Below are positions 1 through 64,000 of a stretch of DNA of 64,000 bases, piece by piece. A program made the position numbers and the translations under genes. A model generated the notes under the pieces. It had not been told where the DNA came from. It saw nothing but the letters and a program-made list of their open reading frames with translations, and did no database searches. The DNA comes from Acidobacteriota bacterium (GTDB lineage Bacteria > Acidobacteriota > UBA890 > WLXD01). The stretch is from the NCBI GenBank assembly GCA_012103255.1, contig WLXD01000001.1, forward strand, positions 620,001-684,000, written 5' to 3'. Within the stretch, counting starts at the first letter, position 1. Each line of letters starts with the position of its first letter.

Positions 1-847
1 ACACCTGGACGTTGTACCCGGGCTCGAATACCGAACCGAAGTCGAAGTCGGGTGGGGTCACGCCGACGACGGTCCAATCGTTGTCGTTGAGGTCGATCAT
101 TCGCCCGACGATCGAAGAGTCGCTCTCGAATCGGCGTTCCCAGAGTCCGTGGCTGAGAATCACTGCTGGCGGGCCGTCGGGCACGACTTCGCCCGGCTCG
201 AAGAACCTTCCGAGGTGCGGCTCGATGCCGAGCATCGGGAAGAGATTGTCGGTTACACGGACGCCGACCAGACGTTCGGGCTCCTGCCCATCGCCGGTGA
301 GCGCCCAGCTGCCACGCGTGAAGAACGGGCTGTAGCCGCCGAACTCGTGGATCAAGCCGCTGCTTGCCTGCCAGTGCTGCATCGTGAGAACGCGCGAGGC
401 GAGCGCCGATGGGTTGGTTGAGCCGGGATTCTCGCGGTCGCCGTTCTCGATCCATATGAGACGGTCGGGCTCCTCGAAAGGCAGGGGGCTCAGCAGGAGC
501 GCGTCGACCAGACTGAACACGGTTGCGTTGGCGCCGATACCGATGCCGAGAATCGCGACCGCGACGAAAGTGAAGCCGTAGTCACGGCGAAGGTTTCGAA
601 AGGCGTATTTCAGATCTTGCAAGACACTTTCCAGGGTGGGGAGTCCGCGGGCTTCGCGGTGAAGTTCATGAGCGACGCTCAGATTGCCCACGGCGATGCG
701 GGCTTCGCGGCGTGCCTGTGTCCGAGACATCCCGGCCGCAACCTTGTCGTCCGTGAGCATCTCGATATGAATCTCGAGCTCGGCCGCCAGATCGTCGTCC
801 AGCGGCCTCTTCCGAACCACAGCGAGAAGCTTGCGTAGCCACAGCAT
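1..847 (-). CDS. ADOP-family ABC transporter permease, N-terminal part (runs off the window)
   Basis: Translating the minus strand from the ATG at 847 gives an open frame to the window edge, about 282 residues. The first ~70 residues form the charged permease-prefix region (LWLRKLLAVVRKRP, then AAELEIHIEML). A MacB/FtsX-type first membrane segment follows (FTFVAVAILGIGIGANATVF), then the start of the periplasmic MacB_PCD domain (LSPLPFEEPDRLIWIENGD, later LGRFFEPGEVVPDG). This is the layout of the acidobacterial duplicated orphan permeases, which lack their own ATPase; transport substrate is unknown. The start codon shares one base with the stop of the upstream PadR gene (TGATG), so the two are translationally coupled. 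Family assignment is confident; the C-terminal half is outside the window. Confidence 0.85.
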   Translation of the reverse strand, partial: MLWLRKLLAVVRKRPLDDDLAAELEIHIEMLTDDKVAAGMSRTQARREARIAVGNLSVAHELHREARGLPTLESVLQDLKYAFRNLRRDYGFTFVAVAILGIGIGANATVFSLVDALLLSPLPFEEPDRLIWIENGDRENPGSTNPSALASRVLTMQHWQASSGLIHEFGGYSPFFTRGSWALTGDGQEPERLVGVRVTDNLFPMLGIEPHLGRFFEPGEVVPDGPPAVILSHGLWERRFESDSSIVGRMIDLNDNDWTVVGVTPPDFDFGSVFEPGYNVQV

Positions 848-1185
848 CAGTCGGCGTCCTGTGGGCCGAGCACGGCCCCGATCACGTCGGCCAAACGCCA
901 CCAGGCATCGGACTCTTCGGCGAGCTGCTTTTGCCCCCGCTCGGTGATCTCGTAGAACTTGGCGCGACGGTTGTTGTCGGAAACGCCCCACTCGGCAGCG
1001 ATGAGCTTCTGCTGAGTCAGCCGTACCAGCGATGCGTAGATGGTGCCCTGGTTGAGCATCACCTGATTGCCGCTCACCTGTTCGATGCGCCGTGCAACGC
1101 CGTAGCCGTGCTGGGCGCCGAGGGTGTCGAGCGTGCGGAGCACGAGCAGATCGAGAGTGCCCGGCAACAGATCGAGTTTCGGCAT
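847..1185 (-). CDS. PadR-family transcriptional regulator of the adjacent ADOP permease
   Basis: A 112-residue winged-helix protein beginning MPKLDLLPGTLDLLVLRTL, with the PadR signature GYGVARRIE followed by NQGTIYASLVRLTQQKLI and a C-terminal dimerisation helix. The start at 1185 is chosen because AGGAG lies about six bases upstream; a longer frame to 1455 exists but its extra N-terminus is low-complexity and has no ribosome site. The gene overlaps the permease start by one base. PadR proteins of this kind repress their own operon. Two inverted repeats with the half-site TCCTGTG lie directly upstream and are the obvious operator candidates. The inducer is unknown. Confidence 0.9.
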   Translation of the reverse strand: MPKLDLLPGTLDLLVLRTLDTLGAQHGYGVARRIEQVSGNQVMLNQGTIYASLVRLTQQKLIAAEWGVSDNNRRAKFYEITERGQKQLAEESDAWWRLADVIGAVLGPQDAD

Positions 1186-1191
1186 GTCATC

Positions 1192-1245
1192 TCCTGTGGT
1201 TATGCCACAGGAACGTAACATACTCCTGTGGCCAGCGCACAGGAG
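1192..1245. promoter_or_regulatory. Two inverted repeats, likely PadR operators
   Basis: Upstream of the PadR gene, 1192-1212 reads TCCTGTGG-N5-CCACAGGA with 8-base arms, and 1223-1245 reads CTCCTGTG-N7-CACAGGAG, again with perfect 8-base arms. All four arms share the half-site TCCTGTG. The proximal dyad adjoins the ribosome binding site. Repetition of the same half-site in two dyads is seen directly; PadR binding is inferred from position. Confidence 0.6.
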
Positions 1246-1276
1246 ATTAGATGCAGGATACCGCCGAGAGGTTTGC

Positions 1277-1693
1277 TCAGGCGTCGGCGGGCAGCAGACG
1301 GAACGGCTTGCCGGCGGGTCCCATGACGGCTCGGAAGTGTCTTTCGTCGAGGGTGAGCACCTCGGCGCACCCATGAAGTCGTCCGAGCGAGATGATCGAG
1401 GCATCGGCCAGGCCGAGCCCGAGATCACGGTATTCCGCGACCACATCGCGAGCAACGCTCACCTCGAGCGGTGTGAATTCCGCGAGTTGATAGGCGCCAC
1501 GGGCGACCTCGTCGAGCAGGGCGAGCTCGGCATCGACGCCGGCGAGCTTCCCCACGAGATAGTCGAGTTCGGCCAAGACGAACGGCGAGAGCAAGAACGA
1601 TCCGGTGTGCGACTCAACAATCGCGCGGCAGCTCTCGTGCCGACGTTGATCTTTGAACATCGCCGACAGGAGGCCGCTCGTATCGACGAGCAC
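1277..1693 (-). CDS. VapC-type PIN-domain ribonuclease toxin
   Basis: A 138-residue PIN-domain protein. The metal-binding acidic residues expected of the fold are visible: D4 in MLVDTSGLL, E42 in VLAELDYLV, an aspartate near 97 in GLADASII and one near 115 in LDERHF. PIN toxins are Mg-dependent RNases that cleave tRNA or rRNA. The start codon overlaps the last base of the upstream ribbon-helix-helix antitoxin, the usual antitoxin-first arrangement. The four acidic positions are intact, so the toxin looks functional. The RNA target cannot be told from sequence. Confidence 0.85.
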   Translation of the reverse strand: MLVDTSGLLSAMFKDQRRHESCRAIVESHTGSFLLSPFVLAELDYLVGKLAGVDAELALLDEVARGAYQLAEFTPLEVSVARDVVAEYRDLGLGLADASIISLGRLHGCAEVLTLDERHFRAVMGPAGKPFRLLPADA

Positions 1694-1929
1694 TAGTTCT
1701 TGCCGAAGTCGCTCAGAAGCTCGTCGACGTGCTCAGCGGCCAGCGGGTTCTCCAGCACGTGGGGCCCGAGTGGCACGTTCGGTCGCGGCCCGGCGGCCCG
1801 GTGCACACGTTCGGCGATCGCTTCGCGGATCAGCTCTGCCTCGCTGCGCCGCTCGGCTCGCGCGCGCATCTTGAGCGCAGCCTTGAGGTCGTCCGGGAGA
1901 TACACCGTCGTTCGTTTCATGACATACAT
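1693..1929 (-). CDS. Ribbon-helix-helix antitoxin (VapB/CopG type)
   Basis: A 78-residue protein with the N-terminal RHH pattern KRTTVYLPDDLKAALKMRA, then the helix RSEAELIREAIAERV, and a proline-rich C-terminal tail that would wrap the toxin. The start at 1929 is preferred because GAAGG sits about nine bases upstream; an alternative ATG three codons later (1920) would be too far from it. It precedes the PIN toxin with a one-base overlap. RHH antitoxins bind their own promoter as dimers and repress the pair. Confidence 0.8.
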   Translation of the reverse strand: MYVMKRTTVYLPDDLKAALKMRARAERRSEAELIREAIAERVHRAAGPRPNVPLGPHVLENPLAAEHVDELLSDFGKN

Positions 1930-2023
1930 AGTGCCATACCTTCTTTCGTGCCCACATATCGGTGGCCTTCTTTGATGTGAGACGGCCTGCGGAGTAGCTC
2001 TTCCGGTGTGAGAGCCTCCGGCG

Positions 2024-2509
2024 TCAGAACTCGTCGGGCCAGCCTGCGTAGGGGGCAGTGGCGAGACGGCCGTTGCGATAGCGGCGGTCGTGGCTGATTT
2101 CGGCTCCGGCCCAGTCTGGGATATCCACCGTTTCGTCCTCGGCGCTCAGTTCGATCTCGGCCACGACCAGGCCTTCGTTGTCGCCGTGGAACACGTCGAC
2201 CTCCCACTCTTGGTCGCCATGTGGCACCCGATGGCGAGTCTTGTCGATAACCGCACCCGTGACGTTGTGTTCGAGCAGGTGCTCGGCCTCGTCCACCGGA
2301 ATCGGGTACTCGCGTTCGACACGGGTGATCCCTTCGGTCGCGCCCTTGAGCGTGAGCCACGCCTGATCGCCGGCGACGCGGGCGCGCACAGTAAGACTGC
2401 CGGTGCTCAGGTAGCCCTGACGCATTCGGGTGGCCGATGATGCGTTGGACTGCCATGCGTCGCTGGTCACCAGGAACTTGCGTTCGATCTCCAGGGGCGG
2501 GCTGCTCAC
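2024..2509 (-). CDS. CYTH-domain protein (inorganic triphosphatase-like)
   Basis: A 161-residue CYTH/triphosphate-tunnel protein. It begins with the diagnostic EIERKFLV (the ExExK motif) and continues with the alternating charged strands of the tunnel: VRARVAGDQAWLTLKG, TRVEREYPIP and DKTRHRVPHG, then WEVDVFHG and LVVAEIEL. CYTH enzymes hydrolyse triphosphate or bind polyphosphate. The start is GTG at 2509, overlapping the stop of the upstream PPK2 gene (GTGA). It is the third gene of a coupled operon with two polyphosphate kinases, which supports a role in polyphosphate or triphosphate turnover; the actual substrate is inference. Confidence 0.88.
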   Translation of the reverse strand: MSSPPLEIERKFLVTSDAWQSNASSATRMRQGYLSTGSLTVRARVAGDQAWLTLKGATEGITRVEREYPIPVDEAEHLLEHNVTGAVIDKTRHRVPHGDQEWEVDVFHGDNEGLVVAEIELSAEDETVDIPDWAGAEISHDRRYRNGRLATAPYAGWPDEF

Positions 2510-3234
2510 GAGTCTTCCTCCACGTCGACGTGATCGGTGAGAATCTTCGCCAGATGCTGGGCGGCCTGAACACGTGCGTGTCGCTTGTCGTTCCCTGCGA
2601 TGACCGTCCAGGGTGCGTTCGCGGTGCTGGTGCGCGCCAACATCTCCTCAACGGCCGTTTCGTACTCGTCCCACTTCTGACGATTACGCCAATCTTCATC
2701 GGTGAGCTTCCATCGCTTGTACGGCGTTTCCTTGCGGGCTTCGAAGCGGCGCAACTGTTCTTCCGGACTGATGTGGATCCAGAATTTCACTAGCGCGATG
2801 CCTGCGTGCCCTAGCTGACGCTCGAACTCGTTGATCTCGCGGTAGGCACGACGCCACTCGTCTTCCTGAGCGAAGGCTTCGACGCGTTCCACCAGTACGC
2901 GCCCGTACCAGCTGCGATCAAACAGTGTGAGTTGTTTCTCATCGGGTGCGATGAGGCGTCGCCAGAAGCGCCACAGGTAGTGATGCACCTTGTCGTCTCC
3001 CGCGGGCGCCGCGATCTGGTAGACGTGAAAGCCTCGCGGGTCGAGCTTTTCCGTGATTCGACGGATATTGCCGCCCTTGCCGGCGGCGTCCCAACCTTCG
3101 TAGACCACGATGGCCGGGCGCTGCTGGCGGTACATGCGCAGCGCCAGAGAGCGCAACTCAAGCTGCGCCTCGAGCAGGGCCTTCGAGTAAGACTTCTTGT
3201 CCAACGCCGCGCTCAGGTCGACCTGGCTAAGCAT
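2506..3234 (-). CDS. PPK2-family polyphosphate:nucleotide phosphotransferase (canonical domain)
   Basis: A 242-residue PPK2 protein. It carries the Walker A loop YEGWDAAGKGGNIRRI, the Walker B segment LTLFDRSWYGRVLVERVE, and the lid region with EARKETPYKRWKLTDEDW. PPK2 enzymes transfer phosphate between polyphosphate and nucleotides. The start at 3234 is chosen over an upstream ATG at 3270 because it sits in ATGCTTAG, overlapping the end of the preceding PPK2-like gene by eight bases. Together the two genes (about 492 residues) match the two-domain class II PPK2 (polyphosphate:AMP phosphotransferase) split into separate polypeptides. The CYTH gene follows with a four-base overlap. Confidence 0.88.
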   Translation of the reverse strand: MLSQVDLSAALDKKSYSKALLEAQLELRSLALRMYRQQRPAIVVYEGWDAAGKGGNIRRITEKLDPRGFHVYQIAAPAGDDKVHHYLWRFWRRLIAPDEKQLTLFDRSWYGRVLVERVEAFAQEDEWRRAYREINEFERQLGHAGIALVKFWIHISPEEQLRRFEARKETPYKRWKLTDEDWRNRQKWDEYETAVEEMLARTSTANAPWTVIAGNDKRHARVQAAQHLAKILTDHVDVEEDS

Positions 3235-3979
3235 CGTCCCGCTCCGGTCTCTCGGGCGTTTCAAAGCCACGTCGCTCCAGGCCTGCGCGCATTGCCGCGG
3301 CCACAGCCTCGAGCACCTTCACCCGGGCCCAGTGGCGATCTGTCGACTCGACGATTGTCCACGGCGCCCATTCGGCCTCCGTGTGTTCGAGCATGAGCTC
3401 AGTGGCCGTCGCGTACTCGACGTACTGGGCGTGACGTTCCCAGTGCCTCGGCGTGACCATCCAGTCGAGAGCGGCGTCCTCCTCGCGTTGTTTCAGTCGC
3501 CGTTCCTGTTCGTCCGCCGAGATGTGCATGAAGAGCTTCACGATCTCGTATCGATCGTCGGTCAGCATGCGCTCGAAGCTGCGGATCGCCCCGTACGAAC
3601 GCTCGCACTCCGGGGCGCCGGTGGCGCCTTCGACGCGTTCGATCAGTACGCGGCGATACCAACTCCTGTCGAAGATCCCCATCTTGCCCCACGACGGAGT
3701 GGCCACCCAGAAGCGGGCGAGCCACGGCATCGGTAGCTCGTGTGTTCGCGGTGCCCGCACGCTGTGGAGGTGGTAGGCACGCGGTTCGAGACGGCGCGTC
3801 AGTCGCCCGATGGCAGCGCCTTTACCGCACGCCTCCCAGCCCTCGAACACGACGATCGTCCCGACGTTGGCCTCGCGACACGCTCCCTGCAGCCGGTGCA
3901 GGTAAAGCTGCAGGTCGGGAAGGAGCTTCTTGTAACGCGACTTCTTCAGCCGCTTGTCGAGGTCGACGGTTTCCAGCAT
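3227..3979 (-). CDS. PPK2-family protein, first half of a split two-domain PPK2
   Basis: A 250-residue protein of the PPK2 fold. The P-loop is a variant (FEGWEACGKGAAIGRL) that keeps the Lys and Gly residues but replaces the usual AAGKGG by ACGKGA; the second motif MGIFDRSWYRRVLIERVEG is conserved. The segment after strand 3 (RAPRTHELPMPWLARFW) and the lid differ from the canonical neighbour. In fused class II PPK2 proteins the N-terminal domain is the more divergent one, and this gene has exactly that position and character. It opens the operon, overlapping the next gene by eight bases. Whether it retains catalysis or only structures the partner cannot be told. Confidence 0.83.
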   Translation of the reverse strand: MLETVDLDKRLKKSRYKKLLPDLQLYLHRLQGACREANVGTIVVFEGWEACGKGAAIGRLTRRLEPRAYHLHSVRAPRTHELPMPWLARFWVATPSWGKMGIFDRSWYRRVLIERVEGATGAPECERSYGAIRSFERMLTDDRYEIVKLFMHISADEQERRLKQREEDAALDWMVTPRHWERHAQYVEYATATELMLEHTEAEWAPWTIVESTDRHWARVKVLEAVAAAMRAGLERRGFETPERPERDDA

Positions 3980-4028
3980 GACGGCCGCTACCGTAGCGCG
4001 ACCGACGGCTGCTGCCTATCCGTCGTAC

Positions 4029-4115
4029 CTACTCCCGATGGGTGACCTTGCCGTCCATCATCGTCAGTCGCACGGGCGTCGATGAGATCTCGCCGGGGGC
4101 TAGCTCGTCCACCCG
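4029..4115 (-). pseudogene. Relic: C-terminal tail of an amidohydrolase
   Basis: Between the PPK2 operon and the next gene, the minus strand reads VDELAPGEISSTPVRLTMMDG then KVTHRE and a stop at 4029. This resembles the C-terminal strand of metal-dependent amidohydrolases (pattern I..I.V..T...GKVVY). An in-frame TGA at 4116-4118 precedes it and no start or body of the enzyme remains, so it would be a decayed fragment. The match is short and made by eye; chance resemblance is possible. Confidence 0.4.
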
Positions 4116-4163
4116 TCATGCATTCAGGTGGGTGCTGAACCGCGACTCTGCGCGTTGATGCGC

Positions 4164-4169
4164 TATAAT
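4164..4169 (+). promoter_or_regulatory. Probable -10 element (TATAAT)
   Basis: A perfect TATAAT lies 81 bases before the ATG at 4250 of the beta-barrel gene, in an otherwise GC-rich spacer. No convincing -35 hexamer was found at the standard distance, so the assignment rests on the -10 alone. Confidence 0.45.
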
Positions 4170-4249
4170 GATCAGACCAACCATTTGTTGTGTGGGGGCG
4201 CGCAACGGGCCGGCGCAAACAGAAGTGCGCCGCGACTATGGGTGTTGGT

Positions 4250-5110
4250 ATGAAGCGGTTCATCGGCGGCCTCCTGGCATTTGCTCTCCTCGTAACCGTT
4301 TGGCCGGCCACGGCAGTCGCGCAGGATGGTGGCGACACCACCGATCGGTTCGTGCACAACGACTGGCGGCGCGACCGCTTCTACCTTGCGGCGGGCGGCC
4401 TGGCCGCCCGGCACGACACGATCGACGAGTTGAACGCGCGCGACTTCCCCGTCGGCCGCGTGATCGACTGGGAAGACACGCTCGGTTTGGCCGAGAACAC
4501 GACAACGTTCTGGGCCGAAGGGCACCTCAAGCCGCACCCGCGTCATCGTTTCCGCTTCAGCTACTACCAGGTGAAGCGGGGTTCGGACGCAACGGTCATC
4601 AACGAGGAGATCCAGTACGGCGATCTTCTGATTCCGCTCGAGGTCACCGTCAACACGCGGTACAACACGCGGACCATTCGCGCCGACTACCGGTTCTCGG
4701 TGATTCAGAGCAGGCGCGTCGACATCGGAATCGCGCTCGGCCTCTACGTCCTCAAGCTCGAGGGTGAGATCGGGATCAACGGCACGACGCTCGGCGAGAG
4801 TGTGTCCGAGTCAGCGCCTCTGCCGATGGCGGGCATCGATATCGAGTGGGACTTCGCGCCGAAGCTCGTCTTCAAGGGCGGCTTCCAGGTGCTCGGGATC
4901 AAGGTCGGTAGCGACACCACGGTTGACGGTAACTGGGGCGAGTATCGCGCTCGCATCGAATGGATGCCGTTCCGCAACTTCGGCCTCGGTGCCGGCTATC
5001 TGCACAACACGATCAACGCCGACATCGTCTTCGGCAGCGGTGTGATTCGCGACTGGTCGATCAACTACAGCACCGGCGGAATCACCTTCTACGGGATCCT
5101 CTCGTTCTAG
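4250..5110 (+). CDS. Predicted outer-membrane beta-barrel protein
   Basis: A 286-residue exported protein. The start at ATG 4250 puts a clean signal peptide first (MKRFIGGLLAFALLVTVWP, cleavage after AVAQ); the longer frame from 4190 has a charged extension that would hide it. The mature part alternates polar and aromatic residues in strands (RFRFSYYQV, TRTIRADYRFSV, VDIGIALGLYVLKLEG, PKLVFKGGFQVLGI, FGLGAGYLHNTI) and ends in the aromatic terminus GITFYGILSF, typical of BamA-dependent barrels. I see no named family. It resembles small OmpW/outer-membrane beta-barrel domain proteins in size and pattern. Function unknown. It is a single-gene unit with its own promoter, facing a convergent DUF4214 gene. 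Confidence 0.75.
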   Translation: MKRFIGGLLAFALLVTVWPATAVAQDGGDTTDRFVHNDWRRDRFYLAAGGLAARHDTIDELNARDFPVGRVIDWEDTLGLAENTTTFWAEGHLKPHPRHRFRFSYYQVKRGSDATVINEEIQYGDLLIPLEVTVNTRYNTRTIRADYRFSVIQSRRVDIGIALGLYVLKLEGEIGINGTTLGESVSESAPLPMAGIDIEWDFAPKLVFKGGFQVLGIKVGSDTTVDGNWGEYRARIEWMPFRNFGLGAGYLHNTINADIVFGSGVIRDWSINYSTGGITFYGILSF

Positions 5111-5137
5111 CCACTCTTCTAGCGATCCGACGAGCGA

Positions 5138-5917
5138 CTATCGCGTGAGGCGCTGCTCGAACTCCGGTGAGCGCAGCAGCGCGAGCACGACATCCGCGTA
5201 GCGTCGCCGCTGCACGTCGTCCAGATACTGCCGTACGCCGCCGCTGTCGATACCGCGTCCCAGGATTCCCTCGTAGAGGCTGCCCAGTAGCTCCTCGGAG
5301 TCGAGGTTCGTCGTGCGACGCTGGAACTCCTCACTCCGCACCATGGCGCTCACCTGACTCTCGAGATTGCCGCGTTCGATCTCGGACACGGCGCCGCGGA
5401 ACCCGCCATCATCCGGTTCGCGGCCGAGCAGCCCAACGTAGAGTGCGTTGGCGATGACCTCGGCCTCCGACCGTGCATATTCGGTGCGGCCACGCGGATC
5501 GATCTCGATATCGATTTCCCAGACGAAGTTCAGGTTGTTGGGAAGCCAGAGTTGCAGGGTGCAGCGCCCCTCGGAGGCGGTGGCCTCGATTTCAAGCCGG
5601 CCCTCGTCACGCTCCTCGATGCGCAACATCGAGTCGCAGCGATAGTCGTCGTACGCGAGAGCGAATCGATCGAGTGGGAATCGCGAGCCGCGTTGGTCGC
5701 GGGCCTCGATCTCGAGTTCGATGCGCTCGCGGGGCGCGAGTTCCAGATCGTCGCGCTCGTCCAGACGGTCAGTGTTGCGGTCCGAATCAAGCAGCAGGAG
5801 ATCGGCCCGGCACACCACGGGGCGCGACCAATTGCCGCAGTCCTGCGCGATCGCAGTGTCACTCCAGACAATCAACCCGAGCCCGAACACCAACGCCACC
5901 GCTTTGCGAATCCGCAT
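5138..5917 (-). CDS. Secreted DUF4214-domain protein
   Basis: A 259-residue exported protein. The start at 5917 (MRIRKAVALVFGLGLIVW, cleavage after AIAQ) has AAGGAG about nine bases upstream. The N-terminal half, residues ~25-150, is a charged beta-rich region with paired cysteines (CGNWSRPVVC, YDDYRCDSM, GRCTLQLW). The C-terminal ~95 residues contain two copies of the DUF4214 helical motif: ALYVGLLGREPDDGGFRGAV and LYEGILGRGIDSGGVRQYL, ending RSPEFEQRLTR. DUF4214 units occur in surface and S-layer-associated proteins and are thought to mediate envelope or matrix contacts. Specific role unknown. Confidence 0.75.
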   Translation of the reverse strand: MRIRKAVALVFGLGLIVWSDTAIAQDCGNWSRPVVCRADLLLLDSDRNTDRLDERDDLELAPRERIELEIEARDQRGSRFPLDRFALAYDDYRCDSMLRIEERDEGRLEIEATASEGRCTLQLWLPNNLNFVWEIDIEIDPRGRTEYARSEAEVIANALYVGLLGREPDDGGFRGAVSEIERGNLESQVSAMVRSEEFQRRTTNLDSEELLGSLYEGILGRGIDSGGVRQYLDDVQRRRYADVVLALLRSPEFEQRLTR

Positions 5918-6129
5918 CCCCTGAATCTCCTTGCGACCTGGCATCAGCTGGCGATGCAATGGTCATGCTTGGGCCCGTTGATGTCGACTCTATCGAGGCC
6001 GCGCAGACCACGCCACAACCTATTGGTCGGCCAATGTCCGTTTCGTTCTAGAACATCGTGTTGTGGCTGCTCTAGCGTTGCGCCCGGCTGGTCCCCGTCA
6101 GCATTCCGGTCCTGGACAGGGGTGCACGT

Positions 6130-6150
6130 CTATTCTACCGTTTGGAATAG
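6130..6150. promoter_or_regulatory. Inverted repeat upstream of the propeller/esterase gene
   Basis: CTATTC-N9-GAATAG (6-base arms) lies 46 bases before the ATG at 6196 in an AT-richer patch. The half-site TATTC/GAATA also forms the nested dyad at 57947-57976. It may be an operator; the cognate regulator is unknown. Confidence 0.35.
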
Positions 6151-6195
6151 TCGGCTCCCCGTCGAACCTGCCATCGTCACGCTGGAGCCGCACGA

Positions 6196-8646
6196 ATGTC
6201 GCTTGCCCGCCACGCCCGCGCCCTACCGCGAGCCCGCCTGTTCGTTGTCGCCCTTGGGGCTCTGTTTCTTGTAAACGTGGACGTTGCGTCGTCGCAGGAG
6301 CAGGGCTGGCCGCGCTGGCGAGGAGTCGACTCCTCCGGCGTCGGAAGTCTGGTAACGCCATGGCCCGCACAGCCCGAGCTTCGGGTTCGCTGGCGCCAAG
6401 AGATCGGCACCGGATACTCCGGCATCGCCGTTGCCGAGGGTGTGGCGGTGACGTTGGCGGCTGAGGGCGGCACAGATTCCGTGGTCGCTCTGGACGCCGG
6501 AACTGGTGACGTGGCCTGGCGCTCGTCGTTGGGGACCGCGTTCAAGGGTCGTGAAGGTGCTGTTGATGGGTCCACGTCGACGCCCGCGATCGCGGACGGG
6601 ATCGTCTTCGCGGTCGGTGGCGAAGGCGTTCTCGTGGCTCTGGATCTGCTCGATGGCACGGAACGTTGGCGCATCGACTTCGTCGACAGATTCGGTGCTC
6701 CCGTGCCTCACTGGGGCTTTGCGGGTTCGCCTCTGATCGTCGGAGAAGTGGTCATTGCCGGCACCGGCGGTGAAGACGGCATGGCGATGGCTGCTTTCGA
6801 TCGCACCACGGGCGAGCTGCGTTGGCGGGCTGGCGAAGACCTGATCAGCTACCAGTCGCCTGTGCTCGCTCCGGATCGCACCACGGTGATCGCGGCGGGG
6901 GATGAGCGCATCTTCGGACTGGACTCGGAAACCGGCGCGATCCGCTGGGAACGCGAGCACGGTTCGGCCAACTTCTTCGGGCGCATCGTGAACCCGGTTC
7001 TGCTGGATGAAGGCCGCATGTTGTTGACCGGTCGTGGCGGTGACTCGGTGGCGACTACGACCGAGGCGGCTACCGGCGAAGGTGTCGTCTGGGAGTCGCG
7101 TTTTCTGAAGAACAACTACGCCACGCCGGTGCTAATCGGCGACAACGTCTTCGGCTACAGCGGCACGCTACTCGCCGCTGTAGATGCCTCTACCGGCGTA
7201 CTCGCCTGGCGCTCCCGTCAACCTGGTGACGGGTTCGTGGTTGGCGCTGGCAGGCACCTGATCGCGATCACGAAACGCGGCTCGCTGCACATCGACGAGG
7301 CGACCGCCGACGAGTATCGCGAGGTGGCTTCGCTAGAACTCTTTGATGAGCTCGTTTGGACTCCGCCATCCGTCGCCTACGGTCGGATCTATGCGCGCGG
7401 GTCCTTCGGCGAGATCGCTGCCGTGGACGTCGTGGCCGGCGCCGTCACTGCGGACGCGGATATCTCTGTTCCAGGCAAGATGCCCGAGACGGAGTTCGGG
7501 CGATGGGTAGCCGAGGTTGAGGCCGCAAGCGAGAGCGAGCGGGCGGAGCTGATCGACGCGTGGTTGAGTGCGAATCCGCAGCTGCCCCTCCGGGAGGGCT
7601 CGAACGTTGTGCACTTCGCGCATCGCGCCGACGTAGAGGACGTGGCACTCCAGGCCTCCGCTCTCGGCTACCGTCGGCAGACGCCGCTGCACCGCATTGC
7701 CGGCACCGACTTCTTCTACGGATCGTTCGAGTTCCCGTCTGACACGCGCGGCACGTATCGCTACCTGGTGGACCTGGATAACCACGTCGACGATCCGCTC
7801 AACCCGTGGCTCTGGGGCTCGCGCCTATACGGCGCTGCCGGGACCCTGATGCTGATGCCCGACGCCGACGTGCCGGACGGTAGCGTCGTGGTCCCGCGCG
7901 ACGAGTGGGTAGCGCCGTTCGATGCCGTCACCGTGCCGGTGCCGCAGAGGCCGGAATTCTCGATCGGCGGTGGGGCGTGGGGCGGTGAACGTCGGATATG
8001 GACCTGGCTACCCCCGAGCTATGAGGATGATCCCACTGCTCGATATCCAACGGTCTACGTGCTCTACGGCGGCCAGTTGCTGCTTCGCTCCGACGTCTCT
8101 GGGGTGGTCAATTCCACGCTCGGAAAGACGGCCGCTGAAGCAATCGTCGTTTTCATCGACAACCAGAGCGCCTATGAGTACGCACGTTCGCAGCATCCTG
8201 CGCACGAGCAGATGCTCATCGAGAACATCGTTCCCGAGGTCGATGCCCGATACCGCACGCGACCTCGTCCCGAGGAGCGGATCATCGTGGGAGCCGACGA
8301 GGCCGGCTTTGCCGCTGCGACAGCCGTATTAGGACACCGCGACGTCTTCGGCAAGGCCGTCATCCAGTCGATCGTCCCGATCGGAGCGGGCCGCGCCGAT
8401 TTGCTCGCGATGATCGGCGACCGCTCGGCTGAGCCGGCATCGATCTATCTCGATTGGGGCATCTACGACAAGTACTTTGCTCCCGATGGCACCGACGTGC
8501 CCAGCTATAGCGCGGAGCTGCGCGATGCCCTGATGTCTGCGGGGCATGAGGTCAGCTGGGCTGAGCACAACGACGGTTCAGACTTCCCGATCTGGGCATG
8601 GCGCCTCGGCGCCGCTCTGGAGCGATTGTTGCCCAGGACACGCTGA
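6196..8646 (+). CDS. PQQ-like beta-propeller fused to an esterase-like alpha/beta hydrolase domain
   Basis: An 816-residue secreted protein. Residues 1-33 are a signal peptide. Residues ~35-425 are a PQQ-type beta-propeller opening with GWPRWRGVDSSG and repeating strands such as VVALDAGTGDVAWRSSLG, LVALDLLDGTERWR and IFGLDSETGAIRWE. Residues ~465-565 resemble the N-terminal beta-sandwich of enterochelin-esterase-like proteins (FFYGSFEFPSDTRGTYRYLV, NHVDDPLNPWLWGSRL). Residues ~580-810 are an esterase-D-like fold (RRIWTWLPPSYEDD, RYPTVYVLYGG). The usual nucleophile elbow GxSxGG is replaced by GADEAG at ~699-704, and the usual C-terminal histidine region reads HNDGSDFPIWAW, so Ser and probably His are missing. 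It is likely a binding or scaffold module rather than a hydrolase. Substrate unknown. Confidence 0.78.
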   Translation: MSLARHARALPRARLFVVALGALFLVNVDVASSQEQGWPRWRGVDSSGVGSLVTPWPAQPELRVRWRQEIGTGYSGIAVAEGVAVTLAAEGGTDSVVALDAGTGDVAWRSSLGTAFKGREGAVDGSTSTPAIADGIVFAVGGEGVLVALDLLDGTERWRIDFVDRFGAPVPHWGFAGSPLIVGEVVIAGTGGEDGMAMAAFDRTTGELRWRAGEDLISYQSPVLAPDRTTVIAAGDERIFGLDSETGAIRWEREHGSANFFGRIVNPVLLDEGRMLLTGRGGDSVATTTEAATGEGVVWESRFLKNNYATPVLIGDNVFGYSGTLLAAVDASTGVLAWRSRQPGDGFVVGAGRHLIAITKRGSLHIDEATADEYREVASLELFDELVWTPPSVAYGRIYARGSFGEIAAVDVVAGAVTADADISVPGKMPETEFGRWVAEVEAASESERAELIDAWLSANPQLPLREGSNVVHFAHRADVEDVALQASALGYRRQTPLHRIAGTDFFYGSFEFPSDTRGTYRYLVDLDNHVDDPLNPWLWGSRLYGAAGTLMLMPDADVPDGSVVVPRDEWVAPFDAVTVPVPQRPEFSIGGGAWGGERRIWTWLPPSYEDDPTARYPTVYVLYGGQLLLRSDVSGVVNSTLGKTAAEAIVVFIDNQSAYEYARSQHPAHEQMLIENIVPEVDARYRTRPRPEERIIVGADEAGFAAATAVLGHRDVFGKAVIQSIVPIGAGRADLLAMIGDRSAEPASIYLDWGIYDKYFAPDGTDVPSYSAELRDALMSAGHEVSWAEHNDGSDFPIWAWRLGAALERLLPRTR

Positions 8647-8749
8647 GCGGGCCCATGTTGGTTGCTGACGGAACACGCCAAGGGGTCGCAAATTCCGGAG
8701 CGGGCGAGTTTCATATCCGGGTGCCCCGGTTCCATGGAGGTGGTTCGTC

Positions 8750-10051
8750 GTGCGTATTTCTCTGGGAAGCGGCCGAGCGCGGTTGGCCCGCGCGGCCGCG
8801 CTGTCCGGATTGCTCCTCACGCTTGCAACGTGCTCGGACCAGGCGAGCGAGCCCGGCTCAGTTGGCGACTGGGTGGGAACGATCGCCATCGAGGGCCCTA
8901 CCACCACGGTCGTCAACGAAAGTGGCTCGGTATGGGGCGCGGCCGGACACCTGGTTGAAGAACTCTCGATTGGTGTCGAAGAAGGCGCGGACGAGTACAT
9001 GTTCGGCATGGTCACCACACTGACCGCGACCGACGATCGGATCTTTGTGATCGACGTGCAGGTACCCGTGGTGCGGGAGTACGACCACGACGGCCAGTTC
9101 ATCGCGAACCTCGGGCGTGCGGGCGAGGGGCCGGGAGAGTACGGGGAGCCGGCCATGATCGCTGCTCACGAAGACCGGGTGTTTGTTGGTGACGCGACTG
9201 GTCGGGTCGAGGTGTTCGCGGCGGTAGGTGAGGCGCTGGAGAGCTGGTCATCCTTCCCCGCCCGCTGCTGCGGTTGGCCCATCTACGCCCTGGATGCCGT
9301 AACCCTCTGGGCGCCCGTGAAGCAGTGGCTGGAAGACGCGGACCGGGAGCGACGATATGGAGTCCAAAAGGTGGGGAGCGATGGGGCGCTTGGGGACACG
9401 GTGTGGATCCCGGAGCTCGACTACGAGCAAACGAAGTTCCAGCTCATGGAGGGCGTCGAAACCACGACTCCGTTCAGCCCGTGGCTTGTGTGGAACCCCA
9501 CGCCGTCCGGTGGCCTGGTAGTTGGCACATCCGATCGATATCGCTTCGAGATGCACCACGTCGACGGGACGACCACTGTCGTCGAGCGTTCCTGGGACCC
9601 CGTGTCTGTGCCAGCCGAGCACCGCGAGTACGAGCGGCTGAAGACGATCGCGGGCCGCAGGCGACTCAACCAGATCCCCCCGCAATGGGACGGCGCGGAG
9701 ATGCCGGATCACAAGCCGGCCTATCGGACTCTAATTCCCACAGCATCCGGGGAGATCTGGGTGCTGCGCATCGGGCCGAGCGAGCGCCAAGCAGACTGCG
9801 TCGAGGATCCCAGTACGGCGGAGCTGCGCGAACTCTTCGAGCGGCCCTGTTGGAAGGACGCGATGAGCGCCGATGTATTCGGGTCAGACGGCCGCTACCT
9901 GGGCAACGTTGAATTGCCCGAACTACCGTGGGCAGACGGATCGAGCCTGGCGATCGACGGCGATCGGGTCGTCGCGTCGGTGATTGACGAGCAGGGGATT
10001 GTGAAGGTGAAGCGCTATCGGCTCCGGATCCCCGGCGTCGGGACAGATTGA
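8750..10051 (+). CDS. Six-bladed beta-propeller (NHL-like) probable lipoprotein
   Basis: A 433-residue protein of the 6-bladed propeller type common in Acidobacteriota and Gemmatimonadota. The start is GTG at 8750 with GGAGG about nine bases upstream. The N-terminus is a hydrophobic leader ending LLLTLATC, a plausible though non-ideal lipobox. Propeller strands include RIFVIDVQVPVVREYDHDGQ, RAGEGPGEYGEPAMIAAHEDR, VFVGDATGRVEVF and the C-terminal DVFGSDGRYLGNVELPE. Such proteins sit in the envelope, probably in protein or ligand binding; no catalytic residues are evident. It follows the propeller/esterase gene by about 100 bases on the same strand and may be co-transcribed. Ligand unknown. Confidence 0.72.
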   Translation: MRISLGSGRARLARAAALSGLLLTLATCSDQASEPGSVGDWVGTIAIEGPTTTVVNESGSVWGAAGHLVEELSIGVEEGADEYMFGMVTTLTATDDRIFVIDVQVPVVREYDHDGQFIANLGRAGEGPGEYGEPAMIAAHEDRVFVGDATGRVEVFAAVGEALESWSSFPARCCGWPIYALDAVTLWAPVKQWLEDADRERRYGVQKVGSDGALGDTVWIPELDYEQTKFQLMEGVETTTPFSPWLVWNPTPSGGLVVGTSDRYRFEMHHVDGTTTVVERSWDPVSVPAEHREYERLKTIAGRRRLNQIPPQWDGAEMPDHKPAYRTLIPTASGEIWVLRIGPSERQADCVEDPSTAELRELFERPCWKDAMSADVFGSDGRYLGNVELPELPWADGSSLAIDGDRVVASVIDEQGIVKVKRYRLRIPGVGTD

Positions 10052-10109
10052 TCGGCGGGGGACCCTCGCGGAATCTGGCGCGCCACGGAGCGGCAACGCT
10101 CCGAATGAA

Positions 10110-10200
<91 letters not shown>

Positions 10201-10313
10201 GTGCGAGTCGGCCAGCGAACATCCTAGCAGGGTCGGTGGCGCTGAACTTGCCAGAAAGAGGCTAGGCGCGACCGTCTTCCAGGAGGTGCCGCGCGTGGTG
10301 AATAGTTGATGCG

Positions 10314-10344
10314 GTGATAACAGATCATGATATGTTGTTATCAC
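10314..10344. promoter_or_regulatory. Operator dyad of the second toxin-antitoxin pair
   Basis: GTGATAACA-N13-TGTTATCAC is a perfect 9-base inverted repeat ending one base before the antitoxin ATG at 10346. The spacer holds a smaller palindrome ATCATGAT (10324-10331). The position over the promoter and start region fits autorepression by the RHH antitoxin. Confidence 0.7.
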
Positions 10345-10345
10345 T

Positions 10346-10570
10346 ATGGTGAGGACGCAGATTAGTTTGACCGAACGGGAATACGAGGCCGCGAAGACGG
10401 AAGCCGCGAGGCTCGGCATTTCGCTGGCCGAACTACTGCGTCGTTCATTGCGCCCCTTGTTGCCGGCCGATGAGTCGAAACCGTGGATGGCGTACGCGGG
10501 GTTCGTGGAATCCGGTGATGCGGATTCGAGTCGACGCATCGATGAGCTGATCTATGGCCGCAAGGACTAG
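10346..10570 (+). CDS. Ribbon-helix-helix antitoxin
   Basis: A 74-residue CopG-like protein with the RHH strand and helix TQISLTEREYEAAKTEAARL, then GISLAELLRRSLRPLL, and a C-terminal tail for toxin binding. The start at 10346 follows immediately after a perfect dyad, so the message may be nearly leaderless or the true transcript starts within the dyad. It overlaps the downstream PIN toxin by 17 bases. It acts as DNA-binding autorepressor and toxin neutraliser. Confidence 0.82.
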   Translation: MVRTQISLTEREYEAAKTEAARLGISLAELLRRSLRPLLPADESKPWMAYAGFVESGDADSSRRIDELIYGRKD

Positions 10571-10979
10571 GGCCCCAAGGGCCGAAGCGTACGTGGACAC
10601 TGCGGCGCTCATTGCGCTGGCGGATCGCTCGGACACGTACCATCCAATGTTCCGCCGGCTCTTCGCGGATCCGCCCAAGCTGGTCACGACACCGTTGGTT
10701 GTGGCGGAAGGCCATGGCTGGTTCTTGCGTCGCTACGATGCCGCTCGTGGATTGCAGTTCATGGCGATGATCGAGGCCATGACCCCGTTGAAGGTGTTGC
10801 CGTTGTCTGCGCCAGACCAAGTCGGCGCGCTCGAGATGCTGCGGCGATTCTCCGATCAGGCGCTCACTATGGCCGATGCGCTCGGCCTCTACCTGATGGG
10901 TGAGCGCGAGGCGGCCGTTTGCTGGTCCACGGATCGCCATCTCGGCGTTACCGGAGTCCCGCTGGCAATCGACCGCTAG
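10554..10979 (+). CDS. PIN-domain toxin (VapC type)
   Basis: A 141-residue PIN-domain ribonuclease with intact acidic residues: D in EAYVDTAALIAL, E in PLVVAEGHGWFL, D in LTMADALGLYLM and D in CWSTDRHLGV. It overlaps its antitoxin gene by 17 bases, giving tight coupling. It is not closely similar to the VapC at 1277-1693, so the two pairs are unlikely to be recent duplicates. The gene ends converging on the P1 peptidase, overlapping its stop by four bases. Confidence 0.84.
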   Translation: MAARTRAPRAEAYVDTAALIALADRSDTYHPMFRRLFADPPKLVTTPLVVAEGHGWFLRRYDAARGLQFMAMIEAMTPLKVLPLSAPDQVGALEMLRRFSDQALTMADALGLYLMGEREAAVCWSTDRHLGVTGVPLAIDR

Positions 10980-12055
10980 AGGTCGCGCGCTGCGGTGAAG
11001 CCGGCGACGGAGGTCGCGGCTTCGACCGCCGCCAGGATTGCGGCCGACACGGATGCGGCGACGGCCGCGTCGAGTCGATTGGCCTCGTTGTCGGCAAGCT
11101 CAGGGGCCTGGTTCGTGGCGAGCATGAAGAGCGTGTCGCCGTCGAGTCGGCTGTGGGCCGGGACGACCGCGCGGGCGAGGCCGTCGTGGGCGACGCTGGC
11201 GAGGCGATGGCATTGGGTCTTGGTCAACGCTCGATTCGTGGCGACGACGCCGATGGTCGTGTTCTGCCCCGGGCCCGACGCAGGCTCGCGCAGTTCGCCG
11301 CGCAGGAACCGTTCCTCGACGTTGATCAGACGGTTGTGTTCGTCGATCGCCCCGGCAACCAGTTCGCCCGTCCAGGGGTTGCGGACGTCGCCTAGACCAT
11401 TGGTGGCTACCAGTGCCGCAACGACGGTGCCGTCATCGAAGCGGTAGCCGGCGCTGCCGGTGCCGCCCTTCATCGGGCGACCGAATCCCATCTTGCCGAG
11501 CGTGGCGCCGGCGCCGACTCCCACGCAGCCCTGTTCTACAGGCGACGAGCTCGCTGCCGCAGCAGCGGCGTACCCTGCGTCGTCGTCGGGCGCGCGCGCC
11601 CCTTCTCCGACGTTGAGATCGAAAAGGATTGCCGCCGGGACGATCGGCACGGGACCCCCTGGTATCGGAAAGCCGACACCATCTTCGCGGAGCCTCTGAA
11701 CGACGCCGTCCGCCGCCGCGAGCCCGAACGCGCTTCCGCCGGAGAGCGTAACGGCATGGATCTCTTCAACCGTGTTGCCTGGTTCGAGGAGCGCGAGCTC
11801 ACGGGTGCCGGGCGCGGCGCCCCTTACGGCGACGCCTGCGGAAGCCCCGCCGGGGGCGAGGATCGCGGTGCAACCGGTGGGACGCTCGGGCAGCGTGTGA
11901 TGACCCACCAGGAGGCCATCGACCGACGTCAGCGTGACGCCCGGAGTCGCTGCCTGTCGAGGCGTAGCACTCGCAGAACCCCGCAGGCCGAGTGCCCATC
12001 CGGCGGGTACCGAGGTGCCGAGAACGCGGCCCAATTGTCGACGTGTCCATCCCAT
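10976..12055 (-). CDS. P1-family (DmpA/NylC-like) self-processing peptidase, Tat-exported
   Basis: A 359-residue Ntn-type hydrolase of peptidase family P1. The start at 12055 gives a twin-arginine leader TRRQLGRVLGT followed by a small-residue region ending ASA. Family blocks are clear: VTLTSVDGLLVGHHT, HAVTLSGGSAFGLAAADGV, PAAILFDLNVGEG, GATLGKMGFGRPMKGGTGSA and ALVATNGLGDVRNPWTGE. The precursor is expected to cut itself between N265 and T266 in GPGQNTTIGVVATN, freeing Thr as nucleophile, as in NylC. Family members cleave beta-amino-acid peptides, D-amino-acid amides or nylon oligomers; the substrate here is unknown. A longer frame to 12427 is rejected because it runs into the divergent glycosyltransferase. 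Confidence 0.9.
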   Translation of the reverse strand: MGWTRRQLGRVLGTSVPAGWALGLRGSASATPRQAATPGVTLTSVDGLLVGHHTLPERPTGCTAILAPGGASAGVAVRGAAPGTRELALLEPGNTVEEIHAVTLSGGSAFGLAAADGVVQRLREDGVGFPIPGGPVPIVPAAILFDLNVGEGARAPDDDAGYAAAAAASSSPVEQGCVGVGAGATLGKMGFGRPMKGGTGSAGYRFDDGTVVAALVATNGLGDVRNPWTGELVAGAIDEHNRLINVEERFLRGELREPASGPGQNTTIGVVATNRALTKTQCHRLASVAHDGLARAVVPAHSRLDGDTLFMLATNQAPELADNEANRLDAAVAASVSAAILAAVEAATSVAGFTAARDL

Positions 12056-12205
12056 CAACAGACGATAACAGCCTCCATCTGCCGGTCGTGCACCGTGGTA
12101 CCGTGCGGCTCGGGATGCGGCCCGCTCCGACCGGACCAGACCATGGCGCTGACGATGATCGATCTCATGCCCGCGAGCGGCGCGGAAGCCAGGCGAACGT
12201 AAACG

Positions 12206-13372
12206 ATGCGGATCCTCTACGTCGCATCCGGTATGCAGATTCCGGGCTCCCACGGCGGTAGCGTTCATGCGCTCGAACTGTGCCGGGCGCTTTCGCGTGT
12301 CGGCCATGAGGTGCATCTCGTATCGTTGCCGCCCGACCGGCCGACGGACGCCGCGGTGGACCTCGACGGTGTGCATCTGTATCCGCTGCGCACGCGGCCG
12401 ATGATTCCGCAGTTCGACATGTTCCACTGGCGCGAGGTGAAGCGACTCGCCGGCCAGATTGGCCCCGACATCATCGTCGAACGCTTCTACACGTTCGGCG
12501 GCCGTGGGCTGATCGCGGCGTCCGAACTCGGACTGCCATCGGTGCTGGAAGTGAACTCGCCGGCGCTACCGTATCCAGGGTCATTGCGCGATCGGCTCGA
12601 CAAGCTGACGCTCGTGCGCCCCGTGGATCGTTGGCGGCAGTGGATGTTGCGGCAAGCGTCGCGTTACTACGCGACCAGCGAGTTGCTGCTGCCCGACGAA
12701 CTTCGTGACCGAACGACGGTTGTTGTGAACGGCGTGGACTGCGAAACGTTCACCCCTGGCGAGCCGGCGCCCGACGATGGGCCGCTGCGCCTGGTCCACG
12801 TGTCCAGCTTCCGGCCGTGGCACGGCACGGTCGACCTGGCCCGGGCATTCGGTGCGGCGGTGAGCGCGGGCGCAGATCTCGAGATGATCTGTCTGGGGGA
12901 GGGCCCCGAGCTGGAGCGCGCCCGTCGCGCCGCCACCGACGCCGGCGCGGGAGATCGCATCGTGTTCACGGGTTCAGTGCCGCATGTCGACGTGCCGGGC
13001 TATCTGGCGGATGCTCACGTTGGACTCGCGCCATTCAGTCCGGCCGAGTTCCGAGCGCTCGAACTCGGCTGGTACTGGTCGCCGATCAAATTGTTCGAGT
13101 ACATGGCGTCGGGCCTGGCCATTGTCACTGCCGACATCGACGCACTGCGCCAGCTTCTGCCGGAAGACGTTGCCCAGTTCTATCCGCCGGGCGATATCGA
13201 GGCCCTGTCGACCATGTTGATCGCGCTGCACGAGGTCCGCGACGCTGTGCGCGCGATGGGCGCTTCCGGCAGGCAGCTCGCGCTCGAGCGCTTCACCTGG
13301 GACCACCAGGCCATGAAGGTAACGGGCGTCCTCGAGGCCGCGTTGAGCGGGTCCATGCCGCGAGGCGGCTAG
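12206..13372 (+). CDS. Group 4 (GT4) glycosyltransferase, GT-B fold
   Basis: A 388-residue retaining glycosyltransferase. The N-terminal Rossmann domain has MRILYVASGMQIPGSHGGS and ALSRVGHEVHLVSLP. The C-terminal domain has LRLVHVSSFRPWHGT, LEMICLGEGPELERAR, IVFTGSVPHVDVPGYLADAHVG and SPIKLFEYMASGLAIVTADI, the nucleotide-sugar-binding EX7E region in GT4 form. It would transfer a sugar from an NDP-sugar to a lipid-linked, protein or small acceptor at the cytoplasmic face. It starts 150 bases from the divergent P1 peptidase and is followed 27 bases later by the SLC13 transporter. Acceptor unknown; no polysaccharide cluster surrounds it. Confidence 0.88.
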   Translation: MRILYVASGMQIPGSHGGSVHALELCRALSRVGHEVHLVSLPPDRPTDAAVDLDGVHLYPLRTRPMIPQFDMFHWREVKRLAGQIGPDIIVERFYTFGGRGLIAASELGLPSVLEVNSPALPYPGSLRDRLDKLTLVRPVDRWRQWMLRQASRYYATSELLLPDELRDRTTVVVNGVDCETFTPGEPAPDDGPLRLVHVSSFRPWHGTVDLARAFGAAVSAGADLEMICLGEGPELERARRAATDAGAGDRIVFTGSVPHVDVPGYLADAHVGLAPFSPAEFRALELGWYWSPIKLFEYMASGLAIVTADIDALRQLLPEDVAQFYPPGDIEALSTMLIALHEVRDAVRAMGASGRQLALERFTWDHQAMKVTGVLEAALSGSMPRGG

Positions 13373-13399
13373 TCGGCAACCCGCTGGTACACTTCGCCC

Positions 13400-15202
13400 A
13401 TGACGGGCGAAATGATCACTGTTCTCGCGGTCCTGCTCAGCGCTCTGGTGCTGTGGGTCACCGAATGGCTACCGATCGATCTGGTCGCGCTCAGCATCCC
13501 CGTGGTTCTTATTCTCACCGGGGTGTTGCTGCCGGGCGAAGCCGTGGCGGGCTTTGCCAGCTCTGCGCTGATCACGGTCGGAGCGATTCTCGTGGTGTCT
13601 GCGGGACTTTCGCAGACCGGAGTGATCACCTACGTCGGTAATCAGATCATTCGCTTCTCGAAGGGCGATGAGCGGCGCATGTTGCTGCTGGTGATGCTGA
13701 CGATGGCCGTGTTCTCCGGCTTCATCAACAACACGGCCGTCGTGGCCATGTTCTTGCCCATCATGCTGGGCGTTGCCCGCGAGTTCGACGTCGCGCCGTC
13801 AAAGCTGCTAATACCGCTCTCTTTCGCCTCGATTCTGGGCGGCACCACGAGTCTCATCGGAACGTCCACGAACGTGCTGGTGCACGGCATGATGGAGCAG
13901 TACGGGCTCGACGGGCTCGGGATGTTCGAAATCACGCCGGTGGGCGCGGTCTATGCCGCCGTCGGCCTCGTCTACCTGTACTTCGTAGGCCATCGGCTCC
14001 TGCCGGATCGTGGCACGGTGACGTCTTATCTCGGCGGCACCGGTGCGCCGCGCGCCTCGGGCGAGTACATGACCGAGGTGCAGGTGCCCGCGGGCTCGAA
14101 GCTCATCGGGCAGCTCGTGAAGGACTCGATTCAGGCCACGCACCCGAACGTTCGCCTCTTGCAGGTTATTCGCGACGAGGCGGTGTTCTGGCCGCCACTC
14201 GACCAGGTTGAGATTGCCGCGGGAGACATCTTTCTGCTCAAGGGCGACGCCAACGAGATGATCGCTCTCTACCAGCAGGAGGGGCTCGAACTCGTCCCCA
14301 GCCTGAAGGCCGAAGCGGTGCGCTATGCCACCCAGGACATGGCGCTGTCCGAACTCGTGGTGACACCCAACTCGACGCTGGTGGGGCGCTCGCTGCGCGA
14401 GATCGATTTCCGCAAGCAATACAACGCCTCGGTCATGGCGTTGCAGCGGCACGGCGAGCATCTGCGCGACGAGCTGCCTTCGATTCGTGTCCGCGTGGGT
14501 GACGTTCTGTTGGTCATGTGCGACCGCAACGAGATGGGACGGCTCATGAGCTACGCGGAGTTCATGGTGCTCGAGGGGGTGCAGGAAGTCGTGGTGAACC
14601 GCGACAAGGCCCCCATCGCCATCGCCCTCGTGCTCGGTCTGGTGGGGATGGCCTCGCTCAGCTCGGTGCCGGTGATGGTGCTCGCGATGGTCTCGGCCAT
14701 TCTCATGGTGATGACGCGGTGTATCACGATGCGCCAGGCGTATGCGTCGCTCGACATGTCGGTGCTGATGCTGATCGGCGGCGCTATTTCGCTCGGCAAG
14801 GCGATGGACGTGACCGGCACTGCCGGACTCATCGCCCAAGGGGTGGTGGACACCGCGGGCGCATACGGACCGCAAATCGTGCTGTCGGGCGTCTACCTGC
14901 TCACGGTGCTGTTCACCGAGTTGATGTCGAACAACGCCGCGGCCGTGCTGATGGTTCCGATCGCGCTCAGCGTGGCCAATGGGCTTGGCGTGGATCCGCG
15001 ACCGTTCGCGATCGCGGTTGCCTTTGCCGGGTCGGCGGCGTTCTCGACGCCGATCGGCTACCAGACAAACACGCTCGTGTACGGGCCGGGTGGCTACAAG
15101 TTCACCGATTTCACGCGCGTGGGTCTACCGCTCAACCTTCTGCTGTGGGGTGTGGCTACGCTGCTCATTCCGCTGTTCTGGCCGCTCGTGCCGGTCGGTT
15201 GA
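13400..15202 (+). CDS. SLC13/DASS-type transporter with two TrkA-C (RCK_C) domains
   Basis: A 600-residue membrane protein. Two transmembrane blocks (residues ~1-200 and ~395-600) flank a soluble insert. Membrane segments include VLAVLLSALVLWVTEWL, VAGFASSALITVGAILVVSAG, and the helical hairpins GFINNTAVVAMFLPIMLG and TELMSNNAAAVLMVPIALS, typical of anion/Na symporters. The insert (residues ~210-380) holds two TrkA-C units, each ending in a GDIFLLKGD or GDVLLVMCDRNE motif, which in other proteins bind ligands and gate transport. Family substrates are dicarboxylates, sulfate or similar anions; the exact one is not readable. The ATG at 13400 sits within 30 bases of the glycosyltransferase stop. 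Confidence 0.85.
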   Translation: MTGEMITVLAVLLSALVLWVTEWLPIDLVALSIPVVLILTGVLLPGEAVAGFASSALITVGAILVVSAGLSQTGVITYVGNQIIRFSKGDERRMLLLVMLTMAVFSGFINNTAVVAMFLPIMLGVAREFDVAPSKLLIPLSFASILGGTTSLIGTSTNVLVHGMMEQYGLDGLGMFEITPVGAVYAAVGLVYLYFVGHRLLPDRGTVTSYLGGTGAPRASGEYMTEVQVPAGSKLIGQLVKDSIQATHPNVRLLQVIRDEAVFWPPLDQVEIAAGDIFLLKGDANEMIALYQQEGLELVPSLKAEAVRYATQDMALSELVVTPNSTLVGRSLREIDFRKQYNASVMALQRHGEHLRDELPSIRVRVGDVLLVMCDRNEMGRLMSYAEFMVLEGVQEVVVNRDKAPIAIALVLGLVGMASLSSVPVMVLAMVSAILMVMTRCITMRQAYASLDMSVLMLIGGAISLGKAMDVTGTAGLIAQGVVDTAGAYGPQIVLSGVYLLTVLFTELMSNNAAAVLMVPIALSVANGLGVDPRPFAIAVAFAGSAAFSTPIGYQTNTLVYGPGGYKFTDFTRVGLPLNLLLWGVATLLIPLFWPLVPVG

Positions 15203-15338
15203 CGGTTCGCCTGACGGCCGACCGGACTGCCGGATAAACTTGATTGCGCGTCTGTTCCGGAATTGCCGGCGCGGCGTCCATCACTTCTCATAGAGGCCCC
15301 GCCCAAGTCCGGTAACCATGTCCGGCAGGAGGATCCCC

Positions 15339-16073
15339 GTGAACCACCGCCTTCGTAGCGCGTTTGTTGTAGCTCTCGTTGCCTTGGTCGCCATTCCGGC
15401 CACGGCATTGGCTCAGGAAGACATGTCCGTCAGCATGCTGATGGAGTCGGCCGGCGAGGATTCCAACGAGATGACGTTCACCGTCGCAGGCGACATGGCT
15501 CGCATGGACTTCGCCGAGATGGTGTCGATGATCTGGTCGCCCGACTGGATGCGCATGCTCCAGCATCAGGAGCAGATGTGGATGGAGTTCAACTCCGCGA
15601 TGCTGCAGCAGATGCGCAGCATGATGGGGAACGTGCCGGGTGCTCCCGACGTGGAGGACGAGCTCGACGCCTTCGATCCGAGCAATCTCAGCTTCGAGGT
15701 CACTGGCAACACGGACACGGTCATGGGTATGGAGGTGTTCGAGGTTGCGTTCACCGCCGGCGATGACAACAGCGGGTCCATGTGGATGTCCGAAGACGCA
15801 GAAGTCGGCATCTTCGAGGTCTTTGCACGGATGATGACGCACCTGGATTCGCTCGCCGGCCCGATGATGAGTGGAGACAACCCCGCGGGCGACATGCAGC
15901 AGTACATGGCGATCGCGCAGGCGCAGGGCATGCCTGACGGCAAGATTCTTCGCATGGATTCGGCAGATGGCACGCGGATCACGATGACCGGCTGGGAGGG
16001 CGGACCGTTCCCCGAGGACACGTGGGCGGCGCCGTCGAGTTACCAGAAGCAGGCCATGCCGTTCGGCTGGTAG
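15339..16073 (+). CDS. Methionine-rich secreted protein (DUF4412-like)
   Basis: A 244-residue exported protein. The start is GTG at 15339 because AGGAGGA lies about seven bases upstream; the ATG at 15318 would place that site inside the gene. Signal peptide NHRLRSAFVVALVALVAI is cleaved after ALAQ. The mature part contains about 30 methionines in ~220 residues (MSVSMLMESA, MWMEFNSAMLQQMRSMMG, FARMMTHLDSLAGPMM) and no cysteine. The pattern of beta strands (EMTFTVAGDMARMDF, DGKILRMDSADGTRITMTGW) resembles DUF4412 proteins, whose function is unknown. The Met clusters could bind Cu(I) or Ag(I) or act as an oxidant sink; both are speculation. Confidence 0.65.
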   Translation: MNHRLRSAFVVALVALVAIPATALAQEDMSVSMLMESAGEDSNEMTFTVAGDMARMDFAEMVSMIWSPDWMRMLQHQEQMWMEFNSAMLQQMRSMMGNVPGAPDVEDELDAFDPSNLSFEVTGNTDTVMGMEVFEVAFTAGDDNSGSMWMSEDAEVGIFEVFARMMTHLDSLAGPMMSGDNPAGDMQQYMAIAQAQGMPDGKILRMDSADGTRITMTGWEGGPFPEDTWAAPSSYQKQAMPFGW

Positions 16074-16106
16074 GGCCAACTCAATCTCAAATCTGAGGGG
16101 TCGCCT

Positions 16107-17144
16107 TTGAGGACCTGGCGCGTGGTGCTCGTGGGCTTCGGCACGGTTGGGCGCGGCGTAGCAGAACGTCTGCGCGCCAGCGCAGGCGAGTTGGAGTCGC
16201 TTGGCATCGCGCCGCGCATCGTGGGCGTGTTGGATCCGCGTCTCGGAAGCGTGGCTGCTCCCTCGGGCCTAGACCCGGCCAGCCTGTTGCAGGCAGCCGA
16301 GGGGGAGGGCGACCTCACCCAGGTGCCGGGCGCTCTTGCTTGCGAGGGGGGCGTCGCGGGTGTCCGCGAAATCCAGGCAGACGTCGTCTTCGAATTGACG
16401 CCGACGAACCTCCGCGATGGTCAGCCGGGTCTGGACCACGTGCGGGCCGCTCTGGAGAATGGGCGCCACGTTTCAACCACGAACAAGGGTCCGGTGGCGC
16501 TAGCGTGGCCGGAGCTGCGAGATCTTGCCGCCGCCAACAACGTACAGCTGCGTTGCGAAGGCACCGTGATGTCCGGAACGCCACTCTTGAACGTTTGCGA
16601 GGCCGGGCTGGCAGGCGCGGGAGTTCGCGCGGTGCGCGGCATTCTCAACGGCACGTGCAACTACATCCTCAGCCGCATGGAAGAGGGGATGGCCTACGAC
16701 GATGCCCTCAACGAGGCACAACGCCTGGGCTACGCGGAAACTGACCCGTCGGGCGATGTCGAAGGGTGGGATGCTGCTGCGAAAGTGGCGATTCTGGGGA
16801 ATCTGGTGCTGGGCGGCTCACTGAGTCTCGCGGATGTCGAGCGCGGAGGTATCGACTCCGTCGATCTCGACGCCGTGCAGAACGCGGTGGAGGGCGGCAA
16901 GCGCCTCCGCCTGGTCGGGTCCGTGGAGCGTGGCGAGAGCGCCGTGACCAACGCCCGAGTCACTCTAGAGGAGCTGCCGCAGGACGATCCGCTTGCCGCT
17001 GTGAGCGGCGCGGGGAATCTGCTGACCTTCGAAACCGACGCGCTCGGCGCTGTGTCCGTCGCCGGTCCGGGCGCGGGTCGCGCGGAAACGGGCCACGCCC
17101 TGGTTGCCGATCTGATCGCTATTCACCGAGCGGAGCTTTCGTGA
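16107..17144 (+). CDS. Homoserine dehydrogenase
   Basis: A 345-residue NAD(P)-dependent homoserine dehydrogenase, converting aspartate semialdehyde to homoserine in Thr/Met/Ile synthesis. The nucleotide-binding site is VVLVGFGTVGRGVAERL. The substrate domain includes VSTTNKGPVALAW, FEGTVMSG-type CEGTVMSGTPLLN, GILNGTCNYILSRME and the catalytic region YAETDPSGDVEGWDAAAKVAIL. No C-terminal ACT domain is present, so Thr feedback through ACT is not expected. The start is TTG at 16107 with GAGGGG six bases upstream; no in-frame ATG fits. The stop overlaps the next gene by four bases (GTGA). Confidence 0.92.
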   Translation: MRTWRVVLVGFGTVGRGVAERLRASAGELESLGIAPRIVGVLDPRLGSVAAPSGLDPASLLQAAEGEGDLTQVPGALACEGGVAGVREIQADVVFELTPTNLRDGQPGLDHVRAALENGRHVSTTNKGPVALAWPELRDLAAANNVQLRCEGTVMSGTPLLNVCEAGLAGAGVRAVRGILNGTCNYILSRMEEGMAYDDALNEAQRLGYAETDPSGDVEGWDAAAKVAILGNLVLGGSLSLADVERGGIDSVDLDAVQNAVEGGKRLRLVGSVERGESAVTNARVTLEELPQDDPLAAVSGAGNLLTFETDALGAVSVAGPGAGRAETGHALVADLIAIHRAELS

Positions 17145-17503
17145 CGGACGCCGACCAGCCAGACCGTCGCCGCGACCTTCTCGCGCTCTGCACCGAGGCC
17201 AAACGACTCGCCCGAGCAGAGAAAGAGGTCGGCAAGGTGGCCTGTCTCATCGACGGGCCTGACCTGTGGATCGCGTCCGTGAGCGCCTACAACGTCGTCC
17301 TCGACCTGCCCGCTTCGCGCCTGCAGCACGGCTGCCGCGATTTTCAGGGACAGGTGCGCGAGCGGCACCTCTGCAAACACATCGCCGCGCTGCTGCTCGC
17401 GATCGACGAGGAAGTCGCCGTCCAGGTGCTCGAGCGGGTCGTCGATCCGGCGGGCGACTGGCACCTCGAGGCCATGGCTGCTCGCGGTTTCGGCAAGTCC
17501 TGA
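17141..17503 (+). CDS. Small SWIM-like zinc-finger protein
   Basis: A 120-residue protein starting at GTG 17141, coupled to the homoserine dehydrogenase stop through GTGA. It has a charged N-terminal helix (RRRDLLALCTEAKRLARAEK), a strand pair (KVACLIDGPDLWIASVSAYN) and then a Cys/His segment HGCRDF...RERHLCKHIAALLLAI. The end of this segment is the CxH plus helix of SWIM zinc fingers; the expected first CxC is reduced to HGC. SWIM modules bind nucleic acid or protein. Why one is coupled to an amino-acid enzyme is not clear. Function unknown. Confidence 0.6.
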   Translation: MTDADQPDRRRDLLALCTEAKRLARAEKEVGKVACLIDGPDLWIASVSAYNVVLDLPASRLQHGCRDFQGQVRERHLCKHIAALLLAIDEEVAVQVLERVVDPAGDWHLEAMAARGFGKS

Positions 17504-17554
17504 CCATCTCCGAGCGCGTCAACCGTGCTCGTATCCATCCGGAAGGAGAGCCCG

Positions 17555-17962
17555 TTGAGTCGAGAACTGGAGGAATTCCGAGAGTTCCGAGAGGCGATGA
17601 ACGACCGAATCCTCGATTCGGGAAACCGTGAGATCAAACGGTTCTTTGCCCTCGATACCCGTGCGTATGAAGACGGTGCACTGCCGGTCAAGACGAAGGA
17701 ACTGCTTGGCCTGACCGCGTCGATGGTGCTGCGTTGCGACGATTGCATCACCTACCACGTGGTTCGCTGCAAGGAAGAAGGGGTGACACGCGCGGAGTTC
17801 ATGGACGCCTTCAATGTTGCTCTCGTGGTGGGCGGCTCGATCGTCATCCCGCACCTTCGCCGCGCCGTTGCCAGGCTTGATGAACTCGATGGATTGGCCG
17901 GGTCTGACGGCGATGATGCTGATGCCGTTACGGAGGGGGATGCAACCGACGCCGGGGGATGA
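17555..17962 (+). CDS. Carboxymuconolactone decarboxylase / AhpD-like protein
   Basis: A 135-residue all-helical protein of the CMD/AhpD family. The redox CxxC is present as CDDC in TASMVLRCDDCITYHVVRCKEEG, with the flanking glutamate-rich helix KTKELLGLTAS and the C-terminal EFMDAFNVALVVGGSIVIPHLRRA. AhpD-like proteins act as thiol-dependent reductants or peroxidases. The start is TTG at 17555: AGGAG lies six bases upstream. A GTG at 17525 is possible but has no ribosome site. The last ~15 residues are acidic and disordered. Confidence 0.85.
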   Translation: MSRELEEFREFREAMNDRILDSGNREIKRFFALDTRAYEDGALPVKTKELLGLTASMVLRCDDCITYHVVRCKEEGVTRAEFMDAFNVALVVGGSIVIPHLRRAVARLDELDGLAGSDGDDADAVTEGDATDAGG

Positions 17963-18072
17963 CACTATCTGGGTGAAATCCCCATGCTTTAGAACAGTTA
18001 CAGGCTTGCTTGGACCGCGTCTCTGTTGGTCGACCTGCCTGAAATCAACGCTCCCTGCTTTAGGAGGATTGG

Positions 18073-18603
18073 ATGAAGTCCAAGCTATTCGTCGCGGCGC
18101 TGCTGCTGGTAGCGATCGGTACGGCGGGAGTAGCGCACGCTCAGCCGAGCGTCGCCAACTTCAACATCAAGAAGGATGGGGTCAAGTACTTCAACGTGAC
18201 GATCGGCAACGATGGCCCGATCGACATTGTGGTTCAGCTCAAGTCGCAGAACACCGACGTCGACATCTACCTTTTCGATGCCGATGACGACAGCCGCGAT
18301 GCCGAGGATGCGATCGGCCGCTCCATCGGCACCACTGGCGGGTTCGAGAAAGCAACGATCAGCGACGTCAAGGGCAAGACGATCGTCATCTGCATCGTTC
18401 ATGTCAGCGGCCCGAACTCGAAGGCCGATCTTCGCTCCTCCGTTACCACGGGCCTTGCGCTCGAGAACGGCAACGTGCGGCTCGGGTCCTACGGCGGTTC
18501 AACGATGACGGATGGCGGTGACTTCGATCTCTACGGCTCCGTGGAGCCCGAGATGGCCGGCATCCAGGCTGCACTGCAGCAGCTGGTGGCGCAGAAGCGC
18601 TAG
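18073..18603 (+). CDS. Small secreted beta-rich protein (PPC-like)
   Basis: A 176-residue exported protein with a strong signal peptide (MKSKLFVAALLLVAIGTAG, cleavage after AHAQ) and AGGAGGA upstream. The mature part resembles a bacterial pre-peptidase C-terminal (PPC) sandwich: KKDGVKYFNVTIGNDGPIDIVVQL, then NTDVDIYLFDADDDSRDAED with an acidic loop that could bind calcium, then EKATISDVKGKTIVICIVH. PPC-type domains are usually attached to secreted enzymes; here one stands nearly alone, which is unusual. It has its own terminator immediately downstream. Function unknown. Confidence 0.65.
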   Translation: MKSKLFVAALLLVAIGTAGVAHAQPSVANFNIKKDGVKYFNVTIGNDGPIDIVVQLKSQNTDVDIYLFDADDDSRDAEDAIGRSIGTTGGFEKATISDVKGKTIVICIVHVSGPNSKADLRSSVTTGLALENGNVRLGSYGGSTMTDGGDFDLYGSVEPEMAGIQAALQQLVAQKR

Positions 18604-18625
18604 TCGGATACGGATACACGAAAGA

Positions 18626-18655
18626 AGCGGCCTGCTAACGCGGGCCGCTTTTTTT
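18626..18655. terminator. Rho-independent terminator
   Basis: AGCGGCC pairs with GGCCGCT (extended inward by a T-G and a G-C pair) around a short loop, followed by a run of seven T on the plus strand. It lies 22 bases after the stop of the 18073-18603 gene and just before the end of a convergent gene, so it mainly serves the plus-strand transcript. Confidence 0.88.
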
Positions 18656-18658
18656 GTG

Positions 18659-19180
18659 CTAGCGCCAGGCCTCGGGATCCAGGCTGCTCTCGATACTGGC
18701 CGCGAGTTCGTCCCATTCAAACAGCGGCGAACGTCGGATCTCCACGGTGTTGCCGTCGAGAATTACCTCGGCGACGCCGTCGATTGCGAAGAGGCGACCG
18801 GCCAGCGGGTGCTTCGCCGCCTGGCTCCTGCCCTCGAAGACTCGTCGCGTGAACGGCCCGTGATGCCAGCAGAAGGTCCGCCGATCGCTCGACGCCGGCA
18901 CGTGGTCCTCGATGGCACCGATCGCAAGGCCGTCGGCCAGGATGCCTTCAACGTGGTCGAGCACCTGGTTCCACGCCGCATTCTTGTGTTTCTGGACGCG
19001 CGCTTTGTACGTGTTGAGCGACACCACGCGGACGCCCTCAATCGCGAGAAGCCTGCGCACCCAGTCGGGGGCGCGGGACGAGTCCGATACGTAGGTCTCG
19101 ACGATTTCATCGGTCAACCGCGCGTCGGTGTGGATCACCAGCGCGTGCGGGTTGGCCGGGAACTCGCGAACGGCGTTCAT
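18659..19180 (-). CDS. Protein with two Nfu N-terminal-like domains
   Basis: A 173-residue protein that reads as two tandem copies of the Nfu N-terminal domain (Nfu_N). The first begins FPANPHALVIHTDARLTDEI and continues RAPDWVRRLLAIEGVRVVSLNTYKA with the alternating strand KARVQKHKNAAWNQVLDHVE. The second reads AAKHPLAGRLFAIDGVAEVI, then LDGNTVEIRRSPLFEWDELAASIESSL. The C-terminal NifU-type CxxC cluster-binding domain of true Nfu proteins is absent, so direct Fe-S transfer is unlikely. Related architectures occur in Firmicutes proteins combining Nfu_N with HEAT repeats. Role unknown. The gene converges on the plus-strand terminator. Confidence 0.6.
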   Translation of the reverse strand: MNAVREFPANPHALVIHTDARLTDEIVETYVSDSSRAPDWVRRLLAIEGVRVVSLNTYKARVQKHKNAAWNQVLDHVEGILADGLAIGAIEDHVPASSDRRTFCWHHGPFTRRVFEGRSQAAKHPLAGRLFAIDGVAEVILDGNTVEIRRSPLFEWDELAASIESSLDPEAWR

Positions 19181-19262
19181 TCCGTGCCCCTTCGAGAATC
19201 AGCCAGGGGAGGCTAGGCGTTCATCACGCCGGACGGATCGAACCCCGAAGGTAGCAAGCGAA

Positions 19263-19294
19263 GCCATGCATCGGCAAGGTGTCCGATGCATGGC
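19263..19294. terminator. Strong hairpin downstream of the cNMP-domain gene
   Basis: GCCATGCATCGG-N8-CCGATGCATGGC is a perfect 12-base stem lying 22 bases past the stop of the minus-strand gene at 19316-19843. No T-tract follows on either strand, so it could be a terminator of the Rho-assisted or processing type, or a protein-binding dyad. Confidence 0.45.
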
Positions 19295-19315
19295 CCCGTG
19301 CTGGTTTCGCGCGAT

Positions 19316-19843
19316 CTAGGCTGCGGTCAACTGTGACAGGCGCTCCAGAATCCGCCAGCTGAACGAGTCAGCGTCCTGCGGTTCGAACCGGTGCAGCCGC
19401 GCCATGATCGAGCCCCGCCAGGCGACCCCTTGAGGCGAATTGGATTCGATCGCCTCCTGTACGGCCTCCAGCGGGAGCTCGATCGCGACGGTTTCGCGAA
19501 TCGCGGTCGCATCGTAACGGCGATCTTCTTCTCCGAGGAGCACGATGTCGCCGAACGTGGCGTAGGCGATCTCTACCGTCTGATCGACAGCGAGACCTTC
19601 CTCGGTGCTTCGTTCCAGGCGGATACCGCCATCGAGCAGAATGTACACGGCGTCAGCACGCTCGCCCTGCTCGAAAATACGCTCGCCCTCGACGATGAAT
19701 CGCGTCGTGGCGTGCTTCGACAGCGTAACGATATCTTCCGTCGCCATATGGCTCAGCTGCGCGCAATTCGTCAATACGAGCGGGCTCACGCCAGCGATCG
19801 AGGACTTCAGGGCGGTGCGTGCGGTTTTCATCGTCTTGCTCAT
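19316..19843 (-). CDS. Cyclic-nucleotide-binding-domain protein without an output domain
   Basis: A 175-residue protein. Residues ~25-145 form a cNMP/CRP-like jelly roll: CAQLSHMATEDIVTLSKHA, FIVEGERIFEQGERADAVYILLDGGIRLER, FGDIVLLGEEDRRYDATAIRETVAIELP. The phosphate-binding cassette (normally GE...RSA) reads GEEDRRYDATA, so the Glu and Arg are roughly placed but the match is loose. There is no DNA-binding helix-turn-helix after it, unlike CRP/FNR. It may therefore act by protein contact. A 7-base hairpin at 19860-19879 directly precedes its ribosome site GGAGGGAG. It diverges from the STAS gene at 20055. Confidence 0.75.
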   Translation of the reverse strand: MSKTMKTARTALKSSIAGVSPLVLTNCAQLSHMATEDIVTLSKHATTRFIVEGERIFEQGERADAVYILLDGGIRLERSTEEGLAVDQTVEIAYATFGDIVLLGEEDRRYDATAIRETVAIELPLEAVQEAIESNSPQGVAWRGSIMARLHRFEPQDADSFSWRILERLSQLTAA

Positions 19844-20054
19844 CGTTTTTCTCCCTCCGGCCGGGCTGGAGCGCCCGGCGCCTGTTACTACTAATTCGTC
19901 CGCATGCGTCGTTTGGTTTCGTCCGCTAGGCTGGTTTGACCAACCTTTGACAATTCCCTTCTGCCGCCGCGGCTCGACCGCAGCCCCTGAGTCATGGATA
20001 ATCCGTGCCCGGGTGGGAATTACACGGCGAACTCGTCACACAGGAAGAAGACCG

Positions 20055-20396
20055 ATGAAGCACTCTGAACGACGCGTCGACGACGTCGTGATCGTCGACC
20101 TCGACGGCAAGCTCACTCTCGGCAGCGGCGATGTTCAGCTGCGGCAGATCATGTCTGACCTCATGGAGCGCAAGGAGACCAAGATTCTCCTTAACCTCGA
20201 GAAGGTCATGTACATGGACAGTGCCGGAACCGGCGAACTCGTTGCGGCCTACACCACGAGCAACAACAACGGCGCGTCCCTGAAGCTGCTCAACCTGACC
20301 GCAAAGGTCCGCGACCTGCTGATGTTCACGCAGTTGATCAGCGTCTTCGAGGACTACAGCGACGTCGCTGAAGCGGTTCACAGCTTCAACGAGTAA
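20055..20396 (+). CDS. STAS-domain anti-sigma factor antagonist
   Basis: A 113-residue single STAS domain. It has the strand start RVDDVVIVDLDGKLTLGSGD and the phosphorylation motif YMDSAGTGELVAAY, with the conserved serine in DSAGTG, then a helix and KLLNLTAKVRDLLMFTQL. Members are dephosphorylated to sequester an anti-sigma kinase and release a stress sigma factor. No partner kinase or phosphatase is adjacent. ATG 20055 is preferred: the upstream open frame has no features. It ends 29 bases before carA but has no clear functional link to it. Confidence 0.9.
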   Translation: MKHSERRVDDVVIVDLDGKLTLGSGDVQLRQIMSDLMERKETKILLNLEKVMYMDSAGTGELVAAYTTSNNNGASLKLLNLTAKVRDLLMFTQLISVFEDYSDVAEAVHSFNE

Positions 20397-20425
20397 GTCC
20401 CGGGTAATACCGGAAGGCTCTTAGC

Positions 20426-21643
20426 ATGGGGACTGAGACCGGGATCCGCAGGCTCGCCAGCCGCCCGGCCGTCCTCGTTCTAGCCGATGGCACCGTGTTC
20501 CGCGGTGCGGCTTTCGGGGCGAGGTGCGTCCGCACCGGTGAGGTGTGTTTCAACACGAGCATGACCGGCTATCAGGAGATCCTGACGGATCCCTCATACG
20601 CGGGTCAGATCGTGGCGATGACTTACACCCAGATCGGCAATGTGGGCGTCAATGCGACGGACGATGAGTCGTCGACGCCCTGGCTATCCGGGTTCATTGT
20701 TCGCGAGTTGTTCGAGGAACCGAGCAGCTGGCGTTCTGAAGCATCGCTGGACACCTGGTTGGCCGACGCGGGCATACCCGGTCTATCGGACATCGATACG
20801 CGCGCCCTGGTGCGCCGAATTCGTGACCACGGCTTCCAGAACGCGGTGCTCTCGACCGATCCGGACCAGCAGAATATCGACGACCTGATCGATCAGGCGC
20901 GGACTGCGCCGGATCTCGCGGAGATCGACCTCGTGGAGGCCGTGACCTGCAAGGCGCCCTACGAATGGACCGAGGGAACCTGGCCGGGCGTGGTCGGCCA
21001 GCTGCCTGGCCTGCAAACGCCCGAGAGCGCGCTGCGGGTGGTGGCCTACGATTTCGGCGTCAAACGCAACATCCTGCGCCTGTTGGCGGATCACGGATTC
21101 GTGGTCACGGTTGTGCCGGCTGGCACCAGCGCAGCTGAGGTGGACGCGATCGGGCCTGACGCCGTATTCCTATCGAATGGGCCGGGCGATCCGGCGGCGA
21201 TCGCCGGCGTGCCCGAGACCATTCGCGAGCTCGTCGATCGCTACCCGACATTCGGCATTTGTTTGGGACACCAGATTCTCGGGCGCGCCCTCGGCGGCAC
21301 CACCAAGAAGCTCAAGTTCGGGCACCACGGCGGCAACCAGCCCGGCAAGGATCTGCACACGGGTCAGGTGGCCATCTGCGCGGAGAATCACGGCTATGCC
21401 GTGGACGCCGATTCGCTACGCGCTGCCGGTGAGCCGGTCGAGATCACGCACGTGAACCTCAACGATCAGACCGTCGAGGGGATCGCGCATCAGACGCGAC
21501 CGGTGTTCTCCGTGCAGTACCACCCCGAAGCTTCGCCCGGCCCGCACGACGCCGACTACTTCTTTGGGCGGTTCAGGCGCATGGTCGAACGACACAAAGC
21601 TGGTGATGCCGTGACGGGCGCATCGATCGCCCAGGAAGGCTGA
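20426..21643 (+). CDS. carA: Carbamoyl-phosphate synthase small (glutaminase) subunit
   Basis: A 405-residue CarA. The N-terminal domain has [17 protein letters not shown] and the [21 protein letters not shown] motif. The glutamine amidotransferase domain has [15 protein letters not shown], the nucleophile elbow [17 protein letters not shown] (Cys), and the [10 protein letters not shown] catalytic His-Glu. It hydrolyses glutamine and channels ammonia to CarB for carbamoyl phosphate, feeding pyrimidine and arginine synthesis. It is followed one base later by carB. A leading extension of ~15 residues before the conserved start ([12 protein letters not shown] type) is unremarkable. Confidence 0.97.
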
Positions 21644-21644
21644 C

Positions 21645-24887
<3,243 letters not shown>

Positions 24888-24954
24888 CGCGTCGGGCAAC
24901 GCGAGCATCCAGATCTGAGGCCCTCACGGAGAATCGTGCTTGTCGCGGTATTCG

Positions 24955-24974
24955 AAACGAACTATAGTTTGTTT
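24955..24974. promoter_or_regulatory. Palindromic operator candidate of the second PadR
   Basis: AAACGAACTATAGTTTGTTT is a 20-base dyad centred on the perfect AACTATAGTT with one mismatched pair, in an AT-rich patch 31 bases before the PadR start. A second symmetric pair, TATTC at 24949 and GAATA at 24977, brackets it with a one-base offset. Its sequence differs from the other three PadR-associated dyads. Confidence 0.55.
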
Positions 24975-25005
24975 TTGAATAGTAATTCCTCGACGGAGAG
25001 ATCCC

Positions 25006-25368
25006 GTGGCTGACGCCTCCGACCCGAACGCACTTCTGCCGCTCAAGAACTCCACGTATCGAGTGTTGCTGGCCCTGGCCGACGAGTCGTTGCATGGCTA
25101 CGCGATCATGCAGTCGCTGCAGACCATCACCGGCGGTCGTGAATCGATCCTGCCCGGCACCCTGTATGCTGCGCTCGCCCGGATGGAGGACGAAGGCCTC
25201 ATCGAGCGAGCGACGGCCCCTGACGACGACACGAGCGGCGGCCCCGCGCGCCGGTACCACCGCCGCACGGACTTCGGCCGTGCGGTTGCCGAGGCCGAGT
25301 CGGAGCGCATCGCCACGTTGCTCGACGTGGCACGGTCGCAGGACATGCTCGCGGAGCGCGCAAAATGA
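25006..25368 (+). CDS. PadR-family regulator of the second ADOP cassette
   Basis: A 120-residue winged-helix protein starting at GTG 25006 with GGAGAG upstream. PadR signature: LPLKNSTYRVLLALADESLHG, YAIMQSLQTITGG, LPGTLYAALARMEDEGLI, then GGPARRYHRRTDFG for the wing. A C-terminal helix gives dimerisation. It overlaps the ADOP gene by four bases. The operator candidate is at 24955-24974. Confidence 0.9.
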   Translation: MADASDPNALLPLKNSTYRVLLALADESLHGYAIMQSLQTITGGRESILPGTLYAALARMEDEGLIERATAPDDDTSGGPARRYHRRTDFGRAVAEAESERIATLLDVARSQDMLAERAK

Positions 25369-28064
25369 TCCGCCGAACCACCAGCGCGCTCTACGCGCTT
25401 GCCCTGCGCTCCTTCCCGAAGGCGCATCGGGCCCAGTATCGCGAAGAAATGATTGCCGGGTTCCGGAACGGCTATCTGGAACGCGTAGAGGCCAGTGGGC
25501 AGCTCGCTGGGCTAGGGTTCGGTCTCACGGCGACCGCCAACGCGCTGTCAGCAGGGTGGGGAGAACGGCGCAGGGTCAACAGCAAGGGCTTGCCAGGTCA
25601 GCGCGGCCGGGTGCTCGAGGGGCTGATCAGCGACCTGCGCTACGCCAGCCGCGCACTGGCGCGGGCGCCGATGTTCACCGCGATCTGCACGATTTCTCTC
25701 GGCCTCGGGTTGGGGGCGGTCTTCACCATCGCGTTGTTCGTCAACTTCCTCCATACCGTACCGGCCGGCGTTCAGACTGAAGACATGGTCGAGGTCGTTG
25801 TGGAGCCCAGCGGACCGCTCCGCCCCGGGGTCGGCGGGTGGGCGATCGAGACGTGGGCCTACCCCGACTATCTCGATCTCCGCGATACCGAGACAGGCCT
25901 GTCTCTCGCCGGATGGGACGTTGCGGACAGCGTCCTCAGCGCCAGCGATATCGCGCCTCTTGACGTTTCCGCGATGTTCGTTACGCCTGGGTACTTCGAG
26001 TTGATTGGCGTGAGTGCGGCCGAGGGTCGGGTGCTGACGGCCGACGACGGTGGGCTCTCCAGTCCTGGCCCCGGGGTGATCATCAGTCACCGGCTCTGGA
26101 CCACGATCTTCGACAGCGACCCGACAACGGTCGGGCGCGCCGTCCGGGTGAATCGCCGCGAGCACGTGGTCGTCGGGATTGTTGCCGACGGGTTCCGCGG
26201 CCACATCAACAGTCGCGGCGCGCGGCAAGCGGACGTCTGGCTGCCGCTGGGTCACCATCCGATCGTCGCGGCCGCGCCGGACATCATCGGCGACCGGTCG
26301 GCAGATTGGCTGCACCTGGCGGGGAGACTCGACGCTGGCGTCACACGTGAGCAGGCCAACGGGACGATTGTGGCGCTGTCGAGTCAGCTCGCCGAGGACC
26401 ATCCGGCCACGCATGAGTTTCGTCGCGGCACAGCGGCACCCTACGCTTCAACCGGAACGAACCAGATCTTCGAGATGGCCGCGATCTCGGTCCTGTTCTA
26501 CGCGATGTCCGGAGCTGTGCTGGTGATCGTGTGTCTGAACATCGCCGGGATGATGCTCGTCCGCACCGCCTCGCGGCGACAAGAGCTCGCTGTCCGCGAG
26601 GCACTGGGCGCCAGCCGCTGGCGGCTCGCCAGGTACTTGATGTCCGAGTCGGTGGTGATGGCGCTGATAGGAGGCGTCATCGGGATCGCAACGCTGCGCG
26701 CGGCAACAGTCACGTTGGTGTGGTGGTTCGGCGGGACGCTCCCGCCAGAGTGGGAACTGACGCCGTCGCGAATCGGCGCATGTCTACTCCTCGCACTGGC
26801 GACAACACTGCTCTTCGGGCTTTTGCCGTCGTTCCGCTTTAGTCGTGGCGGAATGCTGTCGGCTATGAACGACGACGCGGGCGGCGGCGGGTGGAAAGTG
26901 GGGCGCGCCCACCGAGTGGCGGCGGCGCTCCAGGCCGGTGTTGCGCTGCCTTTCTTCGCGCTCGGAGGCCTTCTCTTCCACAGTGCGCAGACAGCTGCCG
27001 TTGCCGATCTCGGTTTCCAGCCTGACGGACTCTACGCTGCGTCGCTGCGCGTCCAGGCGGCGGGCTACTCGGAGGTTGAGGCCGATGCCTTCGTGCAAGG
27101 AGCACGGGAACGGCTCGAGGCTTCGCCGGGAGTAACCCGTGTTGCGGTTGCCGACGGACTTCCGCTCGACTACGAGTATCGACGCACGCGGGTGCGCCTG
27201 CCCAGTGAGGAGATTTCGCGCGCTCGGACGCAGGTCACGCGAGTAGGGTCGCGCTATCTCGAGACGCTCGGTGCCCGCGTTTTGCGCGGCCGCGGCATCG
27301 ACGCGCAGGACCATGCAGGGGCCGCGCCCGTTGCCGTGATCTCGGAGTCGCTGGCGGCACGGCTATTCCCAGCGGGGAATGGCATCGGTGAATCCATCGT
27401 TACCGCAATCGATGGTGATCGCGACGGTGAGTTCACCGTAGTCGGCGTTGTCGCCGATCTGGCCACATCGCAGATGCAGACCGAGCGTCCGCAGATGTTC
27501 GTGCCCATCGAGCAGCAGCCCTCGTCGCGCGTCTACCTCGTGGCGCGCGCTCGATCAGATCTCGAAGGCATGAGCGCGACGTTCAGCAGAGTGATCGCAG
27601 AGCTCGACCCTGACTTCACAAGACCGACGGTGATGAGCGGCGAGCAACTGGTCGATGACAGCGTCGCCGATCTTCTCGAACAGTCCACGCTCTCGGCGGT
27701 CACCGCGGCCACAGCGCTGGCTCTGTCGGCACTCGGCATCTACGGCGTGGTTGCCTTCATGGTGACCTCGCGGCGCCGCGAAATGGGAGTGCGGATCGCG
27801 CTCGGTGCCACTCGGCGCAAGCTTCTCGTATCGGTCCTGATCGACACCTGTCGGCTGATCGCGCCCGGACTGATCCTGGGTCTTGCGCTCGCTCGGGTGG
27901 CGGTGACGCAAACGGGTCTCCTCTGGGAGGCGCCCGGCCTTGCCGAGCCCGTGGCGTATACGGCTGCTGTCATGGCGGCCCTGGTGGTAGCCATCATCGC
28001 GAGCCTTCCGTCGGCCAATCGCGCGGCAGCGATCGAACCACTCGAAGCGATTCGGGCCGAGTAG
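25365..28064 (+). CDS. ADOP-family ABC permease
   Basis: An 899-residue permease with the full duplicated layout. Prefix region: TSALYALALRSFPKAHRAQY. First membrane segment: MFTAICTISLGLGLGAVF, then a MacB_PCD periplasmic domain. First FtsX domain: VLVIVCLNIAGMMLVRTASRR, then LAVREALGASRWRLARYLM. A second periplasmic domain is followed by a second FtsX domain with LGIYGVVAFMVTSRRREMG and RIALGATRRKLL. It ends IEPLEAIRAE, the typical ADOP tail. No ATPase is encoded nearby. Export or mechanotransmission, as in MacB/LolCDE relatives, is likely; the substrate is not known. Confidence 0.92.
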   Translation: MIRRTTSALYALALRSFPKAHRAQYREEMIAGFRNGYLERVEASGQLAGLGFGLTATANALSAGWGERRRVNSKGLPGQRGRVLEGLISDLRYASRALARAPMFTAICTISLGLGLGAVFTIALFVNFLHTVPAGVQTEDMVEVVVEPSGPLRPGVGGWAIETWAYPDYLDLRDTETGLSLAGWDVADSVLSASDIAPLDVSAMFVTPGYFELIGVSAAEGRVLTADDGGLSSPGPGVIISHRLWTTIFDSDPTTVGRAVRVNRREHVVVGIVADGFRGHINSRGARQADVWLPLGHHPIVAAAPDIIGDRSADWLHLAGRLDAGVTREQANGTIVALSSQLAEDHPATHEFRRGTAAPYASTGTNQIFEMAAISVLFYAMSGAVLVIVCLNIAGMMLVRTASRRQELAVREALGASRWRLARYLMSESVVMALIGGVIGIATLRAATVTLVWWFGGTLPPEWELTPSRIGACLLLALATTLLFGLLPSFRFSRGGMLSAMNDDAGGGGWKVGRAHRVAAALQAGVALPFFALGGLLFHSAQTAAVADLGFQPDGLYAASLRVQAAGYSEVEADAFVQGARERLEASPGVTRVAVADGLPLDYEYRRTRVRLPSEEISRARTQVTRVGSRYLETLGARVLRGRGIDAQDHAGAAPVAVISESLAARLFPAGNGIGESIVTAIDGDRDGEFTVVGVVADLATSQMQTERPQMFVPIEQQPSSRVYLVARARSDLEGMSATFSRVIAELDPDFTRPTVMSGEQLVDDSVADLLEQSTLSAVTAATALALSALGIYGVVAFMVTSRRREMGVRIALGATRRKLLVSVLIDTCRLIAPGLILGLALARVAVTQTGLLWEAPGLAEPVAYTAAVMAALVVAIIASLPSANRAAAIEPLEAIRAE

Positions 28065-28134
28065 GCGAGCCGTCACACGCGTCGTACTGGCCGCCCTCGC
28101 GGCAAACACTCGACGGTTTCTGTAGAGTCACTTT

Positions 28135-28779
28135 ATGACTCAAAGTAACGAAAGCCTGAAGCGAGTAGATCACCTCATCTTCGGTGCCGCCTCGCTCGAC
28201 GCTGGAATTCAGGCGATCGAGGAAATCCTCGGAGTGCGACCCGGTCCCGGTGGCCGGCATCCCGCGTTTGGTACGTGCAACGCTCTACTTTCGCTTGGCC
28301 CGGAGACCTACCTCGAGGTCATCGCGCCGGACCCGGGTTTGCCGGCACCAGAGCAGGGTCGCTTGTTCGACCTCGGGAGCCTCGAGACGCCCAGGCTCGT
28401 GACCTGGGTTCTGCGGACGTACGACATCGACGACGATGTGGCGCGGGCCGCTTCCGGGGGAGTCACGCTCGGCGCGGTCGATGAGGGCAGTCGCACCAAT
28501 CCGGACGGCTCGGTGCTGCGCTGGCGGCTGACGGATCCCTACGTCTATCCGCTCGACGGAGCGGCCCCGTTCCTTCTCGACTGGGGCAATGCTCCGCACC
28601 CCGGAGGGTCCGCGCCGCCGGCGGGATCGATCACCGGGCTGCGGTTCGAGACCCCGAACGCCGCCGCAGTTCGATCGATGCTGAAGGCTCTCGATCTCGG
28701 CTTCGGGGTGGACGATGGCGCGGAGTTTCAGCTCGCGGCGACGCTGGAGACCGCGCGCGGGCCGGTGGTCCTCCGCTAG
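28135..28779 (+). CDS. VOC-superfamily (glyoxalase-like) protein
   Basis: A 214-residue protein with two betaalphabeta modules of the VOC/glyoxalase type. The first opens RVDHLIFGAASLDAGIQAIEEILGV, with H10 as the likely metal ligand, and includes TCNALLSLGPETYLEVIAPD. The second starts at SITGLRFETPNAAAVRSML and closes near the C-terminus. It resembles the Glyoxalase_3 (glyoxalase-like) family, of unknown substrate. A 6-base dyad GAGTCA-N5-TGACTC covers the start codon. Its stop overlaps the convergent ADOP gene by four bases. Confidence 0.8.
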   Translation: MTQSNESLKRVDHLIFGAASLDAGIQAIEEILGVRPGPGGRHPAFGTCNALLSLGPETYLEVIAPDPGLPAPEQGRLFDLGSLETPRLVTWVLRTYDIDDDVARAASGGVTLGAVDEGSRTNPDGSVLRWRLTDPYVYPLDGAAPFLLDWGNAPHPGGSAPPAGSITGLRFETPNAAAVRSMLKALDLGFGVDDGAEFQLAATLETARGPVVLR

Positions 28780-31436
28780 TCGCCGTTGAGCACCTCGACG
28801 GGATCTACCCGGCTGGCCCGCCACGCTGGAAACGCTGCGGCCGCGATCGCGACCAGCGCCAGCACGGCCGGAGCAGAAAGCATCGTGACGGGATCGTCGA
28901 CCGGCACGCCGTAGATCGCATCGCGCAGTAGTTGGGTGCTCAAACGTGCCCCTGCCAAGCCCGCGACGATGCCGATCGACACGGGTGCCAAGCTGCGTCG
29001 CATCGCAGACCCGAGGATCCCACGGCGCGATGCGCCGAGTGCCAGGCGGACTCCGAACTCGGCGCGACGCCTTCCCGTGGCATATGCAGTGACTCCATAG
29101 ACGCCCACGGCACCTAGACAGAGCGCAATAGCGGCGAAACCCGACAGCAGTGTTGTGAGGAAGCGCGTGCTTCGCGTGGACTCCTCCAGTGCGTTGCCGA
29201 GCGATTGCATTCCAGCGATCGGGACGTCGGCATCAATACGCCACACTGCTTGCTGCACGTCGTCGACGCGATCCAGAGGATCCCCGGACTCGAATCGTGC
29301 CGTGATCCACATGGCCATCCCACTCCGACCAACCTGGTCGTGGGAGAAGTACATCTCGGGTAGCGGTTCAACGCTCCTGCTGTGCTGTCGCACATCGGCA
29401 ACGATGCCGACGATTCGTGCCGGATCCGACGTGGGGGAGAAGAGATGGATGTTCTTGCCCACGGCGTCCCCACCGGGCCAGAACCGACGCGCCAACGAGT
29501 CGTTCACGACCACCACCATTTCGCCGTCGGCGTTGTCAGCCTCCTGCAGTATTCGCCCGACGAGGAGCGGGATGCGCACGCTTCGGAAATAGCCGGGACG
29601 AACGGCGCGATAGTTGATCGACGGCACGGCCTGTCCGTCCTGGATCTCGAGGCCCTCCGGATAGGTCGGAAACGACCAGTTGCCGAACGTGCCTGGAAGC
29701 AGGTGGATCGCGCCAGCCGACTCGACACCTGGGAGCGTTCGCACTCGTTCCACCACGTCGGCGTAGTAGCGCTTGAACGCGTCGTTGTCAGGATAGCCAC
29801 CTTCTGGTGGGTTTGGTCTGAAGGCCAGCACACCATTCGAGTCGAGACCCGGGTCAATCGCCAGCAATGCATCGAGCGATCGCAGCATGAGGCCCGATCC
29901 AGCGGTCACGATCAGCGCCAGAGCGATCTGGACGCCAATGAGCGCGGCGCCGAATCCCGCTCGATTCGCGGCCGCCGCACCTCGTCCGCCGCCCGCTATC
30001 GCCGCGGTACCGTTAGCGCGTGCCGCCCGCTGAATGGGATACAAGCTGGCGACCAGCGTCGTGAGCAACGTAGCCACCAACGCGACGCCGAGCACTGGCC
30101 CGTCCACGGTGACGTAGCTGATCCCCGGGAAATCGTCCGGTGCCAGGCGAACGAGCAGGTCGACGAGGGCGTGTGCCGCCAAGACTCCGGCGATTCCGCC
30201 CGCGGCACCGACGATCGCCGTCTCGAGGAGGACGAGTCGGCCGATACGTTGCCGACTGGCACCAATCGCGGCGCGCAAAGCCAGCTCGCGCTGTCGGCCA
30301 TCGCCGCGCGACAGAAAGAGGTTCGCGAGGTTGGCGCACACGATCATCAGCACGAGCGACACCGCACCGAACGCCGCCCAGAGCGCCGAGCCCACTGAGC
30401 CCGCGCGGTCCGTCGCCAACGCAACCACGGTTGCATCCGCGACGTCCTCCGCGGCGTAAATCTGGGGCGCCCGTCGCTGAATGCCTGCCAGGTGAGTTCG
30501 CACCTCCGCGGTGGCCTGGGAGAGCGTCGCATCGCTACTGAGGCGCGCGATCCGCGTATTCACGTACCACGTTGGATCTTCCTCGAAAGGCAAGCCTGGA
30601 TCTCCGGCCAACGGAACCCACACACGAGTTTTGGGGTCGTAGGGCTCGAAGTGCCTGGGCATGACGCCGATGATCTCGCGCCGCTCGTGCCCCGCACCGG
30701 CGAGATTGATGACCTTGCCCACGATCTCGGGGTCGCCGCCCAGGACATTCATCCAGAAGTCGAACGAGACGACGACGACGCCGGAGTTGGCCGGCGCCTC
30801 CTCTTCCGGTGCGAAGCTCCGGCCGCGCATGGGCGCCACGCCGAGAACTTCGAAGTGATGAGGCGACACCAATGTGGCCGTGAGCTCGATGGGCTCACCG
30901 GCCCCGGTCAACGTCAGCGTCCAGTTGCTGAGTCCGGTGACGCGCTCCAGGCTCGACATGTCCTCCTCCGCTAACGCGACCATGGAGCGGTTGGCATTAC
31001 CCGCGGGCCAGACCACCACGAGGCGATCGGGATCCGGGTATGGCGGCGCCTGAATCAGAACCGGGTACACCACGGAGTAGGTAGCGGTTGCCGCGGCGAT
31101 CCCGACCGCCAGAGTGCCGATCGCGATGGCAGAGAACGTGGGGGCGTGCCGCAACGTTCGCGCCGCGTAGCGTAGATCCTGGAGCAGGTACTGCATGGAG
31201 GGGTGCGACTCCGGTGCGGGGGTTGTGTCGTTGTTGCCGAACCGTTCACGCCACGCCAGCAACGCGATGTCGCAAGCTAAACTCAGCCACACGCGAGCCC
31301 GCCGCCATCGCGAGGTGCCGGCTGTGCGCAGCCGATCTGCGAGAACCTCTTCCAGGTCTGCGCTCCAGCGTTCGCGGAACTCGGCCGGCAGGATTCGGGC
31401 GAGAGCCCTGTAGCCGCGAGTGGCACGTGGACTCAT
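28776..31436 (-). CDS. ADOP-family ABC permease
   Basis: An 886-residue duplicated permease in the third PadR-ADOP cassette. Prefix: RGYRALARILPAEFRERW. First membrane segment: FSAIAIGTLAVGIAAATATYSV. First FtsX domain: LVLMIVCANLANLFLSRGDGR, ELALRAAIGASRQRIGRLVL. Second FtsX domain: LGAVGVYGVTAYATGRRRAEFG, VRLALGASRRGILGSAMR. It ends RASRVDPVEVLNGD. The periplasmic parts are unlike those of the neighbouring cassette at 25365, so the two are not a recent tandem duplicate. It overlaps its PadR by four bases. Confidence 0.92.
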   Translation of the reverse strand: MSPRATRGYRALARILPAEFRERWSADLEEVLADRLRTAGTSRWRRARVWLSLACDIALLAWRERFGNNDTTPAPESHPSMQYLLQDLRYAARTLRHAPTFSAIAIGTLAVGIAAATATYSVVYPVLIQAPPYPDPDRLVVVWPAGNANRSMVALAEEDMSSLERVTGLSNWTLTLTGAGEPIELTATLVSPHHFEVLGVAPMRGRSFAPEEEAPANSGVVVVSFDFWMNVLGGDPEIVGKVINLAGAGHERREIIGVMPRHFEPYDPKTRVWVPLAGDPGLPFEEDPTWYVNTRIARLSSDATLSQATAEVRTHLAGIQRRAPQIYAAEDVADATVVALATDRAGSVGSALWAAFGAVSLVLMIVCANLANLFLSRGDGRQRELALRAAIGASRQRIGRLVLLETAIVGAAGGIAGVLAAHALVDLLVRLAPDDFPGISYVTVDGPVLGVALVATLLTTLVASLYPIQRAARANGTAAIAGGGRGAAAANRAGFGAALIGVQIALALIVTAGSGLMLRSLDALLAIDPGLDSNGVLAFRPNPPEGGYPDNDAFKRYYADVVERVRTLPGVESAGAIHLLPGTFGNWSFPTYPEGLEIQDGQAVPSINYRAVRPGYFRSVRIPLLVGRILQEADNADGEMVVVVNDSLARRFWPGGDAVGKNIHLFSPTSDPARIVGIVADVRQHSRSVEPLPEMYFSHDQVGRSGMAMWITARFESGDPLDRVDDVQQAVWRIDADVPIAGMQSLGNALEESTRSTRFLTTLLSGFAAIALCLGAVGVYGVTAYATGRRRAEFGVRLALGASRRGILGSAMRRSLAPVSIGIVAGLAGARLSTQLLRDAIYGVPVDDPVTMLSAPAVLALVAIAAAAFPAWRASRVDPVEVLNGD

Positions 31437-31777
31437 TTGGCGTCGCCGATCAGGTCGTGCGCGCGGGCGTCTCGCACGAGGGCTTCAAGGCGCCGAGCCT
31501 CCGCCTGAAGCACGTCCTGCCCGAGGTCTGTCAGGCGAACATAGGTTCGGCGTGTGTCCGCGTCCTCCGGCCGGTCGGTCTCGGCCAGCAATCCGCGCTC
31601 GGTCAGGTCACGGATCCGACGGAACAGGTTGGCCGGATAGAGCCGTCCCACGGAAGACTCCTGCGCCTCGATCTGCCGGACGATGCTGGCGCCGTAGCTG
31701 GCGCCGACGTTCAGTGTCATGAGGATACGGAATTCGAGCGGGTGCAGCGGCAGGAACTGGCTCGGCGCGGGGCTCAT
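31433..31777 (-). CDS. PadR-family regulator of the third ADOP cassette
   Basis: A 114-residue PadR protein: FLPLHPLEFRILMTLNVGASYG, ASIVRQIEAQES, LYPANLFRRIRDLTERGLL, then EDADTRRTYVRLTDLGQDVLQ for the wing. The ATG at 31777 has AAGGAG about seven bases upstream. It overlaps the permease by four bases (ATGA). Its sequence is closest to the PadR at 42786 (both have LPLHPLE near the start), and both operators are built on TGTC/GACA. Confidence 0.9.
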   Translation of the reverse strand: MSPAPSQFLPLHPLEFRILMTLNVGASYGASIVRQIEAQESSVGRLYPANLFRRIRDLTERGLLAETDRPEDADTRRTYVRLTDLGQDVLQAEARRLEALVRDARAHDLIGDAK

Positions 31778-31786
31778 GGAATCTCC

Positions 31787-31826
31787 TTAAGTGTCAATCC
31801 GACACTTAAGATATCAATCTGACATT
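31787..31826. promoter_or_regulatory. Operator dyads of the third PadR
   Basis: TTAAGTGTC-N5-GACACTTAA (31787-31809) is a perfect 9-base inverted repeat abutting the PadR ribosome site. On the minus strand a second, degenerate copy follows, so TGTC-GGATTG-ACA and TGTC-AGATTG-ATA appear in tandem. The repeated TGTC/GACA core indicates two operator units. Confidence 0.6.
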
Positions 31827-31841
31827 TTCGTGTCCATGCCC

Positions 31842-33056
31842 CTACTGACCGCCCAGGTAGACGAACGTATCCGGGTGGTAGTTCTTCCAGTCGAACCAGT
31901 AGTCCTTGAGCGGCACCACGCGCTGCAGCTCGGCGCCGGCCAGCTCTCCGGAGGTAGCGACGCCGGCGAAGTTCCACTCGGATCCCGTCTGGGCGTCGAT
32001 GAACACCGGCGGCGAGACGTCGGGCTTGGCGTACATCTCGAGCATGAGGTCGTTCACCCTTCGGTCGAACGCCCGTACCGAACGACCATCGCCGGCAACC
32101 GCGATGAGTACAGGCACATCCCCGACCTGATCGGTAACCGGAGTTTGCGCCTGCAGCACGTCCATCGGGTAGGCCTTGCTGATTTCACCGGCTTCGATAC
32201 CGACGATTAGCCGGCGCGGCTCCCATTCACCGTCCGGCGTGATCCCGGCCGGGACGGGGTAGTTCATCCCATCGTCCCAGTCTTCGTCCATGTAGTCGTC
32301 GGCGTGGCCAGGTATGGGCTCGAAGACCAGTGACCCTGGATTCTCGCCCTGCCAGATCTGTAGTGACACCTCGTCGAACACCACGGGTTCGAGCCGTTTG
32401 CCCTGCAGCGGACCGACGAGTGCCTCGCCCGTAACCTGCTGCCACCAGGTGCCCGTCTGCTGGTCGCGCATCACGAAGTTCTGGTTGTTGACGCCCACCA
32501 ATTCGAAGGTCAGAAGCCGACCATCGACAACACTGCTCCACACCAGACCGGTGTGGCAGAGCACTCAATAGGTGGCGACGTACGCTTCGCCCGCGAGCCG
32601 ATCATTGACGATGTGGTGATAGGCGAGCATCCGCACCGGGTAGGCCTTGGCCTCGTTGCCGATGCCAACGCCGATCACGAGATCGTCCGGCTGCAGGAAG
32701 CTGGCGTCGGCCGCCGGCACGAAGCGGGCTTCCTTGACCGGCGAGAACATCATCATCTCGACCACGGTGCCGCGCGTGACAAACACGGCGGCAAGGAGTC
32801 CGAGTAACGGAAGGACGCTGATCGTTCTGAAGATCCTGCCGCGCTCCTTACGCCACACCGCCGCGGTGAGCCCCGTGCCCACCGCGAACAGAGCCATGCC
32901 AAGCCAGCGCGCCAGGTTGAGCCAGGTGCGGGCGCGCGCCATGTCATCCAGGGTGTGGACCTTTTCCGGCATGAGCATGCCGTTGGCCTGGAACCACACG
33001 CCGAGACTGGCGGCGAGGAGCAAAGCCGTCGTGCCAACCACTGCGAGTTTCTTCAT
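31842..33056 (-). CDS. DUF3179-domain selenoprotein (in-frame TGA as selenocysteine)
   Basis: Two abutting open frames in one reading phase are separated only by TGA at 32567-32565. Read through, the product has 404 residues with Sec at 164. Residues 1-~115 hold three membrane segments (MKKLAVVGTTALLLAASLGV; LARWLGMALFAVGTGLTAAVW; VLPLLGLLAAVFV). Residues ~120-404 are a DUF3179 domain: AYPVRMLAYHHIVNDRLAGEAYVATY, then Sec, then VLCHTGLVW. The family motif is TYCPLC-x-TG, so TGA sits on the first conserved Cys and the second Cys remains. A hairpin with a GGTCT loop follows at the right distance. The start at 33056 gives a clean N-terminus with AGGA upstream. Function of DUF3179 is unknown; a redox site is likely. 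A sequencing or mutational stop is the alternative. Confidence 0.85.
32538..32567 (-). promoter_or_regulatory. Bacterial SECIS-like element after the UGA
   Basis: Numbering from the U of UGA, bases 12-18 CCACACC pair with 24-30 GGTGTGG, leaving the five-base loop GGTCT at 19-23. Flanking CTG and CAG can pair further with a bulge. E. coli fdhF has the same apical loop GGUCU at bases 22-26, recognised by SelB. Stem length, loop sequence and spacing all match the bacterial SECIS rules. Confidence 0.82.
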
Positions 33057-33196
33057 GGTCGGGATCCTGCCACATCGCCCGGCCACCCGGCAAAGCAATC
33101 CGATTCCCTCTGGGCGACGTATACAGTGTGGCAGCTTCTTCGCCAGGCTGATCGTGCGCTAACGGCTTGGATCGCAGCGATGGACGTTACTGACGA

Positions 33197-33769
33197 ATGA
33201 CAAACGCAGCAGACGACGCGGAGCTGATGGCTCGTGTGCAGCGGGGCGATGATGTCGCGCTCGCGTCGCTGTATGACCGCCATGGCGGACGGGCCTACGC
33301 GCTTGCCTTCGCGATTTTGAGCAATTCACACGATGCCGAGGATGCTGTCGCGCGGGCGTTCGCCCAGGTCTGGTCCGGCCGCGACCGATACGAGGCTTCG
33401 CAGGGTGCTTTCGTTGCGTGGTTCAACACAATCGTGCGTTCGCGGTCTTTGGATCTGTACCGGTCGCGACAGCGACGTACGCGGGCACACGACGCCGTTG
33501 GCGAAGACCCCGAGGTGAACTGGCAATTCCCCGCGCCCGATGAAGTTGTCGACCGAGATCGGGCGCGCGGCCGCGTGCGCGAAGCACTCAACCAACTTCC
33601 GGCGGAGCTCAGCAGGCCCTTGGCGCTCGCCTATTTCCGGGGGATGTCACACAGTGAGATCGCCGTCGCTCTCGAGTTGCCCCTTGGCACGGTGAAGACC
33701 CGGATCCGGGCGGCGATGCGTGATCTACGCTCATCACTCGAGAACGCGGCGGAGGTGGGAGTGTCATGA
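33197..33769 (+). CDS. ECF-type RNA polymerase sigma factor
   Basis: A 190-residue sigma-70 family protein with region 2 (DVALASLYDRHGGRAYALAF, ILSNSHDAEDAVARAFAQVW) and region 4 (LNQLPAELSRPLALAYFRG, MSHSEIAVALELPLGTVKTRI). The linker is short and no extra C-terminal domain is present, as in the sigma-K (SigK/RpoE-like) group that pairs with RskA anti-sigma factors. It is coupled to the anti-sigma gene by a four-base overlap. It probably directs its own operon, which includes DUF4331 and TPR proteins. It lies divergent from the selenoprotein gene, 140 bases away. Confidence 0.95.
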   Translation: MTNAADDAELMARVQRGDDVALASLYDRHGGRAYALAFAILSNSHDAEDAVARAFAQVWSGRDRYEASQGAFVAWFNTIVRSRSLDLYRSRQRRTRAHDAVGEDPEVNWQFPAPDEVVDRDRARGRVREALNQLPAELSRPLALAYFRGMSHSEIAVALELPLGTVKTRIRAAMRDLRSSLENAAEVGVS

Positions 33770-34557
33770 ACGATCAGCATGACTGGCGCGAATTGGCGGC
33801 CGGGTACGCACTCGGCATCCTGGATGCCGACGAGCGCGCGCTGTTCGAGAAGCACCTGGACGCAGCGTCTGCGCGTGAAGCCGATGAGCTCGCCGCCATC
33901 GCAGGCCTTCTCGGCGAAGCGGTACCGGCGCTGACGCCACCGTCTGCACTCCGTGACCGCGTGCTCGGCGAGGCCCGCGCGAGCCGACCATCCGGGGACG
34001 TGGTCGAGATGCCTGTTTCCGCGCCGGCTAGAGGCCGGGCCGCGTGGATCCCGGCGCTCGCGGCCGCAGCGGCGCTGGTCTTCGTCCTGATCTTCTATGA
34101 TGGCCAGCGACGCGAGATGGCCGGCATGCAGGCTCAGATCGATGGCCTGGGTCAGGAGCTGGAGCTCGCAGAGCAACTGGCGGAGCAGCGGCGACTGCTA
34201 GTCGAGATCCTGCTCGATCCCGACATTCAGGTCGCCGTGCTCGCCGGGCCGGATGCTCCGCCGTCGATGCGTCTCTACTGGAATGGACGCCAGCGTGTTG
34301 CGCTGGTGACTGCGTTCAACCTTGATCCCGCTGCCACCGGCTCGACCTATCAGCTGTGGGGAATCGATACTGCGAGCGGCGCGGATCCCGTGAGTCTCGG
34401 CACCTTCGACACGACAGCGCAGAGGTCGGCCATTGTGGCGCTCAACGTTCCCGCCGGAGTCACGTTCAACGTGGCAGCCGTGACGTTGGAGCCCGCCGGC
34501 GGCTCGCCGCAACCCACCACGACACCGTTCCTGGTCGGCAATTTGTCGTCGAATTGA
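33766..34557 (+). CDS. RskA-family anti-sigma factor
   Basis: A 263-residue single-pass membrane protein. The N-terminal ~80 residues are the sigma-binding helices (DWRELAAGYALGILDADERALFEKH). A membrane segment near 92-110 reads WIPALAAAAALVFVLIFY. It is followed by a coiled region (QAQIDGLGQELELAEQLAEQRR) and the periplasmic RskA_C beta domain (RLYWNGRQRVALVTAFNL, GSTYQLWGIDTASGADPVSLG). Release of the sigma factor would follow regulated proteolysis of this protein. The N-terminal zinc-finger HCxxC of ZAS proteins is absent. It overlaps the sigma gene by four bases. Confidence 0.92.
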   Translation: MNDQHDWRELAAGYALGILDADERALFEKHLDAASAREADELAAIAGLLGEAVPALTPPSALRDRVLGEARASRPSGDVVEMPVSAPARGRAAWIPALAAAAALVFVLIFYDGQRREMAGMQAQIDGLGQELELAEQLAEQRRLLVEILLDPDIQVAVLAGPDAPPSMRLYWNGRQRVALVTAFNLDPAATGSTYQLWGIDTASGADPVSLGTFDTTAQRSAIVALNVPAGVTFNVAAVTLEPAGGSPQPTTTPFLVGNLSSN

Positions 34558-34648
34558 TCTCGACGCAATCCGAATCTCGCCGCGCGACGTACACCGGGTA
34601 GATGCCCCGTTGGGGCACAGATAGTCATCACCCCGGAGGATTGTGTCG

Positions 34649-35662
34649 ATGATCAAGAACCGCGCGAGTGCTGCCGTCGTTCTCGCGGCAGCCTTTCTGT
34701 TCGCTCTTTCCGGCGCGCCCGACGGCCGCGGCGCCGACCATCTCGATGCTCCGGACCTATCGCCGCCGGGCGGCAACCTCATGACGGATATCGCGGACCT
34801 GTTCGCGTTCCCGGACGACGAGCGAATGAACCAGGTCACGATCGGAGCGACGTACAACCCCGCGGCCGGCGTGTTCGGTCCGACCGGCTTCGATCCGACC
34901 GCGGAATACGTCTTCAACGTTGATATGGACGGCGATGCAGAGGCCGACACCATCTACACATTCGAGTTCATGGATGTGCGTCCGAACGGCAGGCAGGACT
35001 ACGTGATGCGCCAGGACGGCGCCATCGTTGCGACTGGCAATACCGACCGGGTGATGGGTCTTGATGATGGCAGCGGCCGCGTCTTTGCGGGCCTGCGCGA
35101 TGACCCGTTCTTTTTCGACCTGGATGCATTCCTGGGCAGCGGCGGGCGCGCGTTCTGCGACGGCTCCGAGAACGACTTCTTCGCGGGGCTCAACGTGAAC
35201 GCCATCATGTTCCAGATGCCGGCGGACGCTTTCGACGGCGCGCCGATCGGCGTATGGGCGACCACCAACGGCGGTGGCGGTACGAGTACTTCGACCCAGA
35301 CAGATCGCATGGGGTTCCCCGCGATCAACACGGTCTTCATTCCGTCCAAGCGCAAGAACGCGTACAACGACGCCGTACCCGGCGATGATGTGAAGCGGTT
35401 TTCCCGGTTCTTGCGCAAGGGATTTAAGGGCGGCGGCAACACCGCGAAAACAGCACGAGCTCTCACGGGCGTGCTGCTACCGGACATCCTGCCCTTCGAC
35501 CCGAGCGGCGCGCCGGGCTTCCTCAACGGCCGTCTGCCTGCAGACGATGTGATCGACGCGGAGCTGGGTCTGCTGACAGCAGGTGCGTTGACCGGTGACT
35601 GCGTGGACGCCAACGACGTTCCCTTCCTCGACGACTTCCCGTACCTGGCCGATGCGCACTAA
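34649..35662 (+). CDS. DUF4331-domain secreted protein
   Basis: A 337-residue exported protein. The ATG at 34649 is chosen: GGAGGA lies eight bases upstream, whereas the GTG at 34643 would be only two bases from it. The signal peptide is ASAAVVLAAAFLFALSG. Domain motifs of DUF4331 are clear: ADHLDAPDLSPPGGNLMTDIADLFAF, FNVDMDGDAEADTIYTFEF, FAGLRDDPFFFDLDAFL and GFPAINTVFIPSKRKNAYND. The family occurs as a cofactor-free envelope protein next to ECF/RskA pairs; its role is not known. The stop overlaps the TPR gene by 11 bases. Confidence 0.88.
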   Translation: MIKNRASAAVVLAAAFLFALSGAPDGRGADHLDAPDLSPPGGNLMTDIADLFAFPDDERMNQVTIGATYNPAAGVFGPTGFDPTAEYVFNVDMDGDAEADTIYTFEFMDVRPNGRQDYVMRQDGAIVATGNTDRVMGLDDGSGRVFAGLRDDPFFFDLDAFLGSGGRAFCDGSENDFFAGLNVNAIMFQMPADAFDGAPIGVWATTNGGGGTSTSTQTDRMGFPAINTVFIPSKRKNAYNDAVPGDDVKRFSRFLRKGFKGGGNTAKTARALTGVLLPDILPFDPSGAPGFLNGRLPADDVIDAELGLLTAGALTGDCVDANDVPFLDDFPYLADAH

Positions 35663-36854
35663 GGTCCCGGCAGCCCTGGTCCTGGGCACTGCGGTTCTCT
35701 GCTGGCTGGCGACCGCCACTGTCGGTGCTCGGGACTACAGCGACCTGACAGAAATCGAACCGGAGTCGTTGCCGAGCGAAACACCCGCCGCGGCGTGGCT
35801 GCCGGCTGCGGAGACGGCCGTCCGTGACTTCCCCATGAGCGCCGGCAGAGCCGCGCGCCTGGCGACGTTGCAGATGCGTCACCTTCGCGAGACGGCGGAC
35901 GAGGCAGTGCTCGACGACGTGGAGCGACTGCTCCGCCGGTCGGTGGAACTCCAGCCGGGCGATGCCAGCCTGGAGTTGCAGCTCGCCGGTGCCCTGAACG
36001 CCCAGCACCCGTTCGCCGACGCGATCGCGATTGCCGAAAACACCGACGCGGGGGACTCATCTGCGGGTCCTGGTGTTGTCCTTTTCGATGCCTACGTGGG
36101 TATCGGCCGGTACGGCGACGCGATTGCGGTACTCGAGACGCTGGAAGGCAACGACGACCCGGCAGTGCTCGCTCGACGCGGGCAAATGGCTGAGCTTGTG
36201 GGCGATGATGACATCGCGTTCGGACTGCTTGTCCGAGCCGCCCGCCAGGCCCGCAACTCGTATCAGAGCCGACAGCACGTTGCCTGGTACCTCTATCGGC
36301 TCGGTGAGTTCAACCGTGTTCGGGATCAGCTCGAGCTTGCCGGCGAATTCGTGGACGCAGCGCTCCGACTCGCCCCGGAGTCGCTTCCCGCCGCGGTGGC
36401 CCGGGCCCGGATCGCGCGTGTGACCGACGCGCCGGCCCGCGCCCTGCAGCGGTGGGCGGAGATCGCCGAGAGGATGCCGCACCCGGAGATCCTCGCCGAA
36501 CTCGGAGATCTGTACGACGCTGCAGGGCAGCCCGATCGAGCCAAGGAGGCCTGGGCAGAAGCACTTCGCGTGGGTGCCGAGGCCGGGGCCGCAGAGGATC
36601 GGCCCATGGCGCGGCTGTTAGCAGATCGCGGTTGGAACCCGGACGAAGCGCTCATGCGGGCCCGCCGGGACCTGACGCACCGGCAGGACATAGAGGCCTG
36701 GGACACGTTGGCGTGGGCAGCCTATCGAGCTGGCGAACTGGAGGAAGCAGCCGCTGCCTCCGAAAAGGCCTTGAGTCTGGGCACGCGACGCGCCGACTTC
36801 CTCGAGCACGCCGCACTCATCGAAGAGGCGATCGCAGACAAGGCGACGCCCTGA
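35652..36854 (+). CDS. TPR-repeat protein, secreted
   Basis: A 400-residue exported protein beginning at ATG 35652 inside the end of the DUF4331 gene. The signal peptide is KVPAALVLGTAVLCWLATA, cleaved near VGARD. From residue ~75 it consists of degenerate TPR helices: EAVLDDVERLLRRSVELQPGDA, GRYGDAIAVLETLEGNDDP, DIAFGLLVRAARQARNSYQ and DAAGQPDRAKEAWAEALRVGA, plus a last repeat DTLAWAAYRAGELEEAAAASEKALSLG. TPR proteins act as protein-binding scaffolds. Its coupling to DUF4331 and the sigma pair suggests a joint envelope response. Confidence 0.82.
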   Translation: MRTKVPAALVLGTAVLCWLATATVGARDYSDLTEIEPESLPSETPAAAWLPAAETAVRDFPMSAGRAARLATLQMRHLRETADEAVLDDVERLLRRSVELQPGDASLELQLAGALNAQHPFADAIAIAENTDAGDSSAGPGVVLFDAYVGIGRYGDAIAVLETLEGNDDPAVLARRGQMAELVGDDDIAFGLLVRAARQARNSYQSRQHVAWYLYRLGEFNRVRDQLELAGEFVDAALRLAPESLPAAVARARIARVTDAPARALQRWAEIAERMPHPEILAELGDLYDAAGQPDRAKEAWAEALRVGAEAGAAEDRPMARLLADRGWNPDEALMRARRDLTHRQDIEAWDTLAWAAYRAGELEEAAAASEKALSLGTRRADFLEHAALIEEAIADKATP

Positions 36855-36855
36855 T

Positions 36856-37263
36856 TCAGCCTCGGCGCGCGTCGAGGCTGTGGGCGTCCTCGTCCTGCGT
36901 GCCCCAGAGCACCAGCGCGGCCGACACGATGATGAAGGACGGGTAGAACAGCACGTTCGTGCCTTCGAGGAAGAAGCCCCACGGGTCGACGATCGATCGC
37001 CAGACGCCGAGCGCTGTTGTCAGGCAGATCAAGAACAGCGCCGGGTAGGCGACCCGGCGCATGAAGCCGACGATGATGAGCGCGCCGAGGGCGATTTGCG
37101 CCACGCCGAAGACGGCGAGGAACGTCGTGTTGGTGCCGAACCCGAGGTAGAAGGTTTCGGCGACACGCACTGAGTGCTGCACGTTGGCGAGCTTGTCGAT
37201 CCCCCAGAAGACCATCAGGCCTCCCATCGAGATCCGGAGCAAAAGAAGGCCGAGTTCGCGCAT
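36856..37263 (-). CDS. DoxX-family membrane protein
   Basis: A 135-residue four-helix membrane protein (LGLLLLRISMGGLMVFWGIDKL, FLAVFGVAQIALGALIIVG, YPALFLICLTTALGVW, FYPSFIIVSAALVLWG). The start at 37263 has GGAG nine bases upstream; a longer frame to 37314 overlaps the peptidase gene. DoxX-like proteins are small quinone- or thiol-linked membrane proteins of poorly known role. It lies 19 bases after the M20 peptidase and is probably co-transcribed with it. Confidence 0.85.
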   Translation of the reverse strand: MRELGLLLLRISMGGLMVFWGIDKLANVQHSVRVAETFYLGFGTNTTFLAVFGVAQIALGALIIVGFMRRVAYPALFLICLTTALGVWRSIVDPWGFFLEGTNVLFYPSFIIVSAALVLWGTQDEDAHSLDARRG

Positions 37264-37282
37264 CAGGGGATTCTCCGCGAGG

Positions 37283-38698
37283 TTATGGACCGTCTGCCGA
37301 GGCGGCCCCGGCAAGGTCGATCACGACGTCGAGGTTGAAGCGTACGAAACGGTGCAGCTCTTCTACCAGGATGCGTTCCTGATCACTGTGAGCGCCGTAA
37401 CCCAGCGGACCATCTTCGATGTCGAACGCGGGCCCGATGCCGTAGCACTCCACTCCCCTGTTGCGTAGGTACGCCATGTCTGTGGCGCCGGTCTGCATCA
37501 TGGGGAGTGTCACCGTGTCGTAGTGCTTGCTGATGTTCGACTCGATCGTGCGGAACGCAACCGTGTCGAGGCGAGCCTCTCCCGGGGGACGAGTGTTGCG
37601 GTGGCCGAGAGAGACGTCGACGGTGGGGTCGTCGATCACCCGGCGAATCTCGTCGAGGAAGTCCTCGATGTTTTCATCCGGCAGCGCGCGTAGATCGACA
37701 GAGCCTTTCGCGTCCGACGGGATGACGTTGATCCGGTAGCCGGCATCGATGATCGTCGGCGAGAGCGATGAGCGAAGCATCGATGAGTGCCGCGGCTCGT
37801 TGTCGAGGAACCACTCGTCGGCCTCGGAGATGGTGGCCGGGTCGAGGACCTTCAAGTAGATAGCGGCGCGTTCCGGCGGCGAGATCGCTGCGAGCCGTTC
37901 GAAATAGGTACTGGTGGTTTCGTTGAGCCGCAGCGGCGAGCGCCAGTCGGCGATGGCCGCGACCGCCTTCGAAAGTCGAGCCACCGGATTGCTCTTAAGC
38001 GGCACCGATCCGTGGCCGGCGACGCCCGATGCCACGAGCTCCACGCGGTAAGGGATCTTCTCGACCGTCTCGATCGACGCGTAGGCGACCTCCCCGCCAA
38101 CCCGTGTGACGCTGCCTGCTTCGGCGAGGCAGAACTCGGCTTCGATGGCGTCGAAGTGCTCGTTCACCATGAACTCGATGCCAAATTGCGTACTGCCCTC
38201 TTCGCCCGATTCGGCCAGGAAAATCACGTCTCGGTCGAGCTCGATGCCGCGCCGTTTGAGCTCGAGCATCACCATCATCGAGGCGACAACGTTATCCTTG
38301 TCGTCGACGGTGCCGCGGCTGTACACGTGATCGCCGTCGACGGTGCCGCTGAATGGGCCGTGGGTCCACTTGTCGGGGTCGACGTTGACCGTATCGGTGT
38401 GGCCCATCATCAGCAGGGGCAGTTTGGCGCCGGATCCATTGAGTCGCGCTACGACGTTCGGACGGTTCTCGTCGTTCCAGTACATCTCGACGGCGATCCC
38501 CTCTGCCTCGAGCACGTCACGGACGTATTCGGCGGCCGGGCGTTCGACGCCAGGCGGATCACTCGTGTCGAAACGCAGCAGCGCCTGGAAATGGCGCAGC
38601 GTCTCTTCTTCGAGGGATTCACGCTCAGCCCCGATCTGGGCAGATGCGAGCGCGGGCACGACAACTAGCAGCAGAGCAGCGACAAGCTTCTTATTCAT
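37283..38698 (-). CDS. M20-family metallopeptidase, secreted
   Basis: A 471-residue zinc peptidase. The start at 38698 gives the signal peptide KKLVAALLLVVVPALASAQ; the longer frame to 38770 adds an Arg-rich extension. Metal and catalytic residues are visible: LLMMGHTDTVNV (HxD), YSRGTVDDKDNV (Asp), and FLAESGEEGS (catalytic and metal Glu). The dimerisation lid (residues ~220-345) follows, then the C-terminal His region GPAFDIEDGPLGYGAHSDQE. Relatives cleave dipeptides or acyl-amino acids. Likely periplasmic; substrate unknown. Confidence 0.92.
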   Translation of the reverse strand: MNKKLVAALLLVVVPALASAQIGAERESLEEETLRHFQALLRFDTSDPPGVERPAAEYVRDVLEAEGIAVEMYWNDENRPNVVARLNGSGAKLPLLMMGHTDTVNVDPDKWTHGPFSGTVDGDHVYSRGTVDDKDNVVASMMVMLELKRRGIELDRDVIFLAESGEEGSTQFGIEFMVNEHFDAIEAEFCLAEAGSVTRVGGEVAYASIETVEKIPYRVELVASGVAGHGSVPLKSNPVARLSKAVAAIADWRSPLRLNETTSTYFERLAAISPPERAAIYLKVLDPATISEADEWFLDNEPRHSSMLRSSLSPTIIDAGYRINVIPSDAKGSVDLRALPDENIEDFLDEIRRVIDDPTVDVSLGHRNTRPPGEARLDTVAFRTIESNISKHYDTVTLPMMQTGATDMAYLRNRGVECYGIGPAFDIEDGPLGYGAHSDQERILVEELHRFVRFNLDVVIDLAGAASADGP

Positions 38699-38771
38699 GG
38701 CGCCGAAGCCTACACGTCGGCGCAACGAACGGCCACGCGAGACGGCACGGCTACGCAAGCCCGTAGGCAAC

Positions 38772-39498
38772 CTAGTCGGTCCGGAATATCAGACAGTTGC
38801 CCTGAAGGATCGTTTCTACTTCGACCATGCGGTGGAAGTGTTCGGAACGGTCGAAACACTCGGCGTGCAGCGGATTGGAGTACGCCACGCGGATCGCGGC
38901 ACCGGTGGCCGCCCTATGCGCTTCGAGCCGTTCAACGAACTGCCCGATCAACTCCGCACCAAAGGGGTTGTACAGCCAGATCACCAACGGAACCGCCGGA
39001 AGCTGATATCGAAGCGCGTCGCCATGCACGCATTGGATCGGTGACTTGCTGGTGTTCGTCGCGGTGAATCGGGCGAGGTTGCAGTCAGCGATCGTCGCGA
39101 GTGTCTCGGAGTGTTCGACCCCAATCACTTCTTGGAACCCGTAGCCCGCGGCGTGGAAGAGCACCTTGCCCTTACCGCTCCCGATATCGACGAAGGTCCA
39201 GTCGGCGGGCGTGACTTTCATTTGCCGAAGCACCAGACGCAGCGCGCCGGTCGTTGTTGCCTCGTACTGCGTGCCGGGATTCTTGCGGTCGGCGACATCG
39301 GGCATCGGCCCGCCCCGGATGCTCAGCGTGTCGGTGCCGTATCTTCTCGTCGAAACGCAGCTCGTCGCGGGTCCGCAGACTGCGCTCGAAACGATCAATC
39401 CAGGCGGGCGCGAGGCGCCAGATGCCCCACCGCGTGCCCAGTCGGATTGTGTTCGCCAGTCCGCGTCGGGCCAAAGACTCGCGAAATTTGCCGATCAT
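38772..39498 (-). pseudogene. SAM-dependent methyltransferase, frameshifted
   Basis: The first part (ATG 39498) reads MIGKFRESLARRGLANTIRL, ending LRFDEK. The remainder, in a different frame, reads YGTDTLSIRGG, TGALRLVLRQM, then the SAM site TFVDIGSGKGKVLFHAAGYG and VHGDALRYQLP, VIWLYNPFGAELIGQF. One extra base at about 39341-39343 explains the break: AAG-A-TAC would read AAG-TAC without it. It lies at the end of the copper operon, directly abutting copB (TAG then ATG). The rest of the gene is intact, so a recent mutation or assembly error is more likely than old decay. Substrate unknown. Confidence 0.78.
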
Positions 39499-40233
39499 CT
39501 AGAACCAGGCTCGTATCCCGATCAAGAATGCCGTGCGCGCGACCGGGACACCGTCAGCGCGGGCGAAGTCGGCTGTCTTTCCGAACTTCTGCTCCCACTG
39601 TATCCCTAGGTAGGGAGCCAATTCGCGCCGAAACTCGTAGCGGAGGCGAAGCCCTAGTTCGATATCGGCCAGGCCCGGCCCCTCGTGCCAGTCGGCGTTG
39701 GTCTGGGCTGCGAAGTTGGCCTCCAGCGCCGGCTGAAGCACGAGCCGCTGAGTCAGCAGCAGATCGTAGGTTCCCTCGAAACGGGCCGTCAGATCGCCAT
39801 CGTTGCTCAGAAAGATCGCCGGCTCGAGGTGGAACCAATACGGCGCGAGCCCCTGCAGGCCCAGCACGAGGTGAGCTCGTGACTGCGAGCCGTGCACGTC
39901 GCGGTCGTACCGCACACCCGCCTGGAGTTCCCAGAACGGCGTGACTAGGCGGCTGTAGAGGCCCTGGATCTCGTAGTGTCCTTCGGCGTCTCCGGCCGCC
40001 TCACCTTCGGTCTTGAGCCAGACACGGTTGAAGTCGCCACCGAGCCAACCTTCGACGTCCCAGTTCAGCGTGTCTTCCTTACCCGCCGACCACTCGAGTT
40101 GGTCGGCCATGACGAACCAGTAGAGTTGATCGCCGTGCTCGGGCATCTCCCAGTCACCGTGTTGAGCGGCCACCGGAAGATAAAGGACTACGCAGAGCGC
40201 GAGTACGAGAAAGCGCAGGTGCTTGAACCTCAT
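39499..40233 (-). CDS. copB: Copper resistance protein B (outer-membrane)
   Basis: A 244-residue exported barrel of the CopB/PcoB family. Signal peptide FLVLALCVVLYLPVAAQ. Strand pattern: QLYWFVMADQLEWSAGKED, LNWDVEGWLGGDFNRVWLKTEGE, FWELQAGVRYDRD, HLVLGLQGLAPYWFHLEPAIFL, and the end LRYEFRRELAPYLGIQWEQKFG. It ends in an aromatic (IRAWF). It sits in the outer membrane and limits periplasmic copper. The Met-rich N-terminal repeats of the plasmid versions are missing. It overlaps copA by four bases and is followed directly by the methyltransferase. Confidence 0.92.
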   Translation of the reverse strand: MRFKHLRFLVLALCVVLYLPVAAQHGDWEMPEHGDQLYWFVMADQLEWSAGKEDTLNWDVEGWLGGDFNRVWLKTEGEAAGDAEGHYEIQGLYSRLVTPFWELQAGVRYDRDVHGSQSRAHLVLGLQGLAPYWFHLEPAIFLSNDGDLTARFEGTYDLLLTQRLVLQPALEANFAAQTNADWHEGPGLADIELGLRLRYEFRRELAPYLGIQWEQKFGKTADFARADGVPVARTAFLIGIRAWF

Positions 40234-42077
40234 GACGCACCTTCGAGGGAGTGACTGTCCTGGTGATCGGAATGCTCATGTGCGGGACTCGCGTCAACTA
40301 CGTCGACGACTCTGAACATGCCGGCATCCATGTGGTAGAGGATGTGGCAGTGGAAGGCCCAGCGGCCGGGCGCGTCGACCTCGACATCCACGAACATGCG
40401 CTCGCCGGGTTTGAGATTCACTGTGTGCTTGCGCGGATTGTGCGCGCCGTTGCCGTTCACCAGATGTATCCACATTCCGTGCAGATGCAGCGGGTGCTCC
40501 ATCATCGTGTCGTTGACGAAGTTGATACGTAGACGCTCGCCGTGGAAGAAGGTGATCGGCCCTTCCACTTGAGTGAATTTCTTGCCGTCGAACGACCACA
40601 TGTAGCGTTCCATGTTGCCGGTCGCGTGAAGCTCGATCTCGCGATCCGGTGTCCGGTGCTCGTACAGGGGTTCGAGCGCGCGTAAGTCGCTGTAGACGAG
40701 GACACGCCAGCCGTCATTGCCCAGCCCGATGCCCGGCTCGCCGAGACGCGTCGTGGGGGCCTCCGCCACGCCAGCGCTCCCCGGGCCGTGGTGATCGGGT
40801 CCATGGGGCGCCGAGGTGGGCAACTCGCTGGTCATCGTCATGGGTTGATCGGTCAGGTCTCCATGACCCATCGCGGCATGATCCATCGCGTCTGCCGACG
40901 GTTCCGGTCCCATGGCCACATGGTTCATGTCTGCGTGATCCATCCCCATGTCGGCCATCGTGCGCAGTGGGCGCGGACGGAGCTCGGGGACCTCGGCCTG
41001 CATGCCGAGGCGTGGCGCGAGCGTGCCGCGTGCGTAGCCGCTACGGTCGATCGACTCGGCAAACAGGGTGTAGGCGCGCTCTTCCCTCGGATGCACGATG
41101 ACGTCGTAGGTCTCGGCTGTCGCGATGCGTAGTTCGTCGACCGTGACGGGCTCCACGTTCTGTCCGTCGGCCTGCACGACGGTCAGGGCGAGGCCCGGGA
41201 TCCGGACGTCGAAGAAGCTCGCAGCGGACGCATTGATCAGACGCAGCCGTACGCGCTCACCGGGCTCGAAGAGACCCGTCCAGTTGTCCCCCGCGGCCAT
41301 CCCGTTGACGAGGTAGCGATAGGTCGCGCCGGTGATGTCGGCGAGGTCGGTGACGTCCATTCGCATCCGGCCCCACATCGCGCGATCAGCCAGGGCCGCG
41401 CCGAGACCCTGCTCGCCCGCGTCGCTAAACAGGTCTCCTACCGTGCGCCGTTGGTAGTTGTAGTAGTTGGCCCGTTTCTTGAGGCGTCCGAGAATCTTGT
41501 AGGGATTCTCGAACGTCCAGTCCGACAGCATGACCGTGTGCTCACGGTCGTAGTCGAACGGATCGCCTTGCGCCGGGTCGATGATCAACGGACCGAAGTG
41601 GCCGAGCTGTTCCTGAAGTCCGGAATGGCTGTGGTACCAGTACGTGCCGTTCTGCACGACGCGGTAGTGGTACTCGAAGGTCTCGCCTGGCGGTATCCCG
41701 CCGAAGCTGATGCCCGGCACGCCGTCCATTTCCGGCGGCAGCAGGATGCCGTGCCAGTGCACGGATGTCGGCTCGTCGAGCTCGTTGTGGACTCGGAGCG
41801 TGGCGGTGCCGCCTTCGCGGAAGCGAAGCAGTGGGCCAGGAACGGAGCCGTCGATGGTCACGGCAGACGTGCGTCGCCCGTCGATGTCGAGTGCCGTTCG
41901 GCGGATCGCCAGATCTATATCGGTGTCGAGCGCGCCCGTTGCGGGGGCGAGACGCCGATGCCCCGCGTTTACGAGTGCCCAAGGCGGTAGTAGCGCCGAG
42001 GCCGCGCACCACGCGGCGCCAGCGCCGACGGAGTTCAGGAATGTGCGGCGATCGAGCCGCGGGATCTTTGGAGACAT
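40230..42077 (-). CDS. copA: Multicopper oxidase CopA, Tat-exported
   Basis: A 615-residue multicopper oxidase. The start at 42077 yields the Tat leader LDRRTFLNSVGAGAAW. All copper-site motifs are present: TSVHWHGILLP, YWYHSHSG, HPLHLHGMWIHLV and the C-terminal HCHILYHMDAGMFRV (type 1/3 ligands). A methionine/histidine-rich insert at ~370-420 (MDHADMNHVAMG, DAMDHAAMGHGD) is the Cu(I)-binding segment of CopA. It oxidises Cu(I) in the periplasm and gives resistance. A longer frame to 42143 is rejected because it masks the Tat motif. Operon: His-rich gene, copA, copB. Confidence 0.95.
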   Translation of the reverse strand: MSPKIPRLDRRTFLNSVGAGAAWCAASALLPPWALVNAGHRRLAPATGALDTDIDLAIRRTALDIDGRRTSAVTIDGSVPGPLLRFREGGTATLRVHNELDEPTSVHWHGILLPPEMDGVPGISFGGIPPGETFEYHYRVVQNGTYWYHSHSGLQEQLGHFGPLIIDPAQGDPFDYDREHTVMLSDWTFENPYKILGRLKKRANYYNYQRRTVGDLFSDAGEQGLGAALADRAMWGRMRMDVTDLADITGATYRYLVNGMAAGDNWTGLFEPGERVRLRLINASAASFFDVRIPGLALTVVQADGQNVEPVTVDELRIATAETYDVIVHPREERAYTLFAESIDRSGYARGTLAPRLGMQAEVPELRPRPLRTMADMGMDHADMNHVAMGPEPSADAMDHAAMGHGDLTDQPMTMTSELPTSAPHGPDHHGPGSAGVAEAPTTRLGEPGIGLGNDGWRVLVYSDLRALEPLYEHRTPDREIELHATGNMERYMWSFDGKKFTQVEGPITFFHGERLRINFVNDTMMEHPLHLHGMWIHLVNGNGAHNPRKHTVNLKPGERMFVDVEVDAPGRWAFHCHILYHMDAGMFRVVDVVDASPAHEHSDHQDSHSLEGAS

Positions 42078-42199
42078 TTTTCTTGGAGGCTCGGGTGCCG
42101 GGAAGAGCACCCATCGATTGCAGACGGACGTGACGGTGCTCATTCGGGCACGTCACGGAGAACATCAGGCCCGCCGGCGGGTAGCCGGCGGCGCGTTCT

Positions 42200-42634
42200 T
42201 CAGAGCCTCAGTGGTATCGATTCCGAAAGCTGGGCGCGGCGGTCCGATAGCCCGTGGGGTGTGGCCGCGCTGCGTGCACGCTGAAGCTCGACGGCGGCGG
42301 TCGCCGCAAGAATCTGCGGCTCGAACTCGCCGTTGCGCGAGTCCTTCTTGGCCAGCAGCGAGCAGCAACCGTGCACCTCGCATGTCTCGTGCTCACCGTT
42401 CTGGGAGGCCGTCCATGCGGGGCCAGCGTCGGTGCTGGCGGCATGCCCAGCATGCGCCGCCGCGGTTGTGCTCATCCGCATCGAGTCGGGTTCGTGACCG
42501 TCGTGGCCGCCAGTCCCCGCTGATTTCGGCACAAAGCCCACCGCGGCGCAGAGGTTTATCGCCAGGATGGCAACACAAGCAGCGGCCATCACGCGGCCGT
42601 ACCGGGTCTGGAAGATGTGACGAAGAGGCTGCAT
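42200..42634 (-). CDS. Small His-rich protein of the copper operon
   Basis: A 144-residue protein with one N-terminal membrane or signal segment (RVMAAACVAILAINLCAAVGFV), then a His/Met-rich stretch (GGHDGHEPDSMRMSTT, AAHAGHAASTDAG) and a paired-cysteine region HETCEVHGCCSLLAKKD. The pattern resembles DUF2946-type and similar periplasmic copper-binding proteins placed ahead of copA/copB. It probably acts as a metal chaperone or sensor; no function is established. It is separated from copA by 122 bases that contain no gene. Confidence 0.65.
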   Translation of the reverse strand: MQPLRHIFQTRYGRVMAAACVAILAINLCAAVGFVPKSAGTGGHDGHEPDSMRMSTTAAAHAGHAASTDAGPAWTASQNGEHETCEVHGCCSLLAKKDSRNGEFEPQILAATAAVELQRARSAATPHGLSDRRAQLSESIPLRL

Positions 42635-42709
42635 CCCGTGAGTCTAGCACCGCTCCGGGCAGGCTCTACGCCGTCGAGCGTTGGCCCGATCTTGTTCAAA
42701 CCCATCACG

Positions 42710-42741
42710 AATTGACAGTGTCTAATTGACAGTGTCACTGT
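42710..42741. promoter_or_regulatory. Operator of the fourth PadR: direct and inverted repeats
   Basis: AATTGACAGTGTC occurs twice with a 14-base period (42710-42722 and 42724-42736). Each contains the dyad GACA-G-TGTC. The second extends to the 13-base palindrome ACAGTG-T-CACTGT (42729-42741). It lies 44 bases before the PadR start. The TGTC/GACA core is shared with the third cassette's operator. Confidence 0.6.
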
Positions 42742-42785
42742 ACAGCAACGAAACCCGACAACAAAACGCTTCCCGGAGATGACCG

Positions 42786-43154
42786 GTGTCCAAGTCGACG
42801 AGAATCACGCGCGATCAGATCGCGGAGTGTCTGCCGCTCCATCCGCTCGAGGCGCGAATCCTCGTCGTGCTTACCGAGGGCCCGGCGCATGGCTATCGCC
42901 TTGTCCAGGCCATCGAGGCACGTGACTCGAACTGGACCACGATCCTTCCGGCGAATCTCTATCGGCGCGTTCGCGCGCTGTCGAATCGCGGACTGATCGC
43001 GCCCGTGGCCGACGCGGACGCCCCGCGCGGACGTCGGAGCTTCCGGCTCACGCCGCTCGGGAGGGCGGTTGCCCAGGCGGAAGCCGCTCGGATGCGTGAC
43101 CTCCTGGCCGACTCCGCTGCCGCCGATCTGGTGTCCGAGGACTCGAACCGATGA
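42786..43154 (+). CDS. PadR-family regulator of the fourth ADOP cassette
   Basis: A 122-residue PadR protein from GTG 42786, with GGAG about seven bases upstream. Motifs: CLPLHPLEARILVVLTEGPAHG, YRLVQAIEARDSN, LPANLYRRVRALSNRGLIAP, then PRGRRSFRLTPLGRAVAQAE. Closest in the window to the PadR at 31433. It overlaps the permease start by four bases. Confidence 0.9.
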   Translation: MSKSTRITRDQIAECLPLHPLEARILVVLTEGPAHGYRLVQAIEARDSNWTTILPANLYRRVRALSNRGLIAPVADADAPRGRRSFRLTPLGRAVAQAEAARMRDLLADSAAADLVSEDSNR

Positions 43155-45808
43155 CTACCAGCGTTTACAGAGCATTGATGTCGGTAACGGTGCCCGCGAA
43201 CGTCCGTCGACAGTACGGCCCGGACATGGTCGCGCTCTTCGTGGATCGTCTGGACAATGCCCCGAGTCTGCGCGGCCGGATAGGACTCTGGTGGTCCGCG
43301 GTCGGTGACCTGCTACGCCATGGCAGCGCGCAGCGCTTCGAGCCGCCGGTCACGGATCCGGCCGAGTCCCAGCGCAGTCGGTGGCGGGGTTGGGTCGGCG
43401 CGCTGGGACGCGATCTTCGCTTCGCGATCCGAGTCCTTCGCGCGGCGCCGCTCTTCACCTCGGTGGCAATCGCCACGCTTGCGCTCGGTATTGGCGCTAA
43501 CACGGCCATGTACTCGGTTCTCGATGCGGTCCTGCTGCAGCCGTTGGACTATCCCGAACCGGATCGCCTCGTTGCCTTCAAGAGCTTCGATATCAGCGCG
43601 GGTCGCTCAAGCAGTGTCACAACGCCGGCGAACTACGCGGATCAGGCGGAGCGATCGCGAACGTTCGTGAGCATGGCAACGATGAATGGCGACACCGCAG
43701 CGCTGGCGCACGGTGGCGAGACCCGTCGCGTGATGGGCGTGCGGAGCGCCGGAAGCTTGTTGGCCGTGCTCGGCACCCAGCCACTCTTTGGTCGCTTGCT
43801 GACCCCGCAAGATGACCTGCAAAACGACGCAGTGGTCGTTCTCAGTCACTCGCTCTGGGAGTCGCTGTACGGCGACAACCGCGACATCCTCGGCGAGACG
43901 CTGGTGCTTGACGAGGTGCCGCATGCTGTCGTCGGCGTGATGCCCGCGGGGTTCTCATTCCGGTACTTCGCCGAGTCGGACGTGGACTTCTACGGCGTGT
44001 CCCGTTGGACGCAGGAGTACCGCGCGAACACCACGAACTACGCGCACCAAGTGGTTGGGCGACTCACTCCGGAGGCGACCCTCGAGCAGGCGCAACAGGA
44101 GATGGATGCCATTGCCACGCAGATCCGTACGGATCGGCCGCAGGCAGCGCAGAACTACGGAATCCGTCTCGTCCCCGTCCAGGACGATCAGGTTGCTGAC
44201 TCGCAGGGGCCACTTCGCCTCCTGATGGGCGCGGTGGGATTGGTGCTGCTGATCGCCGCTGTGAATCTGGCGAATCTGTTGCTTGCCCGCGCCGCGTCAC
44301 GCGAGCAGGAGATCGCGGTGCGCAAGGCGCTCGGTGCAACGAAGTTCCAGCTTGCGCGACAGGTGCTGACGGAGTCTCTTGTGCTGGGTTGGGCGGGCGG
44401 AGTTGCCGGCCTGGTCGTTGCCTTCGCTGGCGTCGATCTCGTGGTGCGTCTCATCCCGTGGGACATGCCCAACGCGGACCGCGTGGCGATCGATGGGCGC
44501 GTACTCGCATTCACATTCTTAGCGGCGACTCTCACCGGCCTGGCGTTCGGTGTCTTTCCGGCCCTCAAGCTCGCCGGAGGCAGCGTCGCACGTCGCCTGG
44601 TCGGCACAGGCCGCGGTGCCGCCGAGACATCATGGACGTGGACAGCGCTGGTGGTCACCGAGGTGGCCCTGGCAGTCGTACTTCTCGTTGCGGCGGGCCT
44701 TCTTCTGCGTACGTTGCTGAATCTGACGAGCGTCGACCCCGGCTTCCGGTCGGAGAACGTGGTGACATTCACGGTTGCCATGCCCGAGAGTCGGGCCGCG
44801 GAGGAGCGACTGGGTCTGTGGGGCGAGTTGGAGTCCGAGTACGCGGCGTTGCCGGGTGTCGTCAGCGTCGCCCGGGCGAGCCAGATGCCGGCCGAAGAGA
44901 ATCGAGTGAGCGGCTGGTTCAATTTCGTCGATCGCCCCGTCGATAACTCTGACCGCTCCTACCTCGTTCCCTACCGGCTGGTGAGCTCGGGGTACTTCGA
45001 CACGCTCGGCATCGACATCGTGGCCGGCAGAGCGTTCAACGCAAGTGCCGCGGCAGGCGCTGAGGAAGTCGTGATCAACGAGGCCGCTCGGCGGGCGTTC
45101 TGGGGTGACGACGACCCGCTGGGCGACGCGATCGGGATCGGCAATCGGGAAGGGCGACTCTTCCTGCCAGCGGCCACGGTGGTGGGAGTTGCTGCGGACG
45201 TGCGCAACGATGGGATCAGCTCGGATCCGCGCCCGGCGGTCTACTTTTCAGCCGAACTTGCGCAGGGCTGGTCGAACCTGACGTTTGCCGTGCAAACCGC
45301 GGGCGACGTGGACGTGCTGAGTCCGGCGCGAGCACGGACGCAGGCGGTCGAGCCCATGGCGCTGCTCTACGGCGAACGCAGTATCGAGGCGATGCTTGCG
45401 GCGCAGGTCGCGCCGACCAGCGCGCTGCTCTCGCTCCTCGGCACGTTCGCGATCGTGGGTCTCGTCATGGCGGGCATCGGCGTCTTCGGCCTGCTGTCGT
45501 TCGCCGTGAGCCGGCGCACGCGTGAGATCGGAATCAGGATCGCGCTTGGCGCCAATGGACGGAATCTCACGGCGATGGTGGTTGGCCAGGCGCTGGGAAA
45601 GGTGCTCGCCGGCACCGTGCTCGGATTGCTGGCGGCCGTCGCCGTTGGGAGTTATCTCGAGAGCCTTCTCTTCGGCGTTTCGACCACCGATGGACTCACG
45701 CTCGCCGCGGTGGCCGCGATGCTGATCGTAATCGGGGCGATCGCGAGCTATCTCCCGGCCCGTCGAGCCGCCAAGGCCGATCCCACGACCGCACTGCGGG
45801 CGAGCTAG
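43151..45808 (+). CDS. ADOP-family ABC permease
   Basis: An 885-residue duplicated permease. First membrane segment: LFTSVAIATLALGIGANTAMY, then AVLLQPLDYPEPDRLVAF. First FtsX domain: GLVLLIAAVNLANLLLARAASR, IAVRKALGATKFQLARQVL. Second FtsX domain: GIGVFGLLSFAVSRRTREIGIR, IALGANGRNLTAMVVGQ. It ends RRAAKADPTTALRAS. The prefix is short and PadR-coupled. It is the most canonical ADOP of the four. Substrate unknown. Confidence 0.93.
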   Translation: MTTSVYRALMSVTVPANVRRQYGPDMVALFVDRLDNAPSLRGRIGLWWSAVGDLLRHGSAQRFEPPVTDPAESQRSRWRGWVGALGRDLRFAIRVLRAAPLFTSVAIATLALGIGANTAMYSVLDAVLLQPLDYPEPDRLVAFKSFDISAGRSSSVTTPANYADQAERSRTFVSMATMNGDTAALAHGGETRRVMGVRSAGSLLAVLGTQPLFGRLLTPQDDLQNDAVVVLSHSLWESLYGDNRDILGETLVLDEVPHAVVGVMPAGFSFRYFAESDVDFYGVSRWTQEYRANTTNYAHQVVGRLTPEATLEQAQQEMDAIATQIRTDRPQAAQNYGIRLVPVQDDQVADSQGPLRLLMGAVGLVLLIAAVNLANLLLARAASREQEIAVRKALGATKFQLARQVLTESLVLGWAGGVAGLVVAFAGVDLVVRLIPWDMPNADRVAIDGRVLAFTFLAATLTGLAFGVFPALKLAGGSVARRLVGTGRGAAETSWTWTALVVTEVALAVVLLVAAGLLLRTLLNLTSVDPGFRSENVVTFTVAMPESRAAEERLGLWGELESEYAALPGVVSVARASQMPAEENRVSGWFNFVDRPVDNSDRSYLVPYRLVSSGYFDTLGIDIVAGRAFNASAAAGAEEVVINEAARRAFWGDDDPLGDAIGIGNREGRLFLPAATVVGVAADVRNDGISSDPRPAVYFSAELAQGWSNLTFAVQTAGDVDVLSPARARTQAVEPMALLYGERSIEAMLAAQVAPTSALLSLLGTFAIVGLVMAGIGVFGLLSFAVSRRTREIGIRIALGANGRNLTAMVVGQALGKVLAGTVLGLLAAVAVGSYLESLLFGVSTTDGLTLAAVAAMLIVIGAIASYLPARRAAKADPTTALRAS

Positions 45809-45883
45809 CCGACGCGTGTCTCCCGCCGCTGACTCCGCCGGCGCGAGCTATGATGCGCCTCCCGACAACGTCCGGAGACCACC

Positions 45884-46909
45884 ATGCGCGTTCTGCTCGC
45901 GATCGCATCGCTCCTGGTAGCGGCGGCACCACCGCTCACGAGTCAACCAGTGCCGCACCGTGTGGACTATCTCGGCACCGAGGGGCCGGGGGCAGGGAAG
46001 AGCATCGTCTTCGTCGCGGGCGACCATGAGTATCGATCGGAGGAAATCCTGCCCGCGATGGCGAGGATTCTCGCGCAGCGTTATGGGTTCTCGTGCACGG
46101 TGCTGTTCACCCTCGATGAGGAGGGGTTCATCGAGCCCGGGAGTTCGAACATCGCGGGCATGGATGCGCTCGGTTCTGCCGATCTCGTAGTTGTCGGCTT
46201 GAGGTTCCAGGACTTTCCACACGACCAGATGCAGCACCTCGTGGACTACGTGGAGCGCGGCGGGCCGGTGCTGGGGATTCGCACATCCACGCACGCGTTT
46301 CGGATTCCCGAGGGGCCGTATCGCAAGTATTCGTGGGACTACGACGGTGCCGACTACGAAGGCGGATTCGGTGAGCAGGTGCTGGGCGAGACCTGGGTCG
46401 GCCACTACGGCACGAATCACGAACAGAGCTCGCGGCTCCAACTCGAAGAGGCGCAGGCGGGCAACCCTATTCTTCGCGGCGTGGCTGACCTCCACGTGCA
46501 GTCGGGTGGCTACAACGCCGTTCCGCCGGATGACGTCACGGTGCTAGCTCGCGGCGTGGTGCTCAATGGAATGAGCTTCGACGACCCTCCTGACCCCGAA
46601 AAGGACGTCTTACCCGTCGTCTGGACGCGCACGCACGGCCACGGTGGCCGCGTGTTCACGACCACGCATGGCGCCTCCGAGGACTTCGTGAATCCCGGCT
46701 TCAGGCGCCTTTTGATCAACGGTGCGCTGTGGGCACTGGGCCTCGAAGACGAGATCAGACCGGACTCCAACGTCGACTTCGTCGGGCCGTACCACCCCGC
46801 GCGATTCGCGTTCGATGGCTATCGGATCGGCGTGCGTCCGAGCGATCTGGCCGGATGGGACTCTCCAATCATGTCACCGGACAAACCGACGGAGCGCACG
46901 GAGCAATGA
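45884..46909 (+). CDS. ThuA-domain secreted protein
   Basis: A 341-residue exported ThuA-type (class I glutamine-amidotransferase-like) protein. Signal peptide RVLLAIASLLVAAAPPL. Domain motifs: KSIVFVAGDHEYRSEEILPAM, ADLVVVGLRFQDFPHDQMQHL, GGPVLGIRTSTHAF and GRVFTTTHGASEDF. ThuA proteins are linked to trehalose and sugar catabolism; the family has no assigned catalytic Cys. It is the first of four closely spaced genes. The stop overlaps the next start (ATGA), so products are made in proportion. Confidence 0.85.
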   Translation: MRVLLAIASLLVAAAPPLTSQPVPHRVDYLGTEGPGAGKSIVFVAGDHEYRSEEILPAMARILAQRYGFSCTVLFTLDEEGFIEPGSSNIAGMDALGSADLVVVGLRFQDFPHDQMQHLVDYVERGGPVLGIRTSTHAFRIPEGPYRKYSWDYDGADYEGGFGEQVLGETWVGHYGTNHEQSSRLQLEEAQAGNPILRGVADLHVQSGGYNAVPPDDVTVLARGVVLNGMSFDDPPDPEKDVLPVVWTRTHGHGGRVFTTTHGASEDFVNPGFRRLLINGALWALGLEDEIRPDSNVDFVGPYHPARFAFDGYRIGVRPSDLAGWDSPIMSPDKPTERTEQ

Positions 46910-49770
46910 AGGCACTGAAGCGACAGAGCATCGCGGCCCTCGCGCTCCTGGCACTCCTGGCCGGGTGCTCCGAGACGACGGTGCCGCTTGAGGCCGGCGA
47001 CCGTGTCGTGTTGATCGGCAACGCGCTCGCTGAGCGCATGCAGCACGACGGCTGGCTCGAGACATACCTGCAAACCGAGTTGCCGGACCTAGAGCTTGTG
47101 TTTCGCAATCACGGCTTCGCGGGGGATCGAATCGGCCACCGACCGCGGGTGAGGGATTTCCCGGGTGCCGACGAGTACCTCGCGTGGTCCGAGACCGATG
47201 TGATTCTGGCGATGTTCGGCTACAACGAGTCGTTCGATGAGGACCCGGAGGGCTTTGGCGACGCGGTCGTGCGTTGGATCGAGCACACACGGGGCCTAGA
47301 CTACTCCGGGAATGGGACACCGGAGATCGTGCTACTCGCTCCCATCGCGCACGAAAACCTCGCCAATCCGAACCTTCCGGACGGTGCCGACAACAACACC
47401 CGCCTCGCGGCTTACGCCGATGCGATGGGCCGGGCAGCGTCGGCGTCGGGCGTTCGCTTCGTCGACCTATTCGCTGCATCGCAGCAGCTCTACGTCGCCG
47501 CGGATACGCCGTTGACCATCAACGGCGTACACCTTGGCACGGAGGGGAACCGGCAGATCGCCGAGGTGATCGTCGAGGAACTCATCGGACGTTCCCCGAG
47601 CGCGGAAGGGGCACGAGTGGAGACCGTCCGAGCGGCGGTTCTGGAAAAGAACTGGCACTGGTTCAATCGCTATCGCACCACCGATGGCAACGACGTGTGG
47701 GGTTCTCGGTCGACCCTTGCGTTCGTCAACGGACAGACCAACTACGAAGTGCTGCAGCGCGAACTCGTCCAACTCGATGTCATGACGGCGAACCGTGATC
47801 TCGCGATCCACGCAGCGGCGCGCGGTGAGTATCGGGAGGTCGACGACTCCAACGTGCCCGAGCCGATCGCCGTGGAGAGCAACCTCGGCGACGAGCAGCT
47901 GCAGGACGGCGTGAGTAAGACCGGCACGCTCGAGTATCTGGGGGCAGAGGAGGCCATCGATCGGATGACCCTGGCCGACGGACTGGAGGCGAACGTGTTC
48001 GCCTCGGAAGAGATGTTCCCCGAGCTCGTGAACCCCGTGCAGCTCGGCGTCGATCCGGCCGGGCGCATGTGGGCGGCCACGTGGGGGACTTATCCGAAGT
48101 GGGAGCCCACCGGTGAGATGAATGACCGACTCGTGATTCTCCCCGACGACGACCGCGATGGCGTGGCCGATCGCGCGATCACCTTCGCGTACGTGCATAA
48201 CCCGACGGGGTTCGAATTCTGGAACGGCGGAGTGATCGTGGCATCGGTCCCCGATCTGATCTTCCTGAAGGACACCGACGGCGACGACGTGGCGGACGTG
48301 CGGATTCCGATTCTCGGCGCCCTCGGATCGGCCGACACTCATCACTCGGCCAACAACTTCATCTACGGCCCCGACGGCTTTCTCTACTACCAGCGCGGCG
48401 TCTTCAACGTGTCGAACGTGGAAACGCCGTGGGGGCCCAACCAGCTGTCGGATGCGTCGGGGATGTACCGGTTCAATCCGCGGACCTGGTCGTTCAGTTT
48501 TCATGCCGCCAACAGCCCTAACGCCCACGGCACCGACTTCGACTACTGGGGCTACCACTACGCTACGGACGCGACCGGCGGTAGGGCGTACCAGGTCAAG
48601 CCGGAAGAAGACGGTCGTTTCACGATGGAGCAACTACTCGACCAGACGGTCAGGCCGGTGCCGTCGAGCGGCATATTCTCGAGCGATCATTTCCCGCCGA
48701 AGTACGAACAGAACTTCCTGATCCTCAACGTCATCGCGTTTCTGGGGATCAAGCAGTACACCCTCGATCGTGATCCGGACACGGGCGCGGTGTGGGGCTC
48801 CGAAACCGAGGATCTGCTGTATTCGTCGGACCCCAACTTCCGGCCTACCGACTTCGAGGTAGGCGACGATGGCGGGCTCTACGTGGCCGACTGGTCCAAC
48901 GCCGTGATCGGGCATATGCAGCACAACATCCGCGACCCAGCGCGAGACCATTCGCACGGGCGCATCTACCGCGTGACGGCGACCGGTCGACCGCTTTCGG
49001 AGCACGTGCCAATCGGCGGAGCGCCGATCCCGGCACTCCTCGAGGCACTCGAGTATCCGGTGAACGGGGTAAGGCGACGCGCCCGTAGCGAGCTGTCACA
49101 GCACGATCCGGACGACGTGATTGCTGCCACCGAGTTGTGGATGCAGCAGTTCGATGCCACCGACGCGGCCGACGCGCATCATCTGCTGGAGGCGCTATGG
49201 CTGCATCAGCAGTTCAACGTGGAGAACACGGAACTGCTGGCCCTGTTGCTCAACTCGCCGGAGCCCCATGCGCGAGTTGCGGCCCGCAACGTCGAATATG
49301 CGTGGGAGCACGAACTTGCCGGCGCCTACGGCTTCGACACGGCGGTGGCGGAGAGCGTGTACATCCCGACGCGGGATCCGGACCCCGACGCTATCGTGAT
49401 TCGCGCGGTGCCCGACGAGATGCGGTTCGACGTCACGGATTTCACCGTGAACGCCGGAGAGACGGTGAAGATCTGGTTCGAAAACCCGGACTACACGCCG
49501 CACAACCTCGTGCTCGGAATGCCCGACTCGGCTGAAGAAATTGCGCTCGCGGCCGAGGGGCTAGGGGCGCTGGGCTTCGCCGTCGGCTTCCTCCCGGACA
49601 GCGACAAGGTGTTGATGGCGACCGACTTGCTCAACCAGGGCGAGTACCAGGTGTTGGAGTTCACCGCGCCTGAAGATCCCGGCGACTACGACTATGTCTG
49701 TACGTTCCCCAACCACTGGCAAACGATGCGTGGCGTGATGCAGGTGCTCGCGCGCGAGGAGGGCGAATGA
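46906..49770 (+). CDS. Lipoprotein: SGNH-like, membrane-bound dehydrogenase propeller, azurin-type cupredoxin
   Basis: A 954-residue lipoprotein, start ATG 46906 (leader ending LLALLAGCSE). Residues ~30-235 are SGNH-like (VVLIGNALAERMQHDGWLETY, later LTINGVHLGTEG); the nucleophile block reads IGNALAE without the Ser, a form known in Planctomycetes relatives. Residues ~340-740 are the membrane-bound dehydrogenase propeller: LADGLEANVFASEEMFPELVN, DDDRDGVADRAITFAYVHNP, HHSANNFIYGPDGFLYYQRG. No CxxCH haem site follows. Residues ~835-950 are a cupredoxin with H866 and C932-TFPN-H937-WQT-M941, the azurin Cys-x4-His-x3-Met arrangement. It probably passes electrons from an oxidised substrate to the copper site. 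The 3' end overlaps the next gene by four bases. Confidence 0.83.
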   Translation: MKALKRQSIAALALLALLAGCSETTVPLEAGDRVVLIGNALAERMQHDGWLETYLQTELPDLELVFRNHGFAGDRIGHRPRVRDFPGADEYLAWSETDVILAMFGYNESFDEDPEGFGDAVVRWIEHTRGLDYSGNGTPEIVLLAPIAHENLANPNLPDGADNNTRLAAYADAMGRAASASGVRFVDLFAASQQLYVAADTPLTINGVHLGTEGNRQIAEVIVEELIGRSPSAEGARVETVRAAVLEKNWHWFNRYRTTDGNDVWGSRSTLAFVNGQTNYEVLQRELVQLDVMTANRDLAIHAAARGEYREVDDSNVPEPIAVESNLGDEQLQDGVSKTGTLEYLGAEEAIDRMTLADGLEANVFASEEMFPELVNPVQLGVDPAGRMWAATWGTYPKWEPTGEMNDRLVILPDDDRDGVADRAITFAYVHNPTGFEFWNGGVIVASVPDLIFLKDTDGDDVADVRIPILGALGSADTHHSANNFIYGPDGFLYYQRGVFNVSNVETPWGPNQLSDASGMYRFNPRTWSFSFHAANSPNAHGTDFDYWGYHYATDATGGRAYQVKPEEDGRFTMEQLLDQTVRPVPSSGIFSSDHFPPKYEQNFLILNVIAFLGIKQYTLDRDPDTGAVWGSETEDLLYSSDPNFRPTDFEVGDDGGLYVADWSNAVIGHMQHNIRDPARDHSHGRIYRVTATGRPLSEHVPIGGAPIPALLEALEYPVNGVRRRARSELSQHDPDDVIAATELWMQQFDATDAADAHHLLEALWLHQQFNVENTELLALLLNSPEPHARVAARNVEYAWEHELAGAYGFDTAVAESVYIPTRDPDPDAIVIRAVPDEMRFDVTDFTVNAGETVKIWFENPDYTPHNLVLGMPDSAEEIALAAEGLGALGFAVGFLPDSDKVLMATDLLNQGEYQVLEFTAPEDPGDYDYVCTFPNHWQTMRGVMQVLAREEGE

Positions 49771-50624
49771 TCGTTCCGCGTACCACTCGCGCCGAGATCA
49801 TGACGAAGCTGCACGGCAAGATCGACGCGCACAAACCCATCTTCATCGCCAGCGCGGGCAGTGGTCTGGTGGCGAAGTTGCTCGAGAAGGCCGGCGTCGA
49901 TTGCATCAACACCTTCTCCGGCGCGCGCCTCCGTGCCAACGGCATGGGTACCATGTCGATGATGTGGCCGATCCTGGACTCGAACCAGCAGACGCTCGAC
50001 TACACCGAGCAGGACATCATGCCGGCCGTCGAGGGCGATGCCTTCGTGTGCGCGTGCATCAACGCGAACGATCCCTTGCGTGACATGCGGTCGGTGCTCG
50101 AGCGCCTCAAGGGAATGGGTGTGATGTCGGTGTCCAACATCGGGCCGTCGATCAGCTACGTGGACAAGGACAGCAATCTGTTCAAGGTGCTGGAGAAGAG
50201 CGGCATCACGCTCGATCACGAAATCGAGATGCTCGCGCTGGCCAAGGAAATGGACATGGTCACCGTCGGCCTGGCCTTCGACATGGAAGACAGCCTGCGG
50301 ATGATCGAGCGCGCGCGCCCCGACATCTTCTGTTTCCACGCCGGCACCACGAAGGGCGGCATGGTGGGCTACGACTCTGGCGAGACCATCGAGGAGACGG
50401 CGCGGCGTACCGAAGAGGCCTACATGGCGGCCCGCGAGATCGCGCCCGAGACGATTCTTGTGGCGCACGGTGCCGCGATGGAAACGCCGGAGGACGCCGG
50501 CTACATGCTCCGCAACACGACGGGACATGGATTCTGGACGGGATCGTCAACCGAGCGCCTGCCCATCGAACGGGCGGTGCTGGGAGCGGCCCAGGAATTC
50601 GCGGCCCTGACGTTCGAGGACTGA
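49767..50624 (+). CDS. Phosphoenolpyruvate-hydrolase-like TIM-barrel protein
   Basis: A 285-residue TIM-barrel of the PEP-hydrolase-like family (also called TIM-barrel signal transduction protein). Features: KPIFIASAGSGLVAKLLEKAGVD, NTFSGARLRANGMGTMSMMW, AVEGDAFVCACINANDPLRDM, GVMSVSNIGPSISYVDKDS, DIFCFHAGTTKGGMVGYDSG and ILVAHGAAMETPEDAGYML. The fungal counterparts fuse this domain to a Tm-1-like domain. Here the next gene is that partner, five bases downstream. Reaction unknown. It overlaps the lipoprotein gene by four bases. Confidence 0.86.
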   Translation: MIVPRTTRAEIMTKLHGKIDAHKPIFIASAGSGLVAKLLEKAGVDCINTFSGARLRANGMGTMSMMWPILDSNQQTLDYTEQDIMPAVEGDAFVCACINANDPLRDMRSVLERLKGMGVMSVSNIGPSISYVDKDSNLFKVLEKSGITLDHEIEMLALAKEMDMVTVGLAFDMEDSLRMIERARPDIFCFHAGTTKGGMVGYDSGETIEETARRTEEAYMAAREIAPETILVAHGAAMETPEDAGYMLRNTTGHGFWTGSSTERLPIERAVLGAAQEFAALTFED

Positions 50625-50628
50625 AGAG

Positions 50629-51864
50629 ATGGGCGAATCTCGAACCATCGCAATCCTGGCCACGCTCGACACCAAGGGTGAAGAGGTCGACTACCTCCGT
50701 GCTCAGCTCGCGGAGCTTGGCGGCGAAGCCCGGATATACGACCTCGGCGTGGTCGGCACGGCGATGGCTGCAGCCGACCTCAGCCGGTCGGAGATCGCTG
50801 ATGCGGGCGGAACATCGTTGGACACGCTGCTCGAAGGCCCTACACGCGAGGTCGCCGGTCCCGTGATGGTCGCCGGCGCGACGAAGTTGCTGCACGAGGA
50901 GATCGCCGCTGGGTCGGTGCACGGCGTGCTGGGTATCGGCGGCACGCAGGGAACTTCGTCCTGCTGCGAGATCATGCAGTCGCTGCCGTACGGATTCCCC
51001 AAGGTCATGGTGTCGACCGTGGCCTCGGGAGACACCTCGCCTTTTGTCGGGATCAAGGACATCACGATGATGTTCTCGGTGAGCGACCTGCTCGGCGTGA
51101 ACCCGTTCACCGCGCGGATTCTGGCCAACGCCGCGGGCGCTGCTTACGGCATGGCGCTCACTGCCGAGAACGCGGCGCCGATTGCAGGTGGCGATCGGCC
51201 TCTGATCGCGATGACCAACCTTGGCGTTCTCACCGCCGGCGCGACCCAGGCACTCGAGCTGTTTCGCGAGGCGGGCTATGACGTGGTCGTGTTTCACGCG
51301 GTCGGCTCAGGAGGCCGGGCGATGGAGCAGCTCATGAAGGACGGCGTCGTGGGCGCCGTGTTCGACTACGCCCTCGGCGAAATCGCCGCCGACGTGTTCG
51401 ACGGCCTGCGTGCGGGCGGCCCCGAACGGTTGACCGTTGCCGGGAAGCTCGGGCTACCGCAGGTCATTTGCCCAGGCGGGGCCGAACATCTGGGCTTGTT
51501 TGTGGAACCGAACGTCGTGCCAGCGGAGTACTTTGAGCATCCTCATGTGTTCCACAGCCCTGTGGTCTTCGTACCGCGCCTGAACACGGAAGAGTTCGTA
51601 CGCGTCGCCGACGAGGTCTGTGCGCGCCTGCAACACACCGCCGGCAAAGCGACGATGATGCTGCCGCTCCAGGGCGTAGGGAGTTACTCGATTCCAGGCG
51701 GCCCGCTGCACGATGCCGCGGGTGATGCGGCTTTCTTCGATGCGCTGCGTAGCGGACTTCCGGAAGGCATCGAAGTTGTGGACGTCGATGCTGGCGCCGA
51801 GGATCCCGAGTTCGTTCGCGCCTGCGTCGACCGACTCGTGCGCTGGATCGAATCCGCGGGATAG
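50629..51864 (+). CDS. Tm-1-like ATP-binding domain protein (UPF0261)
   Basis: A 411-residue protein of the Tm-1-like/UPF0261 family. Motifs: TIAILATLDTKGEEVDYLRAQL, GVLGIGGTQGTSSCCEIMQSLPYGFPKVMVSTVASGD (split here: GVLGIGGTQGTSSCCEIMQ), AIAGGDRPLIAMTNLGVLTA, EAGYDVVVFHAVGSGGRAME and IPGGPLHDAAGDAAF. The plant relative Tm-1 binds ATP and blocks tobamovirus replication; bacterial function is unknown. It pairs with the preceding TIM-barrel gene. It ends one base before the convergent efflux locus. Confidence 0.88.
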   Translation: MGESRTIAILATLDTKGEEVDYLRAQLAELGGEARIYDLGVVGTAMAAADLSRSEIADAGGTSLDTLLEGPTREVAGPVMVAGATKLLHEEIAAGSVHGVLGIGGTQGTSSCCEIMQSLPYGFPKVMVSTVASGDTSPFVGIKDITMMFSVSDLLGVNPFTARILANAAGAAYGMALTAENAAPIAGGDRPLIAMTNLGVLTAGATQALELFREAGYDVVVFHAVGSGGRAMEQLMKDGVVGAVFDYALGEIAADVFDGLRAGGPERLTVAGKLGLPQVICPGGAEHLGLFVEPNVVPAEYFEHPHVFHSPVVFVPRLNTEEFVRVADEVCARLQHTAGKATMMLPLQGVGSYSIPGGPLHDAAGDAAFFDALRSGLPEGIEVVDVDAGAEDPEFVRACVDRLVRWIESAG

Positions 51865-53361
51865 CTACTGCTGCGCAGCAGTCTCCGCAGCTGCCGCGTC
51901 AGCGGCGAGTGTCGGATCCTCGTTGGCTTCGGGGCGCCAGCCGCCGCCCAGGGCGGTGTAGAGGCCGACGAGGTTCTGCACCAGTAGCCCTTCACTGGTC
52001 GCGAGTTCGTCCTGGAGTCGGAACAAGGACCGCTCCGTGTCCAACACGTTCTGGAAGTTCGCGAGCCCGCTCAGGTACTGGATGTTGACGATCTCGACGG
52101 CACTCTCCGTGGCGTCGACCGCCTCGGTGAGCCGATCACGCCGGATCGTTTCCATCGCGTAGGCGATGAACGCGTTCTCGACGTCTTCGATCGCACGGAG
52201 CACCGTGTCCTCGTAAAACAGCATCAACTGATCGGTTCGCGCTTCCTGCACCGCGATGTTGTTGCGGATCTTGGCACGGTCGAAGAGGTTGAAGTTGAGC
52301 CCGGGGAAGATGCTCCAGCCGAGACCGCTGCCGTCGCCGGGACCAGCCCACTGAAATGAGAGCAGTCCGGTGATCGAGAAGCTTGGGTACAGGTCGGCGG
52401 TAGCGACGCCGATCTGTGCGGTCTGTGCGGCGAGCTGCCTTTCGGCGCGGCGGATGTCCGGACGTTGCCGTAGCAGGTCGGCCGGAATCCCGGCGATCAC
52501 TGTGCGCGCCGGGATCGGGACGGGTTGGGTGATCGACAGTTCGTCGTGCAGCGAGCCCGGGGCCGTGCCGAGGATGACGGCGAGCCGGTTGAGCGCGAAG
52601 CTGAGGCTCGCCTCCAGTGATGGAATGGCCGCCTCGGTGTCCGCGAGATTCGATTTTGCCTGCTCAACATCGAGTAGCGAGACAAGGCCGGCATCGAAGC
52701 GTGCCTGCGCGATGCGCAGACTCTCGCGCTGCGACTCGGCGTTGTCCCGGGCCGCGTCGATACGCGCCTGCAGCGCGCGGACGTCGAGGTAGCTGAGGGC
52801 GACCTCGGAGTAGAGGCTCACGAGCACGTCGCGATAGTCCTCGACGGTGGCCTCATAGGTCGCCTGGGCCGACTCGACCTGGCGCGCGATGCGACCGAAG
52901 AGGTCGACTTCCCACGATGCGGTGGCGCCAATGTTGGCCACGCCGCGAACCTCGCCCGGAATTCCCGTCTGCGCTTCGCTGGTTTCGCCGATTTGATAGT
53001 CGGCCTGCGCGGCCACGTCGGGGAGATTCTCGCTCTTCTGGATCGCCAGCAGATAGCGAGATTCGTAGATACGCGAGAGCGCCGCCTGCGTGCTCAGGTT
53101 TTGCGCGCGCGCCCGATCGATCAGGCTGGAGAGCATGGGGTCATCGAACGTGCTCCACCACGTCTCGAGCGTGGCGTCACCTGTTTCGAGACCGGTCACG
53201 ATCGCCGTGTGCCACGCATCGGGCATCGGCGAGCCGTCGGCGAGAGTGGTGGGCGGTGGCTCGTAGTCCGGACCGACGACGCAGCCCGTCGACAGCAGGG
53301 CAACGAGGATCAGCGCCGCAGCGCTACTGCCCGAACTGGGCGCCTTGGTCTCGGGCACCAT
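51865..53361 (-). CDS. Outer-membrane efflux factor (NodT/OprM type), in frame with the RND pump
   Basis: The region corresponds to an OprM-like outer-membrane factor. The lipobox LVALLSTGC sits with its Cys codon at 53283-53281, then VVGPDYEPPPTTLADGSPMP. OEP repeats follow: ATASWEVDLFGRIARQVESAQ, ILGTAPGSLHDELSI, PADLLRQRPDIRRAERQLAAQ and QYLSGLANFQNVLDTERSLF. There is no stop codon between the pump and this part, so the whole can be a fusion; an internal ATG at 53361 (MVPETK) is an alternative start with GGAG about 12 bases before. The leader is unusually poor in N-terminal positive charge. The protein ends in the outer membrane/periplasm. Confidence 0.82.
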   Translation of the reverse strand: MVPETKAPSSGSSAAALILVALLSTGCVVGPDYEPPPTTLADGSPMPDAWHTAIVTGLETGDATLETWWSTFDDPMLSSLIDRARAQNLSTQAALSRIYESRYLLAIQKSENLPDVAAQADYQIGETSEAQTGIPGEVRGVANIGATASWEVDLFGRIARQVESAQATYEATVEDYRDVLVSLYSEVALSYLDVRALQARIDAARDNAESQRESLRIAQARFDAGLVSLLDVEQAKSNLADTEAAIPSLEASLSFALNRLAVILGTAPGSLHDELSITQPVPIPARTVIAGIPADLLRQRPDIRRAERQLAAQTAQIGVATADLYPSFSITGLLSFQWAGPGDGSGLGWSIFPGLNFNLFDRAKIRNNIAVQEARTDQLMLFYEDTVLRAIEDVENAFIAYAMETIRRDRLTEAVDATESAVEIVNIQYLSGLANFQNVLDTERSLFRLQDELATSEGLLVQNLVGLYTALGGGWRPEANEDPTLAADAAAAETAAQQ

Positions 53362-56300
53362 CTTCAGCACCCGCTCCACGAACAGCTGCACCAGCACGTA
53401 GAAGGCGGGAATCAGGAAGATCCCGAGCACGGTGGCAATCAGGAAACCTGAGAACACCGCCGTACCTAGCGCCTGCCGGCTACCGGCACCGGCACCCGAC
53501 GCGATTACCAAGGGAATAACGCCGAGGATGAACGAGAACGCCGTCATCAGCACAGGCCGGAAGCGCAGTCGGGCCGCGGTCGTTGCCGCCTCCTGGATGG
53601 AGTGTCCCTCTTCGCGGAGTTGCTTGGCGAACTCCACGATGAGAATGGCCGTCTTGGCGGCCAACCCGATTAACAGCACTAACCCGATTTGGGTGTAGAT
53701 GTTGTTGTCGAGACCTCGCACGAGGGTCCCGAGAATGGCGCCTAGCAGGGCCACGGGAATGAAGCTCATGACCGAGATCGGAATGAACCAACTCTCGTAC
53801 TGAGCAGCGAGGAACAGAAACACCATGATGGCAGCGAGCCCGAAGATCAGCGGCGCCTGGTTTCCAGCCACCAGCTGCTGGTACGTAACGCCGGTCCACT
53901 CGTAGCCCATCGACGCCGGCAGGTACTGCCCGGCGAGTTGTTCCATCGCGGCGATGGATTCGCCTGACGAGAAACCCGGTGCAGCCGACCCCGTGATGTT
54001 GGCCGACGGGTACAGGTTGTAACGGGTGATTGCCTGCGGGCCGACGGTGTCGGAAACCGTGAGCAGCGTGCTCAGCGGAATCATGTTGCCGTCGCGGTCG
54101 CGAACCTGAATCCGCCCGATATCTTCGATCTGGTTTCGGAACTCCGCGTCCGCCTGCACCATGACGCGATACGTGCGGCCGAAGAGGTTGAAATCGTTGA
54201 CGTACGCGGACCCCAGATAGGCCTGGAGCGAACCGAAGACCTCGCCGAGAGAGATCCCGAGCGTGCGCGCTTTCGTGCGATCGACCTCGAGATAGAGCTG
54301 CGGCACCGTGGCCCGGAAGCTGTTGTTCAACCGGGTCAGAACCGGATCGTTCATCCCGTTGAACACGAGGTCGTTGGCGAGATCCTGGAGTTGGATGGAC
54401 CCGAGGTTGCCACGGTCCTGGAGCTGGAACTCGAAACCGCCGGCCGCGCCTAGACCCATGATCGGAGGCGGAATGAACGTGAATCCGACTCCTTCCTGGA
54501 ACTGCTGCATTTCCATCGTCAGCTGTTGGGCAACCGCGATGGCGTGCTGTTGCGGATTCGGCCGCTCCTCCCAGGTGTTCAGCACGATGAATGCCGCGCC
54601 CGAGTTGCTCGACACCAGGGAGTCCAGCAACGAATAGCCGCCGATCGTGATCACGTCGGCCACATCCGGGTGAGCCATGGCGATCTCGTTGAACCGATCC
54701 AGCACCTCTTTGGAGCGATGCAGCGACGCACCGTCGGGCAAGCTGATGTTGCCCATGATGTAACCCTGATCCTCGTCCGGCAGGAAGCCGCCCGGCACGG
54801 CGTTGAAGCCCCAGCCAAGCGCAACGATCAGTCCGGCCATGATGATGATCGCGAGCGAGGCTCGCCGGATCAGCAACTTCACAACGCCAAGGTAGCCGCC
54901 GGTGATCTTCTCCAGCGTCGCGTTGAACGCCCGGAAGACGATGTTGCGCTTCTCCGGGCTCGGGCGCAGCAGGATGCCGCAAAGCGCGGGACTCAGCGTC
55001 AGCGCGTTGATCGATGAGAAGACCGTAGCCACCGAGATGGTGATCGCGAACTGCGAGTAGAGGCGGCCGGTAATGCCACCCATCATGGCGGTGGGCACGA
55101 AGACGGCCAGCAGGACCGCGGTGGTCGCTACAACCGGGCCGCTCACTTCCTCCATCGCTTGGGAGGTCGCCTCCTTGGCCCCGAGACCCTTCTCGTCGAT
55201 CAGGCGCATCGTGTTCTCGACGACGACGATCGCGTCATCGACCACGATCCCGATCGCGAGAACGAGCCCGAACAGGGTCAGCGTGTTGATCGTCATGCCC
55301 ATGGCGAGCATCACGGCAAACGTGCCCAGCAGCGAGACGGGAATGGTTATGGACGGCACGATCGTCGTGCGGATGTCCTGCAGGAAGATGTACACCGTGA
55401 GGATGACGAGCAGGATCGCGATCAGCAGCGTCTCAACGACCTCGGAGATCGACGTCGTGATGAAGCGTGTCTGGTCGTAAGCGATCCTGTATTCGAGCCC
55501 TTCCGGGAAGCGCGTCTCCAGCTCGTTCATCACGGCTCGAACACCGTCGGCGACCTCGAGAGCATTCGATCCCGGCAGCTGATAGATGCCCATCGCGATC
55601 GATGGCGCGCCATTCAACTGGACGTACCAGTTGTACGCCTGCGCGCCAAGTTCGACACGTGCGACATCGCGGAGTCGGACGATGCGACCGTCGGCGGAAA
55701 CCTTGACGATCATGTCCTCGAAGTCCGAAACATCGGCCAGTCGACCCAGCGTGCTGACCGTGTATTGGAACTCCGTGTCCGTGGGCGACGGCGGCGCACC
55801 GATTTGGCCGGCGGCAACCTGTACGTTCTGCTCCTGGATCGCAGCGACGACGTCTGTCGTCGTGAGGTTGCGCGCCTGCAACCGTCGCGGATCCATCCAG
55901 ATCCGCATGCCGTACGTCCTTGGCACCAAAAACCTGAACGAGGGCCACGCCCGGCACCCGCGCGAGCTGGTCCTTGATATTGATGTTGATGTAGTTGGAC
56001 AGGAAGATCTCGTCGTAGCGACCGTCCGGCGACTGCAGGTTCACCATCAACACGATCGCGGTCGACTGTTTGTCGGTGATGATGCCCTGACGCTTGGTCT
56101 CTTCCGGGAGCTTCGGCTCGGCGCGTGCAACGCGGTTCTGCACCATCACCGTTGCCATGTCGATATCTGTGCCGATATCGAAAGTGACGGTGAGGTTCAT
56201 GGAGCCGTCATCGGCACTCTTCGAGGACATGTAGATCATGTTCTCGACGCCGTTGACTTCCTGTTCGATCGGAACCGCGACGGTCTCCGCGACAACAGCG

Positions 56301-56464
56301 GCGCTGGCGCCGGGATAGCTCGTTGAAACCTGAACGGTAGGCGGCGTGATGTCCGGGGTGTTTTCGATTGGCAGCGCCGGAATCGCGAGCCCGCCCAGAA
56401 GCGAGATGACGATCGCGATCACCAGCGCGAAGACCGGCCGGTAGATGAAGAACTTGCTGAACAT
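53359..56464 (-). CDS. HAE1-type RND efflux pump with a +1 frameshift
   Basis: The N-terminal part (ATG 56464: MFSKFFIYRPVFALVIAIVI; ITPPTVQVSTSYPGASA; GVENMIYMSSKSADDGS; DQLARVPGVALVQVFGAKD) and the rest (YGMRIWMDPRRLQARNL, VVAAIQEQNVQVAAGQIGAP) are in different frames. One extra G at 55915, between GAC and TAC, restores the pump. The remainder has the proton-relay Asp pair in GIVVDDAIVVVENT and the Lys in LLIGLAAKTAILIVEFAKQ. It is otherwise intact with twelve membrane segments. It joins the outer-membrane factor without a stop. MFP lies four bases upstream of its start. Confidence 0.85.
55912..55918 (-). other. Frameshift site in the RND gene
   Basis: Minus-strand codons read AAG-GAC, then an extra G (55915), then TAC-GGC-ATG. 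Removal of the G joins GAKD to YGMRIW, the conserved RND sequence. The base could be a real insertion, an assembly error or a recoding site. Confidence 0.8.
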
Positions 56465-56468
56465 GGGC

Positions 56469-57599
56469 TTAGTTCCCCGTCCCCGGCGTTACGGGCATAC
56501 CGGGTCGAGCGCGTAGCAGACCGTTCACGATGTAGCGTTCACCATGGTCGATGCCTTCCAGCGCGACGATCATGCCTTCGTGCTTCGGGCCGAGCGTCAC
56601 GTAGCGGCGCTCGACCATGTTGTCCGAGTCCACGATGTAGACGTACTTGCCGCCCAGGTCGGTGCCCAAGGCGCGCTCGTCGATCAGCACGGCGTCGGTC
56701 AGAACGTCGACGGGCATGCGGATACGAGCGAAGAGACCCGGGAACAGGTCCCGATCGGCGTTGGCGAATTCGCCGCGGAGCTGGAGCGTGCCCGTGGCGG
56801 AGTCGAGAGCGGTATCAGCGAAGTCGACCCAGCCTTCGTGTGGCCAGCCTCCGGAGTCGCCGACTCCCAGAAGCGCCGGGATTTGGCCCTTCTCGATACG
56901 GTCGCCCTGACGATCTTCATCCCGCCCGGCGTACTCGAGGAAGTCGGCTTCGCTGACCTCCCAGTAGGCGTGGATCGGCTGCATCTGCACGACAGTTGTC
57001 AGGATGGTGTCTTCGTTGGCGCCGACCAGGTTGCCCGGATCTACGAACCAGCGACTCACGCGTCCCGCCATCGGCGCGTGGATCTGGGTGTAGGAGACGT
57101 TAAGCTCGGCCTGATCCAGCCGGGCCTCTGCCGCGAGGAGGTTCGCCTCGGCCTGGTCGCGCTCGGCACGCGCCCGATCAACTTCGGACAGGCTGACCGC
57201 GTTCGACTCGACCGCTTGCTCGAGACGTTCGAGATCGGCCTGCGCACGAGCGACCTCGGACTCCCACCGCTTCACGTCGGCATCGGCCGAGTTGCGCTCG
57301 GCAATGTAGGTGTCGTCCTCGATCGAGAACAGCAGTTGACCCTCACGCACCTGGTCGGATGGCTGGAAGTGCACCGCCTCCAGGAAACCGCGGACGCGCG
57401 CCCTGACCTCGACCTCAGCGAAGGCACGGGTCTCACCCGTGTACTCGGCGTAGTCCTGAACATCGCGGCGCTCCGGCACGGCCACGGTGACCTCGGGAGG
57501 CGTGGGCGGCGGAGGCGCGGGTGCCTCGGCGGCACAGGCCGTGGTCGTTGCGGCGATCGCCAGCGCGGCCAGGCGGCGGAGGGGGGCGGGCACGTGCAT
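56469..57599 (-). CDS. RND periplasmic adaptor (membrane-fusion) lipoprotein
   Basis: A 376-residue MFP. ATG 57599 (MHVPAPLRRLAALAIA) with GGAG seven bases upstream; the leader ends TTTACAAE, a probable lipobox. The hairpin and lipoyl domains are seen: GFLEAVHFQPSDQVREGQLLFSIE, a long coiled region (KRWESEVARAQADLERLEQAVE, DRARAERDQAEANLLAAEARL), LNVSYTQIHAPMAGRVSRW, and the beta-barrel/membrane-proximal part (YVYIVDSDNMVERRYVTLG). It bridges the RND pump and the outer-membrane factor. First gene of the operon. Confidence 0.93.
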   Translation of the reverse strand: MHVPAPLRRLAALAIAATTTACAAEAPAPPPPTPPEVTVAVPERRDVQDYAEYTGETRAFAEVEVRARVRGFLEAVHFQPSDQVREGQLLFSIEDDTYIAERNSADADVKRWESEVARAQADLERLEQAVESNAVSLSEVDRARAERDQAEANLLAAEARLDQAELNVSYTQIHAPMAGRVSRWFVDPGNLVGANEDTILTTVVQMQPIHAYWEVSEADFLEYAGRDEDRQGDRIEKGQIPALLGVGDSGGWPHEGWVDFADTALDSATGTLQLRGEFANADRDLFPGLFARIRMPVDVLTDAVLIDERALGTDLGGKYVYIVDSDNMVERRYVTLGPKHEGMIVALEGIDHGERYIVNGLLRARPGMPVTPGTGN

Positions 57600-57946
57600 C
57601 GGTAGCTCCAGTTCGGGACGTCCGTATCGCATGTAGTCGAACGCCAGATCCTACCAGCCGAGGACGCTCGCAGTTTGGTTGCAGGCCCTCCTTATCGTGT
57701 CGCGGCGACGTCACGCGACAGAGACGGATCAAACTGCGCCCTGATAGGCAACGATGACCGTCGTGCACGGATGGGCTCAATCGAAGGGTGATGCAACGCG
57801 GTGCTCTCGCAGGCGGTGGTCATGTCCGGTCCTGACCTCGGCTCGCGCGACACCGCGCAGGAGTTCAGTCGGTAGCGCGCGACAGCAGTGAGCAGACGGG
57901 GCCCGCGTGGCCAGAAAGGGTCAGGAGTTGAGGTTTCGCGAGTCAG
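57600..57946. other. Intergenic region without a recognisable gene
   Basis: About 350 bases between the divergent MFP/RND operon and the BNR operon. No coding frame with family features, no RNA gene and no repeat were recognised. It must hold the promoters of both transcription units. Confidence 0.6.
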
Positions 57947-57976
57947 TATTCTAATATTCAAGAGAATAGTGGAATA
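57947..57976. promoter_or_regulatory. Nested inverted repeats, likely ArsR-family operator
   Basis: TATTC-N3-TATTC-N4-GAATA-N3-GAATA is symmetric about 57961.5: inner arms 57955-57959/57964-57968, outer arms 57947-57951/57972-57976. It lies 22 bases before the ATG at 57999. Such TATTC/GAATA dyads are typical ArsR/SmtB sites, and the operon's second gene is an ArsR-rhodanese protein. Confidence 0.6.
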
Positions 57977-57998
57977 TCAACCAAGAGAAACATCACCC

Positions 57999-59375
57999 AT
58001 GAAAGACATCGCGCTACGAGCGCTCCCCGTGCTCGCCACGATTCTCGCCGGCGTCGCGCTCCTGCTGTGGATCGGCCCGGACTTGGTGTCCGCAACCCAA
58101 GCTGCGACTGAGATCGAGCCTGGCCCAGTTCCGGTGCCTGGCGCCACCTCCCGTGTGGGCGATGGCGCGCTGGGGTTGGAGCCGCTCGAACCCTGGATCG
58201 CTGCGGATCCCGCGGATCCCTCCCGCATCCTGGTAGCGGCAATGACAACCGGCACCAACGGCCTCTCTTCCGTCATCTACACCAGTCCGGACAGAGGCGC
58301 TTCGTGGCATCGTGCGACGCTAGCCGACGGCACGCAGTTGTTCCCCGGCGGTGATCCGGCCGCGACCTTCGGTCTGGACGGCGCGGCCTTCTTCACGACG
58401 CTACACAACGGGATGACGGTGTGGCGGTCCGATGACGCCGGTCGCAACTGGCTCGACGGGGTTCAGGTTCCCGGCGGCAGCTATGACCGGCAGTGGATCG
58501 ATGTCGATCGCAGCGGGGGCCCTGATCGTGGTCGCGTCTACTCGGCCGGCAAGGTCTGGATCACCGTACTCGAGCGGATCGCCCGGGACGTGATGGCGGT
58601 GTCGTACTCCGACGACCGCGGCGCGTCGTTCCGATCGCCGCGCCTTATCCTTCCGCCTCCGAATGAGCAGATCCTGCACGTAGCCACGGATCTCATCGTC
58701 GATAAGAACGGCGATGTACTGGTCTCCTACCTGACCTTCCTACTCCGGGATGAAGCGGATCGTCCGGACGACGGCAGCCTTGCCGGGAGGTACTGGTTGA
58801 TTCGTCTCACCGACGACGGCCGGACTCATGAGGGCCTCTTCGAGATTGCGCCGAGGCGCTCGTACGGACACGCCAGTCCCGCGCTGTCGAACATGGGTCT
58901 CGGGGGTGGTGGGCTCGAGCTGGACCCGACGACAGGCCGGATGTATCTCGTGTGGCCCGAAGCCGTCAGGGATCGGATCCAGATCTATGCCGCTGCCTCG
59001 GCTGATGGAGGACGGACGTGGGCCGAACCTCAGCGTGTCAACAGCGGCGGGTTCGACGCGAACCTGAGCAACCCGGCGATTGCCGCGAGCGATGGGGTTG
59101 TCGCGGTGACCTGGAATGATCGCCGCGCGGACCCGGAGGGAATCTGCTTCCAGCTCTACGGCGCTGTTTCAGTCGACGGAGGTAGTACCTTCGGGCCGGG
59201 AGTTCCGCTGACGACGGGCCGGGCCTGCATGAGTGGCCGATGGGCCAACGGTGGCGACACGCAAGGGCTGGTTGGTCTCGGCGACGGGAGGTTCCTCGCC
59301 ACCGCGCTGCACGACACCGCGCAGGGGCGTGAGCTCTGGGCAGTCGAATTTGGCGCGACGGATGGCGTCGAATGA
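57999..59375 (+). CDS. BNR-repeat (sialidase-like) secreted protein
   Basis: A 458-residue exported or membrane-anchored protein. ATG 57999 (MKDIALRALPVLATILAGVALLL) is chosen, as the upstream frame contains the operator dyad and no ribosome site. The mature part has Asp-box BNR repeats: SPDRGASWHRA, RSDDAGRNWLDG, SDDRGASFRSP, SADGGRTWAEP and SVDGGSTFGPG. These are structural repeats of sialidase-like propellers. The Arg triad and nucleophile Tyr of true sialidases were not found by eye, so enzymatic activity is doubtful. It overlaps the next gene by four bases. Confidence 0.72.
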   Translation: MKDIALRALPVLATILAGVALLLWIGPDLVSATQAATEIEPGPVPVPGATSRVGDGALGLEPLEPWIAADPADPSRILVAAMTTGTNGLSSVIYTSPDRGASWHRATLADGTQLFPGGDPAATFGLDGAAFFTTLHNGMTVWRSDDAGRNWLDGVQVPGGSYDRQWIDVDRSGGPDRGRVYSAGKVWITVLERIARDVMAVSYSDDRGASFRSPRLILPPPNEQILHVATDLIVDKNGDVLVSYLTFLLRDEADRPDDGSLAGRYWLIRLTDDGRTHEGLFEIAPRRSYGHASPALSNMGLGGGGLELDPTTGRMYLVWPEAVRDRIQIYAAASADGGRTWAEPQRVNSGGFDANLSNPAIAASDGVVAVTWNDRRADPEGICFQLYGAVSVDGGSTFGPGVPLTTGRACMSGRWANGGDTQGLVGLGDGRFLATALHDTAQGRELWAVEFGATDGVE

Positions 59376-60052
59376 TCGGTCCCGTGAAACCGCGCGAGTT
59401 CAAGGATCAGGCGTACGGTCTGTTGGCTCGAGCTGGCCGTGCGCTCGCGAATGGCCATCGCCTCGAACTGCTCGACTTGGTTGAACAGACGGAGCGCTCG
59501 GTCGATGAGCTCGCGAGCATGGCCGGGATGTCGGTGGCCAACACGTCGCAGCATCTGCAGGTACTCCGAAGAGCGGGCCTGGTCACGGCGCGGCGCTCTG
59601 GGACGCACGCCTACTACCGGTTAGGGTCGCCTGCCGCAGCCTCGCTCTGGCGCGGTTTGCGAGCTTTCGGCGAGGCCGAACTGCCGGAACTTGAGCGCAT
59701 CATCGATCAATACCTGACGGATCGCAGTCAGCTGGACGCCATCGATGCACGCGAGTTGCGCAGTCGACTGGAACGCGATGAGGTCGTTCTCATCGATGTG
59801 CGGCCGAGGGTGGAATACGAGGCAGGTCATATCCCGGGATCCCGCTCGATTCCGATCGACGATCTGCACGACTACATCGACGGGTTGCCTGCCAGCATCG
59901 AGATCATCGCGTACTGTCGTGGGCGCTACTGTGTGTATTCGGACGATGCCGTGCGGACTCTCCGTGAGCATGGTTTTGCCGCGCGGCGATTTGAGGGAAA
60001 TGTGGGCGACTGGAACGCCGGGATAGGAACAGAGGGTCGATGGATCGACTGA
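59372..60052 (+). CDS. ArsR-family regulator fused to a rhodanese domain
   Basis: A 226-residue two-domain protein. Residues ~1-100 are an ArsR winged helix (YGLLARAGRALANGHRLELL, SVDELASMAGMSVANTSQHLQVLRRAGLV). Residues ~115-225 are a rhodanese: EVVLIDVRPRVEYEAGHIPGSRSIP, then IIAYCRGRYC with C182 as the probable persulfide cysteine and C187 nearby. The usual ArsR metal ligands (ELCVCDL) are absent, so the signal is likely sulfane sulfur or redox, sensed by the rhodanese. It overlaps the BNR gene by four bases and the carbonic anhydrase by 13. It probably binds the dyad at 57947-57976. Confidence 0.9.
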   Translation: MIGPVKPREFKDQAYGLLARAGRALANGHRLELLDLVEQTERSVDELASMAGMSVANTSQHLQVLRRAGLVTARRSGTHAYYRLGSPAAASLWRGLRAFGEAELPELERIIDQYLTDRSQLDAIDARELRSRLERDEVVLIDVRPRVEYEAGHIPGSRSIPIDDLHDYIDGLPASIEIIAYCRGRYCVYSDDAVRTLREHGFAARRFEGNVGDWNAGIGTEGRWID

Positions 60053-60624
60053 CCGCAGACGAGGCCTACGAGCGGCTGAAGCAGGGCAACCTGCGTTTTC
60101 TGAGTGGCGCGGTCGAAGGCGCCGGCCGCGATGCGGAGCGCCGCGAGATGGTGGCCTCCGGCCAGCGCCCGTTCGCGGTCATCCTTTGCTGCGCGGACAG
60201 CCGGGTAGTGCCCGAACTTGCGTTTGATACCGGCATCGGCGAACTGTTCGTAGTGCGCGTGGCTGGGAATGTTGCCAACAAGGCCACCGTCGCGAGCATC
60301 GAGTTCGCGATCTCACAGCTCGGCCCGAAGCTGCTCGTCGTGATGGCTCACGGCGGTTGCGGCGCGGTGACAGCGGCGATGGGTGATGGCGCGCCGAGCC
60401 CGAGCCTCGAACATCTGTTGAGTTACATTCGACCGGCCGTCGATACGGCCGGGACGACAGACATCGATGAGGTATCGCGGCACAACGCGATGCTGAACGC
60501 GCAGCGTCTGAGCGACGATTCGCAGATCATCGAATCGGCGATCGCGGAGGGCGGCGTCCGCGTCGTGACCGCGTTCTACCACCCCGGAACGGGCTCGGTG
60601 GATCTGCTCTGGACCAGTATCTAG
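60040..60624 (+). CDS. Beta-carbonic anhydrase
   Basis: A 194-residue beta-class carbonic anhydrase. Zinc ligands and the Asp-Arg dyad are present: ILCCADSRVVPE (Cys and ADSR) and AHGGCGAVTAAM (His and Cys). ELFVVRVAGNVAN is the conserved segment. It interconverts carbon dioxide and bicarbonate. It starts inside the end of the ArsR-rhodanese gene; the link between that regulator and carbonic anhydrase is not explained by known systems. The SDR gene follows two bases later. Confidence 0.94.
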   Translation: MDRLTADEAYERLKQGNLRFLSGAVEGAGRDAERREMVASGQRPFAVILCCADSRVVPELAFDTGIGELFVVRVAGNVANKATVASIEFAISQLGPKLLVVMAHGGCGAVTAAMGDGAPSPSLEHLLSYIRPAVDTAGTTDIDEVSRHNAMLNAQRLSDDSQIIESAIAEGGVRVVTAFYHPGTGSVDLLWTSI

Positions 60625-60626
60625 CC

Positions 60627-61391
60627 GTGCGTGGACTAAGCGGCAAAGCCGTACTTGTTACGGGTGGTGCGAGTGGCATCGGTGCAGCAACCGCCGCGCG
60701 CTTCGTCCAGGAAGGCGCGCAGGTTTGTGTGCTCGATGTCGACGCCGACGCACGCGCGCGTCTTGTCGACGAGCTGCCCGGCCTGACGGCTGCCATCGGC
60801 GCCGATGTGGGCAACCGCCAACAGGTCGACGCGGCCGTGGCTGAAGCCGTCGAGCGGATGGGCGCGATCGATGTACTTATCAACAATGCCGGGATCAGCA
60901 TCCGACACGAATTCCTCGATATCACCGCCGAGGAATGGGACAGGGTTCTTCGCGTGAACCTCACCGGTGTTTTCAACGTTGCGCAGGCAGCGGCGCGACA
61001 CATGACTGGATCCGGTTCCGGGGTCATCTTGAACACCGCTTCCACCGCCGGCACCACCGGCTATCCCCATTACGCCGACTACAGCGCCAGCAAAGGCGGG
61101 GTCATCGGTCTGACCCTTTCGATGGCGCTCGAGCTCGCGCCACACGTGCGAGTGAACGCCATCTCGCCGGGCTATGTGCTCACGCCGATGCAGCGGGCGG
61201 AATACAGCGACGAGATGCTCGACGCGGTGAACCGCAAGATTCCTGCCGGTCGCCACGCGACCCCCGAAGAAATCGCCGGACTATTCGCTTACCTGGCCTC
61301 GGACGACGCAGGGTTCGCCACCGGGCAGGTCTACGTGATGGACGGCGCGGAGACCACCGGCGGGCTATGCAGCCAGTGGAGCCACGACTAG
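60627..61391 (+). CDS. Short-chain dehydrogenase/reductase
   Basis: A 254-residue SDR starting at GTG 60627. The cofactor site KAVLVTGGASGIGAATAARFV and the DVDADARA that follows suggest NAD preference. LINNAGISIRH and the catalytic YADYSASKGGVIGL (Tyr-x3-Lys) are intact, with a Ser/Thr-rich NTASTAGTTG before it. It oxidises or reduces an unknown alcohol/ketone. Fourth gene of the operon. It overlaps the convergent VanZ-like gene by four bases. Confidence 0.93.
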   Translation: MRGLSGKAVLVTGGASGIGAATAARFVQEGAQVCVLDVDADARARLVDELPGLTAAIGADVGNRQQVDAAVAEAVERMGAIDVLINNAGISIRHEFLDITAEEWDRVLRVNLTGVFNVAQAAARHMTGSGSGVILNTASTAGTTGYPHYADYSASKGGVIGLTLSMALELAPHVRVNAISPGYVLTPMQRAEYSDEMLDAVNRKIPAGRHATPEEIAGLFAYLASDDAGFATGQVYVMDGAETTGGLCSQWSHD

Positions 61392-61945
61392 CGGGTACGT
61401 CGCCGGTCGAGCCCACGCGCCCACCTCAACACCACGCTGGCGCCCACGGTCATCAGTCCGGCAATAGCGTTGAAACCGATGTCGATCGGGTCGAAGACGC
61501 GATCGGGAAGAACCGACTGGACGAGTTCGTCGAACAGGCCGAGCACCGCCGTGAGGGCGATCGCGAGGATCGCCGGTCGCAAGGCGCTTCGACCAACCTC
61601 GCGTCGTTCCAGTAACGCCTCGTTAATCAGGACGGCGACGAGCCCGTATTCGAACAGATGGGTTCGTTCGGGAATGCTGACTCTCAGGAAAGTCATCCCG
61701 AAGATCAGGCCGATTCCCAGCAGCGCCCAGAGCTCGCGCAGGCCTCGGCGTCGAGTCAGCGCGAGCGCTGCCATCGATCCTAGCAGCGTGAAGAAGGCAA
61801 GCGCGAAGGCGCCGTCGACCATCGGACGAAACTCTCGGAGCAGCTCGGTCAGTACGCCGGCGAGCGGAAGAGTTGCCCAGATGGCCGCCAGGGCGACAAG
61901 CACGCCAAACCACAGACGACGCTCCCGGGCAGTGGTTGTTGGCAT
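61388..61945 (-). CDS. VanZ-like membrane protein
   Basis: A 185-residue integral membrane protein. Segments: LWFGVLVALAAIWATLPL, FALAFFTLLGSMAALALT, ELWALLGIGLIFGMTFL, ALRPAILAIALTAVLGLFDELVQSV and IGFNAIAGLMTVGASVVL. The middle motif HLFEYGLVAVLINEAL and FDELVQ...DIGFNAIA match VanZ-like domains, whose role is uncertain (teicoplanin resistance in VanZ). It stands alone behind two tandem dyads. Confidence 0.72.
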   Translation of the reverse strand: MPTTTARERRLWFGVLVALAAIWATLPLAGVLTELLREFRPMVDGAFALAFFTLLGSMAALALTRRRGLRELWALLGIGLIFGMTFLRVSIPERTHLFEYGLVAVLINEALLERREVGRSALRPAILAIALTAVLGLFDELVQSVLPDRVFDPIDIGFNAIAGLMTVGASVVLRWARGLDRRRTR

Positions 61946-61976
61946 ATCGGCGCGGGTTCAGGGTCGACGTGAATTC

Positions 61977-62018
61977 GTTGACGCTGTCAACATAGTCGAT
62001 AAAGTTGACGACGTCAAC
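61977..62018. promoter_or_regulatory. Tandem 15-base dyads upstream of the VanZ-like gene
   Basis: GTTGAC-GCT-GTCAAC (61977-61991) and GTTGAC-GAC-GTCAAC (62004-62018) are nearly identical perfect dyads 27 bases apart. They lie 32-73 bases upstream of the VanZ-like start on the minus strand. This looks like two binding sites for one dimeric regulator; none is encoded adjacent. Confidence 0.5.
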
Positions 62019-62065
62019 ACTGATCGCGAACGCACGCCAACCCCAGAAGGGTTGGTCGTTGGCGA

Positions 62066-63490
62066 CTAGTCCTGCTTGAACTCCGCCACGAGCGTGCTCA
62101 CGGAGTCCTTGGCGTCGCCAAGGAGCATCCGGGTGTTGTCGCGGAAGAACAGCGGGTTGCCGATGCCGGCGTAGCCGGCGCCGAGCGACCGCTTCAGCAC
62201 GAACGTCGTGCGTGCCTTGTCGACGTCGATGATGGGCATGCCGTAGATCGGGCTGGTGTCGTCCTCGCGGGCGGCCGGGTTCACGACATCATTCGCGCCG
62301 ATCACCATGCAGACGTCAACCGTCTCGATGATCGGGTTCACGTCGTCGGGTTCCACCAGCTGCTCGTAGGGAACGTTCGCCTCAGCGAGCAGCACGTTCA
62401 TGTGGCCCGGCATACGACCGGCCACCGGGTGGATGGCGTACTTCACTTCGCAACCGTTCTCTTCGAGCATGTCGCCAAGCTCGCGGACGGCGTGCTGGGC
62501 CTGCGCCACGGCCATGCCGTATCCAGGCACGATCACCACGCTGCTCGCCGCCTCGAGCACGAGGAACGCGTCCTCGGCGTTGATGACCTTGGCCTCGCCT
62601 TCGTTCTTCTTGCCCGGGCCGCCACTCGTGGTCGAGCCGAAGCCAGAGAACAGAACGTTGCTGAGCGAGCGGTTCATCGCCTTGCACATGATCGTCGTCA
62701 GAATCAGGCCGGATGCACCGACCAGCGCACCCGAAACGATCAGAACCTTGTTCACGATGATGAAGCCGGTGGCGCATGCCGCCAGACCCGAGTAGCTGTT
62801 GAGCAGGGCGATCACGACGGGCATGTCAGCGCCGCCGATGCCGATCACCGCAAGGATGCCGAGTAGCAATCCGGTGGCCACAACCACCAGGAAGATGTCG
62901 TACTTGGCCGTCATCAGCGGATCGGCCAGGTCGCCGACCATCGAGAACGCGATGCCGGCGCCCACAGCGACGAGTAGCAACAGCACATTGAAGGCCTGCT
63001 GACCCGGGAAGAGCATCGGCCGTCCGGGCATCTTGCCGGAAAGCTTGCCCCACGCGACGATGCTGCCGGTGAAGGTCAGTCCGCCGATAAGCGAGGCTAA
63101 GAAGATCGACCCCAGGGTGAACGAGCTGTAGCCCACCACGCCGGAGTTCGTCGTCTCGACGAAGGTCTGGTGGAACTCGGCCCAGCCGACGAGCAGCGAT
63201 GCGATACCGCCGGTGCCGTTGAACAGGGCCACCATTTCAGGCATGCCGGTCATCGCGACGGTCTTGGCCGCGAAGAGTCCAACACCGCCACCGATCACCA
63301 GGCCGGCGACGATGTAGGTGTAGTCGAGGCCGCCATAGAGCAGCGTCGCAACGAGGGCGATAAGCATGCCCATCGATGAGAGTTGGTTGCCACGCTGTGC
63401 CGTATCCGCCTTCGAGAGCATCTTCAGCCCGAAGACGAACAGCACCGCTGCCGCGATGTACGCAATATCGATCAGAAAGGGGGACAGCAT
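62066..63490 (-). CDS. pntB: NAD(P) transhydrogenase subunit beta
   Basis: A 474-residue PntB. The N-terminal half holds membrane helices (FLIDIAYIAAAVLFVFGLKML, ALVATLLYGGLDYTYIVAGLV, MVALFNGTGGIASLLVGWAEF). The C-terminal NADP-binding domain has VVIVPGYGMAVAQAQHAVREL, VKYAIHPVAGRMPGHMNVLLAEANVPY, CMVIGANDVVNPAAREDDTSPIYGMPIIDV and FVLKRSLGAGYAGIGNPLF. It couples proton entry to NADPH formation from NADH. The start overlaps the stop of pntAB by one base (TGATG). Confidence 0.97.
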   Translation of the reverse strand: MLSPFLIDIAYIAAAVLFVFGLKMLSKADTAQRGNQLSSMGMLIALVATLLYGGLDYTYIVAGLVIGGGVGLFAAKTVAMTGMPEMVALFNGTGGIASLLVGWAEFHQTFVETTNSGVVGYSSFTLGSIFLASLIGGLTFTGSIVAWGKLSGKMPGRPMLFPGQQAFNVLLLLVAVGAGIAFSMVGDLADPLMTAKYDIFLVVVATGLLLGILAVIGIGGADMPVVIALLNSYSGLAACATGFIIVNKVLIVSGALVGASGLILTTIMCKAMNRSLSNVLFSGFGSTTSGGPGKKNEGEAKVINAEDAFLVLEAASSVVIVPGYGMAVAQAQHAVRELGDMLEENGCEVKYAIHPVAGRMPGHMNVLLAEANVPYEQLVEPDDVNPIIETVDVCMVIGANDVVNPAAREDDTSPIYGMPIIDVDKARTTFVLKRSLGAGYAGIGNPLFFRDNTRMLLGDAKDSVSTLVAEFKQD

Positions 63491-63789
63491 CAGCCTTCTC
63501 CCTGACCCTTCTTGCGGAACATGCCGAGCATGCGGTCGGTGACGAGATACCCGCCCACGACATTGACGGCCGCGCAGGCGACGGCCGCGGTACCAAGGAC
63601 CGCGGTAATCGTCTCGTTACCGCTCGAGAGCGACAGCACAGCACCTACAACGGTGATGCCGGAGATGGCGTTCGATCCACTCATGAGCGGCGTGTGCAAC
63701 TGCGAAGGCACGCGCGAGATGAGCTCGAATCCGAGGAAGATGCTGAGCATCAGGATGAACAGCAGGAAAACTGTTGTTTGGGCGTCCAT
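63490..63789 (-). CDS. pntAB: NAD(P) transhydrogenase alpha subunit, membrane part
   Basis: A 99-residue membrane protein, the C-terminal membrane portion of PntA as a separate gene (PntAB or alpha-2). It has TVFLLFILMLSIFLGFELISRVPSQLHTPLMSGSNAISGI (split here: LGFELISRVPSQLHTPLMS), then VVGAVLSLSSG and AVACAAVNVVGGYLVTDRML. It lies between pntAA and pntB, so the enzyme is of the three-subunit bacterial type. Confidence 0.95.
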   Translation of the reverse strand: MDAQTTVFLLFILMLSIFLGFELISRVPSQLHTPLMSGSNAISGITVVGAVLSLSSGNETITAVLGTAAVACAAVNVVGGYLVTDRMLGMFRKKGQGEG

Positions 63790-63818
63790 GTTTGACCTGG
63801 CTGGTTGGATTCGGCTGA

Positions 63819-64000
63819 TTAGTTGCCCGCGTATGCCTTCTGCAGCATCTCGCTGGTGACCGCGCCGTCGTTGGTGACGAGCGCGCCCGCCATGATTTCG
63901 TCTTCCGTATCGAGCTTCAGTTCCTTGGCTTCCTCATCCCAGAAGTGCTGGATGAAGTTCATCAGGTTGCTCGAGTACATCTGGCTGGCGTGCAGCGCCA
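63819..64000 (-). CDS. pntAA: NAD(P) transhydrogenase alpha subunit, NAD-binding part (C-terminal end only)
   Basis: The minus strand is open from the window edge to TAA at 63821-63819. The last residues read LHASQMYSSNLMNFIQHFWD, then TEDEIMAGALVTNDGAVTSEML, ending QKAYAGN. This matches the C-terminus of the soluble NAD(H)-binding subunit (PntAA). It is followed by pntAB after 29 bases. The rest of the gene lies beyond the window. Confidence 0.88.
   Translation of the reverse strand, partial: ALHASQMYSSNLMNFIQHFWDEEAKELKLDTEDEIMAGALVTNDGAVTSEMLQKAYAGN

Follow-up and report, generated by a model that had tools for sequence, protein, structure and literature searches.

An in-frame TGA, a SECIS-like hairpin and a predicted tandem Rieske-like fold in a DUF3179 gene of an Acidobacteriota bacterium

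The DUF3179 gene and its neighbours

The window, a 64,000-nucleotide stretch of contig WLXD01000001.1 from the genome of a soil-type Acidobacteriota bacterium, carries on its minus strand a frame of 404 amino acids that runs from an ATG at 33056 to a TAG at 31844-31842 and contains a single internal TGA, at 32567-32565. The sequence and its translation agree with the first-pass annotation, whose coordinates were all right, in that two open frames of the same phase are split by this TGA alone. Around the codon the translation reads ...GEAYVATY-U-VLCHTGLVW.... Residues 107-397 match the Pfam family PF11376 (DUF3179) with an E-value of 3.2e-65 and a score of 220.9 bits against a cut-off of 27, covering model positions 7-292 of 292; the match runs across the TGA, which bears out the earlier identification of the family and of similarity on both sides of the codon. 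Searches of NCBIfam and PHROGs with the protein returned no match. The features of the gene are:

31842..33056, minus strand: predicted DUF3179 selenoprotein gene, 404 amino acids with TGA read as selenocysteine (Sec), TAG stop included
33065..33068, minus strand: AGGA, a possible Shine-Dalgarno sequence 8 bases 5' of the ATG, read by eye
32778..33056, minus strand: N-terminal membrane anchor, residues 1-93, judged by hydropathy and charges; predicted hydrophobic helices 2-26, 36-68 and 74-93
32313..32747, minus strand: repeat 1, residues 104-248, predicted Rieske-like beta domain holding Sec164, His147 and Asp198
32565..32567, minus strand: Sec164, the in-frame TGA, opposite Cys in 31 other DUF3179 proteins
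32538..32556, minus strand: SECIS-like hairpin CCACACC-GGTCT-GGTGTGG, 7-bp stem, GGUCU apical loop, +9 to +27 after the TGA
32533..32563, minus strand: the hairpin with a predicted lower helix (UGCU/AGCA); minimum free energy -15.2 kcal/mol for +1..+47
31857..32231, minus strand: repeat 2, residues 276-400, predicted Rieske-like, homologous to repeat 1, without the Sec/Cys site

Basic loops, one N-terminal and one at residues 67-75 before helix three, suggest that the catalytic domain lies outside the cytoplasm. The adjoining genes on the same strand code for a PadR regulator and a permease of the MacB/FtsX type; those on the opposite strand code for an ECF sigma factor and for an anti-sigma factor of the RskA type (33197-34557). 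Beside orthologues of the window gene outside the genus no conserved neighbours were found, and the sole neighbour common to congeners is an M20 peptidase gene some kilobases upstream; the neighbourhood therefore gives no hint of a substrate. It is also worth mentioning that the sigma/anti-sigma pair is followed by a DUF4331 gene (34643-35662) and then by a TPR gene, an arrangement resembling a regulated cassette. At 25006-28064 and at 28776-31777 a PadR regulator gene overlaps a MacB/FtsX-type permease gene, the two convergent pairs flanking a small gene (28135-28779); such pairs are of a kind common in Acidobacteriota.

The internal TGA as a selenocysteine codon

The DUF3179 genes of 396 genomes in the phylum, together with those on public genome contigs (Acidobacteriota, some Gemmatimonadota), were translated with TGA kept open and then aligned. 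Among 104 distinct sequences the column of the window's TGA holds U in 66 and C in 31, the other 7 having no coverage there. The alignment to homologues proposed earlier thus places the TGA where the family motif TY-C-xLCHTG has its first Cys, as had been claimed. With identical copies counted, 75 of 75 internal TGAs fall in this one column, opposite Cys. The interrupted DUF3179 matches listed in the 396 genomes contain one TGA each, and none of them is interrupted by TAA or TAG. The same TGA is present in two separate assemblies of the same genus, so that a base-calling error can be ruled out.

The window's genome (4.81 Mb, 95% complete) encodes the whole set of Sec factors, a search for which had been set beforehand as the refuting test: selA (534 bits), selB (346 bits, the C-terminal piece included), selD (330 bits) and the tRNA-Sec gene selC, which scores 65.9 bits, above the Rfam threshold, and lies on the same contig as selB, elsewhere on that contig. 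No tRNA or RNA families were found beside selB. The selD gene of this genome (G000:C2:892635-893561) is a selenoprotein gene in its own right: a single TGA interrupts its frame close to the 5' end (TSGGUAAKVGPGDL). Among the sampled genomes with the window's DUF3179 subtype, selA was found in 20 of 20 that have the Sec form and in 0 of 10 that have the Cys form, a difference for which Fisher's p of 3e-8 is overstated, related genomes not being independent and the 10 Cys-form genomes all belonging to one family. The selB search in Cys-form genomes agrees with this result. A tree computed with the Sec column left out nests the Cys orthologues among the Sec orthologues, so that, by phylogeny, a single change from Sec to Cys with loss of the Sec system would explain them. 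Across all subtypes, selA accompanies TGA-form DUF3179 in 43 of 46 genomes; of the exceptions, G046 has selB (304 bits), the completeness of G069 is 75%, and in the assembled sequence of G316, at 93% completeness, neither selA nor selB was found, probably through missing contigs.

The SECIS-like hairpin proposed in the first-pass annotation lies at 32556-32538, bases 12-30 counted from the T of the TGA, and is preserved in 42 Sec orthologues that belong to the window's subtype. Pairs +9/+27 to +14/+22, six in all, are formed in 42/42 and the seventh, beside the loop, in 38/42; 36 of the 42 have GGTCT as their loop and the remaining ones GGNNT. The lower helix is predicted for the window's copy and is not conserved in relatives, and Rfam gave no SECIS match within the window. 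The SECIS element of E. coli fdhF, the gene of formate dehydrogenase H, is a hairpin just 3' of the UGA with a GGUCU apical loop at about +19. The window's hairpin resembles it in the same loop and in its place close 3' of the UGA, whereas it starts from +9 with its loop at +16 and belongs to a protein unrelated to formate dehydrogenase H.

The stem is partly fixed by the protein sequence in the Sec and Cys sets alike, and the evidence for selection on the RNA is that of synonymous positions only. At these positions the Sec orthologues use GGT for the hairpin Gly in 36/42 (14% of the Gly codons in the rest of these genes), GTG for Val in 41/42 (41% elsewhere), ACC for Thr in 37/42 (38%) and CTG for Leu in 36/42 (40%). 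In 8 Cys orthologues these preferences are lost (GGT 1/8, GTG 3/8) and two stem pairs are broken. Such codon usage indicates that the hairpin codons of the Sec orthologues are chosen for the RNA. Other Sec subtypes have a different hairpin, from +14 to +32, whose positions are paired in 21-23 of 23 sequences as against 4-11 of 20 Cys relatives. Compared with synonymous resampling, stem length gives mean per-gene z values of 1.5 and 1.4 in the Sec sets versus -0.5 and -0.2 in the Cys sets.

Judged from the sequences, insertion of Sec at codon 164 has a probability of about 0.97. A true stop or a pseudogene mutation, with the 3' frame as a remnant, has nothing beyond the standard code in its favour and is very improbable, given 75 of 75 TGAs in a single column, a frame that continues to either side of it in dozens of genera, purifying selection at synonymous sites of the hairpin, and the full set of sel genes. 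Still more improbable, and with nothing to speak for it, is a genome-wide reassignment of TGA, for example to Trp, or chance readthrough: TGA is the normal stop of neighbouring genes, which end in ATGA overlaps at 33766-33769 and 31436-31433 (TGA at 33767-33769 and 31435-31433) and therefore argue against wholesale reassignment, the residue replaced is Cys and not Trp, and tRNA-Sec is found in the genome.

Sec in this family had been described before, as the first-pass annotation noted. DUF3179 (pfam11376/PF11376) is listed in catalogues of prokaryotic selenoproteins with the motif UxxC/T (PMC9312934, PMC13188914), and these reviews trace the first report of the DUF3179 selenoprotein to a symbiont of Olavius algarvensis (Zhang and Gladyshev 2007). 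The window gene, of the same Pfam family and with Sec in the same UxxC/T motif, is thus a further member of a known selenoprotein family. Beyond the catalogued protein go the Acidobacteriota orthologues with a three-helix anchor, the UxxA/V/D subtype, the conservation of the SECIS, the coupling of Sec to selA and the fold assignment. As far as checked, the duplication, the Rieske-like fold, UxxA/V/D and SECIS conservation are absent from the DUF3179 literature found; none of the literature found that names the family gives it a function, and the literature search brought up no report of a selenoprotein built on a Rieske-type scaffold.

Predicted fold of the soluble part

The AlphaFold2 model made with 26 relatives (pLDDT 91.8) consists of three N-terminal hydrophobic helices followed by two similar beta domains. 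The two repeats are homologous (hhalign probability 99.8%, E 5e-29), and the Sec/Cys site is present in the first only; repeat 1 folded alone reaches a pLDDT of 92.2. Among the best 50 Foldseek matches of repeat 1 in the PDB, all those with a probability of at least 0.25 are Rieske proteins, the best with a probability of 0.99 and an E-value of about 0.1. Rieske proteins are also among the top PDB matches of the whole model, including PetC3 with a TM-score of 0.67; the Foldseek E-values for the Rieske matches are weak, 0.08-1. In profile comparison repeat 2 aligns with the Rieske profile at a score of 22.3 and in a consistent register, none of 150 block-shuffled profiles scoring above 16.2. 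The similarity of repeat 1 to the same profile is not significant (E 0.066), a loose Pfam scan gave no Rieske match for it, and in PDB sequence searches with the single protein and with a 26-sequence profile, the profile gave nothing up to E 10.

Rieske domains (PF00355; PetC3, 5cxm; the carbazole and nitrotoluene dioxygenase ferredoxins 3gce and 5bok) resemble the DUF3179 protein in the beta fold predicted for repeat 1 and for the model as a whole, at the weak E-values given above, and in a weak profile similarity in repeat 2, whose register sets DAQTGSEWNFAG on CPYHGWRYDPSG. DUF3179 differs from them in its tandem duplication, in having no Pfam Rieske match, in the absence of the 2Fe-2S ligand motif CxH...CxxH, found in 0 of 104 DUF3179 sequences, and in the place of its Sec/Cys: the combined alignment puts Sec164 in the beta-hairpin that precedes the first Rieske ligand loop, off the ligand positions. 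The models and profiles together support a tandem duplication of a Rieske-like beta domain without 2Fe-2S ligands. Since repeat 1 has no sequence match to Rieske and the ligands are absent, the predicted structure is best termed Rieske-like and the family not called Rieske proteins.

A search of BFVD with the DUF3179 model gave a distant match to an uncharacterised Indivirus (giant virus) protein, A0A1V0SD44 (E 1.3e-7, probability 1.00), which suggests that the predicted fold also occurs in a giant virus.

Candidate active site and possible chemistry

Near-invariance across all subtypes marks Sec/Cys164, His147, Asp198, Thr201 and Trp205, and makes Sec/Cys164, His147 and Asp198 candidates for the active site. 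Position 167 is more variable: of the 66 Sec forms, 50 have Cys there and 13 have Ala, the remainder having Val, Thr or Asp. In all 15 UxxA, UxxV and UxxD forms (13, 1 and 1; 15 of the 65 full-length Sec forms) the domain is without any other Cys. A thioredoxin-type CxxC or UxxC motif requires both of its chalcogens, which are not found together in every DUF3179 protein; a dithiol mechanism of that type is therefore not general in the family, and either Sec works alone, with an external thiol resolving it, or the chemistry is other than dithiol exchange. The earlier suggestion that a Sec at the core points to a redox enzyme is still a conjecture: it agrees with the Sec/Cys exchange and with the UxxC motif, but the second Cys that the first-pass annotation stressed is not essential to the family, being absent in these 15 of 65.

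Two DUF3179 paralogues occur in the same genome. One is a second selenoprotein (G000:C2:623613-624461; TGA at L012:1681) with the motif UPLANAA, which lacks the second Cys, in a domain with no other Cys; the other (G000:C9:411-1307), near a contig end, is a Cys form, YCTLCGTV, without a TGA.

The odds lean moderately towards the window protein being a membrane-anchored, extracytoplasmic selenol oxidoreductase, its reaction being deduced. UGA codon 164 is, by strong sequence support, read as Sec by the bacterium's own SelA, SelB, SelC and SelD, directed by the SECIS hairpin 9-27 bases 3' of it. The soluble part is predicted to consist of tandem Rieske-like domains that have lost their 2Fe-2S ligands, with Sec in a beta-hairpin of repeat 1, outside the old cluster site. 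Sec164 is probably a nucleophilic selenol, aided by His147 and Asp198, that takes part in thiol/selenol redox on an exported substrate; oxidised Sec could be resolved by Cys167 in UxxC forms, whereas UxxA forms would have to rely on an outside thiol. At three loci in two families a gene for an exported TlpA/ResA-like thioredoxin lies 3' of a CxxC-type DUF3179 gene in the same direction. This thioredoxin is a possible redox partner, which on thin evidence fits a thiol-redox role.

The same residues can be read otherwise. Near-invariant His and Asp alongside a chalcogen, a second Cys that UxxA forms can spare, and a related fold that normally binds metal are what a metal or metalloid site would also present, with Sec/Cys164, His147 and Asp198 binding a soft metal (copper, mercury, arsenic) in a carrier, a scavenger or an organometal-cleaving enzyme; this is unlikely, since MerB, NosL and cupredoxins are all missing from the best 50 fold matches and the neighbours include no metal-resistance genes. 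A MerB-like organomercury lyase was considered, as YCxLC looks like the MerB motif, and was rejected for the absence of MerB from those 50 matches. Somewhat less likely again is non-redox catalysis, in which the selenol of the Sec form would be the nucleophile of a transferase or lyase reaction: UxxA/V/D forms manage with Sec alone, and His and Asp could activate it, yet known selenoproteins are mostly redox enzymes (PMC9312934), and Cys forms outlast the loss of the Sec system, though this is compatible with either view.

For the family as a whole, a bolder and tentative proposal, at odds somewhat below even, would make DUF3179 a double Rieske domain that has lost its cluster along with the metal ligands and become a selenol enzyme, its single Sec lying, together with His147 and Asp198, at a new site and able to act without a partner Cys in the domain. 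If true, this would be an unusual reuse of an electron-transfer scaffold for selenium chemistry. The predicted fold, the candidate residues and the natural Sec, Cys and Sec-only versions make the function of the widespread DUF3179 family testable.

Follow-up and report, generated by a model that had tools for sequence, protein, structure and literature searches.

Four consecutive genes on the plus strand of the window (the whole stretch of 64,000 nucleotides that was analysed) form an apparent operon at 45884-51864, with a ThuA gene, a lipoprotein gene, a PF09370 barrel gene and a UPF0261 gene in this order (Table 1). The gene set is real and is conserved in other genomes. We give an even chance to the reading that the operon serves carbohydrate catabolism in which the first oxidation takes place outside the cytoplasm. 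A sequence-only reading of the same DNA had suggested an uncharacterised oxidative catabolic route. That hypothesis was a fair one and is partly supported, with enzymes of sugar catabolism found as neighbours at other loci.

Table 1. Positions of the four genes and of the lipoprotein domains in the window
Feature	Position	Strand	Basis and remarks
ThuA-domain protein, 341 aa	45884..46909	+	PF06283; secreted, signal-like N-terminus
Lipoprotein, 954 aa	46906..49770	+	Lipobox, SGNH-like domain, propeller, helical repeat part, cupredoxin
SGNH-like domain	47047..47553	+	PF13472, 38.5 bits; motif positions
Six-bladed propeller (DUF7133/TIGR02604)	47947..48975	+	Predicted model, structural match, alignments
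Type-1 cupredoxin, azurin/auracyanin-like	49414..49746	+	PF00127; auracyanin A E 1.5e-14
PF09370 'PEP hydrolase-like' TIM barrel, 285 aa	49767..50624	+	Pfam, model, 42-row alignment; cytoplasmic
UPF0261 (Tm-1-like) protein, 411 aa, N and C domains	50629..51864	+	PF06792, PF23189; cytoplasmic

Gene arrangement and flanks

The stop codon of the ThuA gene and the start codon of the lipoprotein gene overlap in an ATGA (46906-46909). A second ATGA (49767-49770) joins the lipoprotein stop to the barrel start and thus crosses the junction between envelope and cytoplasmic genes, and a 4-base gap (50625-50628) separates the barrel gene from the UPF0261 gene. The ORFs confirmed this spacing as the sequence-only reading had given it. 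Because start and stop codons overlap, one transcript for the four genes is likely; a promoter and terminator scan around the operon gave no signal above that of shuffled sequences. A genome search found a single copy of each of the four families in the 4.81-Mb window genome. Single copies that all lie consecutively indicate that the arrangement is more than chance, and we rejected chance adjacency since the gene set also recurs elsewhere.

Upstream, a MacB-type gene (Pfam) lies 75 bases from the ThuA gene. On the right, the four-gene unit is bounded by a convergent efflux operon whose end is the very next base. In this region (51865-56464, minus strand) an efflux pump gene apparently occupies two frames, with the break near 55.9 kb, and the C-terminal part of the pump is in frame with an outer-membrane-factor lipoprotein in one 1354-aa ORF. 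The anomaly reflects either a frameshift plus a pump-OMF fusion or a sequencing error. A copper-resistance set (39499-42634, minus strand; CopB-like protein, multicopper oxidase and small His-rich protein, all by eye) lies approximately 3 kb upstream of the cupredoxin-encoding operon. No sugar transporter adjoining the operon was seen in the window, and a full aldolase-SDR (fused class II aldolase/short-chain dehydrogenase) was not found in the window genome. The rest of the pathway would therefore lie elsewhere in the genome or be different.

The envelope proteins

By eye, the ThuA protein has a hydrophobic, signal-like N-terminus and the lipoprotein an LLAGC lipobox; the barrel and UPF0261 proteins have neither feature. 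This agrees with the proposed division into two envelope and two cytoplasmic proteins. Membership of the first protein in the ThuA family is clear (PF06283, 57.9 bits versus a Pfam cut-off of 33.4). In the lipoprotein, Pfam identified DUF7133 (201.8 bits), Copper-bind (38.8 bits) and Lipase_GDSL_2 (38.5 bits). The propeller region scored 188.8 bits with the NCBIfam model TIGR02604 (cut-off 122.2), and the NCBIfam azurin match was below its model cut-off. The protein therefore resembles the PVC-type haem-binding CxxCH proteins of TIGR02604 in its propeller, but carries a cupredoxin where CxxCH would stand.

We used a predicted model of residues 341-954, covering propeller and cupredoxin (mean pLDDT 83). 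Its propeller has the fold of PQQ sugar dehydrogenases (sGDH/ASD), with 3a9g as the closest structure (Z 26.5, 281 aligned residues, rmsd 2.8; VIA-align), followed by 2ism (Z 25.0), 7cgz (24.3) and 3das (23.6). All of the top three are entries of PQQ sugar dehydrogenases or glucose dehydrogenases. The window protein shares a six-bladed propeller with 3a9g, 2ism, 3das and the AA12 enzyme 6i1q (Z 26.5 to 22.7), but differs from them in its SGNH-like N-terminus, its azurin-like C-terminus and the lack of a profile match. Propellers of the DFPase and SMP30-lactonase type scored nearly as high (Z about 22-24), and the absence of a family from the match lists does not exclude that family. Alignments showed conserved propeller motifs (DTHH, FRP, DW and GHMQH..RDP.RDH.HGR) and invariant His and Arg positions. 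The sequence profile of the propeller found no PQQ enzyme, and hence gave no alignment by which these positions could be placed or PQQ ligands mapped. For this reason, the cofactor can only be presumed.

The cupredoxin matched auracyanin and azurin both by sequence and by fold. It has the type-1 pattern His, Cys, His, Met, which we take to be that of azurin, with H866 and C932-x4-H937-x3-M941 as probable copper ligands. The earlier description of a dehydrogenase-like lipoprotein with a copper site is supported by the sugar dehydrogenase fold and the type-1 copper domain.

We surveyed the carrier domains of 21 lipoprotein homologues encoded near barrel genes, the window protein included. Nine had a cupredoxin motif alone, five CxxCH alone, four both and three neither; the window lipoprotein is without CxxCH. 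A redox carrier motif, of one or both of two interchangeable kinds, was thus present in 18 of the 21 proteins. Among the remaining three, one was cut by the contig end (L028), one was interrupted by unread bases and still gave a cupredoxin match by tblastn (L068), and one was a short protein (L018). The last is gemmatimonad (1490-3958, plus strand) and its lipoprotein stops before the cupredoxin, with the operon order kept. Fused carrier domains are known from fungal pyranose dehydrogenase. In our view, the exchange of two unrelated electron carriers on one propeller is the best evidence that the propeller is probably a redox enzyme.

The propeller could instead be a hydrolase of the lactonase type or serve as a scaffold for binding, and the cluster a hydrolytic system for glycan processing or sensing. 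The Z scores of about 23 with SMP30 and DFPase-type propellers, the lack of a sequence match to PQQ enzymes and the apparently dead SGNH-like domain described below would all fit. We nevertheless regard this as quite improbable, given that the best three structural matches are PQQ sugar or glucose dehydrogenases, the first with Z 26.5, and that carrier motifs of two interchangeable kinds accompany 18 of the 21 homologues.

The block I serine, which we take to mark a catalytic SGNH motif, is absent in the window: IGNALAER, just upstream of the domain at 47014, has GNAL in its place. The domain also contains an NGVHL motif at 47521. The motif could be located in 15 of the 21 homologues, and all 15 are without GDS. 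Since the usual serine is missing, the SGNH-like domain looks catalytically dead, and its role is more likely binding than cleavage.

The cytoplasmic pair and its neighbours in other genomes

The barrel protein matched the PF09370 profile PEP_hydrolase with 207.3 bits (cut-off 33.8). Its model (pLDDT 85) was closest to 2p10 (Z 35.0, 267 aligned residues, rmsd 2.0), with 4ml9 as the second match (Z 21.1). PEP mutase, phosphonopyruvate hydrolase, oxaloacetate acetylhydrolase and methylisocitrate lyase followed with Z 17-19, a range in which other TIM barrels score alike (Z 17-18). The window barrel lies outside the main PF09370 group. It is 31-34% identical to ordinary members of its phylum, and its group reaches about 202-207 bits versus about 434-437 for ordinary members in two genomes (G021 and G041). 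Identity within the window-type clade is 69-86% across phyla (best 80 of 153 relatives). Judged by these values, the window-type barrel is a divergent, separate PF09370 subfamily.

The UPF0261 protein matched both domains of its family (N 179.2 bits, PF06792; C 186.8 bits, PF23189; cut-off 27) and the structures 9mpy and tomato Tm-1. It is not part of a fused polypeptide as plant Tm-1 proper is; barrel and UPF0261 are separate ORFs, 4 bases apart. According to an excerpt of Yang et al. 2016 (PMC5028733), the two families co-evolve in bacteria, archaea and fungi. They are fused mainly in streptophytes, with a fused form in nearly all sequenced land plants; a tomato virus-resistance protein is one such form. 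The fusion had been placed in fungi by the sequence-only reading; the same excerpt counts only two fused Aspergillus genes. As in the UPF0261/TBST (Tm-1-like) pair of Yang et al. 2016, both families are present and co-occur in our locus. The window differs in its divergent barrel subfamily, in the envelope pair attached, and in gene order: the barrel precedes UPF0261, but the ordinary barrels of G041 and G021 follow it. Operon partners of the envelope-pair kind are not mentioned in the excerpt (PMC5028733).

Among the papers that our searches found, none gives a reaction for UPF0261 or its barrel partner. A cytoplasmic ATP-dependent step had been proposed, an idea that derives only from a family name. 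We also considered a link between ThuA and Tm-1 through a ThuA mutation in phage-resistant Cutibacterium, but rejected it because the ThuA and Tm-1-like genes of that chromosome are widely separated, as seen in an excerpt of PMC12733950.

The barrel was the query of a scan that found 153 relatives. We retained the 80 most similar (69-86% identical), together with flanks of at most 10 kb per side. As loci were picked by barrel similarity, farther relatives are unrepresented in this 80-locus set, which spans Acidobacteriota, Gemmatimonadota, Planctomycetota, Bacteroidota, Verrucomicrobiota, Pseudomonadota and others. Neighbour genes came from a home-made ORF caller and some were mis-started; counts were therefore made by tblastn, with thresholds of our choosing (45 bits in general, raised to 60 for hydrolase and epimerase and to 200 for the aldolase-SDR) and a distance of 6.5 kb. 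One of the loci counted for the propeller, L031, has only a weak match (28%).

UPF0261 stands directly behind the barrel (at most 400 bases, same strand) in 65 of the 73 testable loci among the best 80 of 153. The eight others are L031, L057, L080, L082, L085, L086, L088 and L090. Six of them are verrucomicrobial (L080, L082, L085, L086, L088 and L090) and often have an alpha/beta hydrolase gene and a gene labelled by eye as sulfatase-like beside the barrel; UPF0261 of L088 lies 4.7 kb beyond it. The planctomycete locus L031 (4544-9872, minus strand) has a second barrel gene, 29% identical and back to back with the window-type barrel. The neighbours of this second gene are cupin-like and MFS-like genes (by eye), a sugar-epimerase-like gene and UPF0261.

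All four families occurred together in 16 of the best 80 of 153 loci, in at least five phyla, as the idea of a co-occurring gene set had implied. The exact window order was kept in five of these 80 (L012, L013, L014, L015 and L018), and strands and gene order vary among loci. In the 40 loci fully flanked by 6.5 kb on both sides, ThuA was found within that distance in 14 and the propeller in 13. Of the ThuA-bearing loci (among the best 80 of 153), 16 of 23 had the propeller. ThuA is nevertheless a low-copy family here, with one to six copies per genome in the 19 of 22 searched genomes with a Pfam match. In the genomes of L013, L014 and L018, Pfam missed a ThuA that tblastn finds at those loci, and copy numbers for these three are lower bounds.

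UPF0261 and PF09370 were confined to the same six of 60 genomes (the window genome and relatives). Within the phylum, the lipoprotein had a match in 17 of 247 genomes, but only four matches ran through the cupredoxin (G000, G002, G004 and G007; 66-100% identical), and all four lie beside a barrel gene. The other 13 were at most 50% identical, and 10 of the 12 checked were without PF09370. Scattered genes, which the sequence-only reading had named as evidence against itself, were thus not seen in the close group. In three distant genomes (G021, G146 and G196), a propeller homologue (43-50% identical) does lie far from the barrel gene or on a different contig.

On a tree of 81 barrel proteins, built by a quick method and with 33 of 78 forks open, ThuA and the propeller each changed state 10 times and the aldolase-SDR seven times. 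In seven independent pairs, ThuA and propeller changed in the same direction 5.2 times and in opposite directions 0.2 times (paired sign test, median p about 0.06). Ten changes each, mostly joint, suggest repeated gain or loss of the envelope pair at the barrel locus.

These data bear on whether the operon holds two independent conserved pairs, one of the envelope and one of the cytoplasm, which act in different pathways and share a transcript for regulation only. Each pair is indeed commoner than the quartet (barrel-UPF0261 and ThuA-propeller, counted above), strands and order vary, and most of the propeller-homologue genomes checked have no PF09370. On the other hand, the envelope pair changes jointly and repeatedly at the barrel locus, the start/stop overlap spans the junction between the pairs, and every full-length lipoprotein among the 247 genomes adjoins a barrel gene. 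We therefore consider independent pairs unlikely.

The cytoplasmic pair is also found with different enzymes. Of the best 80 of 153 loci, 30 had an aldolase-SDR, 18 an alpha/beta hydrolase and eight a sugar-epimerase-like barrel at most 6.5 kb from the barrel gene. To see whether the aldolase-SDR may take the place of the envelope pair, we compared it (30/80) with the propeller (21/80); the two occurred together in four loci of this set (p 0.065, confounded by lineage). In 27 of the same 80, many of them on short contigs, ThuA, propeller, aldolase-SDR and Gfo/Idh/MocA were all absent within 6.5 kb. The Pacificibacter marinus locus (L089) has a ribose-type ABC permease and binding protein, and two alphaproteobacterial loci (L079 and L084) have an FGGY kinase, a HAD hydrolase and a second aldolase. 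Two loci of the best 80 of 153 (L036 and L058) have ThuA and then, immediately upstream of the barrel, a Gfo/Idh/MocA oxidoreductase, called by family scan in L036 and by similarity in L058; by eye, neither ThuA has an obvious signal. Judging from these gene neighbourhoods, the theme common to the loci is an oxidoreductase of predicted sugar-catabolic type beside the barrel/UPF0261 pair.

We take the Gfo/Idh/MocA protein of L036 and L058 to be of the ThuB type. As in the thu system, ThuA thus occurs in a context of sugar oxidation. The title of the thuEFGKAB operon paper, as it appears in the reference list of PMC10433430, names 3-keto derivatives. In contrast to the thu system, the ThuA of the window is a secreted protein whose partner is a propeller-cupredoxin lipoprotein, and no adjoining thuEFGK-like transporter was seen. 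A simple thu-type trehalose operon was rejected because no such transporter was seen next to the genes, and because of the different oxidoreductase and the secreted ThuA.

Barrel and UPF0261 might also stand off the main pathway and remove or repair a side product formed when the sugar is oxidised. This would agree with the pair accompanying several different oxidising enzymes, and with a barrel (69-86% identical) that is more conserved than the ThuA (32-70%) and propeller (28-82%) found near it by tblastn. We think this very improbable, as the aldolase, kinase, epimerase and transporter neighbours elsewhere fit a main catabolic pathway.

Proposed pathway and its meaning

Beyond the parts, order, recurrence and folds reported above, we infer a substrate, a cofactor, an import step and a reaction of the last pair. 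The propeller of the surface lipoprotein would oxidise a sugar with a PQQ-type cofactor, and electrons would pass to the protein's own copper domain, or to haem in relatives; the SGNH-like domain may serve glycan binding. The secreted ThuA would act on the resulting keto-sugar, much as thuAB reportedly acts on 3-keto disaccharides, and the product would enter the cell. There the barrel, usually partnered by UPF0261, would cleave or hydrolyse a keto- or hydroxy-acid formed from the product. Where a lineage has no envelope pair, the same cytoplasmic pair would receive its substrate from a Gfo/Idh/MocA enzyme or an aldolase-dehydrogenase.

We favour this sugar-oxidation reading because of the PQQ sugar dehydrogenase fold, the swapped carriers and an oxidoreductase slot that is filled otherwise elsewhere. 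The adjacency of single-copy genes, their recurrence, the nearness of ThuA to the barrel despite few copies per genome and the joint changes of ThuA and propeller also argue for it, as do the L089 transporter and the likeness of the barrel to the PEP mutase/isocitrate lyase superfamily. We count against it the 27 of 80 loci with none of the four partners named above, the eight of 73 without UPF0261 behind the barrel, the exact order in only five of 80, the separation in G021, G146 and G196, the missing PQQ sequence match and the nearly equal scores of DFPase and lactonase-type propellers. The window genome, moreover, is without a full aldolase-SDR, no sugar transporter was seen adjoining the operon, and the sign test reached only p of about 0.06.

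A bolder hypothesis, which we hold to be possible but doubtful, is that barrel and UPF0261 together make up a single, hitherto undescribed two-subunit enzyme, which splits a C-C bond in an oxidised sugar acid, perhaps as oxaloacetate hydrolases release oxalate. This would be the ancestral activity of the fused plant Tm-1. The pair would be a cassette that moves between phyla and plugs into interchangeable oxidising front ends, namely the copper/haem propeller lipoprotein, Gfo/Idh/MocA or the aldolase-dehydrogenase.

The four families had been named correctly before; the SGNH-type domain of the lipoprotein and the divergent barrel subfamily had been missed. That copper and haem carriers replace each other on the same propeller points directly to a redox-active envelope enzyme. 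With enzymes that oxidise and cleave sugars as its conserved bacterial neighbours, the possible chemistry of UPF0261 and the barrel becomes narrow enough for testing, and this gene context offers a plausible metabolic context for a family related to a tomato virus-resistance protein.
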